This document shows positions 1-64,000 of a stretch of 64,000 nucleotides of DNA, in pieces. The position numbers and the translations under genes are program-made. Numbering within the stretch: position 1 is the first letter of the stretch; every line of letters begins with the position of its first letter. The DNA is from Paramecium tetraurelia (taxonomy: Eukaryota; Ciliophora; Oligohymenophorea; Peniculida; Parameciidae). The stretch is taken from the NCBI RefSeq assembly GCF_000165425.1, contig NW_001799300.1, positions 372,001 to 436,000 on the forward strand, in the 5' to 3' direction. The notes under the pieces are model-generated. The model was not told where the DNA came from, searched no databases, and saw nothing but the letters and a program-made list of their open reading frames with translations.

Positions 1-167
1 CCTAAATATATCAACAATAGAACAACTATTTCATCCAAAAATGATATAAGATCTGTTAGAAAAAACATCTTTTTAGATGCATTGATCCTCTAATAGGAAT
101 CGTAAGATTTTTTCTGATATTTGCTATCGGGATTGAGTGGATGTTTATAGTTGATATACAAATACAT
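1..167 (-). CDS. Partial gene at window edge, unknown product
   Basis: The minus strand from an ATG at 165-167 stays open in the ciliate code to the left edge of the window. Its composition is protein-like: a basic, Asn/Lys-rich start (motif HPLNPDSKYQKKSYDSY) followed by a hydrophobic stretch (ISFLDEIVVLLLIYL) that could be a membrane segment. The same frame is also open upstream to about 270, so the real start may lie further right behind an unrecognised intron. The 3' part of the gene is outside the window. I do not recognise the family. The plus strand is also partly open here, but its frame breaks at a TGA at 115-117. Confidence 0.4.
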
Positions 168-1180
168 TCTCTAAACTATTTAAGGCAGATATACAAATGA
201 TCTGTTCAAAACTCTTATTCCATCTTTTATTTTCAATTATTTTTTATAACTTCCTCTGCTTTCATTGAGAATTCATTCATTTAAAAATAGATAATTCAAA
301 TTAAAACTAATTCCATATTTTTCATACTCCTTAATTAATATCAGTTATTATTTTTTAATATAGATATTTAATTGATTTTTATTTCAAATTGTCAATCTTT
401 ATATTGTATTGATTAGGATAAATTTGTATCCCTTTTTTAATAATATTATATTCTTGATTTTCTATTAAATTATTATTAAGGGAATAAATAATTATATATA
501 TATATTCTTTCTTTAACTCATTTTCTATTAGAATATACTGAATTCAAAGAAAAGTATTTGTATTTCAATTACTTTTAAATATTAATTTACTACAGTAACC
601 TTATCTTTAATTTCGTTTAAATTGAAACATATTAATACTTTCGTAATACTAACTTTTATACGGATGGCTCTATTTAAACTTCAATTAAAGAGTTAGAAAG
701 TAGACTCTTAACCAGTATTAAATTATACTCAAACAATAAATATAATTAGTTATTATGGCATATTGATTTAAATGAAAGTAGTAATAAATTTCAATTAAAA
801 ATGTTTATGAGAGTTAAATTAAAATTTCGATGGGTTGCTTCCTATAATTCTTCTAAATATAATTCGTTCAATTATTTTTATTACACTTCTTTCGATTTAT
901 TTAAGATTATTTCTATCATATCAGCTTTCAACTTGGTCCTAAAGTTAGTTTATTAATTCTAATAAATTTAGAAATTTAACTTTATTTATCAAATTCATTG
1001 ATTGATATTTAATGATATTTGACAAAAGATTTAATCAAGCCTATTTTATAGAGAAATCCAAAAAGAGAAAGATCTCTTTAATAAAACCAAAATTCAAAAA
1101 TGAAAAAGATAGCTATTCGATATATATGACTATATTCGAATAAGAATAAATATTTAAATTATTTTATAATGTTCCACCTA
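168..1180. other. AT-rich intergenic stretch
   Basis: About 1 kb of very AT-rich sequence. Apart from a short open stretch joining the partial gene on the left, I see no reading frame with protein-like composition on either strand, no RNA gene and no obvious repeat. It lies between the 5' side of the left-edge gene and the 3' end of the coiled-coil gene. Confidence 0.5.
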
Positions 1181-3436
1181 TCAATTTAATTAATTTTCAG
1201 GTTAAATTTAGAACTTTGAATTGTAATTTTTGTTTTTTATTTAATGAATTGGATTGCTGCTTAAATTTTCAAACCCAGAATTTTAAACTTCAGTAGACTT
1301 GTGATTGGGTTAAACTTAAATTCCATACTAAGGATACTTTGGAGAATTAATTCCTTATATATTTGTTTATGGAGAATAAAAGTCCTGGCTTAAATCTGGG
1401 AACAAAGGTTTCGAATTACCAAGACTTTATTGAGGGTCAATATTCCAAGAATATTATTGTCGAAGGGTATGCTAAAAATTTAATTTATGAATTTCATTTT
1501 CTAAAGTCCTAACCTTAGAATCTAATTATAATTATTTATCCTAATGTTATCAATGTAGAATTTACTCTTTCTAGACTCAATTCATGTTCTAAAGTAATGT
1601 TCCTTTCAGCCAAAAGTGAATTTTGAGATCTCAGATCTTAAATATCTCTATCTCTTAAATCACATTAATTTTATATTCTACGCAGTTCATCTACCAATTA
1701 TTTAAGTTCTTAATTTAGTACCTATTTTTCCTATTCTAATCTTTCTTAATGTTAATATGAACTTTGAATTTGAGCTTGAAGTGCCACAATATCTACATTT
1801 TATATTAAAAATTTACTTCTCTCTAACGAATCACTTTTTTTCTCATAAGTCAATAAGTCAGCATGCATTTCTTTTAATTTTCCTATCGAAGTAGTTCTTT
1901 CATTTCTTAATTGAGATTACATATCCAGAGCTGCTTTTAATTGAGATTCTGACTTAATATAGTCATTCCCTAAATTGACTAAAGCTGTCTCCCTTTTCTT
2001 TAATTCTTATTCCAACTGAGTCCCATAGTTCTTCCATTTTTCCAGTTTCCCCTTTAGATCTTATGACAGCATCTACGATTTTTATTAGCCTTCTTCCAGA
2101 CTCTTCTCCAACTAAGTACATTTATTTGATATGATCGTGTTTTGTTAAGTCATAGAATTTATTTTTTCTTTTAATTTCTTTATTTCTTAATCCTATTATT
2201 GGCATGTAGTTGCCAATTTATTATATTCAGCTTTTGCACTTGAAATTGCTGCTTTACTTTCCTCAATTTATCTCTATTCTATTATATACATACAGTAAAG
2301 ATACATTCATTTAATTATTGATTTATCTATCCTATTTTACTTTCCTATTAAATATTCAGAGTTTGGGAAACCTGCAATTCTTTCTCCTTTTACTATAATA
2401 GATTGATTTAGTTCTTCAATTACTCATTCTATAAATTTAGATTGGATTAACTTTTTTATAAATTAGATATTTGATCTTTTGCTCCTAATGAAATTTAACT
2501 GAGTTTTTAGTTAAGGATTTAGTTTTGCTCCTGTTCCTAATTTAAGTCTTAGTTAATTGAATCTAAGGCGAGTTTCATTTTTCGATTATCATTCAATAAT
2601 TACTCGTTTTTTAAGACTTATGATTCATATGCTAGAGTTTAATCTCTTATTTATGATTTGTATTTTTCAATGATTTCTTTTTGATTCTGAAGTTCAGATT
2701 CTAAAAACGCATTTTGTTTTTTTGATTCTAAAAGTTATTTATTGAGGCTTATAAGTTACTAATCTAAATCAATAATCTTAAAATCAAGTCCTCTATTTAA
2801 TTCTACTTATTTCCTTAATTTCTGTACATCTATCAATAAGAATTGATCTTCTTAAACGATACTTGTCAATCTTTTATTTTCATTTTTTGAAATTAATATT
2901 TGATCTCTAGCTTAATAATTAATGATATTACTATAATTCTTGTATTTCATTCATACTCGATTTGTTTCTTTAATTCAATTGAATGCTATTGTTTATATTT
3001 GAAAATTACTTATCATACTTTAATCGTTGATTTTCCTATTCGAGAGCTCTCCACTAATATCTACACATAATTATCTCTCATACTTCAATGTATCGATTTC
3101 TTTTGTTAACTTTTGTATTTACTCCGACTAATCCTGATCTTTAATTAATGGCTATCCAATCTAAGAGTAGTCATATAAAGTATCCGAGGCTAATTTTGAC
3201 CCTGTTTATTAATTTCTAAGTTTAAATTTATGTGGCTCTATACTTATTTGGTTATGAAGAGGCTTAAGGAACCGATCTATAATTATTACAATATATATCA
3301 ATCATTACTCATTTTACTCAAGAGTATTTTGATTATAACCATTTAAAGAGTTAGTCCCTAAATATCGATTCGAATTGAATTTGCTTCTTTCTTAAACTGG
3401 TATCTAGGATTGCGAATTGATTTCAAACTGACTCAT
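1181..3436 (-). CDS. Long coiled-coil protein, function unknown
   Basis: The ATG (3434-3436) opens MSQFEINSQSQIPVQERSKF. The frame continues only if short introns are removed: 3277-3308 (32 nt), 3216-3243 (28), 3061-3083 (23), 2907-2931 (25) and 1541-1565 (25), all GTA...AG. After a Ser/Asn/Gln-rich N-terminus the protein is almost entirely heptad-like coiled coil rich in Leu, Lys, Glu and Gln. The last 80 or so residues, after the final intron, are non-helical and rich in Pro, Asn and Ser, ending in QPENQLN before TGA at 1181-1183. No enzymatic or other domain is recognisable. Many ciliate cytoskeletal and basal-body proteins look like this, but composition alone does not prove such a role. 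An open plus-strand frame around 1240-1620 is a shadow of this gene. Confidence 0.75.
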
Positions 3437-3481
3437 ACAAAATATAATTCAGAGATATTTTATTCATAAAAAGAAAACACA

Positions 3482-3986
3482 TCATATAAAATTAAAAACT
3501 ATTAAGACTTCGCTTTCTTTTCCTCTCTACTCCATGTTCAACAAATGTTGAGAACCAGGACAAATAAACTGTAATTATTTCTTCTCTTTATCCATTTTCA
3601 TCTTTATGTTCAATTCCTGTTATAAAATTGATAATATTTTGATATGATTTAAACATATCACTTTATTTTTTTTGTTTCTAATACAATATTTATTTCTATT
3701 CCTTCATTTAGTCTATCTATTAAAAATAAATGATGATATTTCATTAATTAATCCTTCTTTATGATCAAGGGGAATTTTTTATTTATATTTTTATTAGAAT
3801 TGCTTTTGTAAATGCTTCTAAAATCACTATATTCTGTTAAATCACCTTTTTTATAATGAATCTTTAATCAACACTATTTTATTTAAGATTGAATTAGAAT
3901 TGATTTAAATAGTTTAAAGTTTATCAAAGAATCCATCCTCTAATCTGATATTTCAGTCGGTTAATAATATTTTATTCAGAAATCAT
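3482..3986 (-). CDS. Small unknown gene, needs two frame corrections
   Basis: Protein-like reading on the minus strand from an ATG at 3984-3986 to TGA at 3482-3484. Coherent segments include RLEDGFFDKL, GDLTEYSDFRSIYKSN and, in one long final frame, FPLIIKKDQLMKYHHLFLID and ELNIKMKMDKEKKQLQFICP. They lie in three frames, and the shifts fall at or near 3951-3953 (T3) and 3847-3852 (T6), each consistent with one extra base in a run. No suitable GT...AG intron bridges them. It is either a gene with sequence errors or a decaying gene. It sits 45 bp upstream of, and on the same strand as, the coiled-coil gene. I do not recognise a family. Confidence 0.4.
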
Positions 3987-4125
3987 ATATATGATTGAAT
4001 GAGTCTGATAATCTTAGGATAATAGAATAATTAATTGATTATTTATGTAGATTTTGTTAACTCAGGGCTAATATCTCAATTAATAATAAATTTAATTTGT
4101 AAATATATATATTAATTGTTGTAAA
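3987..4125. promoter_or_regulatory. Divergent intergenic region
   Basis: Only 139 bp separate the start of the minus-strand small gene from the start of the plus-strand kinase, so both promoters must lie here. It is strongly AT-rich; I cannot name a specific site. The assignment rests on gene layout alone. Confidence 0.3.
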
Positions 4126-5795
4126 ATGCTACTTAATTCAACAGGTTAACGAAAACTCAAACAAAATAGTTTGTCTACTTTTAGAAGTCCCATAGTAGTT
4201 CCATCGAGTTAATAAGTTTCCCCTGTAGCTTCTGGACTCAATAGTTTGAAAAATCTTCATAGTCCCAAAGGATCTCAGATTGATGTCACCAACCTAACCC
4301 GATTAATAAAATCTACGAAAATTAATGAGGTAAAATAGCTTATATAAGATAGTCAGTAAATAGCCAATAGATATAAGCTTTACTTGCAAAAGCTAGGGAA
4401 ATAGCAAAAATAACGACAGACTCTAAATCCTAAGCTGCAAAAAAGCATGTTAAATTGCAGAGTTAATAATTTGTAAACTTTAAAGACTTACTTCATAATT
4501 CTACCTCCACCAAGATCTAACAAGAAATGTTCTTCTGCAGAAATTCATTTAATTTTGAGTTTGTCATAGGAATTGGTGGATTTGGTAAAGTGTGGAAAGT
4601 TGAGCACAAAAAAACAGGTTAGATATTCGCCATGAAAGAAATGTCAAAAGCCTTGTATAAATTCAGTGTTATTTAGAATTGTGACAAAGAAGAGTGTCCA
4701 TTCTGTGATGAATGAACGAACATTATTAAGTCAATTGAAGCATCCATTGTTAGTTAATATGAACCTCGCTTATTAGGATAGAGAAAATCTATACCTATTG
4801 ATGGACTACATGAAAGGAGGTGATCTTAGATATCACATAGGTAGAATGAGGAAATTCGATGAAAACTCAACAAGTATTGATGCAATATTATTATTAAGAG
4901 TTTTTTATAGCCTGTATTGTTTAAGGATTAGAATACATACATTCAAATAATATAATTCATAGAGATATCAAACCTGAAAATTTGGTACTTGATGAAAAAG
5001 GATATGTGCATATTACAGATTTTGGTATTGCTAGAGTATTCAAGGCTGAAAATAGCTGTGATACTAGTGGAACTCCTGGGTACATGGGTAAATATGCAGT
5101 TTTACATTTTAGCTCCTGAAGTTATGTGCAAATAGAATCATACTTATGCAGTTGATTATTTTGCTGTTGGAGTGATTGCCTATGAATTTATGATAGGGAG
5201 AGTAATCTTTATATTCTAACTTAGAGACCATATGTTGGAAGATCAAGACAAGAAATTAGAGATTAAATTTTAGCCAAATAAGTTTAAATTAAAAGAAATG
5301 AAATACCTAATGATTGGTCCGTTGAGGCTGTCGATTTTATAAATAGAGTATGCTTATACGCTAATATCTTAGCTACTTCAACGTAAACCATAAAATAGAT
5401 TGGGCTTCAATGGAAGTTAAGAAATCAAAGAGCATCCTTGGTTCGCTAATTTTGCTTGGGATAAATTATAGAATTAATCATTAGTTCCACCTTTCATTCC
5501 TAATGTATGTGTACCAAAATATGTTAAAAGCAAACAGAAGATAATTTTGATTAGAAATAAATTATTGTTGAAGACGAAGAAAACAATGAGCTAATCTAAT
5601 AAAACATTTTAGTCTTGAGAGATTAACTTATTTAAGGTACTTAGATATAAAATGTTAATAGATCAATTCCAAGGATATGAATTTCAATAAGTATATCATT
5701 CTACTTCCACTGAATAATCTTCTGGTTCATCGACTAAACATAGCCGTCATCTAAGTGAAAGATTGCAATTCTTTGAAAAAAAGAAAGTCATATGA
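4126..5795 (+). CDS. AGC-type serine/threonine protein kinase
   Basis: A protein kinase of roughly 480 residues after splicing. About 150 Ser/Gln-rich residues precede the catalytic domain, which carries the glycine loop GIGGFGKV, the ATP-binding lysine in FAMK, the catalytic loop [11 protein letters not shown], and the activation-segment end GTPGYMAPEV. The tail contains FQGYEF, matching the FxxF/Y hydrophobic motif of AGC kinases (PKA, PKG, PKC, S6K group), so AGC is favoured over CAMK. Short introns of 22-26 nt restore the frame, for example after GYM (25 nt, ending TTTTAG) and within the ALIV segment (22 nt). Start: first ATG in the open frame; a TGA lies in the next frame, and later ATGs would lose the Ser-rich leader. 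No cyclic-nucleotide-binding domain is visible. The exact substrate group is not determinable. Confidence 0.9.
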
Positions 5796-5943
5796 TCAAA
5801 TTTAGTTTCAAATTTTTACATCATTTAATAAATAATGAAATAATGAGCAAATTATATATGGATCTAATTTATCAATTTAGTTTCATTATAAGTACTAATT
5901 TGAAAAAAAATCCTTCTAAAAATTTGACTTCACCTTTTTTCCC

Positions 5944-6377
5944 TCAAACCCTCCAACTCCTCTGTTAAACTGATAATTACATTGCTTTTAAAGAGAAAAG
6001 CAAGGGTCTGACACCCTTTTTGATTTTTAAATTTAAATTTTAAAGCTCCTCCAAATTCAATTGTTGATGATCAATATCTTTACATGTTGAATATCTCTAC
6101 TTATAGATCTTACTTAATGAATTGGCTGGAGAAGGGGAGCAGAGAAATCTGTTTCGCTCGTTTTTTATTTATTCAAATAGTTTAACTTTATCTTTGATAA
6201 AATGTAATATACTTAATAAATTCTTTGAAAAAATTTTAATCAATTCAAAATACTAAAAATCAGAGGTTACTACACATGCTGAAGAGATTTGAAGGAATTT
6301 TAATTCCCCTAAGAATCAAATAAATTTTGATCAGATTAATCCAATCTAAGATTAGAAATTTAATTAATGATACTCAT
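5944..6377 (-). CDS. Small unknown protein, one apparent frameshift
   Basis: From ATG at 6375-6377 the product starts MSIINQISNLRLDQSDQNLF, then must shift by one base at the run of four C at 6306-6309 (G-run on the coding strand) to continue as GELKFLQISSACVVTSDFQY and a further 90 coherent residues (including NERNRFLCSPSPANSLSKIY), ending QQRSWRV at TGA 5944-5946. About 143 residues, basic, no intron seen. The long, protein-like composition on both sides of the run makes a single-base consensus error the simplest explanation. No family is recognised. Confidence 0.5.
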
Positions 6378-6501
6378 TAGATTGATCATCCTACCTAATT
6401 AATCAGGGTTTGATTTTTATTCAATCGCAAGAACCTGCTTTTACAATTTATTGTTAATAATTGTAGAAAAGGAACTTTTGATTATTAAATCACATTTATT
6501 T

Positions 6502-6823
6502 TCATTTCTAAACAATTAGGTGAGCATACTTGAAAATTATTCGAAAACATAACCAAAGATACAAATTGCGATAACCATCTTTAATCCTTTTAGAGATCAT
6601 CAAAGATGTCATCCATGAATATTTGCCCAATCGGATGCTCCAAGTTAAGCATCTCCTTACTTCAAGCAGAGTTCTATGGAGTTCAATAGTAAACTAAATA
6701 AAATTTTACCATTTTTGAGCTTCATCGAGAATTTTGTTAAAGAAATAAACTTTATCATTTTTAGAACTCCTTAGAGGGATTTTTACGCGCCTTTACTTTT
6801 TGAAAAAAAGATTTTTTTAACAT
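6502..6823 (-). CDS. Small unknown protein, one apparent frameshift
   Basis: ATG at 6821-6823 gives MLKKSFFQKVKARKNPSKEF; a one-base shift at the T5 run 6758-6762 continues to NDKVYFFNKILDEAQKW. Two introns follow (23 nt, GTAAGG...GGAG; 34 nt, GTATCT...CAAG), leading through HPIGQIFMDDIFDDL and QRWLSQF to a short tail and TGA at 6502-6504. About 85 residues. Alternative readings without the introns are also open, so the splicing is uncertain. The gene is divergent from the zinc-finger gene with 43 bp between starts. No known domain. Confidence 0.4.
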
Positions 6824-6866
6824 TATAAATCCTGTATAAAGAACTTTTTTTTTAATTAAAAAATAT

Positions 6867-7274
6867 ATGATTTCTCCTTCTTTTGATATGGAAATAGAGT
6901 GCGAAGACTTGAATACTCTCTAAATAGCTAGTCTAACGCTCTAAGACAGAGTAATTCAAGACACAACAGCTTAAGGTGTAACAGAGAATATCTATGATTA
7001 CCTTAACCTTTCAGATTCCCCTTAGGAAAGAGAAGGCTCGTATGATATATTCGAGGAAACCTTTGATGTGAAAACTAAAAAAGACAACTTCATTATAAAA
7101 AAAAATTGTCACTATGAATATCAATGTGGATATTGTGGAAGAATTTTTCCTTCATCACAGAGTCTCGGAGGACATGTTCAAAAGAACCACAGAACAACTA
7201 GGAATTTGGAAAACCGCAATCAAACAATCTAATTGAGATAAAGACCTACTAGATTTGTCTAACATAGAATTTGA
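6867..7274 (+). CDS. C2H2 zinc-finger protein with QSLGGH motif
   Basis: An intronless frame of 135 residues from ATG 6867-6869 to TGA 7272-7274. The N-terminal half is acidic. One zinc finger follows at about residues 90-115: CGYCGRIF, then SSQSLGGHVQKNH, i.e. CX2C-X12-HX4H. The QSLGGH part resembles the QALGGH signature that defines the plant EPF/SUPERMAN class of single-finger regulators, in which it contacts DNA. The C-terminus is basic (Arg/Gln-rich). A nucleic-acid-binding regulator is the natural guess, but single-finger proteins of this kind in ciliates are not functionally characterised as far as I can say. Confidence 0.8.
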
Positions 7275-7975
7275 ATTCAAATTCCCATATTAATATATAC
7301 ATCATTATTATTTTTTTGAATGGAATACATTATAATTTTCAAATTATATTCTTATTATAATCAAGAAAATTAAGATATTTTGAGAATAACTAATCTGATA
7401 TTATAAATTAATATAAATTTATAATTTATTAATCAGTTAAAAATAAGAAATGTGAATTTCAAATTTAGATTCATACTCCATTTGAGAAATAAATTCTTCA
7501 TTCATTGTATTATTATTATGAACTATCATAGGTTGTATCCAAAACTATCATTTTTATTAGATTATATAATTATCAATCATTATAACTAATAACAACTTAA
7601 TATTTCTTGACTATGATTACAATAAAATTGATTTTTTTAATAAAATAAAACAAATACTTAAATGATAAAAAATTAAAATTGTCTAACTCATTACTAAATG
7701 ATGATTAGTGATTTACTTTAGTTAAAATTAGTTAACTTTTTGATTAACTTTGAATTTGAATGTCTAAACATTTTTGAATTTAGTTAAAGAATGGCTTTTG
7801 TTCTTTAATAAAAGGGAAAGGCAAGATGAAAAGAATTTATGGCTTTTCCGAAATTATTATTTATGTTTATTAAATTTATCCTAATTAAGGATTAAGTTTG
7901 TGATTATTACAATCCCAAAGTTTAGTTAATACATCAATTTGTAAAATAATTAATTAAATTTAATAAATATTATTT
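7275..7975. other. AT-rich intergenic stretch
   Basis: About 700 bp of very AT-rich sequence between the zinc-finger gene and the EMC8/9 gene, both on the plus strand. No protein-like frame, RNA gene or clear repeat was seen. It should hold the terminator of the first and the promoter of the second. Confidence 0.5.
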
Positions 7976-8605
7976 ATGGATTAACAATTAGAATAAATGA
8001 GTGTTGATATTCAGAAAATAGTATATAAAAAAGCAATGCTACATGCTTGTAAATATTCCACTGAAGACGTTATAGGTATTTATTAATAAAATGAGGTAGG
8101 AATTTTGATTGGCTAAATTAATGATAAAAATATTAATATTGTAGATGCATACCCTTTATTCCATTCAAGAGTTAGTTTAAACACTTTGGAAGTTTCTTTA
8201 GATATTGTAAATGAATGTTCAATCATAAAATTAGATATCAAGTGAATTGTAAAATGATAGAAAGATTATTGGAGTATATGAGGCAAAAGCAAATTCTAGG
8301 GGAATTATGAGTGAGATAGGTGAGGAAATGCTAAAAAATATAAATTAAAAATAAGCAATTTTAATGAGAATTTCATAAATAGAGGTGGATGATGCTCCTA
8401 TTTTGAATGCTAAAGTAACAAATTTTTATACTATAAGATTGTTTCATTGAATGAAAATGTCAAATATGTGATTAACTCTACAAGTGCCTTAGAATGGTGG
8501 GTTATTCAGGATCGTTTAAAGGCTGGTCTTCATTGGAAAATTGTAGATTTCGATGCTCATTTTGAGAATGTGTAATTAAATTTCCGAAATCAGTATTTAG
8601 AATGA
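7976..8605 (+). CDS. ER membrane complex subunit 8/9 (EMC8/EMC9) family
   Basis: About 185 residues after removal of three introns (24 nt within the VIG/ILIG junction, 28 nt after SLDI, 23 nt after NAK). EMC8/9 proteins are cytosolic MPN-like subunits of the ER membrane protein insertase. Visible family features: MLHACKYSTEDVIGILIGQ near the N-terminus, VDAYPLFHSRVSLNTLEVSL, then IIGVYEAKANSRG (matching the VGYYHANE-type segment) and a C-terminal W-W dipeptide region. Like the animal and plant proteins it lacks a JAMM metal-binding motif (EAKANSRG replaces the HxH...SxxD pattern), so it is structural, not a protease. An alternative start lies eight codons downstream. Its stop is 25 bp from the stop of the convergent CIMIP2-like gene. 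Confidence 0.8.
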
Positions 8606-8630
8606 ATTATATGAAATAGGTTTATAATAT

Positions 8631-9416
8631 TCATCTTTACTTCCTCTATAAAACTTAATGACTGATGTCTTTGTAGGATTCACCATACATATTCTCTGCT
8701 TTAATGCCAGTCATAAATCCAGTATATCCAACGATCGGTGGCTTTTGTGTTTCAAACTAGAATAAAAATGTCTGATACAGTTTGTCTGAATTTATCATTA
8801 GTGTCTAGCATGGTCTTTGCCATTTCTTGATCCATTTGATTTAAGGGGTGTACAAAAGGTTAAGGTTTTTCAGGAGGCACAACTTATTTCAATGGATGTC
8901 TAAACACAGGCCTGAATCCTTGATAACCAACGACTGGCAATCTATCGATTGGAGGGATATCATTAATTGTTTTAGGCATAGATCTAACAACTTCAAATAA
9001 AGAATTACTAGTATGTGCGATAATTTCTTTCGTTAACAGCTTTTTCCTAACGATGAGCATCTTCCAAAATTCTTTCAGCTGCAGTTTGAAGTTGTGGTTT
9101 TCTTAGATTGGGTTCCTAGGTAACTGTTAAATTGATACTCCAAACTCAATCTTGTAACTTGTTTACAATCTTTCTCTCTCTTCAGAATTTGTGCATCTAG
9201 CTAATCTGTCTTCCATACATTCAGCTGTTATCTTTGCAAAAGGTTTTCCATATTATGATTCTAAAATATAATTAAATGAGTACCAGCTTTCAATCCTCTT
9301 ACATGTCCTGCATACCCAGGTACGTGTTGCTTTTATAATTCGTAAGTAGGACCACCAATCCAAGTTTATCCTGTCACAACTTATTCAGTCCAAGGAATCA
9401 AAGAAATTGTTTTCAT
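8631..9416 (-). CDS. CIMIP2/FAM166-like ciliary microtubule inner protein
   Basis: About 225 residues encoded by five exons (introns of 22-25 nt). CIMIP2 (FAM166, DUF2475) proteins line the lumen of axonemal doublet microtubules. The family hallmark, a short Gly-Tyr-x-Gly segment followed by a Tyr-Gly patch, occurs three times: VPGYAGHVRGLKAESQYGK near residue 33, VVGYQGFRPVFRH in the middle, and IVGYTGFMTGIKAENMYGES at the C-terminus. The first and third are clearly homologous (GLKAESQYGKPF versus GIKAENMYGESY), so the protein contains an internal duplication. Between them is a charged helical part (EERERL, AAERILEDA). The repeated hallmark makes the family call fairly firm; the localisation is inferred from homologues. 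Confidence 0.75.
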
Positions 9417-9466
9417 TTATTTATTTATATAAATATTTTATGACAAATTAGGTATTAACAATTAGA

Positions 9467-11342
9467 TCATTTCAAATTAAACATTTTAGTTTCTTGTTAT
9501 ATTTTTTTGAATTTGGTTCTTGATATCAAAGTATTACTTTTGGGACTTAAAAACTTTTGACTGGTAGATAATTTTATAGGTTATAATAATTATTGATAAA
9601 GTTCTGTTCCTCGAATTTGTCCATTCGACATTAAGGAGGTCAATATTTATTCAGATCGAGTCAATAATATTAATTAGTGTTACAATTGGTTCTTCATATT
9701 ATTTTTTTTTTAAAACAAAAGTACTTCTTAAACTCTTGGTAGAGATTCCCTTACATAAGGAAAAGTAGTTTCTTTTTTATCAATAAATTTATCTTTCAAT
9801 TTTTTCAATCTAATTTACTATATTGCAATTGGTTTTAATGGCATTTTATCTAAAGATGTCTTTTGTGTATTCCTATTCGTTAAAATTGTTTTTTAAGTAT
9901 CTAGTGTTTAAGTTTCGATAGATTATTCTAAATTTTCTGAAGTTTAAATCGGCGGGTCCTGAATAACTTTTGCAACTGGATCATTTTGTGAGTTTTATTA
10001 ATTCTATGCTTGAATTTTTTAATATGCAAATATTCTTTTAGGACATCTTAAAGTACTTGGACTCAAAATTAGAGATTATTGAAGATCTAAAGATTTATAA
10101 GAACATTTGTATTTTGGTGCTGCCCTTAAAGGACTTTGAGTAAATTAATGTTAATGATCTAGGGGTACCATTTTTTAGGACAATGTCTATTGATAAGTCT
10201 TTTCCATAAAGTCATATGGTGTTAATCTTAATGAATGTAGCTTTGGCGATTCAGCATCTAAATCAGGTAATTACTCCTAAGATCTCTCATTGTAATTTGT
10301 ACATGTTACAATATCTTATTATTATTATTCATCTTCTTATATAGGTTTATAAAGAAGAGAGTCGTTTTCTTTGAAGATCTCTGTTTGATGTGGGGTAGAT
10401 CGTTTTGAAATTGGGTCATCTAGAGCGATTTTTTTATTTTATTCATTGATAATGTCTTTGCTCCTTTTTTCATAGACTTATTTAATGGAGGAACAAAACT
10501 CTTTTTTTATTTCTTTAAGTTAACCATCTTAGATATCGTCATCGATAATATCATAATTCTTAATAGATTGCTAATATCTTTTAATAGTGTATGAAATTTG
10601 CTGATTTCTTTGCATTAGCTTATTCATTCGGTATTCAAATGAATTTTTGAGCATATCATAATTGAGAATAGGTTAAATGAGAGTGGAATTCATAAATTAA
10701 AATGACGGTACATCTTCTAAACTCGTTATACTTTGATAAAGTTCTTTGTTGAGAGGTCTGGCAGTTGATTTTGGAAGAGTCATTTTCAAATTAAGAATTA
10801 AGTAGGGATTTAAGAAATCACAATTTCTGGGATAGAAATATTTATCTTGAATAGTTTAGATCTATTCGATATCTATCTTGTAATTCATAATTTTAGGCAT
10901 TATTGGTTCATCTACAGTTTTAATTGATTTCGTTATTTTTGATACTTCTAGTTGTAGACGAGACTAGGAATAAAAATGAATGGTATACTCGTTGTTATTT
11001 GAAAGCATCTTCGATGGTGACACCTCCATAGTTAATTTACTTTAAAATCTAAATAAATTTGATGTGGTCTTTAATGTGGATGGCAGAATTAGCAGGGAAG
11101 TGCAATTTGAAGTATGAGAATGATAAGTTTGCAATTTAGAGAAAGTGGTTCTGAAAATAGTCTAGGTCATATTAAGTCCATCTTTCGGTTTTTAATATTT
11201 TATTTTCACTTTATTAGTTTTGAATATCAAGTTTTAAAATTTGAGCATCTGATTCTGTAACATTTTCACTTAACTAAAGCATTTTTGATAATAGAATAAG
11301 GTGCTCTCTTTTTAGAAATAATGACACTATTTTTGTTTTCAT
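9467..11342 (-). CDS. Unknown protein of about 615 residues
   Basis: Start ATG at 11340-11342 (MKTKIVSLFLKREHLILLSK). One 25-nt intron at 10964-10988 (GTATAC...CCTAG) joins exon 1 to a long exon that stays open to TGA 9467-9469. An ATG at 11027-11029 starts a second open frame overlapping the intron, but it would skip a good 115-residue first exon, so I prefer the upstream start. The product is rich in Gln, Lys, Ser and Asn with a short coiled coil near the N-terminus (LSENVTESDAQILKLDIQN) and a poly-Gln run. No known domain could be recognised. Confidence 0.65.
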
Positions 11343-11532
11343 GAAATAAATATATTTATTTACAAATATTAGCAAATAAACTCCATTGAATTATGTAAGG
11401 AGATAACAACACTAAATGAAATTAGTTTTAATGTTTTTGAAATGAGTCGAGGATCAATAAAATAATAAATGGGGATAGCCAATAAGAGTATGAGAAATAA
11501 AATAAAAACTAATATTAATATTAAAATTAATC

Positions 11533-11907
11533 ATGAGATCAAACTCAACAGCTTATACACCATAGAATCCAGAAATCTTTCACAAGGGACACATCCATTT
11601 CTTCGATTTATTGTCATCATTTCATGGTTTGGAGGATCAACCTGACTACCCAGTTTAATAACAAACAATTTAGGATAAGCTAAGACATTAATATCTCCAC
11701 GATAATAATTGGGAAGATAGTAATGCATTTCCATTATGATTAGAATTATGCTATAGAACATGCTTCAAAATTCAAGAGAAAGAGTATGTTTAATTCTGTT
11801 TGAACAAGAAATGTTCAGGCGCTCCTTATTTAAAGGCAGCTCAAGTTTTGGGATATGTTAAATCTGGAAATCCTACACCCAAAGCTCACGGTCATCACCA
11901 TCATTGA
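11533..11907 (+). CDS. Small Cys- and His-containing protein, unknown
   Basis: About 116 residues after a 24-nt intron (GTAATG...GATTAG). The C-terminal half has four cysteines arranged CX3C-X11-CX4C (CYRTC ... CLNKKC), followed by APYLKAAQVLGYV and a tail GHHHH. Twin CX3C pairs separated by 11-16 residues define the small TIM chaperones of the mitochondrial intermembrane space; here the second pair has one residue too many and the surrounding hydrophobic pattern is weak, so this is only a possible resemblance. The His-rich end could bind metal. No firm function. Confidence 0.6.
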
Positions 11908-12080
11908 TATAGATATAGCATTTACACATAATAATAATAATATATCGAAGTTGATTATGTCTTTGATTCGCACAATGAGTTGTTTAATTTGTTCTAGAAC
12001 AATTTAAATGCCCTGATTCAGGTGAGACAAAGGGGGAGTGCTTTTATTTTATAAATTCAAACTTATTATTATTATTATTA

Positions 12081-13842
12081 ATGAAAAATATATTGAGTTA
12101 TTTTTACGGATCATCTGTAAATGTTATTAACTACAGTAGGAAAGCAAAAGCACTGAAGTGAAAGATCCAAAACTTGATTAACAATTTGAAACATTTATTT
12201 TTGAATTTACTTCGAATGAATATTTCCCTCTCTATGAGAAATGGACTAAGGGAGAGGAACAAGAATATATAGGTCCTTTGTTATTCTTAATTTAGATTTC
12301 AAGTTGTAAGACATAGAGGACATTTATTTAAATAACTACGACTAATAGCTAAAATTTTAATAGGAGGAGACAAACTTAATAGATTATATTGTATAGGAAG
12401 ATGACACTCTATTTGGATTAGAATTGAAATTCAACATTAGGTAATCAAAATGTTAATTCCGAAGTTAGAACAGGATTTTAAAAATAAATGACATTTCACC
12501 AGAGTGCTTTGTCCCTGGAATGAGAATTAAAGTTCCTGCTGTCCAATCAGAACAAAGTCAACCTTACTTTTAAGAGAGTGAAATTAATGATTTGCAATTG
12601 AATTAGTCTTCCTTTTACGGACGAAACTTGATGGATGAAATCATGTCCAGAGGATAAACAAAAAAATGTATATTCCATTTTAATAGAAAGTCAATGTTTA
12701 TTACGTGACTAATTATGGTTGTATAGAGGGGGTTCTAACAGTGAATAGCGATGTCATATTATTTGATCCTAGTTTTGTGGATAGAAATAAAGAATTAGTT
12801 TAAAAGTGTCATAGTAAATATCCAAATTAATATATATTCTAGAATAAAGTATTCTCAATTTTTAGGCTTGTCTTATGACTGAAGACGTGATATCAGTTGA
12901 TTTAAATGAGTTACCTATGAGAATTGCAAAATCTACTTCAAAATGCTTCAAAGACTACTTAGTGATGGTACATATAAGTGCAAATGTTTCCTGTAAGAAG
13001 TTACTTGAAGTGTTGCCCATTCTGACTTTCAGAGTAAGTGTTTCTAATTACATATATAGATACAAAATGACGAGGATCAAAAGGAATTCAAAGTTCAAAG
13101 TATAGATTTATGTGAGACCTTGGCTGATGTCGTTAAAACAAAATCAGAAAGGATGTTAGATGAATAGAAGAAGAAGGAACAAGATTTAACCATCATTCCT
13201 TTTTATGATGTTTAGGATGCTACTCTAATCGAGAAGTTTATCGAAAGGACTAATCAACTTTGGGGAGGATAGGATTTCATTCCATAGATGGTTTCAGATT
13301 CTTAAATTATGGACAATGATGAATTGATTTAAGTAATTATAATTGGTATGAATTAGATAATTGCAAATGTTCCATCTATCTTTAAAACTTCCAATTGGAA
13401 ATTAATTTTTTCAAATGTTATACATGGCTCTTCTTTCTTGACATTGCTTAATAATTGTGAAAACCATTCTCCATTAATTTTAGCAATTAAGGATTTTAAT
13501 GAATGCAAGTTTGGAGCATATTTAAATGAATCTCCATAATTAACATTTGGAAAGTTTTTTGGAAATGGAGAAACCTTTCTATGGACTTTTAAAGTATTGT
13601 CTTATGAATAACTTTAGGATAATAATTTCAAAACTTATAATTGGACAGAAACTAACAATTACTTCATATTTTGTGAATCAGATGGTTTGGCAGTTGGATG
13701 TGGAGAAAAGTTCGGTTTATATGTTAATCATTCTTTGATGCATGGAAACACCAATTAATGCGAGACTTACAAAAACGAAATTTTGTCAAATTCTAACGAT
13801 TTTAGTATATAGATACTTGAAATCTGGGGATTAAGTGAATGA
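12081..13842 (+). CDS. OXR1-like protein: LysM, GRAM-like and TLDc domains
   Basis: About 520 residues. Domains in order: a LysM domain (LIDYIVQEDDTLFGLELKF ... FVPGMRIKVP), a GRAM/PH-like segment (YYVTNYGCIEGVLTV, ILFDPSF), then after a linker a complete TLDc domain (FGNGETFLWTF ... SDGLAVGCGEKFGLYV ... CETYKNEILSN ... FSIQILEIWGL). This is the full architecture of animal OXR1/NCOA7, which regulate the V-ATPase and oxidative-stress resistance. Several short introns are needed: 20 or 23 nt after GSS, 23 nt before FNVYYV, 17 nt before CLMTED, 26-30 nt later. One junction near 12275 needs either an intron beginning GTCC or a one-base shift, so the exact protein there is uncertain. The TLDc identification is strong; the V-ATPase link is by homology only. 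Confidence 0.85.
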
Positions 13843-14174
13843 TGATTGCTCTTATGATAATTCATTTTACCTGTTAAAAATTCGTTACTCATTTTATAAT
13901 ATTTTCTACAGTGACAAATTGTTGATAACTATCAACACTAATGCACTGCCAATATCTGATTAACTTTATTGGATTGAAAATATGTTTATATATATATCCA
14001 GTCTTAATGAATAAATCTAGATTATAATGTTTATAAAATCATTCCTCAATATTCATTTTCTATTAATAAAATTTAGAATCATCGTGTAGATTTAGAATAA
14101 TACGCATCATCTAGAATATTTATTCAAATCTAGAAAATTCCAATTTATTTAATCTTTAAAATTAAAATTTCTCA
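13843..14174. other. Short AT-rich intergenic stretch
   Basis: About 330 bp between two plus-strand genes; AT-rich, with a short TATATATA tract near 13990. I see no gene or structured element. Confidence 0.45.
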
Positions 14175-14498
14175 ATGCTAGCCTAATCACCTAATTTCAA
14201 AATGAAATAAATGACTCCTCTCAGTGTTCATTAGAAATATCTTATTGAAGATGAACCGGATGAAGAGATATTCGAGTTCGAAGAAAATACTAAAATAACA
14301 TTTAATGAAAGAATGATTGTTTGCAGTTACAAACCTTGGCAAAATGTGATACAATTATAAAAAACGATTGAAAAACTTAAAGGATACAAAAATATCAATT
14401 GGATCAACCCTGTCCTGAATGGCGGATCTGCTATTCCCTCTCGATCTATTTTAAAGAACTCTTCTTTAGTTAAGCTTGAACATTTTTATTAAACTTGA
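14175..14498 (+). CDS. Small protein of 107 residues, unknown
   Basis: Intronless frame from ATG 14175-14177 (MLAQSPNFKMKQMTPLSVHQ) to TGA 14496-14498. The product has an acidic patch (IEDEPDEEIFEFEEN) followed by a more ordinary segment with two tryptophans (KPWQNV, INWINPVLNGG) and a basic Ser-rich end. Alternative starts are the internal Met codons at residues 10 and 13. No family recognised; coding status rests on its composition and on the absence of TGA in an otherwise TGA-containing neighbourhood. Confidence 0.5.
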
Positions 14499-14866
14499 TT
14501 ATTTTTCCTTTTTAACTTTATATAAGTATTTTTGGTTCACTTAATTTTGGTCATCATGGTGTTGACAAATTTAAAAATACATGATATGCTCCGTATAGAG
14601 AAAGACAAATTTTTTGTAATCTAAATTGTTACATTTGTCTAGATAGTGGATAAAGTTTGGTTTATAAGGGAAAAGCAAGTTTCAACTTATTAGAATAAAA
14701 TTTAAGGGAATAAATTATATTTCAGTTGAACCTTATTATAAAATCTAATTATTAATTTTAAATATATTCCTTAATTTTTCTTATAGAATTTATTAACATC
14801 TCTTAAAGAATTGGCAATTTTGAATTATAATTTTGATAATTAATCAATTTATCTAAAATAGTTTAT

Positions 14867-15745
14867 TCAAAACTCAGGCATACAAAACCCTATCAATAGG
14901 CTAATTAAGGCTATTACAATTAATTAAAACAAAGTAAATTTAACTTAGTCATCCTTCTCCTCTTCAAATGGTATATTTTATTTGGCTTTAATAAGAACTA
15001 TCTATTTGTTCAATTCCCTAGTCTCATTGATGAGAGCTTATTGTTGATCCTGAAGAGCCCCTATATTTTGTTCCATTTAAAAGTTTTGGGATATCTGCAA
15101 AGAATCCTTTTGCTTTCGTTAACTAATCGTAGATTTCAAAACAGCAGAAGCAGGAGTGCCATCTCCATTTTGGATTTATGAAGCATGCGATGTAAACATA
15201 GGGATTCTTCTATCGCTTGGCAAAGTAATCTGCATTCACTATTAGTACTTTAAAGATGATACATAAGAGACAGTTTCAGATTAAATGAAATCTGATACTT
15301 AGAGGAAGATCGAGGGAAGATCCTTAATTTAATCCTTGAGCAATTTAAATTAGTCCATTATTTCATACTAATCCTTAATTTCTTACGGTTTATCAATATT
15401 CATGGAGATTATCCTGACTTTAACAGCCTCTAAAATAATAAAAGCAGATACTATCGAAAATAGGCTCTTTGGTAATCAATTTGATTGTTTTGCTTTCTCC
15501 TGCCTTTAATATTCCAACGAAGGGATAGGATTTAATCTGTTCTGCAGCCGTAGACATAACCTTGAAGGCAAGACTTCTAAGAAGCATTTATTTAAGGTTT
15601 ACTGATTATTTTCCAAGGGATTTTTAATTTTAATATGAGAGATCCATATTTTATCATTGTTTGATAACGTTTAGTGTTTGAAACTCAAGACTGGATTATG
15701 TGCATGAGGATGCTCCAAGATTAAATAAGGTTTTTGATCATTCAT
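14867..15745 (-). CDS. VAP-type MSP-domain tail-anchored ER protein
   Basis: VAP proteins sit in the ER membrane by a C-terminal anchor and recruit FFAT-motif proteins to contact sites. The product has the three expected parts. An N-terminal MSP domain reads ISHIKIKNPLENNQ, then SLAFKVMSTAAEQIKSYPFV and GILKAGESKTIKLIT. A middle coiled coil includes ALINETRELNKQIVLIKAK. A C-terminal hydrophobic helix reads FQLIVIALISLLIGF and is followed by only five residues. Introns of 26, 22 and about 33 nt are needed. The last (GTATCA...TGCAG) is chosen because it alone joins the linker to the coiled coil in frame. Length about 235 residues is usual for VAP. The start lies 37 bp from the start of the divergent gene on the plus strand. 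Whether the basic FFAT-binding surface is intact was not resolved. Confidence 0.85.
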
Positions 15746-15782
15746 AATATAAAATAATTTATTTAATTATGTCTAACACTAA

Positions 15783-16243
15783 ATGCGATACAGATTTAAC
15801 CCCATCAAGGAAGTTTAAAATTTTATCCCAATTAAATCATTACCACTTTATTCATCAAAAATAATATTAATTGAATAAATTCAATCTCTATAACAATAAA
15901 GACATGATAGTAAAAAATATGAAAAGAAAATTTACCCATTTATTCTAAAGTATATAGGAAGCACTTGGATGAAATAAGTTAAAGCCCTGAAAACATTGAT
16001 AAAACAAGCTTTGTTTATGTCATTAATAATATCTAATAATTATTAGAATTAAGATTAGATTCTCTAAGTTTTCCATTTCAATAAATAATATCAAACGAAT
16101 CCAAAGACTTTCAAATAACCAGAAACATAAATTCATTAAATCAACTCTCAAGTTGTTAGTTTAATAATAATACAAATTGTCAAATGTATGGTTTTTTCGA
16201 TGATGGGTAACGAATTAAAGATAAGATTATGAGACAATTATGA
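15783..16243 (+). CDS. Small unknown protein, about 148 residues
   Basis: ATG 15783-15785 gives MRYRFNPIKEVQNFIPIKSL; a 17-nt intron (GTAAAA...AAAAG) after RHD keeps the frame through KHLDEISQSPENIDKTSFVY and a Leu-rich helical region (NNIQQLLELRLDSLSFPF) to TGA 16241-16243. An alternative ATG at 15769 in another frame runs into a TGA. Divergent from the VAP gene with a 37-bp gap that must carry both promoters. No family recognised. Confidence 0.55.
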
Positions 16244-16502
16244 ATAAGAATTCATTAGTATACATATATGGATAGGATTATTATAGTAGGTTAGAGTAAA
16301 ATTATTTTGCACCCCATATAAAGTTATCATAATGAGTTTCAGTTTGTTTAACTTACAATTACATCAAAATGAATCGATGGTGAAATTGAAAATAGGATAA
16401 TTGGATGGCTTATTTAATAACCAGAAAGACATGGAAAATGTGTAAATTTAATATAAATAATCAAGAAAATTATTATTATTATCTATTTTATTTTAAATTG
16501 TG

Positions 16503-18367
16503 ATGTCAGATAATCTTTAAGTGAAATAGAGAAGAAGAAATTCACCTCAAGAAGGCGAATAGGATTTTGCTTAAAGACAAGAAAATAAATATAATAAAAT
16601 TCAAAGGTATCTAATCATGAGAAAATAGAAATGATTTGTAAGCGTATGTTTAATAGCCTAAACGCCGCAATATGCAACAGAGATGATCAAATAGAAGATC
16701 ATTAAGAAGATGATGATGAGAATTAATCTGATAAATTTGGTGGCTTCGTATTCACAAAACCCAAAAGTATGCTATTTCTACAATTTAATTAGACGAACCC
16801 AAAAAATAATACATCTATGAGCCAAAAAAATAATAGCCACTCTAACAAGAAAAGAAAGAATATTTACCAAAAAAAGATTAGCAACCCAAGAAAAAGCCAG
16901 AGAAGAAAAGCAATAAGTTTTAGTAATAATCGTAGCAATAGTACAAATATATTGTAATAAATTAGAAAAGAAATATCTATCTAATAATTAGGCGAATTAG
17001 AAAAACTACAATAGCATCTTATAAATTGTGGCATTTCCATAACTTAGGATTAAGAAAATAATCATTCTGATCTTGTCCTACCTCCTGATTTCAATAAGCC
17101 ATTATCCATCCCAAGTAGATCTATGGTAGCACCTCCTCCAGGTCTAATAGATAAAGATAAATCCTCTGATTTTGTTGACATCTTAAATCAATTATAAGAT
17201 AATGATTCAGATGGTCAAATGAATTATGATTAGCATTTTTCCTCCTCAGTTCTAACTAGAGGAGCCTTTCCTATTTAGACCTAACCATAAAATTAATTTA
17301 ATAATAAAAATCTAATCCCTAACAATAATCAAAATTTTCCAAATAGTTCTAATGATTAGAAAAACAAGGAAAAGAAGAAAAAAAATAAAAAGAAAAAGCC
17401 CTAAAACCAATAAAAATTAAATGGGATATAATTAATAGCTAACCTGATTTTATGAACTAAAATTCTGCTGAAATCTTTGATCCTTTCAAAGTTGCTCCAT
17501 TTTCATTTCCTTAACAATAAATGGGTCGAAACAATTTACCAGATCCTCTTAACATTTAAGGACCAACATTTACAACTCCATTAGGATTTGCCCCTCCTGG
17601 AATGATGGGTTTAGGTCCATAAATTGCTCCATTTAATTCTAATATGTTAGGGGCACCACAGTCTCTAGGATTCCCTCCTGGACCTTCTTTGGGAATGGAT
17701 CCCTTAGACCCAACATTTCCAATGGGACCCAATATTGGACCTATGAGAATGAATCAAATGATGCCTCCAAAGTTTAATCAGATGCCAAATATGGCTCCAA
17801 TGCCTATGCCAATGTAAATGGCACCTCCTCCTTAGATGAAAAAGCAATCTAATAAAAATCATATGATGATGCAACCTCCTCCAAATTAGTTTGATGGCTA
17901 AGTGTATTGTCCCCCCATGATGCCTCCTCCCATGGGTAATCATTTTTCAGACTTTCCCCCATAAATTCCTATGGGATAATAGTTCCCTCCTAATTTAATG
18001 AATTCTGGGCCAATATTAGGAATGCCCCCAATGATGCCCTTTGATGATGATTTTGATTAGAATTGGATGCCAAATGATGGGATGTTGTAAATGCCAACCC
18101 CTATGTAAGTGTTTTCTAATCAAAATTTCCCAAATCTATCCCAAGCCTAACATCCTGATGCTTATATGTAAGAATCTGAAAAATATATGTCTTAAACTAA
18201 AAAGAACAATGAAATAAAAAATGGAAATGATATCAATAGTGATCAAATGAATTATCAATATTAAAATGCTGATGGGCAACCAAGATAAAGAAAGTAATTT
18301 TTAATCTATTTATTTCATTAGAAAATTGAACTTGAATTCTAAGCCATTTTATCCAGTAAATCCTTGA
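16503..18367 (+). CDS. Gln-, Pro- and Met-rich protein, unknown, one frame break
   Basis: Start ATG 16503-16505 (MSDNLQVKQRRRNSPQEGEQ); the frame is also open upstream to an ATG at 16332, but that part looks like leader. Introns of 22, 19, 26 and 28 nt. The N-terminal third is acidic then Lys-rich (EPKKQ repeats), the middle has a helical piece (RKEISIQQLGELEKLQQHL) and a Pro-rich linker, and the C-terminal half is a low-complexity tract of Met, Pro, Gly and Asn without sequence regularity. A TGA at about 17452 interrupts the frame; the next frame continues with NSAEIFDPFKVAPFSFPQQQ. No GT occurs nearby to allow an intron, and a long A-run lies at 17370-17396, so a homopolymer error is likely. 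The tract resembles RNA-binding condensate-forming proteins in composition only. Confidence 0.6.
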
Positions 18368-18455
18368 CTGCAAGAATCCCTATTGTTTAATAAATATATA
18401 TATCAATTAATATTATTAAAACTTTTTATTTAGAACTATATAAATATTTACATCA

Positions 18456-19241
18456 ATGGAAGTTCCCAATTCAATTAGAGAGACTGTAACTGTTTTTGAA
18501 ATTTGACTAGTCTTAATTAAAGGTTGAGGAAACTAAGAAAAAGATCAAAGAGTTATAAGAGTATTTAGCTCTATAATTTGTTGAACATGAAAAGGAATAA
18601 GAGAAAAAAAAATTATAAAAAGTCAGAAATGAACTAGCTAAGAAGCATCATAAGAATAGATTTTCAAGTTTCACTAACTCCTTGCATAGACCTTAATTTA
18701 TAAATTAGATCAAAGAGAGGGATTTATTTGAGAACTAATCTGTTTTTATTAATAAAGATGTTCCGCAGTTGACTAATCTCTAAAAATCATAATTGATAAC
18801 CCCTGATAGAAACTAGAATCCATCCTCTAGTATTATTATGAATGATATTAGTAATACATTAATTGGATAGACCAACAAATAAATAAAAAAGCGAATTTCC
18901 ACCTATAAGGAAGCGATTCTTAAGTTAGAAGGAGATTAATCGGATAGAATTTTGGGATAAAAACTTCAGTCAATTGTAGGAAATAGAATAGAAGGAAGTA
19001 TGTAAAATATTGATAAACCCAATAGAAAAGTAGTCTGTTAATTGGAAAAATAAAGAAGTAGCTTATTGAATAAAGGGAAGCAAAGGTATTTAAGCCTACG
19101 GATTAATGCTTAAGATATTTTGATAAAAATATCTCTTTAATATCTGAGAACCCTATTACTCAAAGATAATTAAGTAGAGTGTTAAGTTTACCAAAAATTA
19201 AAGAAAAAAAGGTTTGGATGCCTAACAATAATTATTTTTGA
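18456..19241 (+). CDS. Coiled-coil protein, unknown, about 240 residues
   Basis: ATG 18456-18458; a 25-nt intron (GTAACT...GACTAG) follows ten codons (MEVPNSIRET), and a 29-nt intron (GTATTT...CTTAAG) precedes the last 45 codons. Residues 12-70 are a strongly charged coiled coil (KVEETKKKIKELQEYLALQF, KEQEKKKLQKVRNELAKK), the rest is Ser/Asn/Lys-rich. It ends VWMPNNNYF at TGA 19239-19241, only 13 bp from the stop of the convergent gene. No family recognised. Confidence 0.65.
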
Positions 19242-19254
19242 GAAATGAATTTAA

Positions 19255-20997
19255 TCAATTAATTCTTTAAGTTGGACTAATTCTTCTTTACTCAATGATA
19301 TAGGATAACTTCTGAACAATTTCATTAATATTAATTATCTTTTCATCCTTCTTTTTAGGTTCTTCTTCTGATTCATCTCTTTTGGGTAAAATGAATTTTA
19401 ATTTCTTTACCTTATCCTCATTTTTTTGATATTTAATCTCTATTTTCTAGTTATCCTGTAACAATATAGAAAGTATTGATGAAGTTGGAATCCTCTTGTA
19501 GTCTTTGGTCTGTCCAGACTAATGATTTTCCAATACAATTTGAACAAAACATTTTGCAAGTTTATAAAGGGAAAATTTAGAATTCTTTGTGGTCAAATAA
19601 GAAAAATAAAAATCAAAATAATCTATTCCAATCACCACTTCATTTTGATAACCGTCATTCTCTAACTTAATCACCTTAAACTCTTTATAATTGAACATTT
19701 CAAGTTTCTTTTCTATTTGACAATTCATATCAGTTAAAGATTAAGATATTATAAAGGAATCTTTGACTCCTGATTAGTTGTATAATTCTCTTATGCTTCC
19801 TGCTGCTGTATTATGAATATTGTCAAATTTGAATGATATTTAGAGCCAATGAATAGGTAATAAGTGAAGAGGGAATTGAAAATGCAAAGGTTCTTTGTAA
19901 TCAATATTAATACAAGGAAATTTCAAATTAAAATACCAGTCATTTTTATTGTATTTATTACCAGATCTTCTTTGCAACTAGTTATAAATATCTTCTAATG
20001 TTGCATCTAATCGATTATTTAGATTATAAAATATCTCATTTTTTGTATCTTCAACTAATAAAATTATGGAATTAGGAAATTGCTATTTCGTTATTTCAAT
20101 TGTATATAAATCTATACCATATCTAATTTTATCCACCACTTCTAGATTTAAAACTTTATAAAATATTTTCTGGCCCAGATCTAAATCAATCTTTTTGCTT
20201 GAAAATGAATTTTCTTCATCTATCACATAAGGAAATTCCTAATATTATTGAGTTTTATCCTCGATTACACTATCTGCCTAAGAATTGCAAAGGTCAAAAA
20301 AGTCATCAAAACTTGTTAATTTATAAGCTAAAGAAAAATTTGAGTACTTTAGCAAATTTTGATCACATTTTGATGTTCTTTGAAATTCTTAAATTGCTAA
20401 AACAATTAATTCGCAAACCAATATATTTTCATCAACTATAATCATCTTACTATATTCTGAATTCAAGTATTTGATCTGAACTTCTTTGAAGCCATACTTA
20501 AAATTGTTTTTCAAAATAGGTGTAAAAAGTGATCTTTTTAAGGACATCATAGAAAGAGTCTTAACACTCCTTTTATTATTTCTATAGCGCTTAAGTTTCT
20601 CATTTTCTGATATCAATTAAGTGAAGGATTTATTATGCGTTCGAAAGGAGGTGTTACTTCTCTTTAGAACAGGTTTTTAATGATATTCTTCTTATTAATC
20701 TTTTTAATCATCATTAATCTTTTGAATATTTTGATTTTCAATGATTTCACTCCAACTACTCTGATTATTTGTTCTTATTAATCTGTTTACATTGGTATTC
20801 AGTTCAAAATCCTAGCTGTTTTTAATAAGATTAGTAACGTTTGAACTCTATTCTTATTCATAGCATTGCCTGTAAAGGTTCTCAAAATCATTCCAATTGA
20901 GGTCTAAATTTTCTTTTTGACTAGTGTAGAGTGGAATTTTAGGTTCTTTTTTCCATTTGATTGGTTGCTCACAGATTTTTAGATAAAAATTATCCAT
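19255..20997 (-). CDS. Unknown protein, first of a tandem paralogue pair
   Basis: A single uninterrupted frame of 580 residues from ATG 20995-20997 to TGA 19255-19257. The N-terminal 150 residues are low-complexity (Asn, Lys, Gln). The conserved core, shared with the next gene, includes VQIKYLNSEYSKMIIVDENI, LVCELIVLAIQEFQR, DQNLLKYSNFSLAYKL, RYGIDLYTIEITKQQFPNSI, NDWYFNLKFPCINIDY and LLPIHWLQISFKF. The C-terminal part is a beta-rich segment with a charged tail. The core starts like a ubiquitin-fold domain (strand, hydrophobic turn, helix CELIVLAIQEF), as in Ras-binding or the SIN1/CRIM domain of TORC2, but that likeness is weak and I do not assign it. It lies 26 bp from its paralogue, head to tail, indicating local duplication. 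Confidence 0.7.
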
Positions 20998-21023
20998 AAT
21001 AATAATATTTATATTAATTGAAA

Positions 21024-22848
21024 TCACTATAATGCTTCATAGATTCCTAATTGATTCTTCCTAATTGCTAATAATTTATCTAATTTTTAATAAATTTCAA
21101 AAAATTATTTATTTAATTTAGCTTATGTTCTTTTATCATTACTTTATTATGGAATAAAGCATAATTATTTAAAATTTCGAACAGAATTCTTGTATGTGAT
21201 ATAAAATTTGTTTTACTTTTTATCTTAAGAACTTTCTTTAATAGCCTTTATTTTAATAATTTTCTCAGATTCCTTATGATTCTTGAACATATCTACAATA
21301 TAATTTGTTATATACTAGAACAAAGAATAATTTTAGGATAAGTTATTCTATTAATTGATGTAGATGATTCGAATGTCAAAATAATCAATTCCTATTATTA
21401 CTTAATATTGCTAATCTCTTTTTAATTGTGTCAGTTCATACTCTTGGTAAGAATATATGGAAGATAAAAAATTCCTAGATTCCATTTTAAATAGAGATTC
21501 TTATGGATTATAAGATTAGAATCCATCTTCAATATAATTAGGTTGTTTGAAATTTGAAAATTTATTGCTAATATCTATAAGTTCAGGGGTCTAAGTTTCA
21601 ATTGAATATTTTTTTTCTAGTATTAACCAATGAATTGGCAATTCTTTGATTGGTGTAGTCAAGCATAATGGGCTGATATCAGTGTGTATACAGGGGTATT
21701 TCAATCTTAAATAATAGTCATTCTTGGATTTTTTGTTTGTTGAACTGTTTAATAAATCAAACACATTTTCTAATGTTGATGTATTGGGACAACTAATTTA
21801 TTAACTAGACTGAGTTTGAGCATCCTCAACCATGAGTATTATATATTATGGGTATAATTCATAAGTCTTTTTAAGAGTTAGTAAATCTATGCCAAATTGT
21901 AATTGACATGTTGAATTGACTACAATATCAACTTGTTTACAACTTAAAACAGATGGATAATCAATAGTTATTGTTCTATCTTCAATATCTGCAAAAGAAT
22001 ACTCCACCTAGGATGTGATTGCTCTCTTTATATAAATATTCTTATCATACTTCATCGCAACTGACTCTTCTAGCAGCAATGTTATCTTCATCCTTTTCAA
22101 TAAAGCTTTTTGCACGTTATATAGGTTTTCTGAAGCGATCCTCATCCATTTCCATTTGATCTTCCAAGGTTTCCAATTAATAAGCTAGAGTATAATTCTT
22201 GTATTCGTATAGATTTTAATCGAATCTGCGTTCAAGACTATATTCTTTTAATGCAAGTACAATGAATTCAATGGCTGTCATTTCTTTTTCGATGAATAGG
22301 ACTTTTGAGAGGTTGGTTCTGAAATATTTGACTTGGATAGTGCGTAAATGTTATTTTCCGATAGAGTTAATATTGTAGGTGATAATTGATTTTTGTTTTC
22401 TGATTTGTTCAAAATTGTTGACGATTGCCTAATTGGCTCGCTTCAAAAATATTTTAGATCTGTGTTATTTAGCCAAATGACCAAAATCTTTTTTAAAGGC
22501 CGTTTGACTCCTTTTCATGGATCTCTTTAATTGTTAATAGTCTAGCTATTTGTTTTATTAAATTTACTGATCAATTTGCTTGATTAAAATTTGATTATGA
22601 TAATTCTCATTTGATTATTGTGAACTTTGTTGAGATTCTTGAATGGAAGCTCTCCTGCCGAATATTTGTGTTTACCTTTGCTTCTGTTTAACTATGTCCA
22701 TCTCTTCGTCAGATTCTTCTATGTTAATGAGGGATAGAGTTTCAGTTGAAATGAATTATAATTATTCCAATATTTCAATTTTACATTGAGGCGTTGATTC
22801 ATTACTTTGAGTAAGGGAATCTTAAACATCAAATTGATAATTTTCCAT
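21024..22848 (-). CDS. Unknown protein, second of the tandem paralogue pair
   Basis: About 600 residues from ATG 22846-22848 to TGA 21024-21026, with one 25-nt intron at 22026-22050. Organisation parallels the neighbour: Gln-rich N-terminus, then IQVKYFRTNLSKVLFIEKEM, AIEFIVLALKEYSLERRFDQ, LYEYKNYTLAYQLETLEDQM, FGIDLLTLKKTYELYPQYII, DYYLRLKYPCIHTDI and ELPIHWLI. The stretch AYQLETLEDQMEMDEDRF recalls the AYxLx...ED pattern of the SIN1 CRIM domain, again only suggestively. The intron is absent from the copy next door, so one copy gained or lost it after duplication, or they diverged long ago; identity is low outside the core. Confidence 0.7.
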
Positions 22849-23009
22849 AAAATAGAAAATTTAATTGCTTTTTATTATTTAATTTGGAATAAAAGAAAAT
22901 GGATAAATTGTAATAATTAATACATTAACTTTTCTCTCTTTTGGATGCGAATTTCTTCCTCTCAAGGGAATTTAACAAAATATTTACAACCCACAATAAT
23001 GCAGAACAA

Positions 23010-23462
23010 ATGGCTTAAGACAAATAGTACAAAGAATTGGCATCCAAATTGATTGAATTCATTTTGTCTACTCATAAATCCAATTAACAATCCTTATTAT
23101 AGGAGAAAATTGCTCAAACCCAGAAATTGCTCACCAATTATCAATCTCAAGTGATACTTTAATAACAGAAAGAAATACCCCAATTGAACAATTAGACATA
23201 AAAATAACTCACATCCGAGAGCTTTAAGAGCAATTCCATAACTCCAAGAGATACACAAGTAAATAATCGAAGAACTTCAAAAAATTAGTCATTAACCGAT
23301 AAACGATAAATTTAATAACAAATTACCAGTTTAAAAACTTAGAAGGGAATGCAAAATAGTGATTCGTAATAAAGGTTATTTGTTGAGCATATACCTAAAA
23401 TGGGAAGATCTTTAGTTAAAGATGATTAATAACGAAATTTTAATATCATAACAGGAGTTTGA
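23010..23462 (+). CDS. Small coiled-coil protein, 150 residues, unknown
   Basis: Intronless frame from ATG 23010-23012 (MAQDKQYKELASKLIEFILS) to TGA 23460-23462. Gln/Lys/Ser-rich, with a helical, coiled-coil-like first third (QEKIAQTQKLLTNYQSQVI) and an unstructured, basic second half. An ATG nine bases upstream is out of frame. No family recognised. Convergent with the eIF2-gamma gene, 36 bp between stops. Confidence 0.6.
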
Positions 23463-23498
23463 TTGAAATTTTAAATATATATTTTATATTTTTACATT

Positions 23499-25049
23499 TC
23501 ATAATGTGATTGTTCTTCCGTCTGTTATAATACCCCAACCAATCAATCTAAATTTATTACTTAATCTTCTGCTGAATGCCACTTTCTCTTACAAACCAGT
23601 ACACACTGGATTATTGAGAGCCACTCTCATTATTTTCTAATAAAATGAATATTAATTATACATCTTCTCTGACTTCAATGACTCTTCCTGGTGTTTCATT
23701 TGACAAGACATTGAATTTCAACATTTCATCTTATTAAATCTTAGCGATCTTTTGTGTTTTTCCATCTTGTTATTGAGCACCTACGACTGAGACCATCAAA
23801 TAATAATTTATCTAAATAATATGTTATATACTATCTTACTTCTAATTCTCTATAGAGTTCAGGTAATTATTTAGGGAATCCTAAAACGCATCCAACAAGA
23901 TTGTCATTACGAGTTAAGGATGGGTCGATCAATAATCCAACACCAATAAGTCCTCCTGGGACAGCATAGACTAATTCATTTTATTCAGCATAGAGAGAAA
24001 CAACTCTTGTAGTAATAGGATGCCAAGTAGTTTGATTTCCATTCTTAGATTGTCTTCCTGGTCTGATTTCAACTTCATCTCCAACAGAGAGGATTCCCTA
24101 AAGGATTGAACCTCCTACTACACCTCCATGTAAATTTTCTGGTTTTTCACCAGGCTTATTGACATCAAAGGATCTATAATTATAAATATATGTATTACCT
24201 GATAATGATCATTTTGGGTGGTACTTGCAATTATCTATCTGGGATGGGGAAAAAGTTGCAAATTTGTTAGAGAACACAATCAATATTATATTTCAATTAA
24301 GCGGATACTGGTATGATTGGTGAATCTTCTGCTATGGTTCCTTTAATAAATCTAGTAATTTCTTCATAATTTCTGAGAGCAGCCTTGCTTCACTATTAAT
24401 GAAATTACCTGTTGATCTCTAAAGATAATATCTACTTTGTTTTGGATGACGATGACATATTTCAATTTAGTGATGACCAAGGCAACCAGATGCTCTTGAG
24501 TTTGAGGTTGAGGACAAGGCATGTTGGCAGCTACGATAAGTAATGCACAATCCATGACAGCAGCACCAGTCAACATTGTTGACATCAAAATATCATGTCC
24601 TGGACAATCGACAAAGGATATGTGTCTGACCAAAGTCATTACTTCCTTGCATAATTCGCATTGAGCATTGTCTTCCTTCTCACTTGAAAATGATTAATAG
24701 CATTGAGGCTCAGGACATTTTGGACATTTAAAGATTTTCGCATTGGCATAGCCCAATCTAATTGTGATGTTTCTCACTCTCTCTTATCTGAAACGCACAG
24801 TGCTTTAAAGTATTAGCATATCAAATACTTAATAGTTGATACAGATCTCACTAGAGTTGACTTTCCGTGAGCCACATGTCCAATTGTACCCACATTTATA
24901 GTAGCCTATCTACTAATTACTTCTTGTGAATTAGGAGTCAAATTTGGTATTTGTTCATAACTTTATTTCAACAAATGTGGTTAGCGTTTCATCAATTAGT
25001 CAACTTCATTATCTGTTAAACGTTGAGTTCCTTTTTTAAAAGTTTCCAT
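23499..25049 (-). CDS. Translation initiation factor eIF2, gamma subunit
   Basis: eIF2-gamma binds GTP and Met-tRNAi and delivers the initiator to the 40S subunit. Visible motifs, in order: G1 [12 protein letters not shown] (the alanine variant of the P-loop usual for eIF2-gamma), a zinc knuckle beginning [10 protein letters not shown] and closing with CELC, G3 DCPGHD within [20 protein letters not shown], and G4 NKVD in VIVIQNKVD. The C-terminal beta-barrel domain ends [33 protein letters not shown] at TGA 23499-23501, as in eukaryotic homologues. Several introns of about 25 nt interrupt the gene, for example after RDQQ. Length about 460-470 residues is usual for the family. The only unusual point is the expected ciliate glutamine codons. 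Confidence 0.95.
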
Positions 25050-25572
25050 GAATTAATTCTTTAATATTTAATAAAAATATTTATACAAAATAAATCACTA
25101 AATCAATTTATATTTATATTTGGATGTCTCCACTTGTTCCTGATTATTTCTAATCCCTATCTATTTATATAACCACTAAATTTATTATTATTTATTTTAA
25201 TTATATATTTCTCTCTTTAATATTGAACTTTTCAATATTTCATGATTTTTGTTTGATTTGCTAATAATAAAAATGACTATTGCATACAAATTTGTTATAA
25301 ATATTATATGATCATACTACATTACTGTTAAATCGTATTTAATATACCACCAAAAATAGTTCTTATATATTATAATTTAATTCACCTTAATTGAAATTGT
25401 TATATTATAAATTAATACAATGCCTTCACACACTTTAATATCATTATAATTTATACTATCACTTGCACTTAAAATATTATTACTAAATATTAAGTTGGGA
25501 TTAAACTCCTAAATTAGCATTGTTGATTAGATTTTAAATAGAAATTATTTTTAATTTAATTTTTGAAGTAAA
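25050..25572. other. AT-rich divergent intergenic region
   Basis: About 520 bp between the start of eIF2-gamma (minus) and the start of a coiled-coil gene (plus). Very AT-rich, with no protein-like frame and no RNA gene seen. Both promoters should be here. Confidence 0.5.
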
Positions 25573-26281
25573 ATGTTTTCATAAGCTTTCAGACGAGGTC
25601 AATAACCTTTACAATAGTAGCAATAACCGATGAATATTTCGTTCCATAAGTAAGAAACTGAGGTTATTTAGTTAATTGTAAGCCCAACAAACAAAATCCT
25701 TCTCTCAAACTCAATATGAGAAGGAGAATATTAGCCAATTTCTTGGTTCCACTAAAAGACAAAATCTAAATGAGTCCTTCTATTAAGAACAACAAGTACC
25801 TCAAATATCAGAAGTCTATCGCATTTTGGAGCAACTCCAACAGATGATGGTGGTCAAATTCAATGACTTCTAGAGTGTGATCAACGATCAAGAAAAAGCC
25901 ATCAGGCCATTGATTGAGTAAAATACCCAATTGAATAACCAATTAACCAATGTTCTTTAACAAAGTGAGAAGATACTCTCACAACTCACAGCCAATTTGG
26001 AGAAGAGTGAATAGATCAATAAAAGGAATTAAAAAAGGAAGAGCAACGAGGGTTCAGAAGGGGATCTGGGAGCAGTGTAACAACTACTCAAGACACTCGA
26101 TGATAGATTGAACAATTTATCAAATGAAGTGGAGATGATAGCAGAAACAAACAATAGATTCCAAGTGCAAGTGATGGAAGTTGTCAATATCGATAAGTTG
26201 GAACATCGTGAAAACATGCAGAGAGTATTGCAAGAGATGGATAAGGCAAAAAAGTCCATATCTAAAAAAATAAAACGTTGA
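25573..26281 (+). CDS. Coiled-coil protein, about 228 residues, unknown
   Basis: ATG 25573-25575 begins MFSQAFRRGQQPLQQQQQPM. A 22-nt intron (GTAAGA...TTTAG) after FH restores the frame into a long charged helix: EVYRILEQLQQMMVVKFNDF, NTQLNNQLTNVLQQSEKILS and KTLDDRLNNLSNEVEMIAET, ending in a basic tail (KKSISKKIKR) at TGA 26279-26281. The Gln-run near the N-terminus is encoded by CAA/CAG/TAA/TAG alike. Predicted almost wholly alpha-helical; no family recognised. Confidence 0.65.
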
Positions 26282-26615
26282 CATTTTTTTCATTATTATA
26301 TATATATGCTCATTATTATAAATCAGATTTCTTTCAGTAGAATTATTTGTTAATATTACACTTTCAAATTATTGTGAAAATCAAATAATAGCAAAATTTA
26401 AGGGGAAGAACAATGTAAGAATACCGAATGTTTCACTTTTGGATAAAATTTCGATAATTAAGAAAGTCTTGATTTGAAACTGAGGAATTCTAAAATAGTA
26501 TAGAATTATAGGAAATTAGAATATACGCAGATGAATATGGGAATGAAATGTGAGTGTTTGAGTGATTTTGAAAGTAGTGAGGGTAGTCAGTTGTTTATGA
26601 ATTAATATATATTAA
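26282..26615. other. Short intergenic stretch
   Basis: About 330 bp between two plus-strand genes, AT-rich with a short TATATATA tract near 26295. No gene or structured element recognised; it should carry the promoter of VPS13. Confidence 0.45.
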
Positions 26616-29600
26616 ATGTTTGAAGGTCTTATTTAGAAAGTATTGTTAGCCATCTTCGGAAGGTTTATAGATGGACTGGATAAGAAACAAATCAATTTGT
26701 CGTTTTTGAAGGGTAATTTGGTAATCGAGAACGTTTCGATAAAGAAGGAAGCTCTTGAGGCCTTGCAATTACCAATTGAATTAGTGTACAGTTCGATCCA
26801 GAGAATTGAAATAAATCTTCCGTGGAATAAATTGACTACTTAAAGAACAGAAATAAAGATCCATAGTGTCTTCTTGTTGGTCACCACTGTGTCTGAAGAC
26901 ATGTGGGGATTGGAGGAGATCAATTATTATAAACCAAAAGCAGCTCAAGTGAGAGCCTACATAAAGAAAGTGATGGATGAGGAAATAAGGAAGTAGGAAA
27001 CTACGCCAGATAACTAGGAACGTGATCAAAAGGAGGCAGGGTTTTTTCAAAAATAAATAACCAGAATAGTTGATAATCTTTACATTTCAATTTCCGATGT
27101 GCATTTCCGTTATGAACATTGTATTAGCAAACATTCTTTTTCGTGGGGCATCACTATAAACCATTATCACCTAAATAGACAGTGGATCCTGAGTGGAAAA
27201 TTTCATAAACATCTCCCTACATTCATGAACGGCAAGGACTCTACCTTTGTGAACAAACAGATACAATTATCGAAACTGGCAATGTATTGGAACTCCGATG
27301 ATCATTATCTCATTTTGAGTAGCATTATCAAACCATAGCATGACAAAAATATAGATGTTCAAAAAGTCATTGGCAAAATGGACCCATATAAAATTGACTT
27401 GGATCTTCATCAACGTACAGTGTATCAGATTGATGAAAAAATGCAGGCTAGGATATAGTCCAGATTATAGTAGGAATTGGTATACGAGCCAGATAATCTG
27501 ACCATGGGAATTAAAACATCCAAATCCTCAAAATACATATTCTGTCTTAATGCAGTAGCTAATGTTGTACAAACCTATCAGAATTTTAGGAAAGTCCCAG
27601 AATACAAGATTAAAGTGGAATTACAGGAAATGGATTTCAAAATCAAGCATACCCAATATAAAGAGATCTTAAAACTTGTCTCCATATTCAATCTTTACTA
27701 ATACAGTGCCAAATAGCAGATGGACTAGTATCTCACTACTGTTCTGCGACCTTAGCCATAAGATTTCCTGAAGATGGAAACTAACTCTCTCTACCTCAGA
27801 TCCTTATTTTAATATCTTGTTAAAGCATAGATCATGGAAATAAGAAGGAAAAGATTTCTTGAGTTCGAGATGAATGCCCTCTAAAGAAAAACTACACCAT
27901 CAGCATTATTGAAATCTTAGCATAGAGAGTTAAGATAGTATCAATAAATTGTGATCAAGACTTCAATAACTACATTATAGATGTGGGCCAAACAAGCTTT
28001 GGAAATATATGAGCGAGCCAAAGAGCACCATCAAATTGAGTAGGCTTTCAAGAAGGAAATAGAAAAAGCATATAAACCATCAGCTTTTATGGATGAGGAA
28101 ACCTATGTTTATTTAGAGTTTAGATTGTCAATTGTTAAAGGCAGTTTAAAATTATTACGAAAACACAAGAATTTAGAAGAGGGATTCACCCTTTTGTGGA
28201 AGAATTTTGATTACTTTTTGCAGAAGAGAAGAAATAATTTTGAAGTGGAGTAAATAATACAAGATATGGAGGTTTAGATGTTTAGCGTTGAAGAGAAGAA
28301 CGATATAATTGTACCTATAGTTAAGAAGATAAAGAGTTATGATATTTAGGAGAAACCTCTCATCTATTTCAAATTGGAGAAGCATCCCCTATCCAGACCC
28401 AATTACTTCACTAGCATTTATTTGGATGTTCAAAAGATCGAATTCATGGTGTTTGTAGCATCATTATAACGAGTAATTGCCTATTTCAGAATGCCTCCCC
28501 AAGATGATAAGCAATAAGAGGGCAAAGTGAAAGAGAACATAAGCAAGAATAAGAAGGAGCAGAAGAACAAGAATGATGACCCAGATTCTGATAAGAAAAT
28601 AGAAACTCAAACCAAAAACTATATCAGTATCACTATTTAATCTCCAATTGTTATTATTCCAAATCAATAGATCAATGATTTACATTCAGATTGTTGGGTA
28701 TTGAAATTGGGAGACCTGGAAATAATTACTGTCGATGATAGACAAGTACCTGGTTTCATTAAATTAGGATCTGATCATTACAGAAGATTGGGCGTGAGTG
28801 GAGAAAGCATGGGGAAATCACGAATAGTGGAATAATAATAGCCTTTATTGACTGTTCACAATGAAAAGAATTAGCTTGTTAGTTAGTTTAATTTTACTCA
28901 GGTTAATTCGATTAATCCATTGGAAAAATCATCGTCACTCCAACATTTATAATAGCCATAATAGCATTCTCTCTAATAGCAACATTAAAGAAAGCATCAT
29001 AAATCTTAGAATTACGATAATTATGTTATGAAATTAAAATCAGTGTAATTGCAATATTTTTCATCCATTCACTACTTTTACAATTACTAGAAATTGAGTT
29101 AAACTTCAAGGGGAATGGAGATCTTGAATAATCCATTGAGGATGAGATCCAAAAAGTATGATGTCTTGGAGGATTTCTCTATGGAATTGAATCTTTATTT
29201 CAAAAAGAGCAGTCAAGCCAATCTCCCTTAAACAAAGATCAATTTTGAATTGCCCTCTTTGACTGCTTCAATCAATCCTGAAGTGCCTTACACATTTTAA
29301 AAGTTGATGCAAACAATAAATGATTTAAGTGCTGATCAATCCTTAAGTAGCATATTACAATAGGAGAAATCCAAGTTGATTAAATATAGTTCATGCAAAG
29401 GGATCCTGAGAAAGAGAGGCAAATTCTTAAGATCTTGGTCATCCTACTTTGCAGTATTGTCTGGATGGTACATATACTTGTATCAGAATGAGAGTGATGT
29501 TGACTATAATCAATATGTTGGACTACGAGATGTAGTGGTATCTGAAGCATAATAAGATATAGGAGTGTAGAACTCGTTCAAGATCAAATCTAAGAAGGAG

Positions 29601-32600
29601 ATCATCTACTTCTAGGCCAAATCACCATAGGAGAAGAACAGGTGGTTCAAATTCATTCAATAGAAGATTCATGACATCAAAACCAAAACAAATAATCTCA
29701 AAATTGGATCAGATAATACAGTGCCACAATAAAATGATAAGAGTAAGAGGGAATTTGAATAAACAGCAAAGCAAATGCCAAAAGTGAATGATGAATTGTA
29801 GACCAAATATAGATTCCAAATCAAGAGGTTTTAAATTGAATTGAAGTACAATCAATAATCTGAGATCTTAATAACATTCGATTAAATTAAGTTGCTGAGT
29901 CTCTCAGGAATAAATGATAATTACTAAGAATTTACAATTTCTTCCATTTCAATTGAAGATCATGGACAATCCATTTTGAGATCCATCCATTATTCTCAAC
30001 CAAACACTCCTAACATAATGAAAGTAAGGCCAAGTATAGCTGAAAATAAATTACTAAGAAAGATTAAATAGGTTACAGATTATAAGGAAGAGGAAGCCTA
30101 GCAAATTCATGGAGCTATAAGAGTTCGAATGTGCAACACAGACTCTCATCAACCCAATCAACCTTAATCGTACATAGTAGCTTAGCTTTCCTCTTTGGAA
30201 GCTCATTATCTAGAGTCCTTTCTTGCCAAAATCAACTTATTCTTAGTCCGTCCATCTTTGTAGAAGAGCAAAGAAAGTGCTACTGATTTAAGTGAATTTA
30301 CAGATACTACACAACAAACTACAACCATGAAATACACTCAAATACCAGTTAGTGAAAACCAAGTTCATGTAGACTAGATAGGATTTTGACAAAAGTGAAT
30401 ATTAAGAGTGTGAGATCATTTACATTGCAAAAGTCTTCAGTCTCAGATTCTGAATTGCATGAAGGTCAATATGCTGAAAGCAATGAGAAATTACCTGAGA
30501 GTGTCATAAAGGTTTCCATTCTAACTCAAGATATTAAGTTGATTGTGATTGTTTTAGAGAAAGAGAAAGACAAAGAAAAGCCTAACGAATTTTTATAATT
30601 GCAAGTAAATTAAATAGGTGCAGTGTTGACCATTAGTGATGACGAATACTTTATCGAAGGACATATTTAGAAAATAGAAATTATTGATTTAAAGTCATTG
30701 CAAGGAAATCGGCATATGTTTTTGGGGAAGAAGGAACAAAAAGAGAGGAAAAAAACTAATGAAGAGAAGATCAAGAAAAATATTGGCATTCCAGGATTAA
30801 CTATATTCTCAAATAAGCAATAAATTGAAAAAGAGATGGTGTAATTTAAATATTCTAAATTCAAAATCCCAAGCAATAACAATGATGTTTCAGATGATCT
30901 TTATTTGATAGTCAGAGATTGTTTCATAGATTACTTGCATGCTACAATTATAAAGGTTCTAAGTTTATTAGAGATTGCTTAGAAGAAAAAGCAGGCCAAT
31001 CAGGAAGAAAATGAGTAAGATTTAGAACTTATCAAATAGAAACTCAATTCTCCTTCATTTTTCAAGATTAAAGTCTTACTCGAAAACCCAAAGATACTTA
31101 TTAAACCTGCTGGGAATATTAATCAGTCCTTTGAACTTCAAATTAAGTAAGTAAGTTTTGAGTTGGATGCTAGCTAAGAGAAAAATAAAATTCTTGAGAT
31201 GTCTGTAAGGGCCAATAAGAAATAGATCCAAATAGTTGACAAATTGGATTCGCTGTGGTGGTAAATCATAGTTGTCTCTGCAGACACAATGAGAATCTAG
31301 ATTAGAAGTTCCTCTGAATTGCAATACATATCAAACCCATTTTCTGGAGTGTTACGTATCCAAACACCTATGTTTGTGAGTGAATACGAAACTATATTTC
31401 CTAACATAGTTCTTAATAGGAACCAAGAGATCAGAATCAAAGTAACTGATATTCAACTGAACATCTTAAGGAATCATTATTTATTCTTATTGCAGGTTAT
31501 GCAAACCTAATATGAAATTTAGAGTTTAAAGACTTAGAAGAAGAGAAAGCAGTAATAGTAAGTGAAGAAATAGCAGAATCAAGCTGCATTGATATTCAAA
31601 CTATCAAAAATCACCATCAGACTAATGGATGAATGCAATTAGTTTGCCTCACAAGGTCAATTTCTCAGACCTTTGGTGGATTTAAGTTTATTAGACATTG
31701 TATTTCAATTTAAGACGAATATATCCTTGCAAGTTTAAGATCTAAAAAGCACATACTACCAGTATCCGCTATAAGATGATAACAATTTGACAGTGAGAAT
31801 ATAACATGTGCATCAATAATATATATTTGGAACGGAAAAAATTAGAGGAATTTTTGGATGAGGACATTTTGGAGGAAAAGGTTAAGGAAGTGAAGGAACT
31901 GATCAATGAGATGAAGATGGAATTTTATAATGAGTAACCAGTGAGTAGATTTGATATAGATGACAAATTGAGTGTCAAAGCAATATTAGGTGAGGACTCT
32001 ACAGATGTCAGTATTAATATTGGTGAATAGAAATACTTGATTAATGCGTATTACCTTAAGACAATCGCTTTGTTTTTTGAAATACCTAAATATGAAGATG
32101 AAATGAAAAGTTAATAATCTCCACCTTCACAATAAACTATTCAAGCTTAATACAAGTAAAAATAGCCTCTATTAAATGTGAACATTATTTTACTCAAGAC
32201 TCTAATAATCACTCATAATGAAGCATTAAAAAACTGTTTGGTTTTGCAATTGGATTCGTTTATCAAAGTTGAATGATGAATTAAATAACGAAGCTCATCG
32301 TAACTACCATTTAAAGAATAAAGAAATATATTCAAATCAATAGAATATAAAGAATAGAAAATTGGAGTTGGAGTCTCACAATATCAGTGTTTAATGCCAA
32401 CTTTGCAGCTATCTAAAAGATATCAAAATAGACTAAGAAAAAGATGATATTATATCCAATAAAAATTGAGTTCAATAGAAACCAATTTACTTGTGAGTGT
32501 GATATAAATTACTCTAATTATAAGTTAGATGGCCAGCATGAATAAATATCTAATATCATAACATAGGATTAATTAAGGTTTGATAAAATTAGAATCAATA

Positions 32601-35600
32601 CTTCACACAATGATTATGCTCTGATACTACAAACAGTCTAGTATTAACAAGAATAGGTTAAGTTGTGCGACTAATTTTTCAGTGATGATCAAGAATCTTC
32701 TGTTAATGAAACCATAATTCGTTAGTTGCCTATTAAGCCATCATTAGTGACTGAATTGACGATTCTGAGTAGGAATGATACAAAAAGAAAGAGTTTCTTG
32801 CCTGGAAAATCGCAATTAAGCAGGTTAAAATCAAGTGTGCTCTAAGGGTCTCAATAGAAGGATGAAGTAATGTAGGTGTTTTATGCAGGAGTAGATTAAG
32901 ACATGGAGATGGTTAAAGAGGAGGAGATTTTGTCTGAATAGGAGTACCAATATGAAACAATAAAGCCATAGGTGAAAATAAATAGAATGAAGATAAAGTT
33001 GGATCTTCTGGAGATAGTATTGGTTAATGATATTAACAAATCATTCGCTCCATTATTACTCTTTAGATTTAATGTGAAGAAATTTATGTTTGATCAAAAC
33101 TACATCAGCAAAGCATTGAAATGTTTATTCCAAATTGAATTGATGTATTTCAATCCTGTTGTGAGTAAGATGGAACCCATCATAGAACCCTATCTATCAG
33201 AATTGTTGATTGTACAACAAAATCAATATATGCAAACAATCCATATTAATGGCCTTACACCCATTTTGGATATGAATCTATCCACTGATATGATCCTCAA
33301 TCTATACAAGACGTTGACTCAATGGCAGTAATTAGACTAGGATGATGAAGAGGACACCTTCAGAAGAAATGAATCCAAGAAGATTACGAGATTGGCTAGT
33401 ATGAAGGGTATCTCTTTCAAAGAAAACCAAGATAATGTGACTCTCTTTTCACTTCATAATAAGAGTGGGTATGCTCTGAAGGTTTAGAAGAATGGAAATG
33501 ATGGTTTAATAGAAATATCAAATAATGATTCTAAAAATTATGAGGTACAATCTCATGATGAGGATTATGCTAAGACCTTTGAAAGTGACACAAGACTAAT
33601 GATTAAATTTTTAGATGCTTCAATGGCTCAAAATGCTATTAGTAATGTTCCTATCAATTATGCTGGAGTTAAAAAATTATAATGGAATGACCAAGCATAA
33701 TACTATGTACTCAGTACTTAAATTGAGAACTTGTAGAAAACAATTACCATTTATTCTCCGTACATGTTTGTTAATCAAACAGATTGTGATTTGTCCATCA
33801 AATTATCTTGCATCAAAATTACAAAGAACTTTATCCTCAAACCAGGAGAACAAGCGGCCATGCCTCAAGAATTGTATAAGGACGATAGTTTTATTGTGAT
33901 TCATTTCTCAGATTCCAAATACACCAAATTAACTCAACCAAACGAACCCATATTCATTAAGAGGATATTCCATGACATTACCATTTTAATACATCACTAC
34001 CCATGTTACACCTTAGCCACTCTCAATACTACCTTAGTTTAGAATGTCAAATATATTGAATTTAAACCAGCCTTTATTTTATACAATTTATTACCAGTTC
34101 CTCTTTAGTTTCTGTTTCACTCAAATGAGAATCTGGAAATTCAAAAATTCATCATCAATCATTACAAGAGACCCAACAACGTAATTCAATACGAAAAGCA
34201 ATAATCGGCATTGTCCAGAGGGAATTCATTGTCACATTTGTAGAATGATTAACATGATAACCTAGTGAGATCAGTAACAATTACAGAATTTAATTACACA
34301 GCAACAATTAAAGTAGAATCAGGATTGATAGAAGTAGTTCCTTAAGGGCAATTATAGTTGCATTGGTTGAAGAATGGGGATCATTTGGGAATCAATTTAC
34401 ATGTCAGTGGCTTCGAATTAAGTTAGTAATAAGATATTACATAAGCCACTGAATTTGAATTGAGAGACACTAATAATAGTTAAAGTTGCCACATCAAGGT
34501 AGAAAAGGAACAGGCTAAATAGACCAAATTGATTTATTTTTCAGTCCAAACTTGTATTATTAACACAACAAATCAACGATTAAAATATTACACTTTGAAA
34601 GATGAAAAGCCACTACTATTATCAGGATAAAACAAGGAACCTAAACCAGACAAAGAGAGTTTTGAGAGCAATTATGAAAAGATCTAAATAACTGACACCA
34701 TTAAATATTTGATGATAGGAGTGGAGGATTGCATCTCCAATGAGGTTAATGTTGGTATCTTGGGTTCTTTGGGATTGCAATTGAAGTAAAAACATGGAGG
34801 TATCGTTTCATTAAACGAGTTCGGTATTCACATTTCATTGGCAAACAACGTAATTAGAAAGGGTGTCTATACCAAAGTCATTGAGATTATGCCGAGATTT
34901 GTGGTGTTGAATAATACAGGTGTACAAATCAATATTTGTTAATCGGGATATGAGTCATAACCAAAACGATTAAATCCGAACGAGAGATATCATTTGATTT
35001 GGCCTGATTGCAGATTAGAGAAATCAATCAGAGTCTAGAAGTGCGGTAAATACAATTGGAGTGGAGACTTGTTTATTAATGAAATTAGAAGTACAAACTT
35101 CTTTTCTTCTGGCACTAATGAAAATAGTTAATAATTAAGCAACATTTCCATAGAACAGCAGAAGAGTCGAATATTTGAGAAATCAGGCATCTACAAATAG
35201 TTCAATCTGAAGAAATACGATCCTTAAGAGTTTCTCAATTATAAAGAATCATTGCCATTGCAAACCTCAATGCTTTGCTAATCAAGTTAGGATTTCTTTA
35301 AGGATTGCTTGTTCTTGACTGCTGAAATTACGAAGGTCAAGGCCACCAATTTCATTTTACTGGAACAACAAAATGAGGAGAATCAGCTCTACAAATTGGT
35401 CAACAAGTGTAGGCCATTCAAAATACATTATGGATAAGATAGTTATAACAGCTTTTAAGAGTGGGTGTTGGATTGCGATTAAACAGTGCCTTTTTCTTGG
35501 GAACAACCTAGTCATTCATTCAAGCTTAAAGTCAAATTTGTTTACAATCAGAAAGTTGAACATATTGAAATCATAGATTTCTAATAATAGGAGAGTCTTT

Positions 35601-37579
35601 AGGAGATCAAATTTTCTAATTATTTTGTGTGGATAAAGTCTGAATTCTAAGGATAAACCAGAGTCATTACATTTTAATAAGTCAATGAAACCATGCGCAA
35701 TATGACTACTTCTCATAAACGAGAAATTGAGGATATTCACAAGTTAATTAAATTGTACATCTCTCAATTAGGTATTTCCATAATAACAAAGCGGTAAAAC
35801 ATGCTTCTTGAAGCCAACTACATATATATGAGTGGAATTGAATTAGGAATCATGCAGACTGAAAATGAAACTACTGCTCAATTGAGAGTCAAGTTTTTTC
35901 ATATTGATAATAACACTTCTTTGGATACTACTACTCCCGTCTTGATGACATTGAGAAGGTACTATTAAGTCACACATGATCGAAATTACTACTTTTTAGA
36001 AGCCAGTTGTTCCTTTGAACATTAAGTCAAAGCCATTTTACTGTACAATTCCATCAAAATCTACATTTAGCCATTCCAATTACAATTTGACGAAGAATAT
36101 ATTCAAGTAGTTCTTGAAACCATCAAGTAAGTCAAATAGTGTCTCTAAAACTAATTTGAATTAGAGTATAATGGATCACCTCACTCAATCAAATCTTTAT
36201 GTTTCTAAACTCCTTAACAAAGACATTATTACTTGGAATCTATGTTTTAATAGAACTCATCCAACCCTTGTATTGTATGGAAGTCTCTAGAAATTAAAAG
36301 ATCAAAGAAATAGGTTTACATCAAAGAGTTTGTTCTCTCCAAAATCGATTTACGATTCTCGTTTCATAAAAGATTCAGAACAAATATTTAATATGATGAA
36401 AATGTATTCAATCTATTTTCTACAGCCATTGGAGCTACAGTCTAAAACTTTAATGAAGCTGAAATCATCCTAGATTGTTTCAGATTAAGATCAGTCTATG
36501 ATTCAAAAGATATTGTACTCCAATCTATTTAAGATCATTATAAGAGTGAGATTATCAGAGCTATCTTAAAAATAATTGGATCCATTGAAATCATTGGAAA
36601 TCCAGTTAAGTTTGTGCAATAAATTACAAATGGAGTTGTTGACTTTGTTGAAATGCCCATACAAGGTTTACGACATGGTCCACTTGAATTTGGTGTTGGA
36701 TTATGCAAGGGTACAGGATCTCTATTAAAAAATACAGTTGCTGGAGCCTTCTACTCTGTTAACAAAGTCACTGGATCTATCAGTGCAAGTGTTTCATTAC
36801 TTACTATGGATGATGATTATTTGGAAAAACGAAGAATATTCATGTTGAAAAGACCTGATCATGTTTTGGATGGATTATCCTAAGCAGGTCATTGTCTTTA
36901 TAATGGATTTTCTAATGGAATTACTGGTGTTGTCACCCAACCATATCAAGAAACTCAAAAAAATGGATTAAAAGGATTCGTTAAGGGCACCCTGAAGGGA
37001 TTATCTGGTTTGGTTGTTAAGCCTATAGCTGGAGTTCTAGATGCCAGTGCAAAAGCAGCCGAAGGTGTTGTTTCGACTGCCACTCATTTCGATGATAAAC
37101 CAAATGACACCCGAATCAGATATCCAAGGATTTTCTATGAGAAATCTAAATACTTTTAAAAGTATATTGCTTTAGATGCTCAGGTAGTTAATTTCCTGGT
37201 TGGCTTTATGAATGGAAGATATAAGGACATCGAAATCGTTACCTGCTTTCACTTGAAGGAAACTGAAACCTAACTCAACAACATGCAGAGACAAATATTA
37301 TCTGCTACTAAATCGATTCATGAATGTTTTAAGTATACTTCTAAAATACTAATACTATCATATTAATATATTTTAGTACTTGAGAACATGACACTTGTGT
37401 AAGAGATCATAACAAAAGAAATCGTAGAAATATCACAGCCAATTAATGGATTCCTTAGACTCTCAACAGAATTCAAACAAAATATAGAAATCAACATACT
37501 GTTAGATGAAATCGAATTGAAAAAAGCCACATCATTATTAGATTACTTACATTAATAAGTTAAAAGTCAATATGATTGA
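26616..37579 (+). CDS. VPS13: VPS13-type bridge lipid-transfer protein with internal PH domain
   Basis: Close to 3,650 residues, the size of VPS13 proteins, which form a hydrophobic groove that moves phospholipids between organelles. The start MFEGLIQKVLLAIFGRFIDG is the classic chorein N-terminus, followed by LPWNKL. A PH domain is inserted at about 29395-29700 (CKGILRKRGKFLRSWSSYFA, IYFQAKSPQEKNRWFKFI). The adaptor-binding SHR-BD/VAB region is near 33600-35150 (HGGIVSLNEFGIHISLANNV, IEIMPRFVVLNNTGVQINI). The C-terminal domain is at 36540-37200 (HGPLEFGVGLCKGTGSLLKN, NGLKGFVKGTLKGLSGLVVK). Frame breaks occur at the T4 run 30384-30387 and the A6 run 31836-31841. A third, near 32270, can be bridged by a 26-nt GTTG...GAAG intron. 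The homopolymer positions suggest consensus errors, but a decaying duplicate is possible. No start-region doubt. Confidence 0.9.
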
Positions 37580-38081
37580 AATAATTTTATTCTTATCTTT
37601 ATTATTATAATGAATTTATATATAAATCTTATTGAATAGTAATTTGAATATCTTTAATGTAACCAATATAATCAATATATTGATTAAATTTGGATTACTT
37701 TAGTATATAGAAGATTATATAATGCTTTTTAATAATAATGATAGTACTCTAAGCACAATTTTGAGGGTGTTTGGGAATAATTATTATCATCATAATGATA
37801 AGTCTATTCTAATCTAAATAACAAATTTAATTTTAACTACTTTATTTGACTAATTATAATTAAATACTTTAAAAAAATAAAGAAGATTTTGTTATTAAAT
37901 TGAAAAATACAAAGTCAAAATAAAGTTAATACTTTTTATTGATAGTTGTTCCAATTCAATAACCTTTCTGTCATTAATATCAATTTAAGATCTTTATTCT
38001 TTTTGGTAAACTTTATAATGGCAAATAAAAATATAATATATGTTGTATATCATTTATTATTTCTAAATAAAGAAGATTACA
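37580..38081. other. AT-rich intergenic stretch between convergent genes
   Basis: About 500 bp between the stops of VPS13 and of the actin-like gene. Very AT-rich; a weak hairpin (TTATCAT...ATGATAA) near 37785. No gene recognised. It is unusually long for a convergent gap here, where others are 13-36 bp. Confidence 0.45.
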
Positions 38082-39233
38082 TCAAGTGACTGTCTAACAT
38101 TTTCTGTGAACTATGGTTGGACCGTTTTCATCGTATTCTCTTCTTGTGATCCACATATTTTCAGAGTAAGATAATGAAGATAAGATTTATCCACCTATCC
38201 ATTCTTAGAATCTTTCTCTATAGGCAACAATTTTGATTTTCTATTTTGATAGAACAAGAAAGTATAATTCTCTCCTTAGTCTTTCTTCGAGTCCTGGGAA
38301 CAGGCTAGTACCTCCTGACAGGACAATATTTTTATAACTAAGATTTAAATTAAAAAATTCATACAGATTGTCTCTGATTTCTTCTTAGCATTTTAAAATT
38401 TATTTGTGAGTTAATTCATCGATACCTCCAACTTCAAAACCAATTAATTTTGGTTTGAAGAGTAGTTCAGGACATCGGAATCTTTGGTCTTCGATTACAA
38501 TTATGTTTCCATCTGGTAATTCATAATGTTTGTTTTTGGCCTTACTTTCCTTGTATATCTTCATTTCCTCTTCATAATCAAGAGCAACATAGCATAATTT
38601 CTCTTTAATATCTCTGGCAATTTCCAATTCAGTAGATGATTCGAATGAAAGACCCAATTCAGTCAAGATCCTAACAAAATATTCAGTGCATGCATTTCCT
38701 CCCAAGCAAATTCTGAGAGCAGCATATGAAAGAACTTTACCCTCATAGATTGGGATTGTGTATGTACAACTTTCTCCACATGACACTACAAAACCTGTGA
38801 TTCTTCCAGAACTATAGAGTGCCAATGCTGCTTCGTTATGAACCTAAAATTTTGGTACTTTGAATGTTTCAAAAAAGACTTGTATCATTTTCTCTCTGTT
38901 GGATTCTTAGAAGAACATTGGTTCAGTCAAAAGAACTGGATGATCTTCTGGATTGACTCTTAATTCATTAATAGCATATTGCCAAATTCTTTCCATATCT
39001 TCCCAATTTTTTATAATACCATTCTCAAATGGGGACTATATATTTAAGAGTCTTCTCAAAGCTAAAGCCTCATCACCAACGTAGACATCTTTGCTGTCCA
39101 TACCAATCATAATTCCTTATTTCTTTGGTTTTCCTACAACTGCAGGGAAGCAGTGGCTTGGAGTTTAATCCCAAGACAAACCGACTCGGCATGATCCTGA
39201 TCCGTTATCTATAACGACTGGTTGGTTTTTCAT
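38082..39233 (-). CDS. Divergent actin with altered active-site residues
   Basis: An intronless frame of 383 residues, close to the 375 of actin. Recognisable actin landmarks: [14 protein letters not shown] (phosphate loop 1), [76 protein letters not shown] and a C-terminal IVHRKCQTVT. Differences from ordinary actin sit in the nucleotide cleft: the catalytic Gln137 (in VAIQAVLSLY) corresponds to Asn in [10 protein letters not shown], and phosphate loop 2 DSGDGVTH is replaced by SCGESCTY, so Asp154 and His161 are lost; Lys18 is Arg. There is a short insertion-like segment in subdomain 4. The actin fold is clear; ATP hydrolysis is doubtful. Paramecium is known to have many divergent actins. 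The start ATG (39231-39233) has a competing ATG seven bases upstream in another frame. Confidence 0.85.
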
Positions 39234-39286
39234 CATTCATATACATGAATTATGTAGAAAAGTAAAAAGATACTATAAATAATAAA

Positions 39287-39567
39287 ATGGCTTAATTCTA
39301 TTAAATATAGCATTATATTAAAAATTTTGTATTAGTAATATTTTAGGATAAAAAGGTAACTTCGCTAGTATCGGAGTTTTTAAAACCTTTGATAACCAGT
39401 AGTCTCAAGACTATAGAACTGTATGGATAAATTCGAACCTACCCAAACTGAGATTGTGGGCAAGAGATTCAGTAAGCAACCACGATTTCTTATAAGAAAT
39501 TGTGAATGAATTAAAGAACATAGTAGATCATTAGGAATATACGTATCATAATATTTGTGGAAATTGA
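39287..39567 (+). CDS. Small unknown protein, one apparent frameshift
   Basis: ATG 39287-39289 starts MAQFYQIQHYIKNF; an 18-nt intron (GTATTA...TTTTAG) follows. A one-base shift in the A5 run 39350-39354 is needed to join GNFASIGVFKTFDNQQSQDY, RTVWINSNLPKLRLWARDSV and a helical end (FLQEIVNELKNIVDH), stopping at TGA 39565-39567. About 86 residues. Divergent from the actin-like gene, 53 bp between starts. No family recognised. Confidence 0.45.
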
Positions 39568-40064
39568 TTATTGGAAATTTATTGACATACTCTTACTTCT
39601 CTTCTATTCCATTATGATATCCTCATCATGATTAAACATCAACCTTTGTAATACAAATTTAATGGTTGGACTACTCTAAACATTAATTATATTCAGGTAC
39701 AGTTATAGTTTATTTGTGTAAGTGTGGGTTGATTTAAATTAATGTGTCTGACAGACATAAGATGTAGAGATAAGCGATATAATTTTATAAAATAATTTAT
39801 TAGACAATTTCATTTAACAACGTTATAACCCAATAATAGATTGATATTGAAAACTTTTTTAAATTGTTCCTCTTTAAACAATGTTTATCAAGAATTTTTG
39901 ACATTTTAATAAGACTAGTTATTTAACTTTCTCAACTACTAATTAAATATTTTATTGTTTTAATAAAATTATATGAAATATTTATAATAAATAATTTGAT
40001 TTTGATAACAATTGTTAACAAGAATACATTTCTTATAATATATTAACAAAAATATGAAATTATG
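39568..40064. other. AT-rich intergenic stretch between convergent genes
   Basis: About 500 bp between the stop of the small plus-strand gene and the stop of the p24 gene. Very AT-rich; no protein-like frame or RNA gene seen. Confidence 0.45.
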
Positions 40065-40711
40065 TCAAATAAGTTTCTTTTACTTAAAAAAATTCTTCAA
40101 TTAACGAGCTTAAACAAAATTTGTTAATGACATCAAAATCAAAGTGACTATACTAAAAATAATGATTTTGTATGAAATTTTGCTAACATTTGAAAATCTT
40201 GTAGCTTATCTTTCTTCTATTTCTTTTTATTCATGCTAGAATAATTATCAATAAAACGTATACTTCGACTGAATTTATTAATCCATTCAACTTCTTAAGA
40301 TGTATTTCAATAGGTTTCAAGTCCTCCTTTTAAGCCACTAAAGAAAAGTCTTAAGCATCCATTCCTGTAGCTAAACTGAAGTTGAAATTGATTCCAGCAT
40401 TTGCTAAGTTGTGTACACAAAACTAATAATTTTCTTAAGTGTTATTAGTTGTAAATGAAAACTTATTCAGTTCTAAACTATGAGAGTACTGTAAAATGCT
40501 ATCAGCCTTTTTTTATGGGATCTTGAATATTTTGATTTAATCTTACATGTATTTTTAATGAATATTCACTTGAATTTGCCTGAACTGAGCCAACAACCAG
40601 ACTATTTTACCCAATGATTTCTCCAAAGCACTTCAACTCTTTTGACCTTAATGGGAATGTAAACTGTATGCTCAAAGCTCCATAAAATAGAATTGCAAAT
40701 ATAGTAAACAT
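40065..40711 (-). CDS. p24/TMED (emp24) family cargo receptor
   Basis: p24 proteins cycle between ER and Golgi and help pack cargo into COPII and COPI vesicles. After two introns (25 nt after KIH, 28 nt after NSVE) the product is about 195 residues, usual for the family. It shows a signal peptide (MFTIFAILFYGALSIQ), the start of a GOLD domain (FPLRSKELKCFGE with the conserved Cys-Phe), a second GOLD cysteine (YQFCVHN), a membrane-proximal coiled coil, and a single membrane segment (IIIFSIVTLILMSLTNF). The tail ARQLKNFFKQKKLI carries both trafficking signals of the family: a diphenylalanine for COPII and a C-terminal KKxx for COPI retrieval. The gene follows the coiled-coil gene on the same strand with a 24-bp gap. 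Confidence 0.88.
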
Positions 40712-40735
40712 TACGTGTTAAAAAATAAATAATAA

Positions 40736-42525
40736 TCAAATTAGTGATATAAGTTATTTTGCTATTAGCTCATTCTTTTCAGCTTCACTAATAATGAACG
40801 GTTTTCCATTGTCATCTAGTAGTTGCATACCCATTTCCGCATCACATAATTGCTCTCCAGCATATGTACATAGAAGTGTCTTTTATTGTTTGCCCAAATA
40901 TAGTAATCCTAGTTTAAATATGATAATTTACTTCGTTTGATTGCTTAATATAAAGGGGGTATGTTTTCGGATTGCTTCTTTTAGGCATTTCCAATTTATG
41001 GTGCCTTTGCAAAATCTTCGTTCAATAATCTATTAATGTTAATTAATTATGAAGATTTAAAAGGATTTTTAGGTGATTGAACTCTACTTGATTTACCATC
41101 TCCTGTTATAAACTCGATGCTGTCATTAGAATCTAAAATTGAATTCTCATTAAAATCGACAAAATCTTCTAGACTAATCTCAAATTAGCGTGGATTCGGC
41201 TACTTTTTCAATTTTTTAGATACACTTTAAGGTCTATTTTTGGTAAAGTTTAATCCAGCACTTGTTGAATTGGTGTAAAAACTATTGGATTTCAAATTCT
41301 TAGGAGATAGTATTTATTATACACAAGGTGATTTGATAATTTTATTGTTTTATGATATTTTATATAACTCTTATTACTATTTCTAAATGATTAATTGAGA
41401 CTACTCAATCTCTTTCTTGAGTTCTTCATTCTATTTTAAGATTGATTTTATTTTTTCATCTTTTTCTTAAATCTTTAAAGTGAATTACTATTAAATTTAA
41501 GAAAATTTAGAAACTAGAGAATTGTATTGTTATTTAAGTTATTAAGAGTTTTATCTGGCAGTTTATTAACTTTGAGAATTTTCTTTCACCATTTCTAGCA
41601 TCGTTTCGATTTAGTTTTATGCTTATTGATTGACTTAAATCAAGGAGTTATTAATAGTGGTTCTAATTTTATTAATTTCATCGTTTTTATCTGAGTTAAT
41701 TTTAGCTATCAATTGATGAGCCTATTGCAATTGAGTTTAGTATTATTGTTGTAGGATCGTAACGGATTAAACAACAATCTATTCAGCTCTGTTTCGGTCA
41801 ATCTTTTATTCTAATTTATTTTGTAAAATTTAGAGTTCTTATTAAAAGTGTTATTCATCTTAATTTAATCTAAGTGTTGTATTAGACAGAAGGTTCTTTG
41901 ATAGATGTTCATTTTATTTTAGCTTATTTTCTAAGTCTGCTTTCATTTCATCAATTTAGGAATTTATATTCCCTTGTAAATTGAGTACTTTTCTGTCTAT
42001 TTCTTACATAAAATATGTGGTGTAATCATTAAGTTAAATGTTTAAATCTATTCCTTTTATTTAGATTTACATTTCCTCCTAAAACTTTTTGAATTCAATA
42101 TCAAATTTTTCTTTCAAAGATGAGTAATCATGAACCTTTTCTGATAATCTATTTTGCAATTCAGAAACCTATTCTTACAAATCAAGAATAGCTTAATTTT
42201 TTTAATTGATTTCTTGTATATATTTCTATTGTTGCTCTTATTGTATCGGGTTATATTCCACGCTTATAGCCTTTTTATGTTGCATCGGGATGCTCTCAGC
42301 TGGTAAATTTTGAAATTAATTCACAATAATTTGTTCTTAATGAGGGATTCGAGTCATCGCAGTTGGGCTTTAGGCTCTAAAGTTATAAAACAGAGTACCT
42401 TGGTTATGTTGGAAAGTAGGCATAAGTGACTTGTTGAGTCTCATGATTAGAAGATAGGCATCTAATGACTTATCGAGTCTCAGTAGTATTTTTAGTGGAA
42501 TTTGGTCTGGGTACTCTTTGATCAT
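40736..42525 (-). CDS. Coiled-coil protein, about 590 residues, unknown
   Basis: Best start is ATG 42523-42525 (MIKEYPDQIPLKILLRLDKS). An upstream ATG at 42575-42577 opens another plausible frame (MKPSRPPVCTIANPFIVYDQ) that could be a first exon joined by a GTC...AAG intron, so the N-terminus is unsettled. From about residue 110 the protein is a long coiled coil (QEQVSELQNRLSEKVHDY, HQLIAKINSDKNDEINKI), then a Ser-rich tail; a 23-nt intron (GTAAAT...ACTAG) precedes a compact C-terminus LCTYAGEQLCDAEMGMQLLD, GKPFIISEAEKNELIAK. The coding region near 42411-42483 contains an imperfect 38-nt tandem repeat. No known domain; a cytoskeletal role is possible but unproven. Confidence 0.6.
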
Positions 42526-42699
42526 AGACAATGAATGGGTTTGCAATTGTGCAAACAGGTGGTCTTGAAGGCTTCATTATTAACGAATTAAAAAAAAATA
42601 TATAAAAAAGTACTAAAAATCAGAAATAATCAGTAGAAAGAGTGGAAAAAGTTAAAGAATATTATGAAATCAATATAAAATTAAAACATCATAAAATTT

Positions 42700-45600
42700 A
42701 TGAGAAAGAATTAGGTGAAGAAAAAAGACAAATTTGAGGATGGAATCAGAAGGATAGTCAATGTACATAGATAAAATATTTCGGATATGATTCTCAATAA
42801 ATTGACACTCTGCATTGTTGAAAGTTAAAGCATTACTCTAAATGATTTTGCGAGAAGATGGTTAATTTAAAATTCTACAGTTCGCACTGACAACCTTTTG
42901 GCTGGTTTCGTTGATGAACATTATGCACCTTATGTTGAACTGAAAAGCTTTAACTTAAATTACTAAATCGTGAATACTAAATTATTGGAAAGTAGTAATT
43001 GGAGTTATAAAATTCTAAGTATATATATCGAAATAACATTTAGAAAAATTTGCTACAAATGCCTTGTAAAAAGATATAGACATTATAAATTTACTAGCTT
43101 ATATGCAAGTAATCATTATGGGGTTATTTTCTTAAGCCGATTCCTCTATGGTTACATCTGTAATAAATTTTGAGCATCTTGGTCCACTTTAAGCCTTCTT
43201 TTATACAAAAACAGATAAAAATATGACTCTTTTTTGGGAGGTTGGAATAGATAAAATTCCTAAAATTGCTCGAGTGGCTAAAGAATATTAAAAGGATTTG
43301 TTAGGTTATGATTATATTCATACAATAACATTCATTGATTGCAGATATGATTGCAAAGTTGACTAAAATGCTGCGAAATTCGTTACAAATTATTATTAGG
43401 AAGTTAGATCTGCTATTCATAGATAAGATTATTAATCAGTTATTTCAACTTCAAAAGGTTATCAAACAATAAAGCATTCAAGTTAGGAATATTTATTCTC
43501 AATTGAAAATAGTGATTTAGGAAGTATACACGGCGAATTGAACTATAATAAAAGATAGAATGACATTATAAAATGGATGCCAAATAGATTTCCTACTATT
43601 TATTTAACAAAATAGGAATAGTAATCATTTAAATACGATGAATCAATTAAAAGATGGGTTAGTAAAGACTATGAGGCCATCGAATAGGCTAAGAAAATGA
43701 GGGAATATTAAGCCAAGATAAATAAGGATTTATTAAAAAGATACGCCGATTTTTCATCAGCAGCTAAGCTTGTTGAATTGTTATAAAAAGTCCCTAATTT
43801 TAAGATAAAGTTAACATAAGAAGAATAGGAAGTGGTTGGATCAGATGGAAATGTTATGGTTATTGGTAGGAGTGGGACAGGTAAGACTACATGTTCAATC
43901 TTGAGACTTTTCGCTATGGAAACCTTATTTAAACTAAGATTAGAGTTATACAAATAGAAACACGAGAATGTTCTTTAGAATTATAAATACGATGATTAAG
44001 AAGTTGATAATAATGTTGGATTGCATTGTGTGTTTGCAACAGCTAGTCCTGTATTGACTACAGAAGTGAAAAGATATTATTAAAAGTTGACAGCATAAAT
44101 CAAAGCTGAATTAGAAAGGAAGAAATAAAAAGATCGATTGACACGTTTACAATAAGAATAGGAAGCATAAAGATAAGAAAGTGAGAATTAGTTCAATTAA
44201 AGCACAGTTTAAATTGTAGATGATGCTAAATAGATTGAAGAAAATTACTTTGAATAATAAATAAAGGGAATCTATCTATAAAAAGAGTAGGCAGGATTCT
44301 AAGAGGATTTAAATGAGGAGGATTGGGAAAAAGAGGAAGCGAAATTGAAATAAGAGTTAGATGCTTTTCATTCATTTGCTGATATGTAAGATTCTGATTT
44401 TCCAGCTTTTTTAACAATAAAAAAGTTATTGTTATTAATTGATGGATCACTTGCAAATCCTTTCTTCTCTCGTACTTAAGAAAACAAAATAGTCAACTCT
44501 GCCACTCATGCATAATGGAGCACTGAGAATACAGGAGTGATATTTATAAACACTTACAAAAAGGGTGGAGATTAAGATATGGAATATGATGATGAGGAGT
44601 ATGAGGCATTATTTGATGAGAATGAAAAAGACCTAGATGATATGGATGAATATGAACTTGAATAGGAATATTAAAGACAATTGTACTTGATGAACAAACC
44701 TTAGTGGTAAGAAAAGGAGGAGAACAATATGACCAAACTCTCTTAGGAAGTGGATTTCGACTTTTTCCTAAATAATTTTTGGTATAGTAAAAAAAATAGG
44801 TATTAAAATAATAATTTAAATCCAGCATTTGTTTGGACTCAAATATACTCTCATATCAAAGGTGATGCTGCTTCTCATACATATCCTGGACATTTTATAC
44901 CGAAGAAAGTATATATGAAATTAAACAAAAATGATAATCTTTTTGATGAAATCTTTGAATGCTATGTTCATTATGAAAAATGGAAGATTTAACAAGGATA
45001 TTATGATTTTATGGATGTAGTCAACCACATTCTTGTTTAATTGGTCTGCGGAAAATGTCATCTTATTCCCATTCATTATCTGATGATTGATGAATGTCAA
45101 GATCTGCCCCATGCTGTTTTACTGTTGTTGTGTAAAATAACTGAATAGGGTTTATTCTTCAGTGGAGACACTGCTTAAAATATCGCAAAGGGTGTTGGAT
45201 TTAGATTTTAAGATTTGAAGTCTCTTTTCAGGAAACCTGAAATCACTTATAATGCTAAACAAAATGATTTAAAAATTCATTAACTCACAATCAATTTTAG
45301 ATCACACAACAACATTTTATAATTAGCAAACTGCCTTGTTTCCTTATTGGAGATCTTCTTTCCAAACACGATTGACAAATTGAAAAAAGAAAGATCCAAT
45401 ATTTCAGGTCCAAAACCAATCCTAGTCAATGGGGATAAAGATGAGTTATTTTATCTTTTATCTGGAGAACATGCAGATAAAAATTAGTAAGTTGGGGAGA
45501 GACTGCCTATTGAATTTGGTTGCAATTAAGTCTTAATTGTAAAGGATTAAGATTCAAAGAAAAATATTCCTTCCATTTTACAGCACGCCTTAGTATTAAC

Positions 45601-48600
45601 CATTTATGAAGCAAAAGGATTGGAGTTTGACGATGTGATACTCTTTAATTTCTTTTAAGATCATTACATAGGAGATACCTAATGGAAATTATTAATGACT
45701 TGTGATATTCTGGATGAAGAAATTAGCAAGGAGAAATTCCTTGATAGTTGTACTAAACATTAGACCTTAGATGATGAAGCAACCATTTTTACAGGTTTCG
45801 AGGAAAGGAATGGTAACATTATAGTTAAAAGAATCGCTACTTAAAACAAATTCTACGACGAGTTAACCTACAATTATAGTTAGTTATGTAATGAGATCAA
45901 ATAATTATATGTTGCTGTCACAAGACCGAGACAACGATTAATTATATATGATGAAAATCCTTAAGCCAGATAATACATGTAAAATATATGGTAAAAACTT
46001 AATTTGATTGAATTCTTTGTATAGAGAACTCAGGAGGATAAAAATGTTGAAAGGTTTGCCAAATAAACATCAAAAGAGGAATGGAAAAAATAAGGGTTGA
46101 AAATGTTTAGAAACAAATATTATGAATAAGCTGAAAAATGCTTTGAATAATCTAAAGATGAACAGCTCTTCATAAAGGCAAGGGCTTTCAAGGTTGCAAC
46201 AGAAGCCAATGCACTTATATAATAATATTCCCAAACTTCATCCAATGGTGGAATGACAAAGAAAGATAAAAAAAAAATCTTAGCCTCATTGAAGCAACAA
46301 TAGAAAGAAAAGTTTACTGAATCAGCACAGTTATTTATGAAAATTCAGAATTACAAATAAGCAGCTTAATGTTACTATTCAGGTGAGATGTATGAAGAAG
46401 CATTAAGCATATATGTTAAGTAGGAAATGTTCAATGAGGCTGGAGAAGCAGCTTACAAATGTGAAAAGTATTCTGAAGCAGCTGATTATTTTTTTAAATC
46501 TAATGATTTTATTAGAGCTGTAGATGCATGCGAAAAGGCAGAAGCTTATGAACAGATATTTAATGTAATTCATTAATTGAGAGATAAAATACCAGTTGAA
46601 ACTAGATCTGCATTTCTAAAGAAGTACTTGCCAATAATCCTAAATAAAATGACTACTTAGATTGGATAACTTGAATAAGTGAATGAATAGCTAACAAAAA
46701 ATTAAGAAAAAAAGCCACTTATTATTGAAGAGAGTTCGGATGAGGAGGAGGATGATGAGGATGAAGAAAATGGAGATGGAGATGGAGACAAAAATTAAGT
46801 GGAGAAGGTTTAAAATAAGACAGGAAAAGAAGAGTAATAAGAAAAGATTATTGAATTAAGTAGTTAATTAATACAATCACTACCTGATCAATCATAACCA
46901 TCTATTTTGGTTAAGCAAGAAAGCATGAATAATAATTCTGATGACTCCTAATCATTTTCAGTATAAAACACATAAAGCTTTTAAATTGAATAAGACCAAG
47001 TCTAAAATAGTAAAATAATTAGTGTTGCTGAATCTGAATCATTTTAAGTGGAAAAAACATTTAAAGAGGATGATGAAGTGGAATAAAACTTTGAACATTT
47101 GTCTCACTTTGATCCAGAGGATTAATGGTTGAGAAATGATAACAAATCCATTATTGAAACAATTGCATCAAAAAAGAGTGAACAATCTGATTATTCTGCT
47201 TTTTCATATGCGTAAATGCATAGCAATCCGAATGTTTAATTCGTAAAAACCAAAGCAGATATTTTTATTCAGGATACAATAATGTAATAAATTATTAAAT
47301 ACATCTCAATGTTCTCGGATGAATTTAAATATTAATTGTATAATTAAAGAAGTAAATCAGCATAACTCAGTAATAAATAGGTTGATTAACATTAATTTGA
47401 TTATATGGTTGACTTTATGTTGGATTTAGATTTGGTTGACATCTCCTTTATTTTTTTGGTTTTAGATATTTTAGAATAGTTCAAGAATTACAAATTATGC
47501 ATTTTTGTTTGCAATAGATACAAATTGGCCGATCAATTAGGAAGATATTTAGTCTCAATTGCATCAACATATTCACCTCTTGCATTGCACTCAGCTAGTT
47601 TGAATGTTTAATACTTAATTAATGGGAAGCAAAGATAAGCTTAAATTGATAAAGGTTTGGTTTCAGCATTTGCAGTCCATAATGTATTTGAAAACATTAA
47701 TCCAGAGTTCATTACATTGAAATTTAATAATGTTAAGCTTACATCACAAAATTCATTGGGCTTAGAATGTTATTCATAGTTGCTATTATTAGGATTTTGG
47801 AAGAAAACTGTATACTAAATGGATGTTTAAAATTCATTATTAGTTTGTAAATTGTTTATGGATTTTAAAAATTGGAGATTCATTTATTATAGTAATTTAA
47901 GTCATTAGGTCACTAATAAGATTATAGAAAATGAACAAAAAGATAAAGATTTGGCCTAAGTCTATTAAACAACATTAATATTGATATAAAAGAAGCTTGA
48001 TATTTGTTTTTCAACTATGATAAGAGGAATTGATATGCTAACAATTACATATCCAAAAGATTAGTAGGAGATGGAATTCGCGATTATTACCTTGGAGCAA
48101 TATTACAGTGAATTAATAACATAAATGGTAATGAATCAGAAGGCTCCGCAAACTTTATTCTATAGACCTCATACATTAGATCTTCAAAAAACTATTAAAG
48201 TCGAACTAAATCCTAAGTAGAATCTACCTAAAATGTATTCATTAACTGAAGAAGTAGTCTTTTACTTGATTAGTAAAACAGAAGTTCCGGAAGAAATTCT
48301 TAATAAATTATGTAATATTGTACTTGATTACAAGAATCCTCATAACGAATTAGAAATTTATCAATCTGTGTTTCTACTCGTACTTTATTGTTAATATGTT
48401 GTACATAACTCAGGATTGGTTAAGACTCAATCTTGGATTACGTAATTAGATGCCAAAACATATGCTACACTAATAAAATCTCTTAGATTTATCAAGAGTT
48501 TGTTGAATACAAACCAACATTGCCTGTAGAAATTATCAAAAATTGTTACCAGAAGTGTACTATTTTACTTTAAAATCAGATAGCCAGAAAATGTAGCTTT

Positions 48601-50596
48601 ACTTAAACCATATTTTAATTCAGTAATAATCAATCGATCATCTGTAATCATATAGGGTTTAATTGAAAACAGACATAATTTACAATTGAAGGGCAATAAA
48701 ATTGTGTTGGATGATTATTACTTTGTAGATATTGATTTTGAATTCATTAGTGCCCCAAGATCTTCTGTGATATTTTTGATTTCAAAGAAACTTAGCAATG
48801 AATTGAATTCCATTACTTCTTTAAGGAGAGCTTCTTTTGATGAATATCATTTTGATCAATTGTACCCACATGAATATGAGGATCACTTTGAAAATTTGAG
48901 TATCTATTTATATAGTAGATAAAACTCCACTTAAAATTATTAATCAAGAAAGGACACTAGTTCGATAACTGTTGATGATTGGATAAAAAAGGAATTACAA
49001 ATAAGTTCTTAGAAGATGCAAGAAAGCTTAGAGAAGAAGAAAATTTAATAGATGGATGATTCAGGTGGTATAAAATTAATATTTAAGAAAAACCAAAAAC
49101 ATTCAAAATAATAACATTCTTTTATGAGGAATCCTTATCTTAAATGTTTATCCTCTGAATCAAGAAATTATAATACTCACCAGGCTTTAAAATATATTAA
49201 TCAACAACATAAAGATTCAGATTCATTCCATTCTGGTATGGTAAAATTCATCCATTTAATGAATTATGCTAGTAATAACCACTTCACCTATTAATACATC
49301 AACAGAAAAATTGAATAAGGATAATCTAGCAAATATGAGCCTTATCTTCAATATTTAGAATGCTTAATATGTAAAAAATTTAACGTGATTTCTGATGCCA
49401 CCGATCTTTATTTTTCATATCTGGAAGTTAGAAAAGATTTAATGGCTGCAGATGAATTATATTATCAATTATCTTATTTATTTTTGAATAACATAGTTGG
49501 ATATTTACTGAAAAGTAAGAATAATTGTTAGATCAAAATTGCTAATCGATACTTTATTTACTTCGATAAGATTACTTAGCCTGATGAGTAGTCATATCTA
49601 AATGAAACAAACTTTCATCCCATATCAAATTAGGATGGAATTGCCAATATAATAGAATAATTGTCAGATTTATAAAAAGATTAACCTTAAGCATTCGGCT
49701 TTAAAATCATGCTATTAATTTACACTTTAGTGCTTAATTTAAATGATATCAAAGCACATGTGATAACTGAGATTAAGAAAATCATCTATAATGTAACTGC
49801 TTAAGACGAAGTGGAATAATATGCATAAATTATGAAAGCTGTCAACTTGCCTGATAAACAAAGATTTGATGCTTTGACTATTAATTCTAATGTTATCAAA
49901 TTAGTCTTTGCTTAAAACATTAAGTTGTATTCTTTAAATGTTGTAAATAAACTAACAGCCTAAACGATTGATGATGCATATCAGAGTTGTTTAGATGAAT
50001 GGTCAAATATACAAAAAAGAAGTGAAGAACTTGAAAATAAAACAAGGAAAATAGTGACAGCTTTAAGGGAAAAGTAGAAATAGGAAAAGTTCGTTAACCC
50101 TTACTTCTATGGATTTGGTGAATATGAGTTTTCAAGGAAATTCAAGACATCCAAATATATTGACATAATAAATGAATTCATTAGAATTAGAAAGATATTA
50201 TTGTCTACATTCTATTCTATGTTGTTGACAAACTCAATTGATTTCCATTTTATTTCATTGCAATTAAAACAGCTGGATAAGAAGGAAGATGAATTCAATA
50301 CTTTATGGGGAAATTACTCATCTAAACAGATGATCCAATCAGAGTTTATTAAATAATATGATGAATAATACAAGAACACATCAGTAATAATTGAAACCTT
50401 ATTGTAATGGTAAAAAAACAATGTGACATTTGAATAAAATGCTAATAAATTGCTTGAAAGGAACAGGAAATTATTGGCCTTAAAGTGGATGAGTAATAGA
50501 GCTGGATTGGCACTTCAGAAGATTCAAAAGAAAAAGAAGGGCTTAAAGAGACAAAAGTTGTAAGAGCAGAAAAAATTAATTATGAAACTATAGTGA
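42700..50596 (+). CDS. Giant UvrD-like SF1 helicase with TPR-like repeats (TRANK1-type)
   Basis: About 2,600 residues. ATG 42700-42702 starts MRKNQVKKKDKFEDGIRRIV. At roughly 43.8-46.0 kb lies a superfamily 1 helicase core with ordered motifs: I VMVIGRSGTGKTT, II LMIDECQDLP, III FFSGDTAQNI, IV INFRSHNNI, V TIYEAKGLEFDDVIL and VI LYVAVTRPRQRLII. A solenoid of helical pairs follows (KQEMFNEAGEAAYKCEKYSE, AADYFFKSNDFIRAVDACEK), then an acidic Glu/Asp run, a Gln/Ser-rich linker and a long helical C-terminus ending in basic repeats (IQKKKKGLKRQKLQEQK). Fused UvrD core plus TPR/ankyrin-like repeats is the layout of animal TRANK1 and related protist proteins, whose function is poorly known. The N-terminal region is needed to read through short introns, such as 25 nt near 43018-43042. 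ATPase motifs look intact; nucleic-acid unwinding is inferred only. Confidence 0.8.
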
Positions 50597-50659
50597 TTTA
50601 ATTATAATTTATATATGATAAATAAATAGAAATAACAAACATATGATAATTAAATTATT

Positions 50660-51794
50660 TCATTGTCTTCTAGATTGTTCAAATTGAGGATTCTTTCTTT
50701 GATTTATAATACCAAAGATCCCTTTATTCATAGTTTATTTAATGTTTATTTCCCTAGCTTTCACTTCATCCAGGTATTTAATTTAGGGATCGAAATTGCC
50801 AAACTTTCTGAGTTCTGCTCTGATATCCTTAACCTGAGGTTTAGAGAGGTCTAATATTAATTTGATATATGTTACGTTCCAAGAGTAAAAGAACATCCTT
50901 CAAGACTTCATCATTTTGTTTTCCATCAAAAGGCTTGATGAAAATACCATTGTCTTGATATTAATACATCCTCTCTGGATCAGAATCAAGAACTATAACT
51001 CTATTTAGAGGACGATTGAGATATTTCAAATCCCTAATGTATCTACCTTTCTCAAACACCATTGATTCTCTACCAAAGGCACCTGCAAATATCTATCTAG
51101 GTAGGATCCAATTTTTGAGTAATTTGTTATGTAAACTGCATAATAAAAATACCAATACCATGGTTTCATCGTCACTCAAAATAACCACTTCATACATCTT
51201 AGGTAATTTTTCAAGAAACCTCTACAAACCATTTCTTCTTTTGATTTCTCCTCTAATTGTTCAAATTCAATAAATACCCAACACCAAACACATAATCCAT
51301 ATGCAATAGAGTACCTGAGATATTCAGTACTAAAGTCTTGGGTATCTCATATCCAAATGGCAACTCAGGGATATCGGGCAATAATTTATCGATTGCTGGC
51401 TTAGTCATAAACTAATGCTAGAATTAAGTGTTTACATCGTAAAATGCTTAGTATTGATCCTAGCAATATTTGGCAGCGTCATTTATCTGCTTTTAATAGC
51501 CTACTCATATATTGTCATTTTACCCAATTCTTGTGTTGGATCAGTTTTATAATTATTTAGATACAAATTATAGCCAAACAAAGCTGATGTTGTCCACCAA
51601 AATATCCTTGAAAACAATCTGAAGTATGAAAATGCTTTCTCTTTATTCTCCAATGTTGGGTTAGCCTCTTCTGCCTCTATCGTTCTCTCATCCCATTCAT
51701 CCTACTATTCTTTTTGTTGTTATTGCTATTAACTAAACTTATATCTTGGGAAACGTAATAGAGTTAACGATCTAATTGAATATTTGCTTAGCAT
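50660..51794 (-). CDS. TIM50: TIM50, mitochondrial inner-membrane import receptor
   Basis: TIM50 is the presequence receptor of the TIM23 translocase; its intermembrane part is an inactive FCP1-like phosphatase fold. The product begins with a basic amphipathic presequence (MLSKYSIRSLTLLRFPRYKF), has one membrane helix (IFWWTTSALFGYNLYL), and then the domain: TLVLNISGTLLHMDYVFG (normally DxDxT-like; here NISGT, so both catalytic aspartates are absent, as expected), LPKMYEVVILSDDET, FAGAFGRESMVFEKGRYIRD, LKYLNRPLNRVIVLDSDPE and NGIFIKPFDGKQNDEVLKDV. Introns of 23 and 25 nt are removed; the last (GTAACA...ATTAG) opens the true C-terminus. Length about 355 residues. The gene is followed on the same strand by the phosphoesterase gene upstream, 21 bp away. 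Confidence 0.88.
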
Positions 51795-51815
51795 CCGTAA
51801 TTAAAATATAAATTT

Positions 51816-52576
51816 TCAAATAAATATATGTTCAATTTTATCCACCTTATTTGATATTCTGATTATGCAATAGTTACCATGAAGCAATGGACCAACATTA
51901 ACCACTTTACATTAACTTATCATTCTACTCCCTACTCCATCATGTGTATGTCCGTGCACATTTAATATAATGTTCTTCTTGTTCTTGATCAAATTTGATT
52001 GTGAATCACTTCCAGATTTAATTACATCATCCCATCCATCATCACTGCATATTGTCGTTTAACTTAACGCAGGACCTATGTGAGTAATGAGTATTATCTT
52101 CCCCTCTTCAGGCAATTTCAGTTTCCCAAGGTCTTGCGAATACTCCTCATCACTCTTGTATGGATATCCTTACCAAATCAAACCTTGCTTATTGTATCCT
52201 TAGGATAAATCTCTATACTACCTGGAATGCTGCCCCCCAAACCCACTATCCATAAATCATCTCGTATTTGTAATGATTTTTTATGAATGTTGATAAATCC
52301 TTCCTCTAGATAAGTATCCTACAGTAATTCATCACTGTCATGATTTCCAGGAATAAAGTATATCGGACAACCAAAACACTTAAATGGATTTAATAACTTT
52401 CGCAAATTGTCCAACTCTGAATCCTCACCTTCTTGATGTTACAGGTTCAAAAAATCACCCAATAAAAAAACTGCATCGAATTGTTAATGTTTTTCTCTCT
52501 CTATCAACAATTAGACTGTTTCAAAATTGAGATGAAGATCAGAAGCACATAAAATTACTTTTTAGTTATTTTACAT
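51816..52576 (-). CDS. Calcineurin-like metallophosphoesterase
   Basis: About 245 residues with one 23-nt intron (GTAGTA...CCTAAG). All five metal-binding blocks of the calcineurin-like phosphoesterase fold are present in order: ASDLHLN (D-x-H), LLGDF (G-D), IPGNHDSDE (G-N-H-D), LITHIGP (H) and NVHGHTHDG (G-H-x-H). It should therefore be a two-metal hydrolase of the Mre11/SbcD-YfcE-like superfamily; the compact size and LHLNF start suggest a small cytosolic phosphodiesterase, but substrate cannot be told. The start MQNNQKVILCASDLHLNFET uses a TAA glutamine as second codon. Tandem with TIM50 on the minus strand. Confidence 0.88.
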
Positions 52577-52658
52577 ATATAAATTAATAATGTATCTAGC
52601 ATAAGAATGAAATAATTAATAATAAGTGTCATATTATATATTACTAAATATAAAATTC

Positions 52659-55600
52659 TCATTTTTTATTTGGTTTTTTCCCTTGCTTTTTAAGTTCGGC
52701 CAATTTTTCTGCCTAAAAATTCGGATTGCCTGATGCTTCATCCAACATATCCTCTGCAGCACTTGTGTCTAAACCTTCAATATTTAATTGTTAAATCTAA
52801 TCAACACACTTCTGCAATGTATCAACATCAAAGTTTTACAGAGCCGTGTTTATTTTTTCTTGAATTATTGCTATCTTCCAATTATTTATGACCTATTTGG
52901 CAGCACCTACCAAAACAGGATCTAATTAAGAAGGATCAGCTATTAATTTCTCTACATCCTCTGGATTTCCAATTTTTTCTTGTTTGCATAACTATCATTA
53001 TTAATGCACATCTTACATCAAACAATTATTGTTCTTTCTTCATTAATTAAGTCAAATCCTATTTGATAGAATCTCGTTATTAATATATCTCTGCAAGTTC
53101 TTATTTGTATGATGACCTGTAAGATTAGAATTCATTAATTAAGATTTCTTTATTATCCCTATAATTGCTAAATTTAAATAATACTTTTAAAGAAGCTTAA
53201 TTTCTTCTCTCATTTTAAGATTTCTTTGGATGATTCCGGCAATCTCTTCCTTTCCCATCAAAATTCCTTCCACTATTTCTCTTTTCTACACATCGCTTCT
53301 TACATTAATCAATCCAGCATGTCTAGCATAATGATCCATAATTCTATCTTATTCTAAATGCTATAAGAATTATGTAATGGCTTCATTAACGTGATTTTCA
53401 GATTTTGGTATTTATCTTTATTAAGGAGCAGTTTCAACTGGTGCCTCAACTTTTGATTATTTACCCACTTTTTTATCATCCTTTTTAGGTCCCTTTTTTT
53501 GGGCTGCTTACTTGGCCTCCTCTTCCCTTTACTTTTTTGTCATTCTGGGTGCATTTACAATAGCCTATTCCTCAGGGGTTAGTTCTTCCTTTAATGTTAT
53601 TAAATATTTTGTTCTCGATTTCTTAGCATTTGCTGCCCTTCCTGGCTCTTTATCTTCCCAAGATTTTTTAATTGCTTTTTCTTTGTCTTCCTTTGTTGTA
53701 TCTCTAACAAGTGCAACAGTGTCTGATGCAAATATAGTTGTGAACCAATACAAATTATCTGTTTCTTCAGATTTAATTTTAGCTTCCGGCCATTCTCTAA
53801 GGTCAAAAGATGCTTATATTACATAATTTTCATCCTTAGGCAAAGTAATATTTGAAAGAGTGACAGAATTGATTCCGTAGTTATATACAATCAAATCATC
53901 CCCATGATATAATTCTAAACGAATGAGTCTTTCTCCTCTCATTTCAGATTCAACTATTTCTAATTCTTAAGCTCCTCCTTTTGTTTATTTACCTTTAGCC
54001 ACTTGTTATTACTATTAAGCTTGTTGTCCTTCTGTTAATCTAACATAGATGCTAACTTGGGCTTCATTTGCAAAGATCCTCTCCCTAAATATAGTACCAT
54101 ATTTGGTTGGAACATATTTGTCATAATAACGAGTGGGTTCTACATTTTCTAGTTATGTGAAGGTGAATTCTTGATTGACTAAGAAATCCAGTTCAAAGGT
54201 GCCTTCTTAAGTGTTGTATTAAGGAGTCCCTTCTAGTATAAAGTAATAAGTAGTTTAACTTCGGAGCATCATTCTTTAAGTACCATTAATGATGGATTCA
54301 CTTTCAAATAGATTCTTATGAACCCCTTCTATAGTAGTAAGCATTAGGTTATTATCAGGTGGAGGAATTTCACATAATTTAATTTTGAGAAATTTTAATA
54401 ATTGGTTATCTGTTGTGCTCTTCAATCTATAAACAAATGACCCATTCTCCTTGTTAGAATTCAAAAACACTTTGAATCTAAAGTACACATAGTATTTATT
54501 GGCTTCGCATGCTGGATAGTCAATTTGAAAGGATTATTTTTGATAATTTTCATAGTCAATCAAATAATCAAACACACTTTAAGTGCTGATTTTATTATTG
54601 GATGTCAACCACATAGTGAAATTGAGTGGTGAGTATATATTCATTTTGAATATGTGATTTTTATTATCTAATAATAACATCTATGAGCTAACACATTAAT
54701 TCAACAATTTGTAATCCAATATCGACTCATATGTCTCCAAATCAAATCGTTATAACATAGAATATGGCCTTATTTATTCATTAAAATCTTTATTCTGAGA
54801 ATATTTGGGTTGAAATCCAACAAGAAAAGCAACCTAGGCATTATCATCAGAATCTGGATCTCTTTGAACAATTACCATTTCAATGTTGTCATAACCAGCA
54901 ATATCATTGTCTGGATTGCTTTGAATTTGCAAAACTTACATATTATATCTCTTTGGATCATAAGCTATTTGAATGTAATCAAAAAGACTTAGGAATTCTT
55001 TTTCATGCACCCAGAATCCACCTTCTCCTCTGTTAAACGGTTCCTAAGCATTAGAAACTGAAGAGAAATCCTCTAAAGGTTTCACTGTGAAGCTATCATC
55101 AGTATTTTTCATATTAGCTGAAACCACGGATTTATCATCTCCCTTGATTTCAGGGATATCATAATTAGGAGGTTTGTTCAGCTTATTAGCAATACACTTT
55201 TTAGCAATATATATTTCATCAGCAGCAAGAGGACTGAAAACAATCACTGGATCTTTACCTGAGACATCACTCTTTAATCTTAAATATCTATGTTTAACAG
55301 GTTATTGACTAATTAATGAGATCCTTTTTTTATCATCATCTTGTAACTTTTCTTTAATTTCTTTCTTTCTTCTTCTCAAATCCAGTTTCTCTTCCTTCGT
55401 CATCTTGTTCATAGGAGTTTTGCAGAGATCAAAATATTCTTATCTCAATCTCAATTCTCTATCACTCCTCTTTTATGCATAAACCATATTAAATCCATTC
55501 TCATTCTAAAATTGCTCTACAATTGAATATGAAAAACATGTATTCATATTTGTATCTCCTGGTACTTTAGGAGGTTTAGGTGTGGAATATGATCGACTCA

Positions 55601-57019
55601 AACTTTCGAAAGAGAATCCCCTTTGAGTTTTTCTGAACCTTTGAACCTTTTGCTCATTTTCCTCTTGCTACATTTCTTCCTATTATTCATCCTATTCTTC
55701 TTATTGCATTTGTTGATGTTAAGAAGGCGAACCATTTTTATTTCTGGCTACTTCATAATTATCAAACTCCTTTTAGGGATTTCTCAATAATTCCAATTAA
55801 TATTCCTTCTTAGATCGATTATTTGTATTTTAAATTGATTGATTTTTATAACTATAAGTTGATACAAACACATCCTTCTAGATATAATGATTATTATTCA
55901 TCATATTGTCTATGATACCCCAACTGTTGATGGTCTTCAGATCAATAGTCTCAGTCAATAAACCCATCAATGAATACATGACAAATCCATCTCCAACCAA
56001 ACTGCCCTTGCTTTGATAATCCCATAGTTATAACACTGCCTTACTGATAATCATTGGCCATAATTAATTCTTATCAACACTTTAGGGTAATAATGCTTTG
56101 CCATCATAAGTTGTGGGCATGTGATCAGAAACCTATATTTTTCTCTCTTTTCCCATGAAATACAATTTGACTATATATTTGCCATTAGGATTATAAATTG
56201 GTGCCCCATCCTTTTATGGATAGATCTTGCTGGAGAGTGACTTTTGAGTAAAGCAATCCTTAATATCTCTGTCCTTAATCTGCTATAATTATGAAGCAAT
56301 CCAACGAGAATTGGGTGGTAATTCATCACTACAAATGAGATCACTTAATCTGACATCAGAGGTCATCTTAGGATTTTCATCGAACACTTCTTCTGCTTGT
56401 TTTTTATTACCCTTTTTATTTTTTTATTAAGCTGCCTATTTTTCTAAGAACTCCTTTCTTCTCATCTCCACTTCTTCAGGTGTTTCCATTCTCTCGAAAC
56501 TCTCACAAATAGTCAAATGATGCTCAACTTCCTTCTCCATGTAATGTATTTTTTCAACTGTTTCAAGTCTAGTCGAGTAATAGTCATCATTCATATTATA
56601 TCTATTTTCTCTCATGTCCATGTAAGGTGGTTCATGTTCAGATTCTCTAACATCACTTATATATTTGTTTACTATTGCCATCTTTATCTTAAAAAATTCT
56701 TTGGTCTTCTCCAAAAAGGAACATATTTGTCAGTTTCAAAATTACACTTAGTAAGTTGGGCTTCTCCCTATAGAAGGTTTATGGCTTGAACAGCTTCATC
56801 ACCTGGCCATTCATCAGGGTCAGGGAATGGGTTGATATTCTTTTACGTTGATCAATTTGCTTTACCATGCAGATTCTATTTGTTAATTTGTTCTGGTGCT
56901 TTGAGTGGTTTCGGATCTCTTGGTGGATTCTTAACACTCTGTGGTATCACGTCCTTCATTGGTGTGCCCACTCTAAATAACTATCGACCCTTTTGATCCT
57001 TTGTTGTTTTAGGAGGCAT
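52659..57019 (-). CDS. Calpain-like / androglobin-like protein
   Basis: About 1,400 residues starting MPPKTTKDQKGRQLFRVGTP, with several short introns. Residues around 250-400 resemble the calpain protease domain: VSDHMPTTYDGKALLPQSVD, NQLWPMIISKAVLQLWDY and a GDGF...LTG-like turn, but I do not see an intact GDCWFLA catalytic cysteine block. Later parts form large beta-rich domains typical of calpain-7 and androglobin (FWVHEKEFLSLFDYIQIAYD, TYYFILEGTP). The segment IFASDTVALVRDTTKED ... KSWEDKEPGRAANAKKSRTKY closely recalls androglobin, a calpain-globin protein of cilia and sperm. I could not confirm a globin domain. The A5 run at 56713-56717 hides a one-base frameshift (VPF to EKTKEFF), and an in-frame TGA at 56852-56854 remains unexplained. 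Divergent from the next gene with 36 bp. Confidence 0.6.
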
Positions 57020-57055
57020 ACAAAATAATTAAATTAATAATAATTACAATAAATC

Positions 57056-57710
57056 ATGTTTCCATACATATTTGCCTTTTGTCTTTGTCTCTGTGTCTAA
57101 TTAACTAAGGGAGTGTCTGATAACATCGAGGTTATCACTTCATGTTGGCTTATCACATTGCAAGACAATCAAAAATTCAAGGTATTTTAATTTCTCAATG
57201 CTTTTAGACATTTGATCATGTAGTGGATTCAGTGGCTAAACGTTATTCGCAGAGTGACAAAGACAAGATTGTCCATGACATCAGAGTGTATATGATTAAA
57301 AAGTGTTTTGCTACCCTTCCCCTCGCAGATAGCAAATAGGTAAGCACATCTATTTAACACGCGTTTTTTAGATAATCAAAGATTTTGAAGCTGGGCAATC
57401 CTTCCATGTAGCCTATCGAGAGGTCGTTAAGGGCTTTGATTACACTCATTACATTAAGGACCTGAAAAACAAGGACCTCATTCCAAACCCATAATTGGAT
57501 GACACCATTTCAAGCATTGTCAAAACTCTTGAAAGTGAATTTCTCAAGGAAACTCAAAGTGAGATCCAATAAGCAGTCCCTCCCATTGGAGTTTTCGGAA
57601 TGAATTTCAATTACTTGCTTGTGTTCCCAATCATTGGAGGAGTCTTTTTGGCATATTTTGCGATTAATGCATTCAGAACTTTACAAACCACCCCGAAAAA
57701 AAAGAAGTGA
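57056..57710 (+). CDS. Type I membrane protein, secretory pathway, unknown family
   Basis: About 200 residues after two introns (26 nt after QKFK, 31 nt after DSKQ). It has a Cys-rich signal peptide (MFPYIFAFCLCLCVQLTKGV), a luminal part with scattered cysteines and charged helices (YIKDLKNKDLIPNPQLDDTI), and one C-terminal membrane segment (YLLVFPIIGGVFLAYFAINAF). The tail is only TLQTTPKKKK, a lysine cluster at the very end that could serve as a dilysine-type ER retrieval signal. I do not recognise a family. TGA at 57708-57710. Confidence 0.65.
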
Positions 57711-57755
57711 AATTGTAATTAAATATTTTAATATATTAATATTTAAATCTTTGAT

Positions 57756-59054
57756 ATGAGTAAAAAGAATACTAAGCGTAAATAAAACAACAAGGTAGAG
57801 AAGGACGACGATTACAGTGACATCTTTGAAGACATCTAACCTGTATTGCCTATTATAAAAAAAAAATCAAAAGAACAACAGCAAACAAACCAAATACACT
57901 TTGAGTCCATTCGCAATCCAGAATAAGCCAATCTCATTCGATGTCCCATAGAATCCATCAATATTGAATAGGTTCATTATTCCCACCAATTATTTAGATT
58001 CTGCAGGACATTTTGTATGAGTCTTCCAAAGAGTCCCAATACTCCAAGACTCTCAAGTAAATACTACTCATGGGACAGCGGGAATTGCGAGACAAACAAA
58101 AATATTACTAATTTAAATGGCAATCATTAGGTCACTCAAATATCAATCGTTAAGAATATCAACGATAGGAGTAGATGCTCAAAGAACAATAATCCAAAGA
58201 CATTGCTGAAATTCAAAATAATGTTATTGCTGAATTAGGAAGGAAGAGAGTCAAAGGATTTCAATAAAGAGAGGATATCCTGGATGAATTTAGAATAAAT
58301 TTTATGAAGAAAAGACATCTCACACCAGATGGTCCTGTGATGGAAGAATTCCAATTCTATGTCGATCCTGAAGAAGCTAATCGATTGAAGAGAGATCAAA
58401 TTTAATTGTTGGAAAAGCTTATGGAAGAATCACATCTGATTCCAGAAAATCATCCCCTAGAATTGAAAAGATACTACAGTCAACCAGAAAATGCAGGACA
58501 CCAACCACGTTATTTACAAAGAACCTAAAGTAATTATATTTAAAAGTATTATCTACATCTTATATTAGTAATAACGAATAACATTCTAGTGATACTTAAA
58601 AATTACAAATATTTCCAAAATTGTAGATTGACAAAATCATTAAGGAAAAGATGGAAAATATGACACCTAAGAAAATTGAAGTAAGTGTTTCTAAAATAAC
58701 CCAAGCTTGAAGGAACTGCTCAAACTTGAAGAGTAAGATATTCAAGTCATTCCCAGAAATGTCAGGGTCATGCTTTTGGATTCCAAATCAGATGAACTAT
58801 ACACTGACAAGGATTTCTAATTGGATTAGGCTGAAAGATATATCGAAGTCTTTAATTAATTGAAGGTTTTTATTGTTATTTTATATTTATAGAACCAAAA
58901 CTTCTATGAATTGGATTTGGAAAAGATGTTAGAACTCACGATTTATATTGTGAATAATACTCATTATCAGCAAAAGTTTAAGTTGTCCGAAGATAGAAAA
59001 TAAGTAACACCCAGAGAATTGTTGAATTATATTGAAAAATTATAAAGATAATGA
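57756..59054 (+). CDS. Unknown protein of about 400 residues, helical
   Basis: ATG 57756-57758 (MSKKNTKRKQNNKVEKDDDY). A 26-nt intron starting GTTC (after NIEQ), a 17-nt intron (GTAATT...AAAAG), a 32-nt intron (GTAAGT...TTGAAG) and possibly a 27-nt GTTT intron are required. After an acidic, disordered N-terminus the protein is largely helical (ILYESSKESQYSKTLKQILL, KDIAEIQNNVIAELGRKRV, RQILDEF-like segment), with MKKRHLTPDGPVMEEFQFYV and a C-terminal globular-looking part (IQVIPRNVRVMLLDSKSDEL, NTHYQQKFKLSEDRKQV). No family recognised. Two of its introns begin GTT rather than GTA. It ends 59 bp before the tRNA. Confidence 0.65.
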
Positions 59055-59113
59055 AATATCAAATGTAAATTTTTGCCAAATAAAACTCAAATTCTCTCCC
59101 AGCTATTAACATT

Positions 59114-59185
59114 TCCGGTATAGTCTAGTGGTTAGGATATCAGGTTTTCACCCTGGGGACCCGGGTTCAATCCCCGGTATCGGAA
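59114..59185 (+). tRNA. tRNA-Glu (anticodon UUC)
   Basis: Seventy-two bases fold as a standard tRNA: acceptor TCCGGTA pairs with TATCGGA (one G-U), D-arm AGTCTAGTGGTTAGGAT, anticodon arm CAGGTTTTCACCCTG with loop TTTTCAC giving anticodon TTC, and T-arm CCGGGTTCAATCCCCGG containing GTTCAATCC. No intron. Anticodon UUC reads GAA/GAG, so this is an ordinary glutamate tRNA and not one of the extra glutamine tRNAs that read UAA/UAG in ciliates. CCA is not encoded. A T-run follows directly. Confidence 0.97.
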
Positions 59186-59188
59186 AAA

Positions 59189-59204
59189 TTTTTTATTTTT
59201 TTTT
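59189..59204 (+). terminator. RNA polymerase III terminator after tRNA-Glu
   Basis: Four bases past the end of the tRNA begins a run of T (interrupted by a single A), the normal polymerase III stop signal. It lies 41 bp upstream of the next gene start, so that gene's promoter is squeezed around it. Confidence 0.85.
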
Positions 59205-59244
59205 ATTAACTTTCACTTTAATCTAATTAATCAAATAAAATTAA

Positions 59245-60565
59245 ATGATTCCAACAAGTATTGTGGTTTGCGGAGGTGGAAATGGTTCTCATGCTACTGT
59301 AGCATCAGCAGGCCGTTTTGAAAACATTTAAGTCAATGTCTTTACCAGAAAGCCTCAAGATTGGAAACAAGAAATTGTAGGTTTGACTAAAGGAAGTCCA
59401 TGGGAATCACTTGGAAATTTTGTTGGTATGACCTAATATGTTGAATTCTTTAAGGAAAAATTAATAAAGTCTCTAATAATCCTTAAGATTTTCCAGGAGC
59501 AAAATTATGGATCATAGGAGGACCAGCTCATGTCCATCATGAAATTTTGTAGAAAATTGCTCCTTTTGTAACAAAGGATTCGTTTGTGGTAATTACGATT
59601 ACAATATAATCAAGGGTACATTGTATGCTTAAGGTGGATTTGAATGGATGTGCAGGAGCGTTTTTGGAGATAGAATCAGAACTGATAACATCACTTACTT
59701 TGGTCTTTATAACATCCCTTGGCTATGCAAAATTTTTAAATATGGAGAATCTGTAAGAATAATTGGACCAAAAACTAAGCTTTAATGCGCACTCTCAGAT
59801 TTAAGCAGAAAAGAAGAACTCTTTTTATTATTAGAAAAAATGTTTTAAATCCCTGTCCTATAAGCACCCAACTTTTTGACTTTAACCCTAACTCCTAGCA
59901 ATCAAATCATTCATCCTGCTAGAGTCTATGCCGTATTTAGAGTATGATAATGATGTTTATTTTTAGAATTGGGATGGAAAATAAGTATATCAACCTAGTC
60001 AAGTACCCACATTTTATGAAGATTTTGATGATTTTAGTGCCTACATGCTCCAAATATTGGATGATGAAATCTAAGCTATCAAAAGAGAGATTCTCAAAAG
60101 ATATCCTCATTTTAATTTAGATTTAATTATACCAATTAAGGAAAGAATTATTTAATAATATGGTGATCAAGTTAAAGATAAAACTAATTTGAAAACCGTA
60201 TTCAGAACTAATGCTGGATATGCTACTATTTAAATTCCTACTAAACCTGTTTAGGGAGGTGTGTAATTAAATACAGAAGCTAGAATCTTTTGGGAAGACA
60301 TTCCTTATGGATTATGCATCCTTAAAGTAACATGATCATAATACTCAATTATAGGATCTTTCAGAAATGCTCGGTCTTTAAACTCCTGGAACTGATAAAA
60401 TGATTGAGTGGCACCAAAAGTTTATGAATAAGGAATATGTTCAAAATTCAAAGATTAAATAGAAATCTATTAAAAGAAACAGGAGCCCCCTCTAAATATG
60501 GATTGGATACATTAGAAAAAGTATTAGGTATTTAGGAGGTTTCCTCATAAAAACCTAAATTGTGA
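59245..60565 (+). CDS. Opine (octopine/nopaline) dehydrogenase family protein
   Basis: About 400 residues. The N-terminus is a nucleotide-binding fold with GGGNGSHATVASAGRF, typical of the NAD/NADP octopine/nopaline dehydrogenase family (PF02317), enzymes that reductively join an amino acid and an alpha-keto acid. Further hallmarks: FPGAKLWIIGGPAHVHHEIL, GTLYAQGGFEWMCRSVFG, LTLTPSNQIIHPARVY (Asn-x-x-x-His-Pro-Ala-Arg is the family's substrate-domain signature), and an all-helical second domain ending AEMLG-like SEMLGLQTPGTDKMIEW. Introns of 29, 26, 25 and 28 nt are removed. A one-base shift in the A4 run 60472-60475 is needed to reach GAPSKYGLDTLEKVLGI and TGA 60563-60565; read straight, the frame passes into a nonsense tail. 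Substrate specificity cannot be told; the catalytic His and Arg region appears intact. Confidence 0.8.
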
Positions 60566-61242
60566 AGTTTATAAGTAGTCTATTAATAAACACAAATATT
60601 ATAATTTTATTTTGGAAAATAAATTTTCTTTTTTCGTAATTCATATTTATCAGATGGAAATAATGAATTTCACCCTGCTTACTTGAATGTAGTTTGAGCA
60701 TGTATTAGCTGATCATTAAGAATAGTAATTATATTAGCCAAGATTTTTATTAATTATATATATTAAATCTTACTATAAAAAAAGAATACTTACTTAAAAT
60801 ATCAAACAGTTAGATTAAAAAATTAAATCATTAGTATTTTTTAAGTTTTTAAAGTTTAAGTAATTGAATATACCTAGACTAATAATTTAGAGAAATGCGA
60901 AAAAATGAATAACTATAATTTGTTTTAAATTTACAAATTCAAAAATACTAATATTGTGAAAAATCTATATCCATTATTTTTTTGTGCATTTATGTAAATT
61001 TCAGAAAATTATAGAAAAATACATTGTATTAAATTTTAATATTTTGAATTACTATAATGATTAAAATTATCTTACAGAGTCCTCTAACCTATAAGTATGT
61101 ATTTATTTATTTGAATTTGAAGAATTTAAAGTCTTAACATTCTTCGAAGTTAAAAACTTTTGCAGCAATAAAATTTATCTTTTATAATTATCATTTATGA
61201 TTTAAAATTGTAAAAGAAATAAACAAAAATTATATTTAAATT
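60566..61242. other. AT-rich intergenic stretch
   Basis: About 680 bp between two plus-strand genes. The first 150 bp have short open stretches with somewhat protein-like composition on both strands (plus: SDGNNEFHPAYLNVV; minus: HSSKQGEIHYFHLI), but neither has a clear start and stop, so I do not call a gene. The remainder is plain AT-rich DNA. Confidence 0.4.
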
Positions 61243-63413
61243 ATGAAATAACCTGTCGAATTTAACAATTATCAACTATTAGAAGAAACACAGAAATTAG
61301 ATGAATTAATTTTAGATAATTAACTAGTTCAATATAATAGAATTAAAGTTAAAGTTGTCTTTACAAAAGACAATGATCTATATTATATCAGAGATGGATA
61401 AATTTTAAGAATGTAAATTTTAGAGGTCTATAAGCTATAATAGAGATAAAATGATGATCCCCTTTAAGTTACCTTATATCTTATATAATTTAGAACAGAT
61501 ACAATACTTATAATGGGAAGGAGAGTATAGTAAAAGTAATGAAAAAATTGGAAAATGGAAGGCTAGATGGAAAGGAGAAACTTTAATTGATGTTGGAGGC
61601 TAATACTGCTAAGATGGAAAAAAATAGGGCCTTTGGAAAGATATAATATAAAATTATTCTAAGTTAATTATTTTTTAATTTTGAAGTTTAGCATAGGTTT
61701 ATGAATGTGGAGTTTATTACAGCGACAAAAAATAGGGGGAATGGAAGTACCTCTATGAAGAAGAAAAGATGTAATGCAAACTATTATTAATTTAATAGTG
61801 GAGGTGGTATCTACAATTAGATGGGTCAAAAAAATGGAAAATGGATAGATTTGAGTGATGGTTTTATGTTACACACATAAGTAACTTATTCTGGTGAATA
61901 TAAAAATGACATTAAAATTGGCCTATGGGACGTTTGGTTAAAGCACAAATATGGAAACTCAAGTAGTTCTCATACTTGGTGCATGTAAAATTTATTATAT
62001 TTATGATCGAAAACCAAAATTTTTAGTGGATCAGGATCATATGATGAAAGAGGCCATGGTATGAAGATTGGGAGATGGATCGAATTGAGTGATAGATTAT
62101 TTGAAACAACATTAGTAACCTATATTGGCTATTATAACAATGGGAAAAAAACTGGCAGGTGGGATATTTGGTTAACTCAGTTAAGTATATATCAAAGTCA
62201 TAAACTAAATTTATTAATGTAAACGTAATTATATAAAGTTTTTACGTAATGTGGATAGTGGAGGAGGATCTTACGATGGAGAAAATGGCTTTAAGAATGG
62301 GAAGTGGATTGAAATAAGTGAGGGGTCTTGTGAGAATGAATTAATAACGCATAGTGGGGAATATCGAAATGGTAAAAAAATTGGGAGATGGGAGACATTT
62401 TATAAAGAATATTATGTTAATGGTTTTACTTTTCAAGCTGGAGGATCATATAGTGAAGAAGGGGATGGCTTAAAGATTGGAAAATGGATTGAGTTAGACG
62501 AAAACTTTTCTAGATTCTCCTAAGTAATCTATAAAGGCGAATATCAATTTGGCCGAAAAATTGGGAAATGGGAAATTAAATCTTAAATGGATTAGATGTA
62601 AAGAATTAAACATTAAAAATTTAGAGGTGGAGGATAATATGATGAGGAAGGTTAGGGTTTGAAGATTGGAAAATGGATAGAGCTAAGTCATGATTTTTCT
62701 TAAGACTTATAAGTATTTTACAAAGGAGAATATCATATTGGCAAAAAAATTGGGAGATGGGAAATTGAAAATGAAAGGAAACAGATGTAAGGAATTAAAA
62801 ATATAACAACTTTAGAGGTGGAGGATGTTATGACGAAGGAAGTAGTGGCTTTAAGGTTGGGAGATGGATTGAATTGTGTGAAGAAAGTAAAAGTGATTCA
62901 TTAATAACTATTATTGGTGAATATGAAAAAGGGAAAAAAATTGGAAGATGGGATATTTGGTATTAAAACTACGCTAAGAATAAATTAATGTATGTATAAA
63001 ATAAATAATTTTAGTGGTGGTGGATTATATGATGAAAGAGGTCTGAACATTAAGATAGGGAAGTGGATTGAATTAAGCGATAGATTCACATAGGACTAGA
63101 AAGTCATTTATAGTGGTGAATACAAAAATAATATGAGATCTGGGAGATGGGATATTTGGTATTAGAAAGATAATGAATTTTAAAGAATGTAAATATTAAA
63201 ATATAGACATTTCCTAGCGCTGGAGGATAATATTAAGGCGATAGCATTAAGATTGGGAAATGGATTGAGTTGAGTAAAGGATTTAGGAGTAACAATTAGC
63301 CATCAGAACAAATAACTTATCATGGTGAATATAATAATGGTAAAAAAGTTGGTATATGGGTTGCAATGAATCTAAACTGTAAGAAGCTTAAAGAATTGAA
63401 TTATAATAATTGA
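61243..63413 (+). CDS. Protein of tandem MORN-variant repeats
   Basis: ATG 61243-61245 (MKQPVEFNNYQLLEETQKLD). After a short helical start the protein is an array of about nine repeats of roughly 60 residues, each built on GGGxYDExGxxxKIGRWIELS and GEYKNGKKIGRWDIWY. Glycine-tyrosine/tryptophan hairpins of this form belong to the MORN-variant (MORN_2) group. The first degenerate copies lie before 61700 (KIGKWKARWKGE, KQGLWKDI). Most repeat junctions are short phase-2 introns at the same codon (61985-62026, 62219-62258, 62598-62624, 62787-62815, 62990-63014, 63189-63217). Splicing upstream of 61790, including a GTTACC...TTTAG intron near 61478, is not fully resolved. It ends NLNCKKLKELNYNN at TGA 63411-63413. 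Function unknown; MORN-type sheets usually bind proteins or lipids. Confidence 0.75.
61795..63400 (+). repeat. Tandem exon-plus-intron repeats (about 190-230 bp units)
   Basis: Eight successive units begin near 61797, 62027, 62259, 62439, 62625, 62816, 63015 and 63218, each starting with a glycine-rich GGTGGAGGA-like block and containing an AAGATTGGGAAATGGATTGA-like block about 40 bp later. Units are diverged, not identical. Six of the junctions carry an intron of 25-42 nt. Confidence 0.85.
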
Positions 63414-63868
63414 TTAATTCTGATAATTCTTAATTCATCGAGACTTTGTATTAGTTTTATACTTACTTATTTTGTTTGTTTGTTATATTAATTTAAAAGC
63501 TGATTATCTTCTAATGTGATGGCGTAGTGGCTATTTTCATTAAAAAGTTTGGATCTTCTCTTTTATATTTTTCAAAATTCCTTGTCTTCTTCTTAGACTC
63601 ACATATATTATAGACTATTTTGAGATAATACTACTATTAGTTTATTCACTATTGGTTATTAGAATTCACAATTTTAATTTCTGAAGGGTAGCGTAGTTAT
63701 TTAATTTTATAAAATATATAATTAACATTTTTAATCATATTAAGAGTTCTAATTATAAATTTAAAGAATTTTATTACTCATATATTTAGACATAAAAGAC
63801 TTTTGTCAAATATGAAATTTAGCAACAAAGTAATATTTATTAAGGGAAAATATCTAAAATTTAAAAAT
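63414..63868. other. Intergenic stretch with an unassigned open segment
   Basis: Between the MORN-variant gene and the MORN gene at the edge. On the minus strand about 63440-63640 there is an open segment with protein-like composition (SKKKTRNFEKYKREDPNFLM, KIATTPSHQKIISFQINI), but upstream it meets a TGA without an ATG and downstream it would run into the end of the neighbouring gene, so no gene model is convincing. The rest is AT-rich. Confidence 0.35.
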
Positions 63869-64000
63869 TCAATCTTATTAAACTAATTTACCCTTATCCC
63901 AAACACCAACAATCTCTGTTCCGTTTGCTTCAATTAAAATTCCTTTTCCATGCTATTTACCATTATGCCATGCTCCTTTGTAGGTTTTCCCATCTGCGAA
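63869..64000 (-). CDS. MORN-repeat protein, C-terminal end (partial)
   Basis: The minus strand reads FADGKTYKGAWHNGKQHGKG and ILIEANGTEIVGVWDKGKLV before TGA at 63869-63871. YxGxWxxGKxHGxG is the canonical MORN repeat, found in proteins that bind membranes and cytoskeleton. Only the last repeats are inside the window; the rest lies beyond its right edge. This is a standard MORN type, different in spacing from the MORN-variant array next door. Confidence 0.8.

Follow-up and report, generated by a model that had tools for sequence, protein, structure and literature searches.

The gene and its repeats

The window analysed here is a stretch of 64,000 nt from the genome of Paramecium tetraurelia and is read with the ciliate code, in which TAA and TAG specify glutamine. 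Its plus strand carries a repeat-array gene that runs from an ATG at 61243 to a TGA at 63411-63413 (Table 1). Scripted splicing gave a reading that is open from ATG to TGA, with a provisional N-terminal frame. The gene finder's choice for that part (NRYNTYNGKESI...) was dropped and the frame EGEYSKSNEKIGKW...GGQYCQDGKKQGLW preferred because it matches the half-repeats of the family. Downstream of the N-terminal part the array consists of eight repeats of the form GGGSYDExGxxKIGKWIELSDxF...VTYxGEYxNGKKIGRWDIWY. Every repeat in the gene comprises two hairpin half-repeats (GxY...KxGxW and GEY..GKKxGxW), and the repeat is not leucine-rich. Exon lengths in the array vary from about 160 to 190 nt, that of exon 62625-62786 being 162 nt.

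Table 1. Coordinates of the repeat-array gene and of its features within the window
Feature	Position	Strand	Basis and remarks
Repeat-array gene	61243..63413	+	ciliate code, TGA stop; exon structure before about 61520 tentative
Predicted mid-repeat intron (A), 24 nt, N-terminal repeat only	61663..61686	+	gene finder instead 61663-61691
Predicted junction intron (B), 28 nt	61771..61798	+	junction rule and exact gene-finder call
Predicted junction intron (B), 42 nt, multiple of three with in-frame TGA	61985..62026	+	junction rule and exact gene-finder call
Predicted junction intron (B), 40 nt; alternative of 34 nt from 62225	62219..62258	+	junction rule; gene finder took 34 nt
Three-repeat stretch, open in the genome	62260..62784	+	input for structure model, 27-nt intron kept in
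Intron-less junction, read through	62392..62436	+	junction rule and gene finder
Tandem DNA repeat, period 189, 2.1 copies	62439..62842	+	covers two exons and two introns
Predicted junction intron (B), 27 nt, stop-free multiple of three	62598..62624	+	junction rule; no gene-finder call
Predicted junction intron (B), 29 nt	62787..62815	+	junction rule and exact gene-finder call
Predicted junction intron (B), 25 nt	62990..63014	+	junction rule and exact gene-finder call
Predicted junction intron (B), 29 nt	63189..63217	+	junction rule and exact gene-finder call

Seven of the eight repeat junctions hold a predicted phase-2 intron that follows an exon ending in AT and reads GTA...TAG, so that the junction codon becomes Ile. 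The initial annotation had described six of these, of 42, 40, 27, 29, 25 and 29 nt, all in phase 2, each beginning with GTA after an exon-terminal AT and ending one base before the repeat block. Direct reading together with scripted splicing reproduced all six exactly and added the shared TAG ends. The base after the intron completes the Ile codon and the next codon is GGN in five of the six and GCT at the last. The count was nevertheless incomplete: a seventh, of 28 nt, went unreported; it lies upstream of the coordinates that the annotation had covered.

As a second line of evidence we used a gene finder built on a homology-free codon model with a flat intron-length prior and trained on the window minus this gene. 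Five of the seven introns were called exactly. The 40-nt intron has an alternative in-frame 5′ site that yields 34 nt (62225-62258), and this was the site the gene finder favoured. It called no intron at 62598 and kept 62598-62624 in the exon; being a stop-free multiple of three, this 27-nt intron is dispensable for the frame. The gene-finder background placed 48 of 96 introns at 22-29 nt, with a noisy flat tail (28 of 96 above 40 nt) that came largely from two very long gene calls, and length comparisons were therefore made with published distributions. Those two calls, at 25573-37579 and 42700-50596, contain many doubtful long introns. A background based on over-represented GTA..TAG spacings elsewhere in the window was discarded as too noisy.

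Predicted fold and likeness to MORN proteins

The window protein gave no MORN match against Pfam at E up to 1. There was likewise no match in NCBIfam, and none in a PDB sequence search at E up to 1. The family consensus scored 15.7 bits against PF02493 (E 0.014), below the curated cut-off of 22.5, and a weak MORN match (E 0.3) was found in one of five other family proteins scanned. The neighbouring gene served as a positive control for the scan, with E 4.5e-6. This opposite-strand neighbour (63869-64000, minus strand, running on into locus L044) encodes a canonical MORN repeat protein, the PF02493 match being that of its in-window part. Membership of the MORN family by sequence was rejected for our repeat, since both the window protein and the consensus fall below the Pfam cut-off, and we therefore call it MORN-like.

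A structure model of the three-repeat stretch, with the 27-nt intron kept in, is all-beta (pLDDT 86.3) and folds around the retained segment. Its best matches among solved structures are MORN proteins or MORN-containing complexes, and some of the top matches are presumably radial-spoke complexes. The predicted fold appears to resemble MORN arrays, and in the model the introns would fall in or beside the turns between hairpins. Compared with the 23-residue MORN repeat (GxG/YEGEW), the half-repeats show GxY...KxGxW and GEY..GKK.GRW, with a spacing that differs between the halves. The features apparently in common with MORN proteins as outlined in PMC7725318 (PF02493; TbMORN1, PfMORN1, TgMORN1) are half-repeats of the type G.Y/GEY..GKK.G.W and a predicted beta-hairpin array. 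Unlike a PF02493 MORN repeat, however, one repeat here equals two hairpins with different loops.

Repeat junctions across the gene family

The array pattern is wider than initially described and extends across the genome. Searching the genome of the window (69 Mb, 231 contigs) at the protein level returned 122 matches on 24 contigs. A further 23 loci were retrieved, and L021 among them contains two genes in tandem. A profile search then yielded 189 repeat-to-repeat junctions. Seven without W or Gly anchors were discarded and 182 were scored; these derive from the window and 22 loci, with none from L042. At 163 of the 182 junctions there is a phase-2 GT..AG of 18-60 nt whose 3′ end leaves exactly one base ahead of the repeat that follows; 200 dinucleotide-preserving shuffles gave a mean of 5 and a maximum of 13. 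When 3′-end offsets from -6 to +24 were tried (31 offsets, 181 junctions), more than 11 matches were obtained at +1 only. Because paralogues share ancestry, the 163 junctions are not separate events, and their GT-AG ends are true by construction of the rule. A reading with exon AT followed by intron GTA is possible at 133 of them. The gene finder called 100 of the 163 exactly and 26 with other ends, leaving 37 uncalled, 20 of which are multiples of three.

The remaining 19 junctions lie outside the rule, 12 of them open in one frame and 7 not. In the window, the exception is the 45-nt junction 62392-62436, which reads ETFYKEYYVNGFTFQ followed by AGGSY and in which we found no in-frame GT..AG of 18-60 nt, as expected from the initial annotation, which saw no spliceable intron near 62424. 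That annotation offered loss or exonisation as the cause. The 23-nt remnant-like stretch would break the frame unless an indel compensated for it, which speaks against simple exonisation; a clean loss with later drift is just as possible. Eleven other junctions among the 182 are likewise open and lack a rule intron, at least one of them (in L026) with another in-frame candidate. Therefore, the junction in the window is not unique.

The loci also differ in size and setting. L027, on a 12-kb contig (C106), is a very large array with 35 profile matches and repeats up to 97% alike, and many of its junctions are off the intron rule. For 17 of the 24 array loci a contig end is less than 20 kb away, where 13% would be expected (p 2e-10); leaving out the 12-kb contig, the count is 16 of 23. 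This enrichment is only suggestive because assemblies break at repeats and contig ends may not be telomeres. The few contig ends inspected showed no telomere repeats. The array in the window is about 48 kb from its own contig end.

A second intron position within the repeat

Position A is a further predicted phase-2 intron site, inside the repeat rather than at the junction (position B). Window-type repeats have exactly 48 nt between their halves and no intron there. Among 61 half-to-half gaps longer than 60 nt, 38 carry an AG exactly 22 nt upstream of the second Gly together with a frame-keeping GT upstream. In 100 shuffles this signal had a mean of 1.2 and a maximum of 7 at any offset. Alternative ends occur at 16 nt in 18 gaps and at 25 nt in 9. 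Splicing at 22 nt would give a spacing of 16 residues, equal to that of the intron-less gaps. Of 59 predicted A introns the gene finder called 25 exactly and 13 with other ends, with 21 uncalled, and it placed an intron in 4 of 78 clean 48-nt gaps.

Position A is unevenly distributed over the family. In ten divergent loci (L032-L035, L037-L041 and L043) we counted 51 A introns, a single clean 48-nt absence and 21 gaps that fell in neither category; the corresponding counts for the eleven window-type loci are 8, 71 and 14. These classes were drawn post hoc, with the data already seen, and L027, L036 and L042 belong to neither. In seven of twelve window-type genes an A intron lies in the N-terminal repeat, one of the seven adding a doubtful A near the C-terminus, and in the other five none was found. 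The equation of one repeat with one exon in the initial annotation accordingly holds only in part: exon 62259-62597 contains two repeats, and in other arrays position A splits the repeat.

In a tree of 145 repeats, built from 41 columns and with 106 of 142 inner branches unresolved, the N-terminal repeats from nine loci cluster with support of 97 in a group of ten, of which nine have A and one lacks it. The presence of A requires 21 changes on this tree, against 43.7 when labels are shuffled (0 of 500 as low), and the starred branches force at least two. A single loss of A is neither established nor clearly contradicted, given the poor resolution and these forced changes. The unit that was amplified in window-type arrays had probably lost A; the loss would have preceded amplification, because these arrays mostly lack A and keep it mainly in the N-terminal repeat.

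Intron lengths and translatability

The 163 junction introns, which are predicted and were picked by the rule, range from about 21 to 57 nt. Of these, 110 fall at 20-30 nt, while 27 lie above 34 nt and 11 above 40 nt. In published distributions, about 98% of P. tetraurelia introns are reported at 20-30 nt (PMC5485702) and more than 95% of Paramecium introns at 20-34 nt (PMC11334263). Introns above 40 nt were counted as 720/94,711, 1,366/94,686 and 1,218/87,545 in three aurelia species (PMC5485702). The family has 27/163 and 11/163 where under 5% and about 1% are published for Paramecium species. For these rule-picked, sequence-predicted introns, the surplus above 40 nt reaches significance in the comparison with every one of the three aurelia species (p 6.5e-8 to 2.9e-5). 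With classes that were drawn post hoc, later junctions of window-type genes have a median of 30 nt (n=75) versus 27 nt (n=61) for junctions of the other class (p 0.0002; on gene medians p 0.034). The first junctions of window-type genes, with a median of 26 nt (n=10), are shorter than the later ones (30 nt; p 0.03). Mid-repeat introns have a median of 25 nt (n=59).

Such lengths raise the question of whether the 42- and 40-nt pieces in the window are simple introns, or instead use another 5′ site or belong to a longer exon, as in the 34-nt choice from 62225. Arnaiz et al. (PMC5485702) regard most predicted introns above 40 nt as likely annotation errors, most Paramecium introns fall within 20-34 nt (PMC11334263, PMC5485702), and the gene finder did choose 34 nt. 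However, the 42-nt piece has an in-frame TGA, has no alternative GTA..TAG and was called exactly, and the exon-AT, intron-GTA boundary with its Ile junction codon agrees with most of the family. We consider the other-site reading doubtful, though it deserves real weight.

A related concern is that some or all of the introns that are stop-free multiples of three, 62598-62624 included, are an unspliced coding linker. Introns of this kind are reported to be depleted genome-wide in Paramecium (PMC11334263, PMC5485702). Here they number 37 of 163, and a shortage of translatable introns was not significant among the family's stop-free introns (37 of 134, p 0.17 against 1/3), which is what a linker would allow. 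The gene finder left 62598 in the exon and the structure model folds around it. Against this, the ends and phase of these pieces are identical to those of adjacent introns that shift the frame, 62598 and the 29-nt intron at 62787, whose removal the frame demands, are 83% identical, and the gene finder called 23 of 50 multiple-of-three introns exactly. Translation of these pieces therefore seems unlikely to us, and we take all seven window introns to be probably spliced in vivo.

Exon and intron as a probable duplicating unit

The initial annotation held that exon and intron were duplicated together. The constant position and phase speak for this, as does one pair in the window; for most pairs, however, the intron sequence adds little. 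The pair lies in the tandem DNA repeat of Table 1. Separate alignment of exons and introns, a check that the annotation had suggested, found the introns at 62598 (27 nt) and 62787 (29 nt) 83% identical and their exons 73%. Elsewhere, intron pairs aligned by BLAST in L031 (37/37/38 nt) and L021 (39/40 nt) have 81-89% identity. Intron length is array-specific (Kruskal-Wallis, permutation p 0.0002; 159 introns, 22 genes). Moreover, introns are more alike within genes than between genes, which holds when stratified by length (p 0.0005). Most same-gene pairs have an identity of about 0.50-0.53 versus 0.48 between genes, no more than chance allows. Because most same-gene introns are this near to the between-gene level, co-duplication rests mostly on position and phase. 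The nearest relative was found within the same locus for 62 of 152 repeats (10.7 expected), a count inflated by L021 holding two genes. These two genes, at about 0.9-4.1 kb and 4.4-7.5 kb of the locus, are about 70% identical over 2.7 kb, and most of their paired introns differ in length. Duplication of exon plus intron is well supported in outline, with a sequence-level demonstration for a minority of pairs.

The low likeness of most same-gene pairs, barely above that between genes, would also suit introns gained separately at a hot site, for instance a fixed boundary sequence, after an intron-less repeat had been amplified. The boundary DNA (AT, GGN GGN) is itself conserved and could attract insertions. 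Yet tandem pairs share intron sequence, intron length is array-specific and the position is common to divergent arrays, including the N-terminal units that group together. Separate gain is therefore very improbable. We can give hardly any credence to the gene being a decaying pseudogene whose frame breaks mimic introns. It is true that one junction is intron-less and that the family is enriched close to contig ends, where decayed copies are often found; yet all breaks are repaired by a GT..AG that keeps one place and one phase, and the spliced reading, its N-terminal frame provisional, is open from ATG to TGA.

Taken together, we regard it as highly probable that the gene is a MORN-like hairpin-pair array whose units, a phase 2-2 exon with a tiny spliceosomal intron, were copied together, the history of positions A and B included. 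In this model each repeat would correspond to a symmetric exon (phase 2-2), with a tiny spliceosomal intron placed at the turn that separates it from the next repeat. Unequal recombination between units would add or remove blocks of exon plus intron with frame and splicing preserved. Gain or loss of a block would harm neither, because all units start and end in the same phase. The copying itself was presumably by unequal crossing-over. The ancestral array may have carried one intron per hairpin, at both A and B, and the window-type unit would have lost A and kept B before it was amplified. After amplification, single B introns would have lengthened or been lost.

Comparison with other exon-intron arrays

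We found no description of this family in Paramecium in the open-licence PMC literature, searched mostly by titles and abstract openings. The closest precedent comes from Tetrahymena LRR genes, whose exons are 90 bp, as outlined in PMC6564038; these too belong to a ciliate and are made of tandem exon-plus-intron units that are strongly phase 2. According to that account, the two systems have in common array-specific intron lengths, introns above the genome background in presumed younger units, and enrichment near ends, which are chromosome or subtelomeric ends in Tetrahymena and contig ends here (PMC6564038). Ectopic recombination was proposed for the Tetrahymena arrays, and its authors suggested a single origin of this gene type, in Tetrahymena (PMC6564038). 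The features that define the type were found here to differing degrees: one boundary position and one phase at 163/182 junctions, in phase 2, and, in a minority of pairs, recent copies alike in both the sequence and the length of their introns. In contrast to the Tetrahymena genes as PMC6564038 outlines them, the repeat is MORN-like and not an LRR, the exons are of variable length and hold two hairpins where those of Tetrahymena are exactly 90 bp, the introns are about 21-57 nt where those of Tetrahymena run to hundreds, and there is a second intron position. The family works like the Tetrahymena LRR arrays and is a separate gene family.

We tentatively suggest, as a possibility still short of an even chance, that Paramecium independently built a MORN-like, clonally expanding array of phase-2 exons, a type proposed to be unique to Tetrahymena LRR genes. 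The ladder from A and B to B alone would then reflect intron loss in a founder, amplification of the exon-plus-intron unit and, lastly, introns that escape the Paramecium length limit, as a retained or lengthened intron would only add residues to a turn. Introns are usually seen once each, which makes their length and loss hard to study. Here a single genome offers about 160 copies of one intron position and about 60 of another, spread over arrays that differ in age, and in an organism whose introns are normally near 25 nt. If the splice sites are true, the set could test whether longer or translatable tiny introns splice worse and at what cost, and whether new ciliate genes have repeatedly arisen by way of phase-2 exon arrays.

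Tandem units of exon plus intron in one phase are already known; this family differs from the Tetrahymena case in its repeat, its tiny introns and its two intron positions. Symmetric-exon tandem repeat genes such as collagen and plant LRR genes have a repeat per exon and introns in one phase. The difference from genes of that type is that the introns of this family are tiny and can be traced, in length and in presence, across some twenty arrays of one genome.
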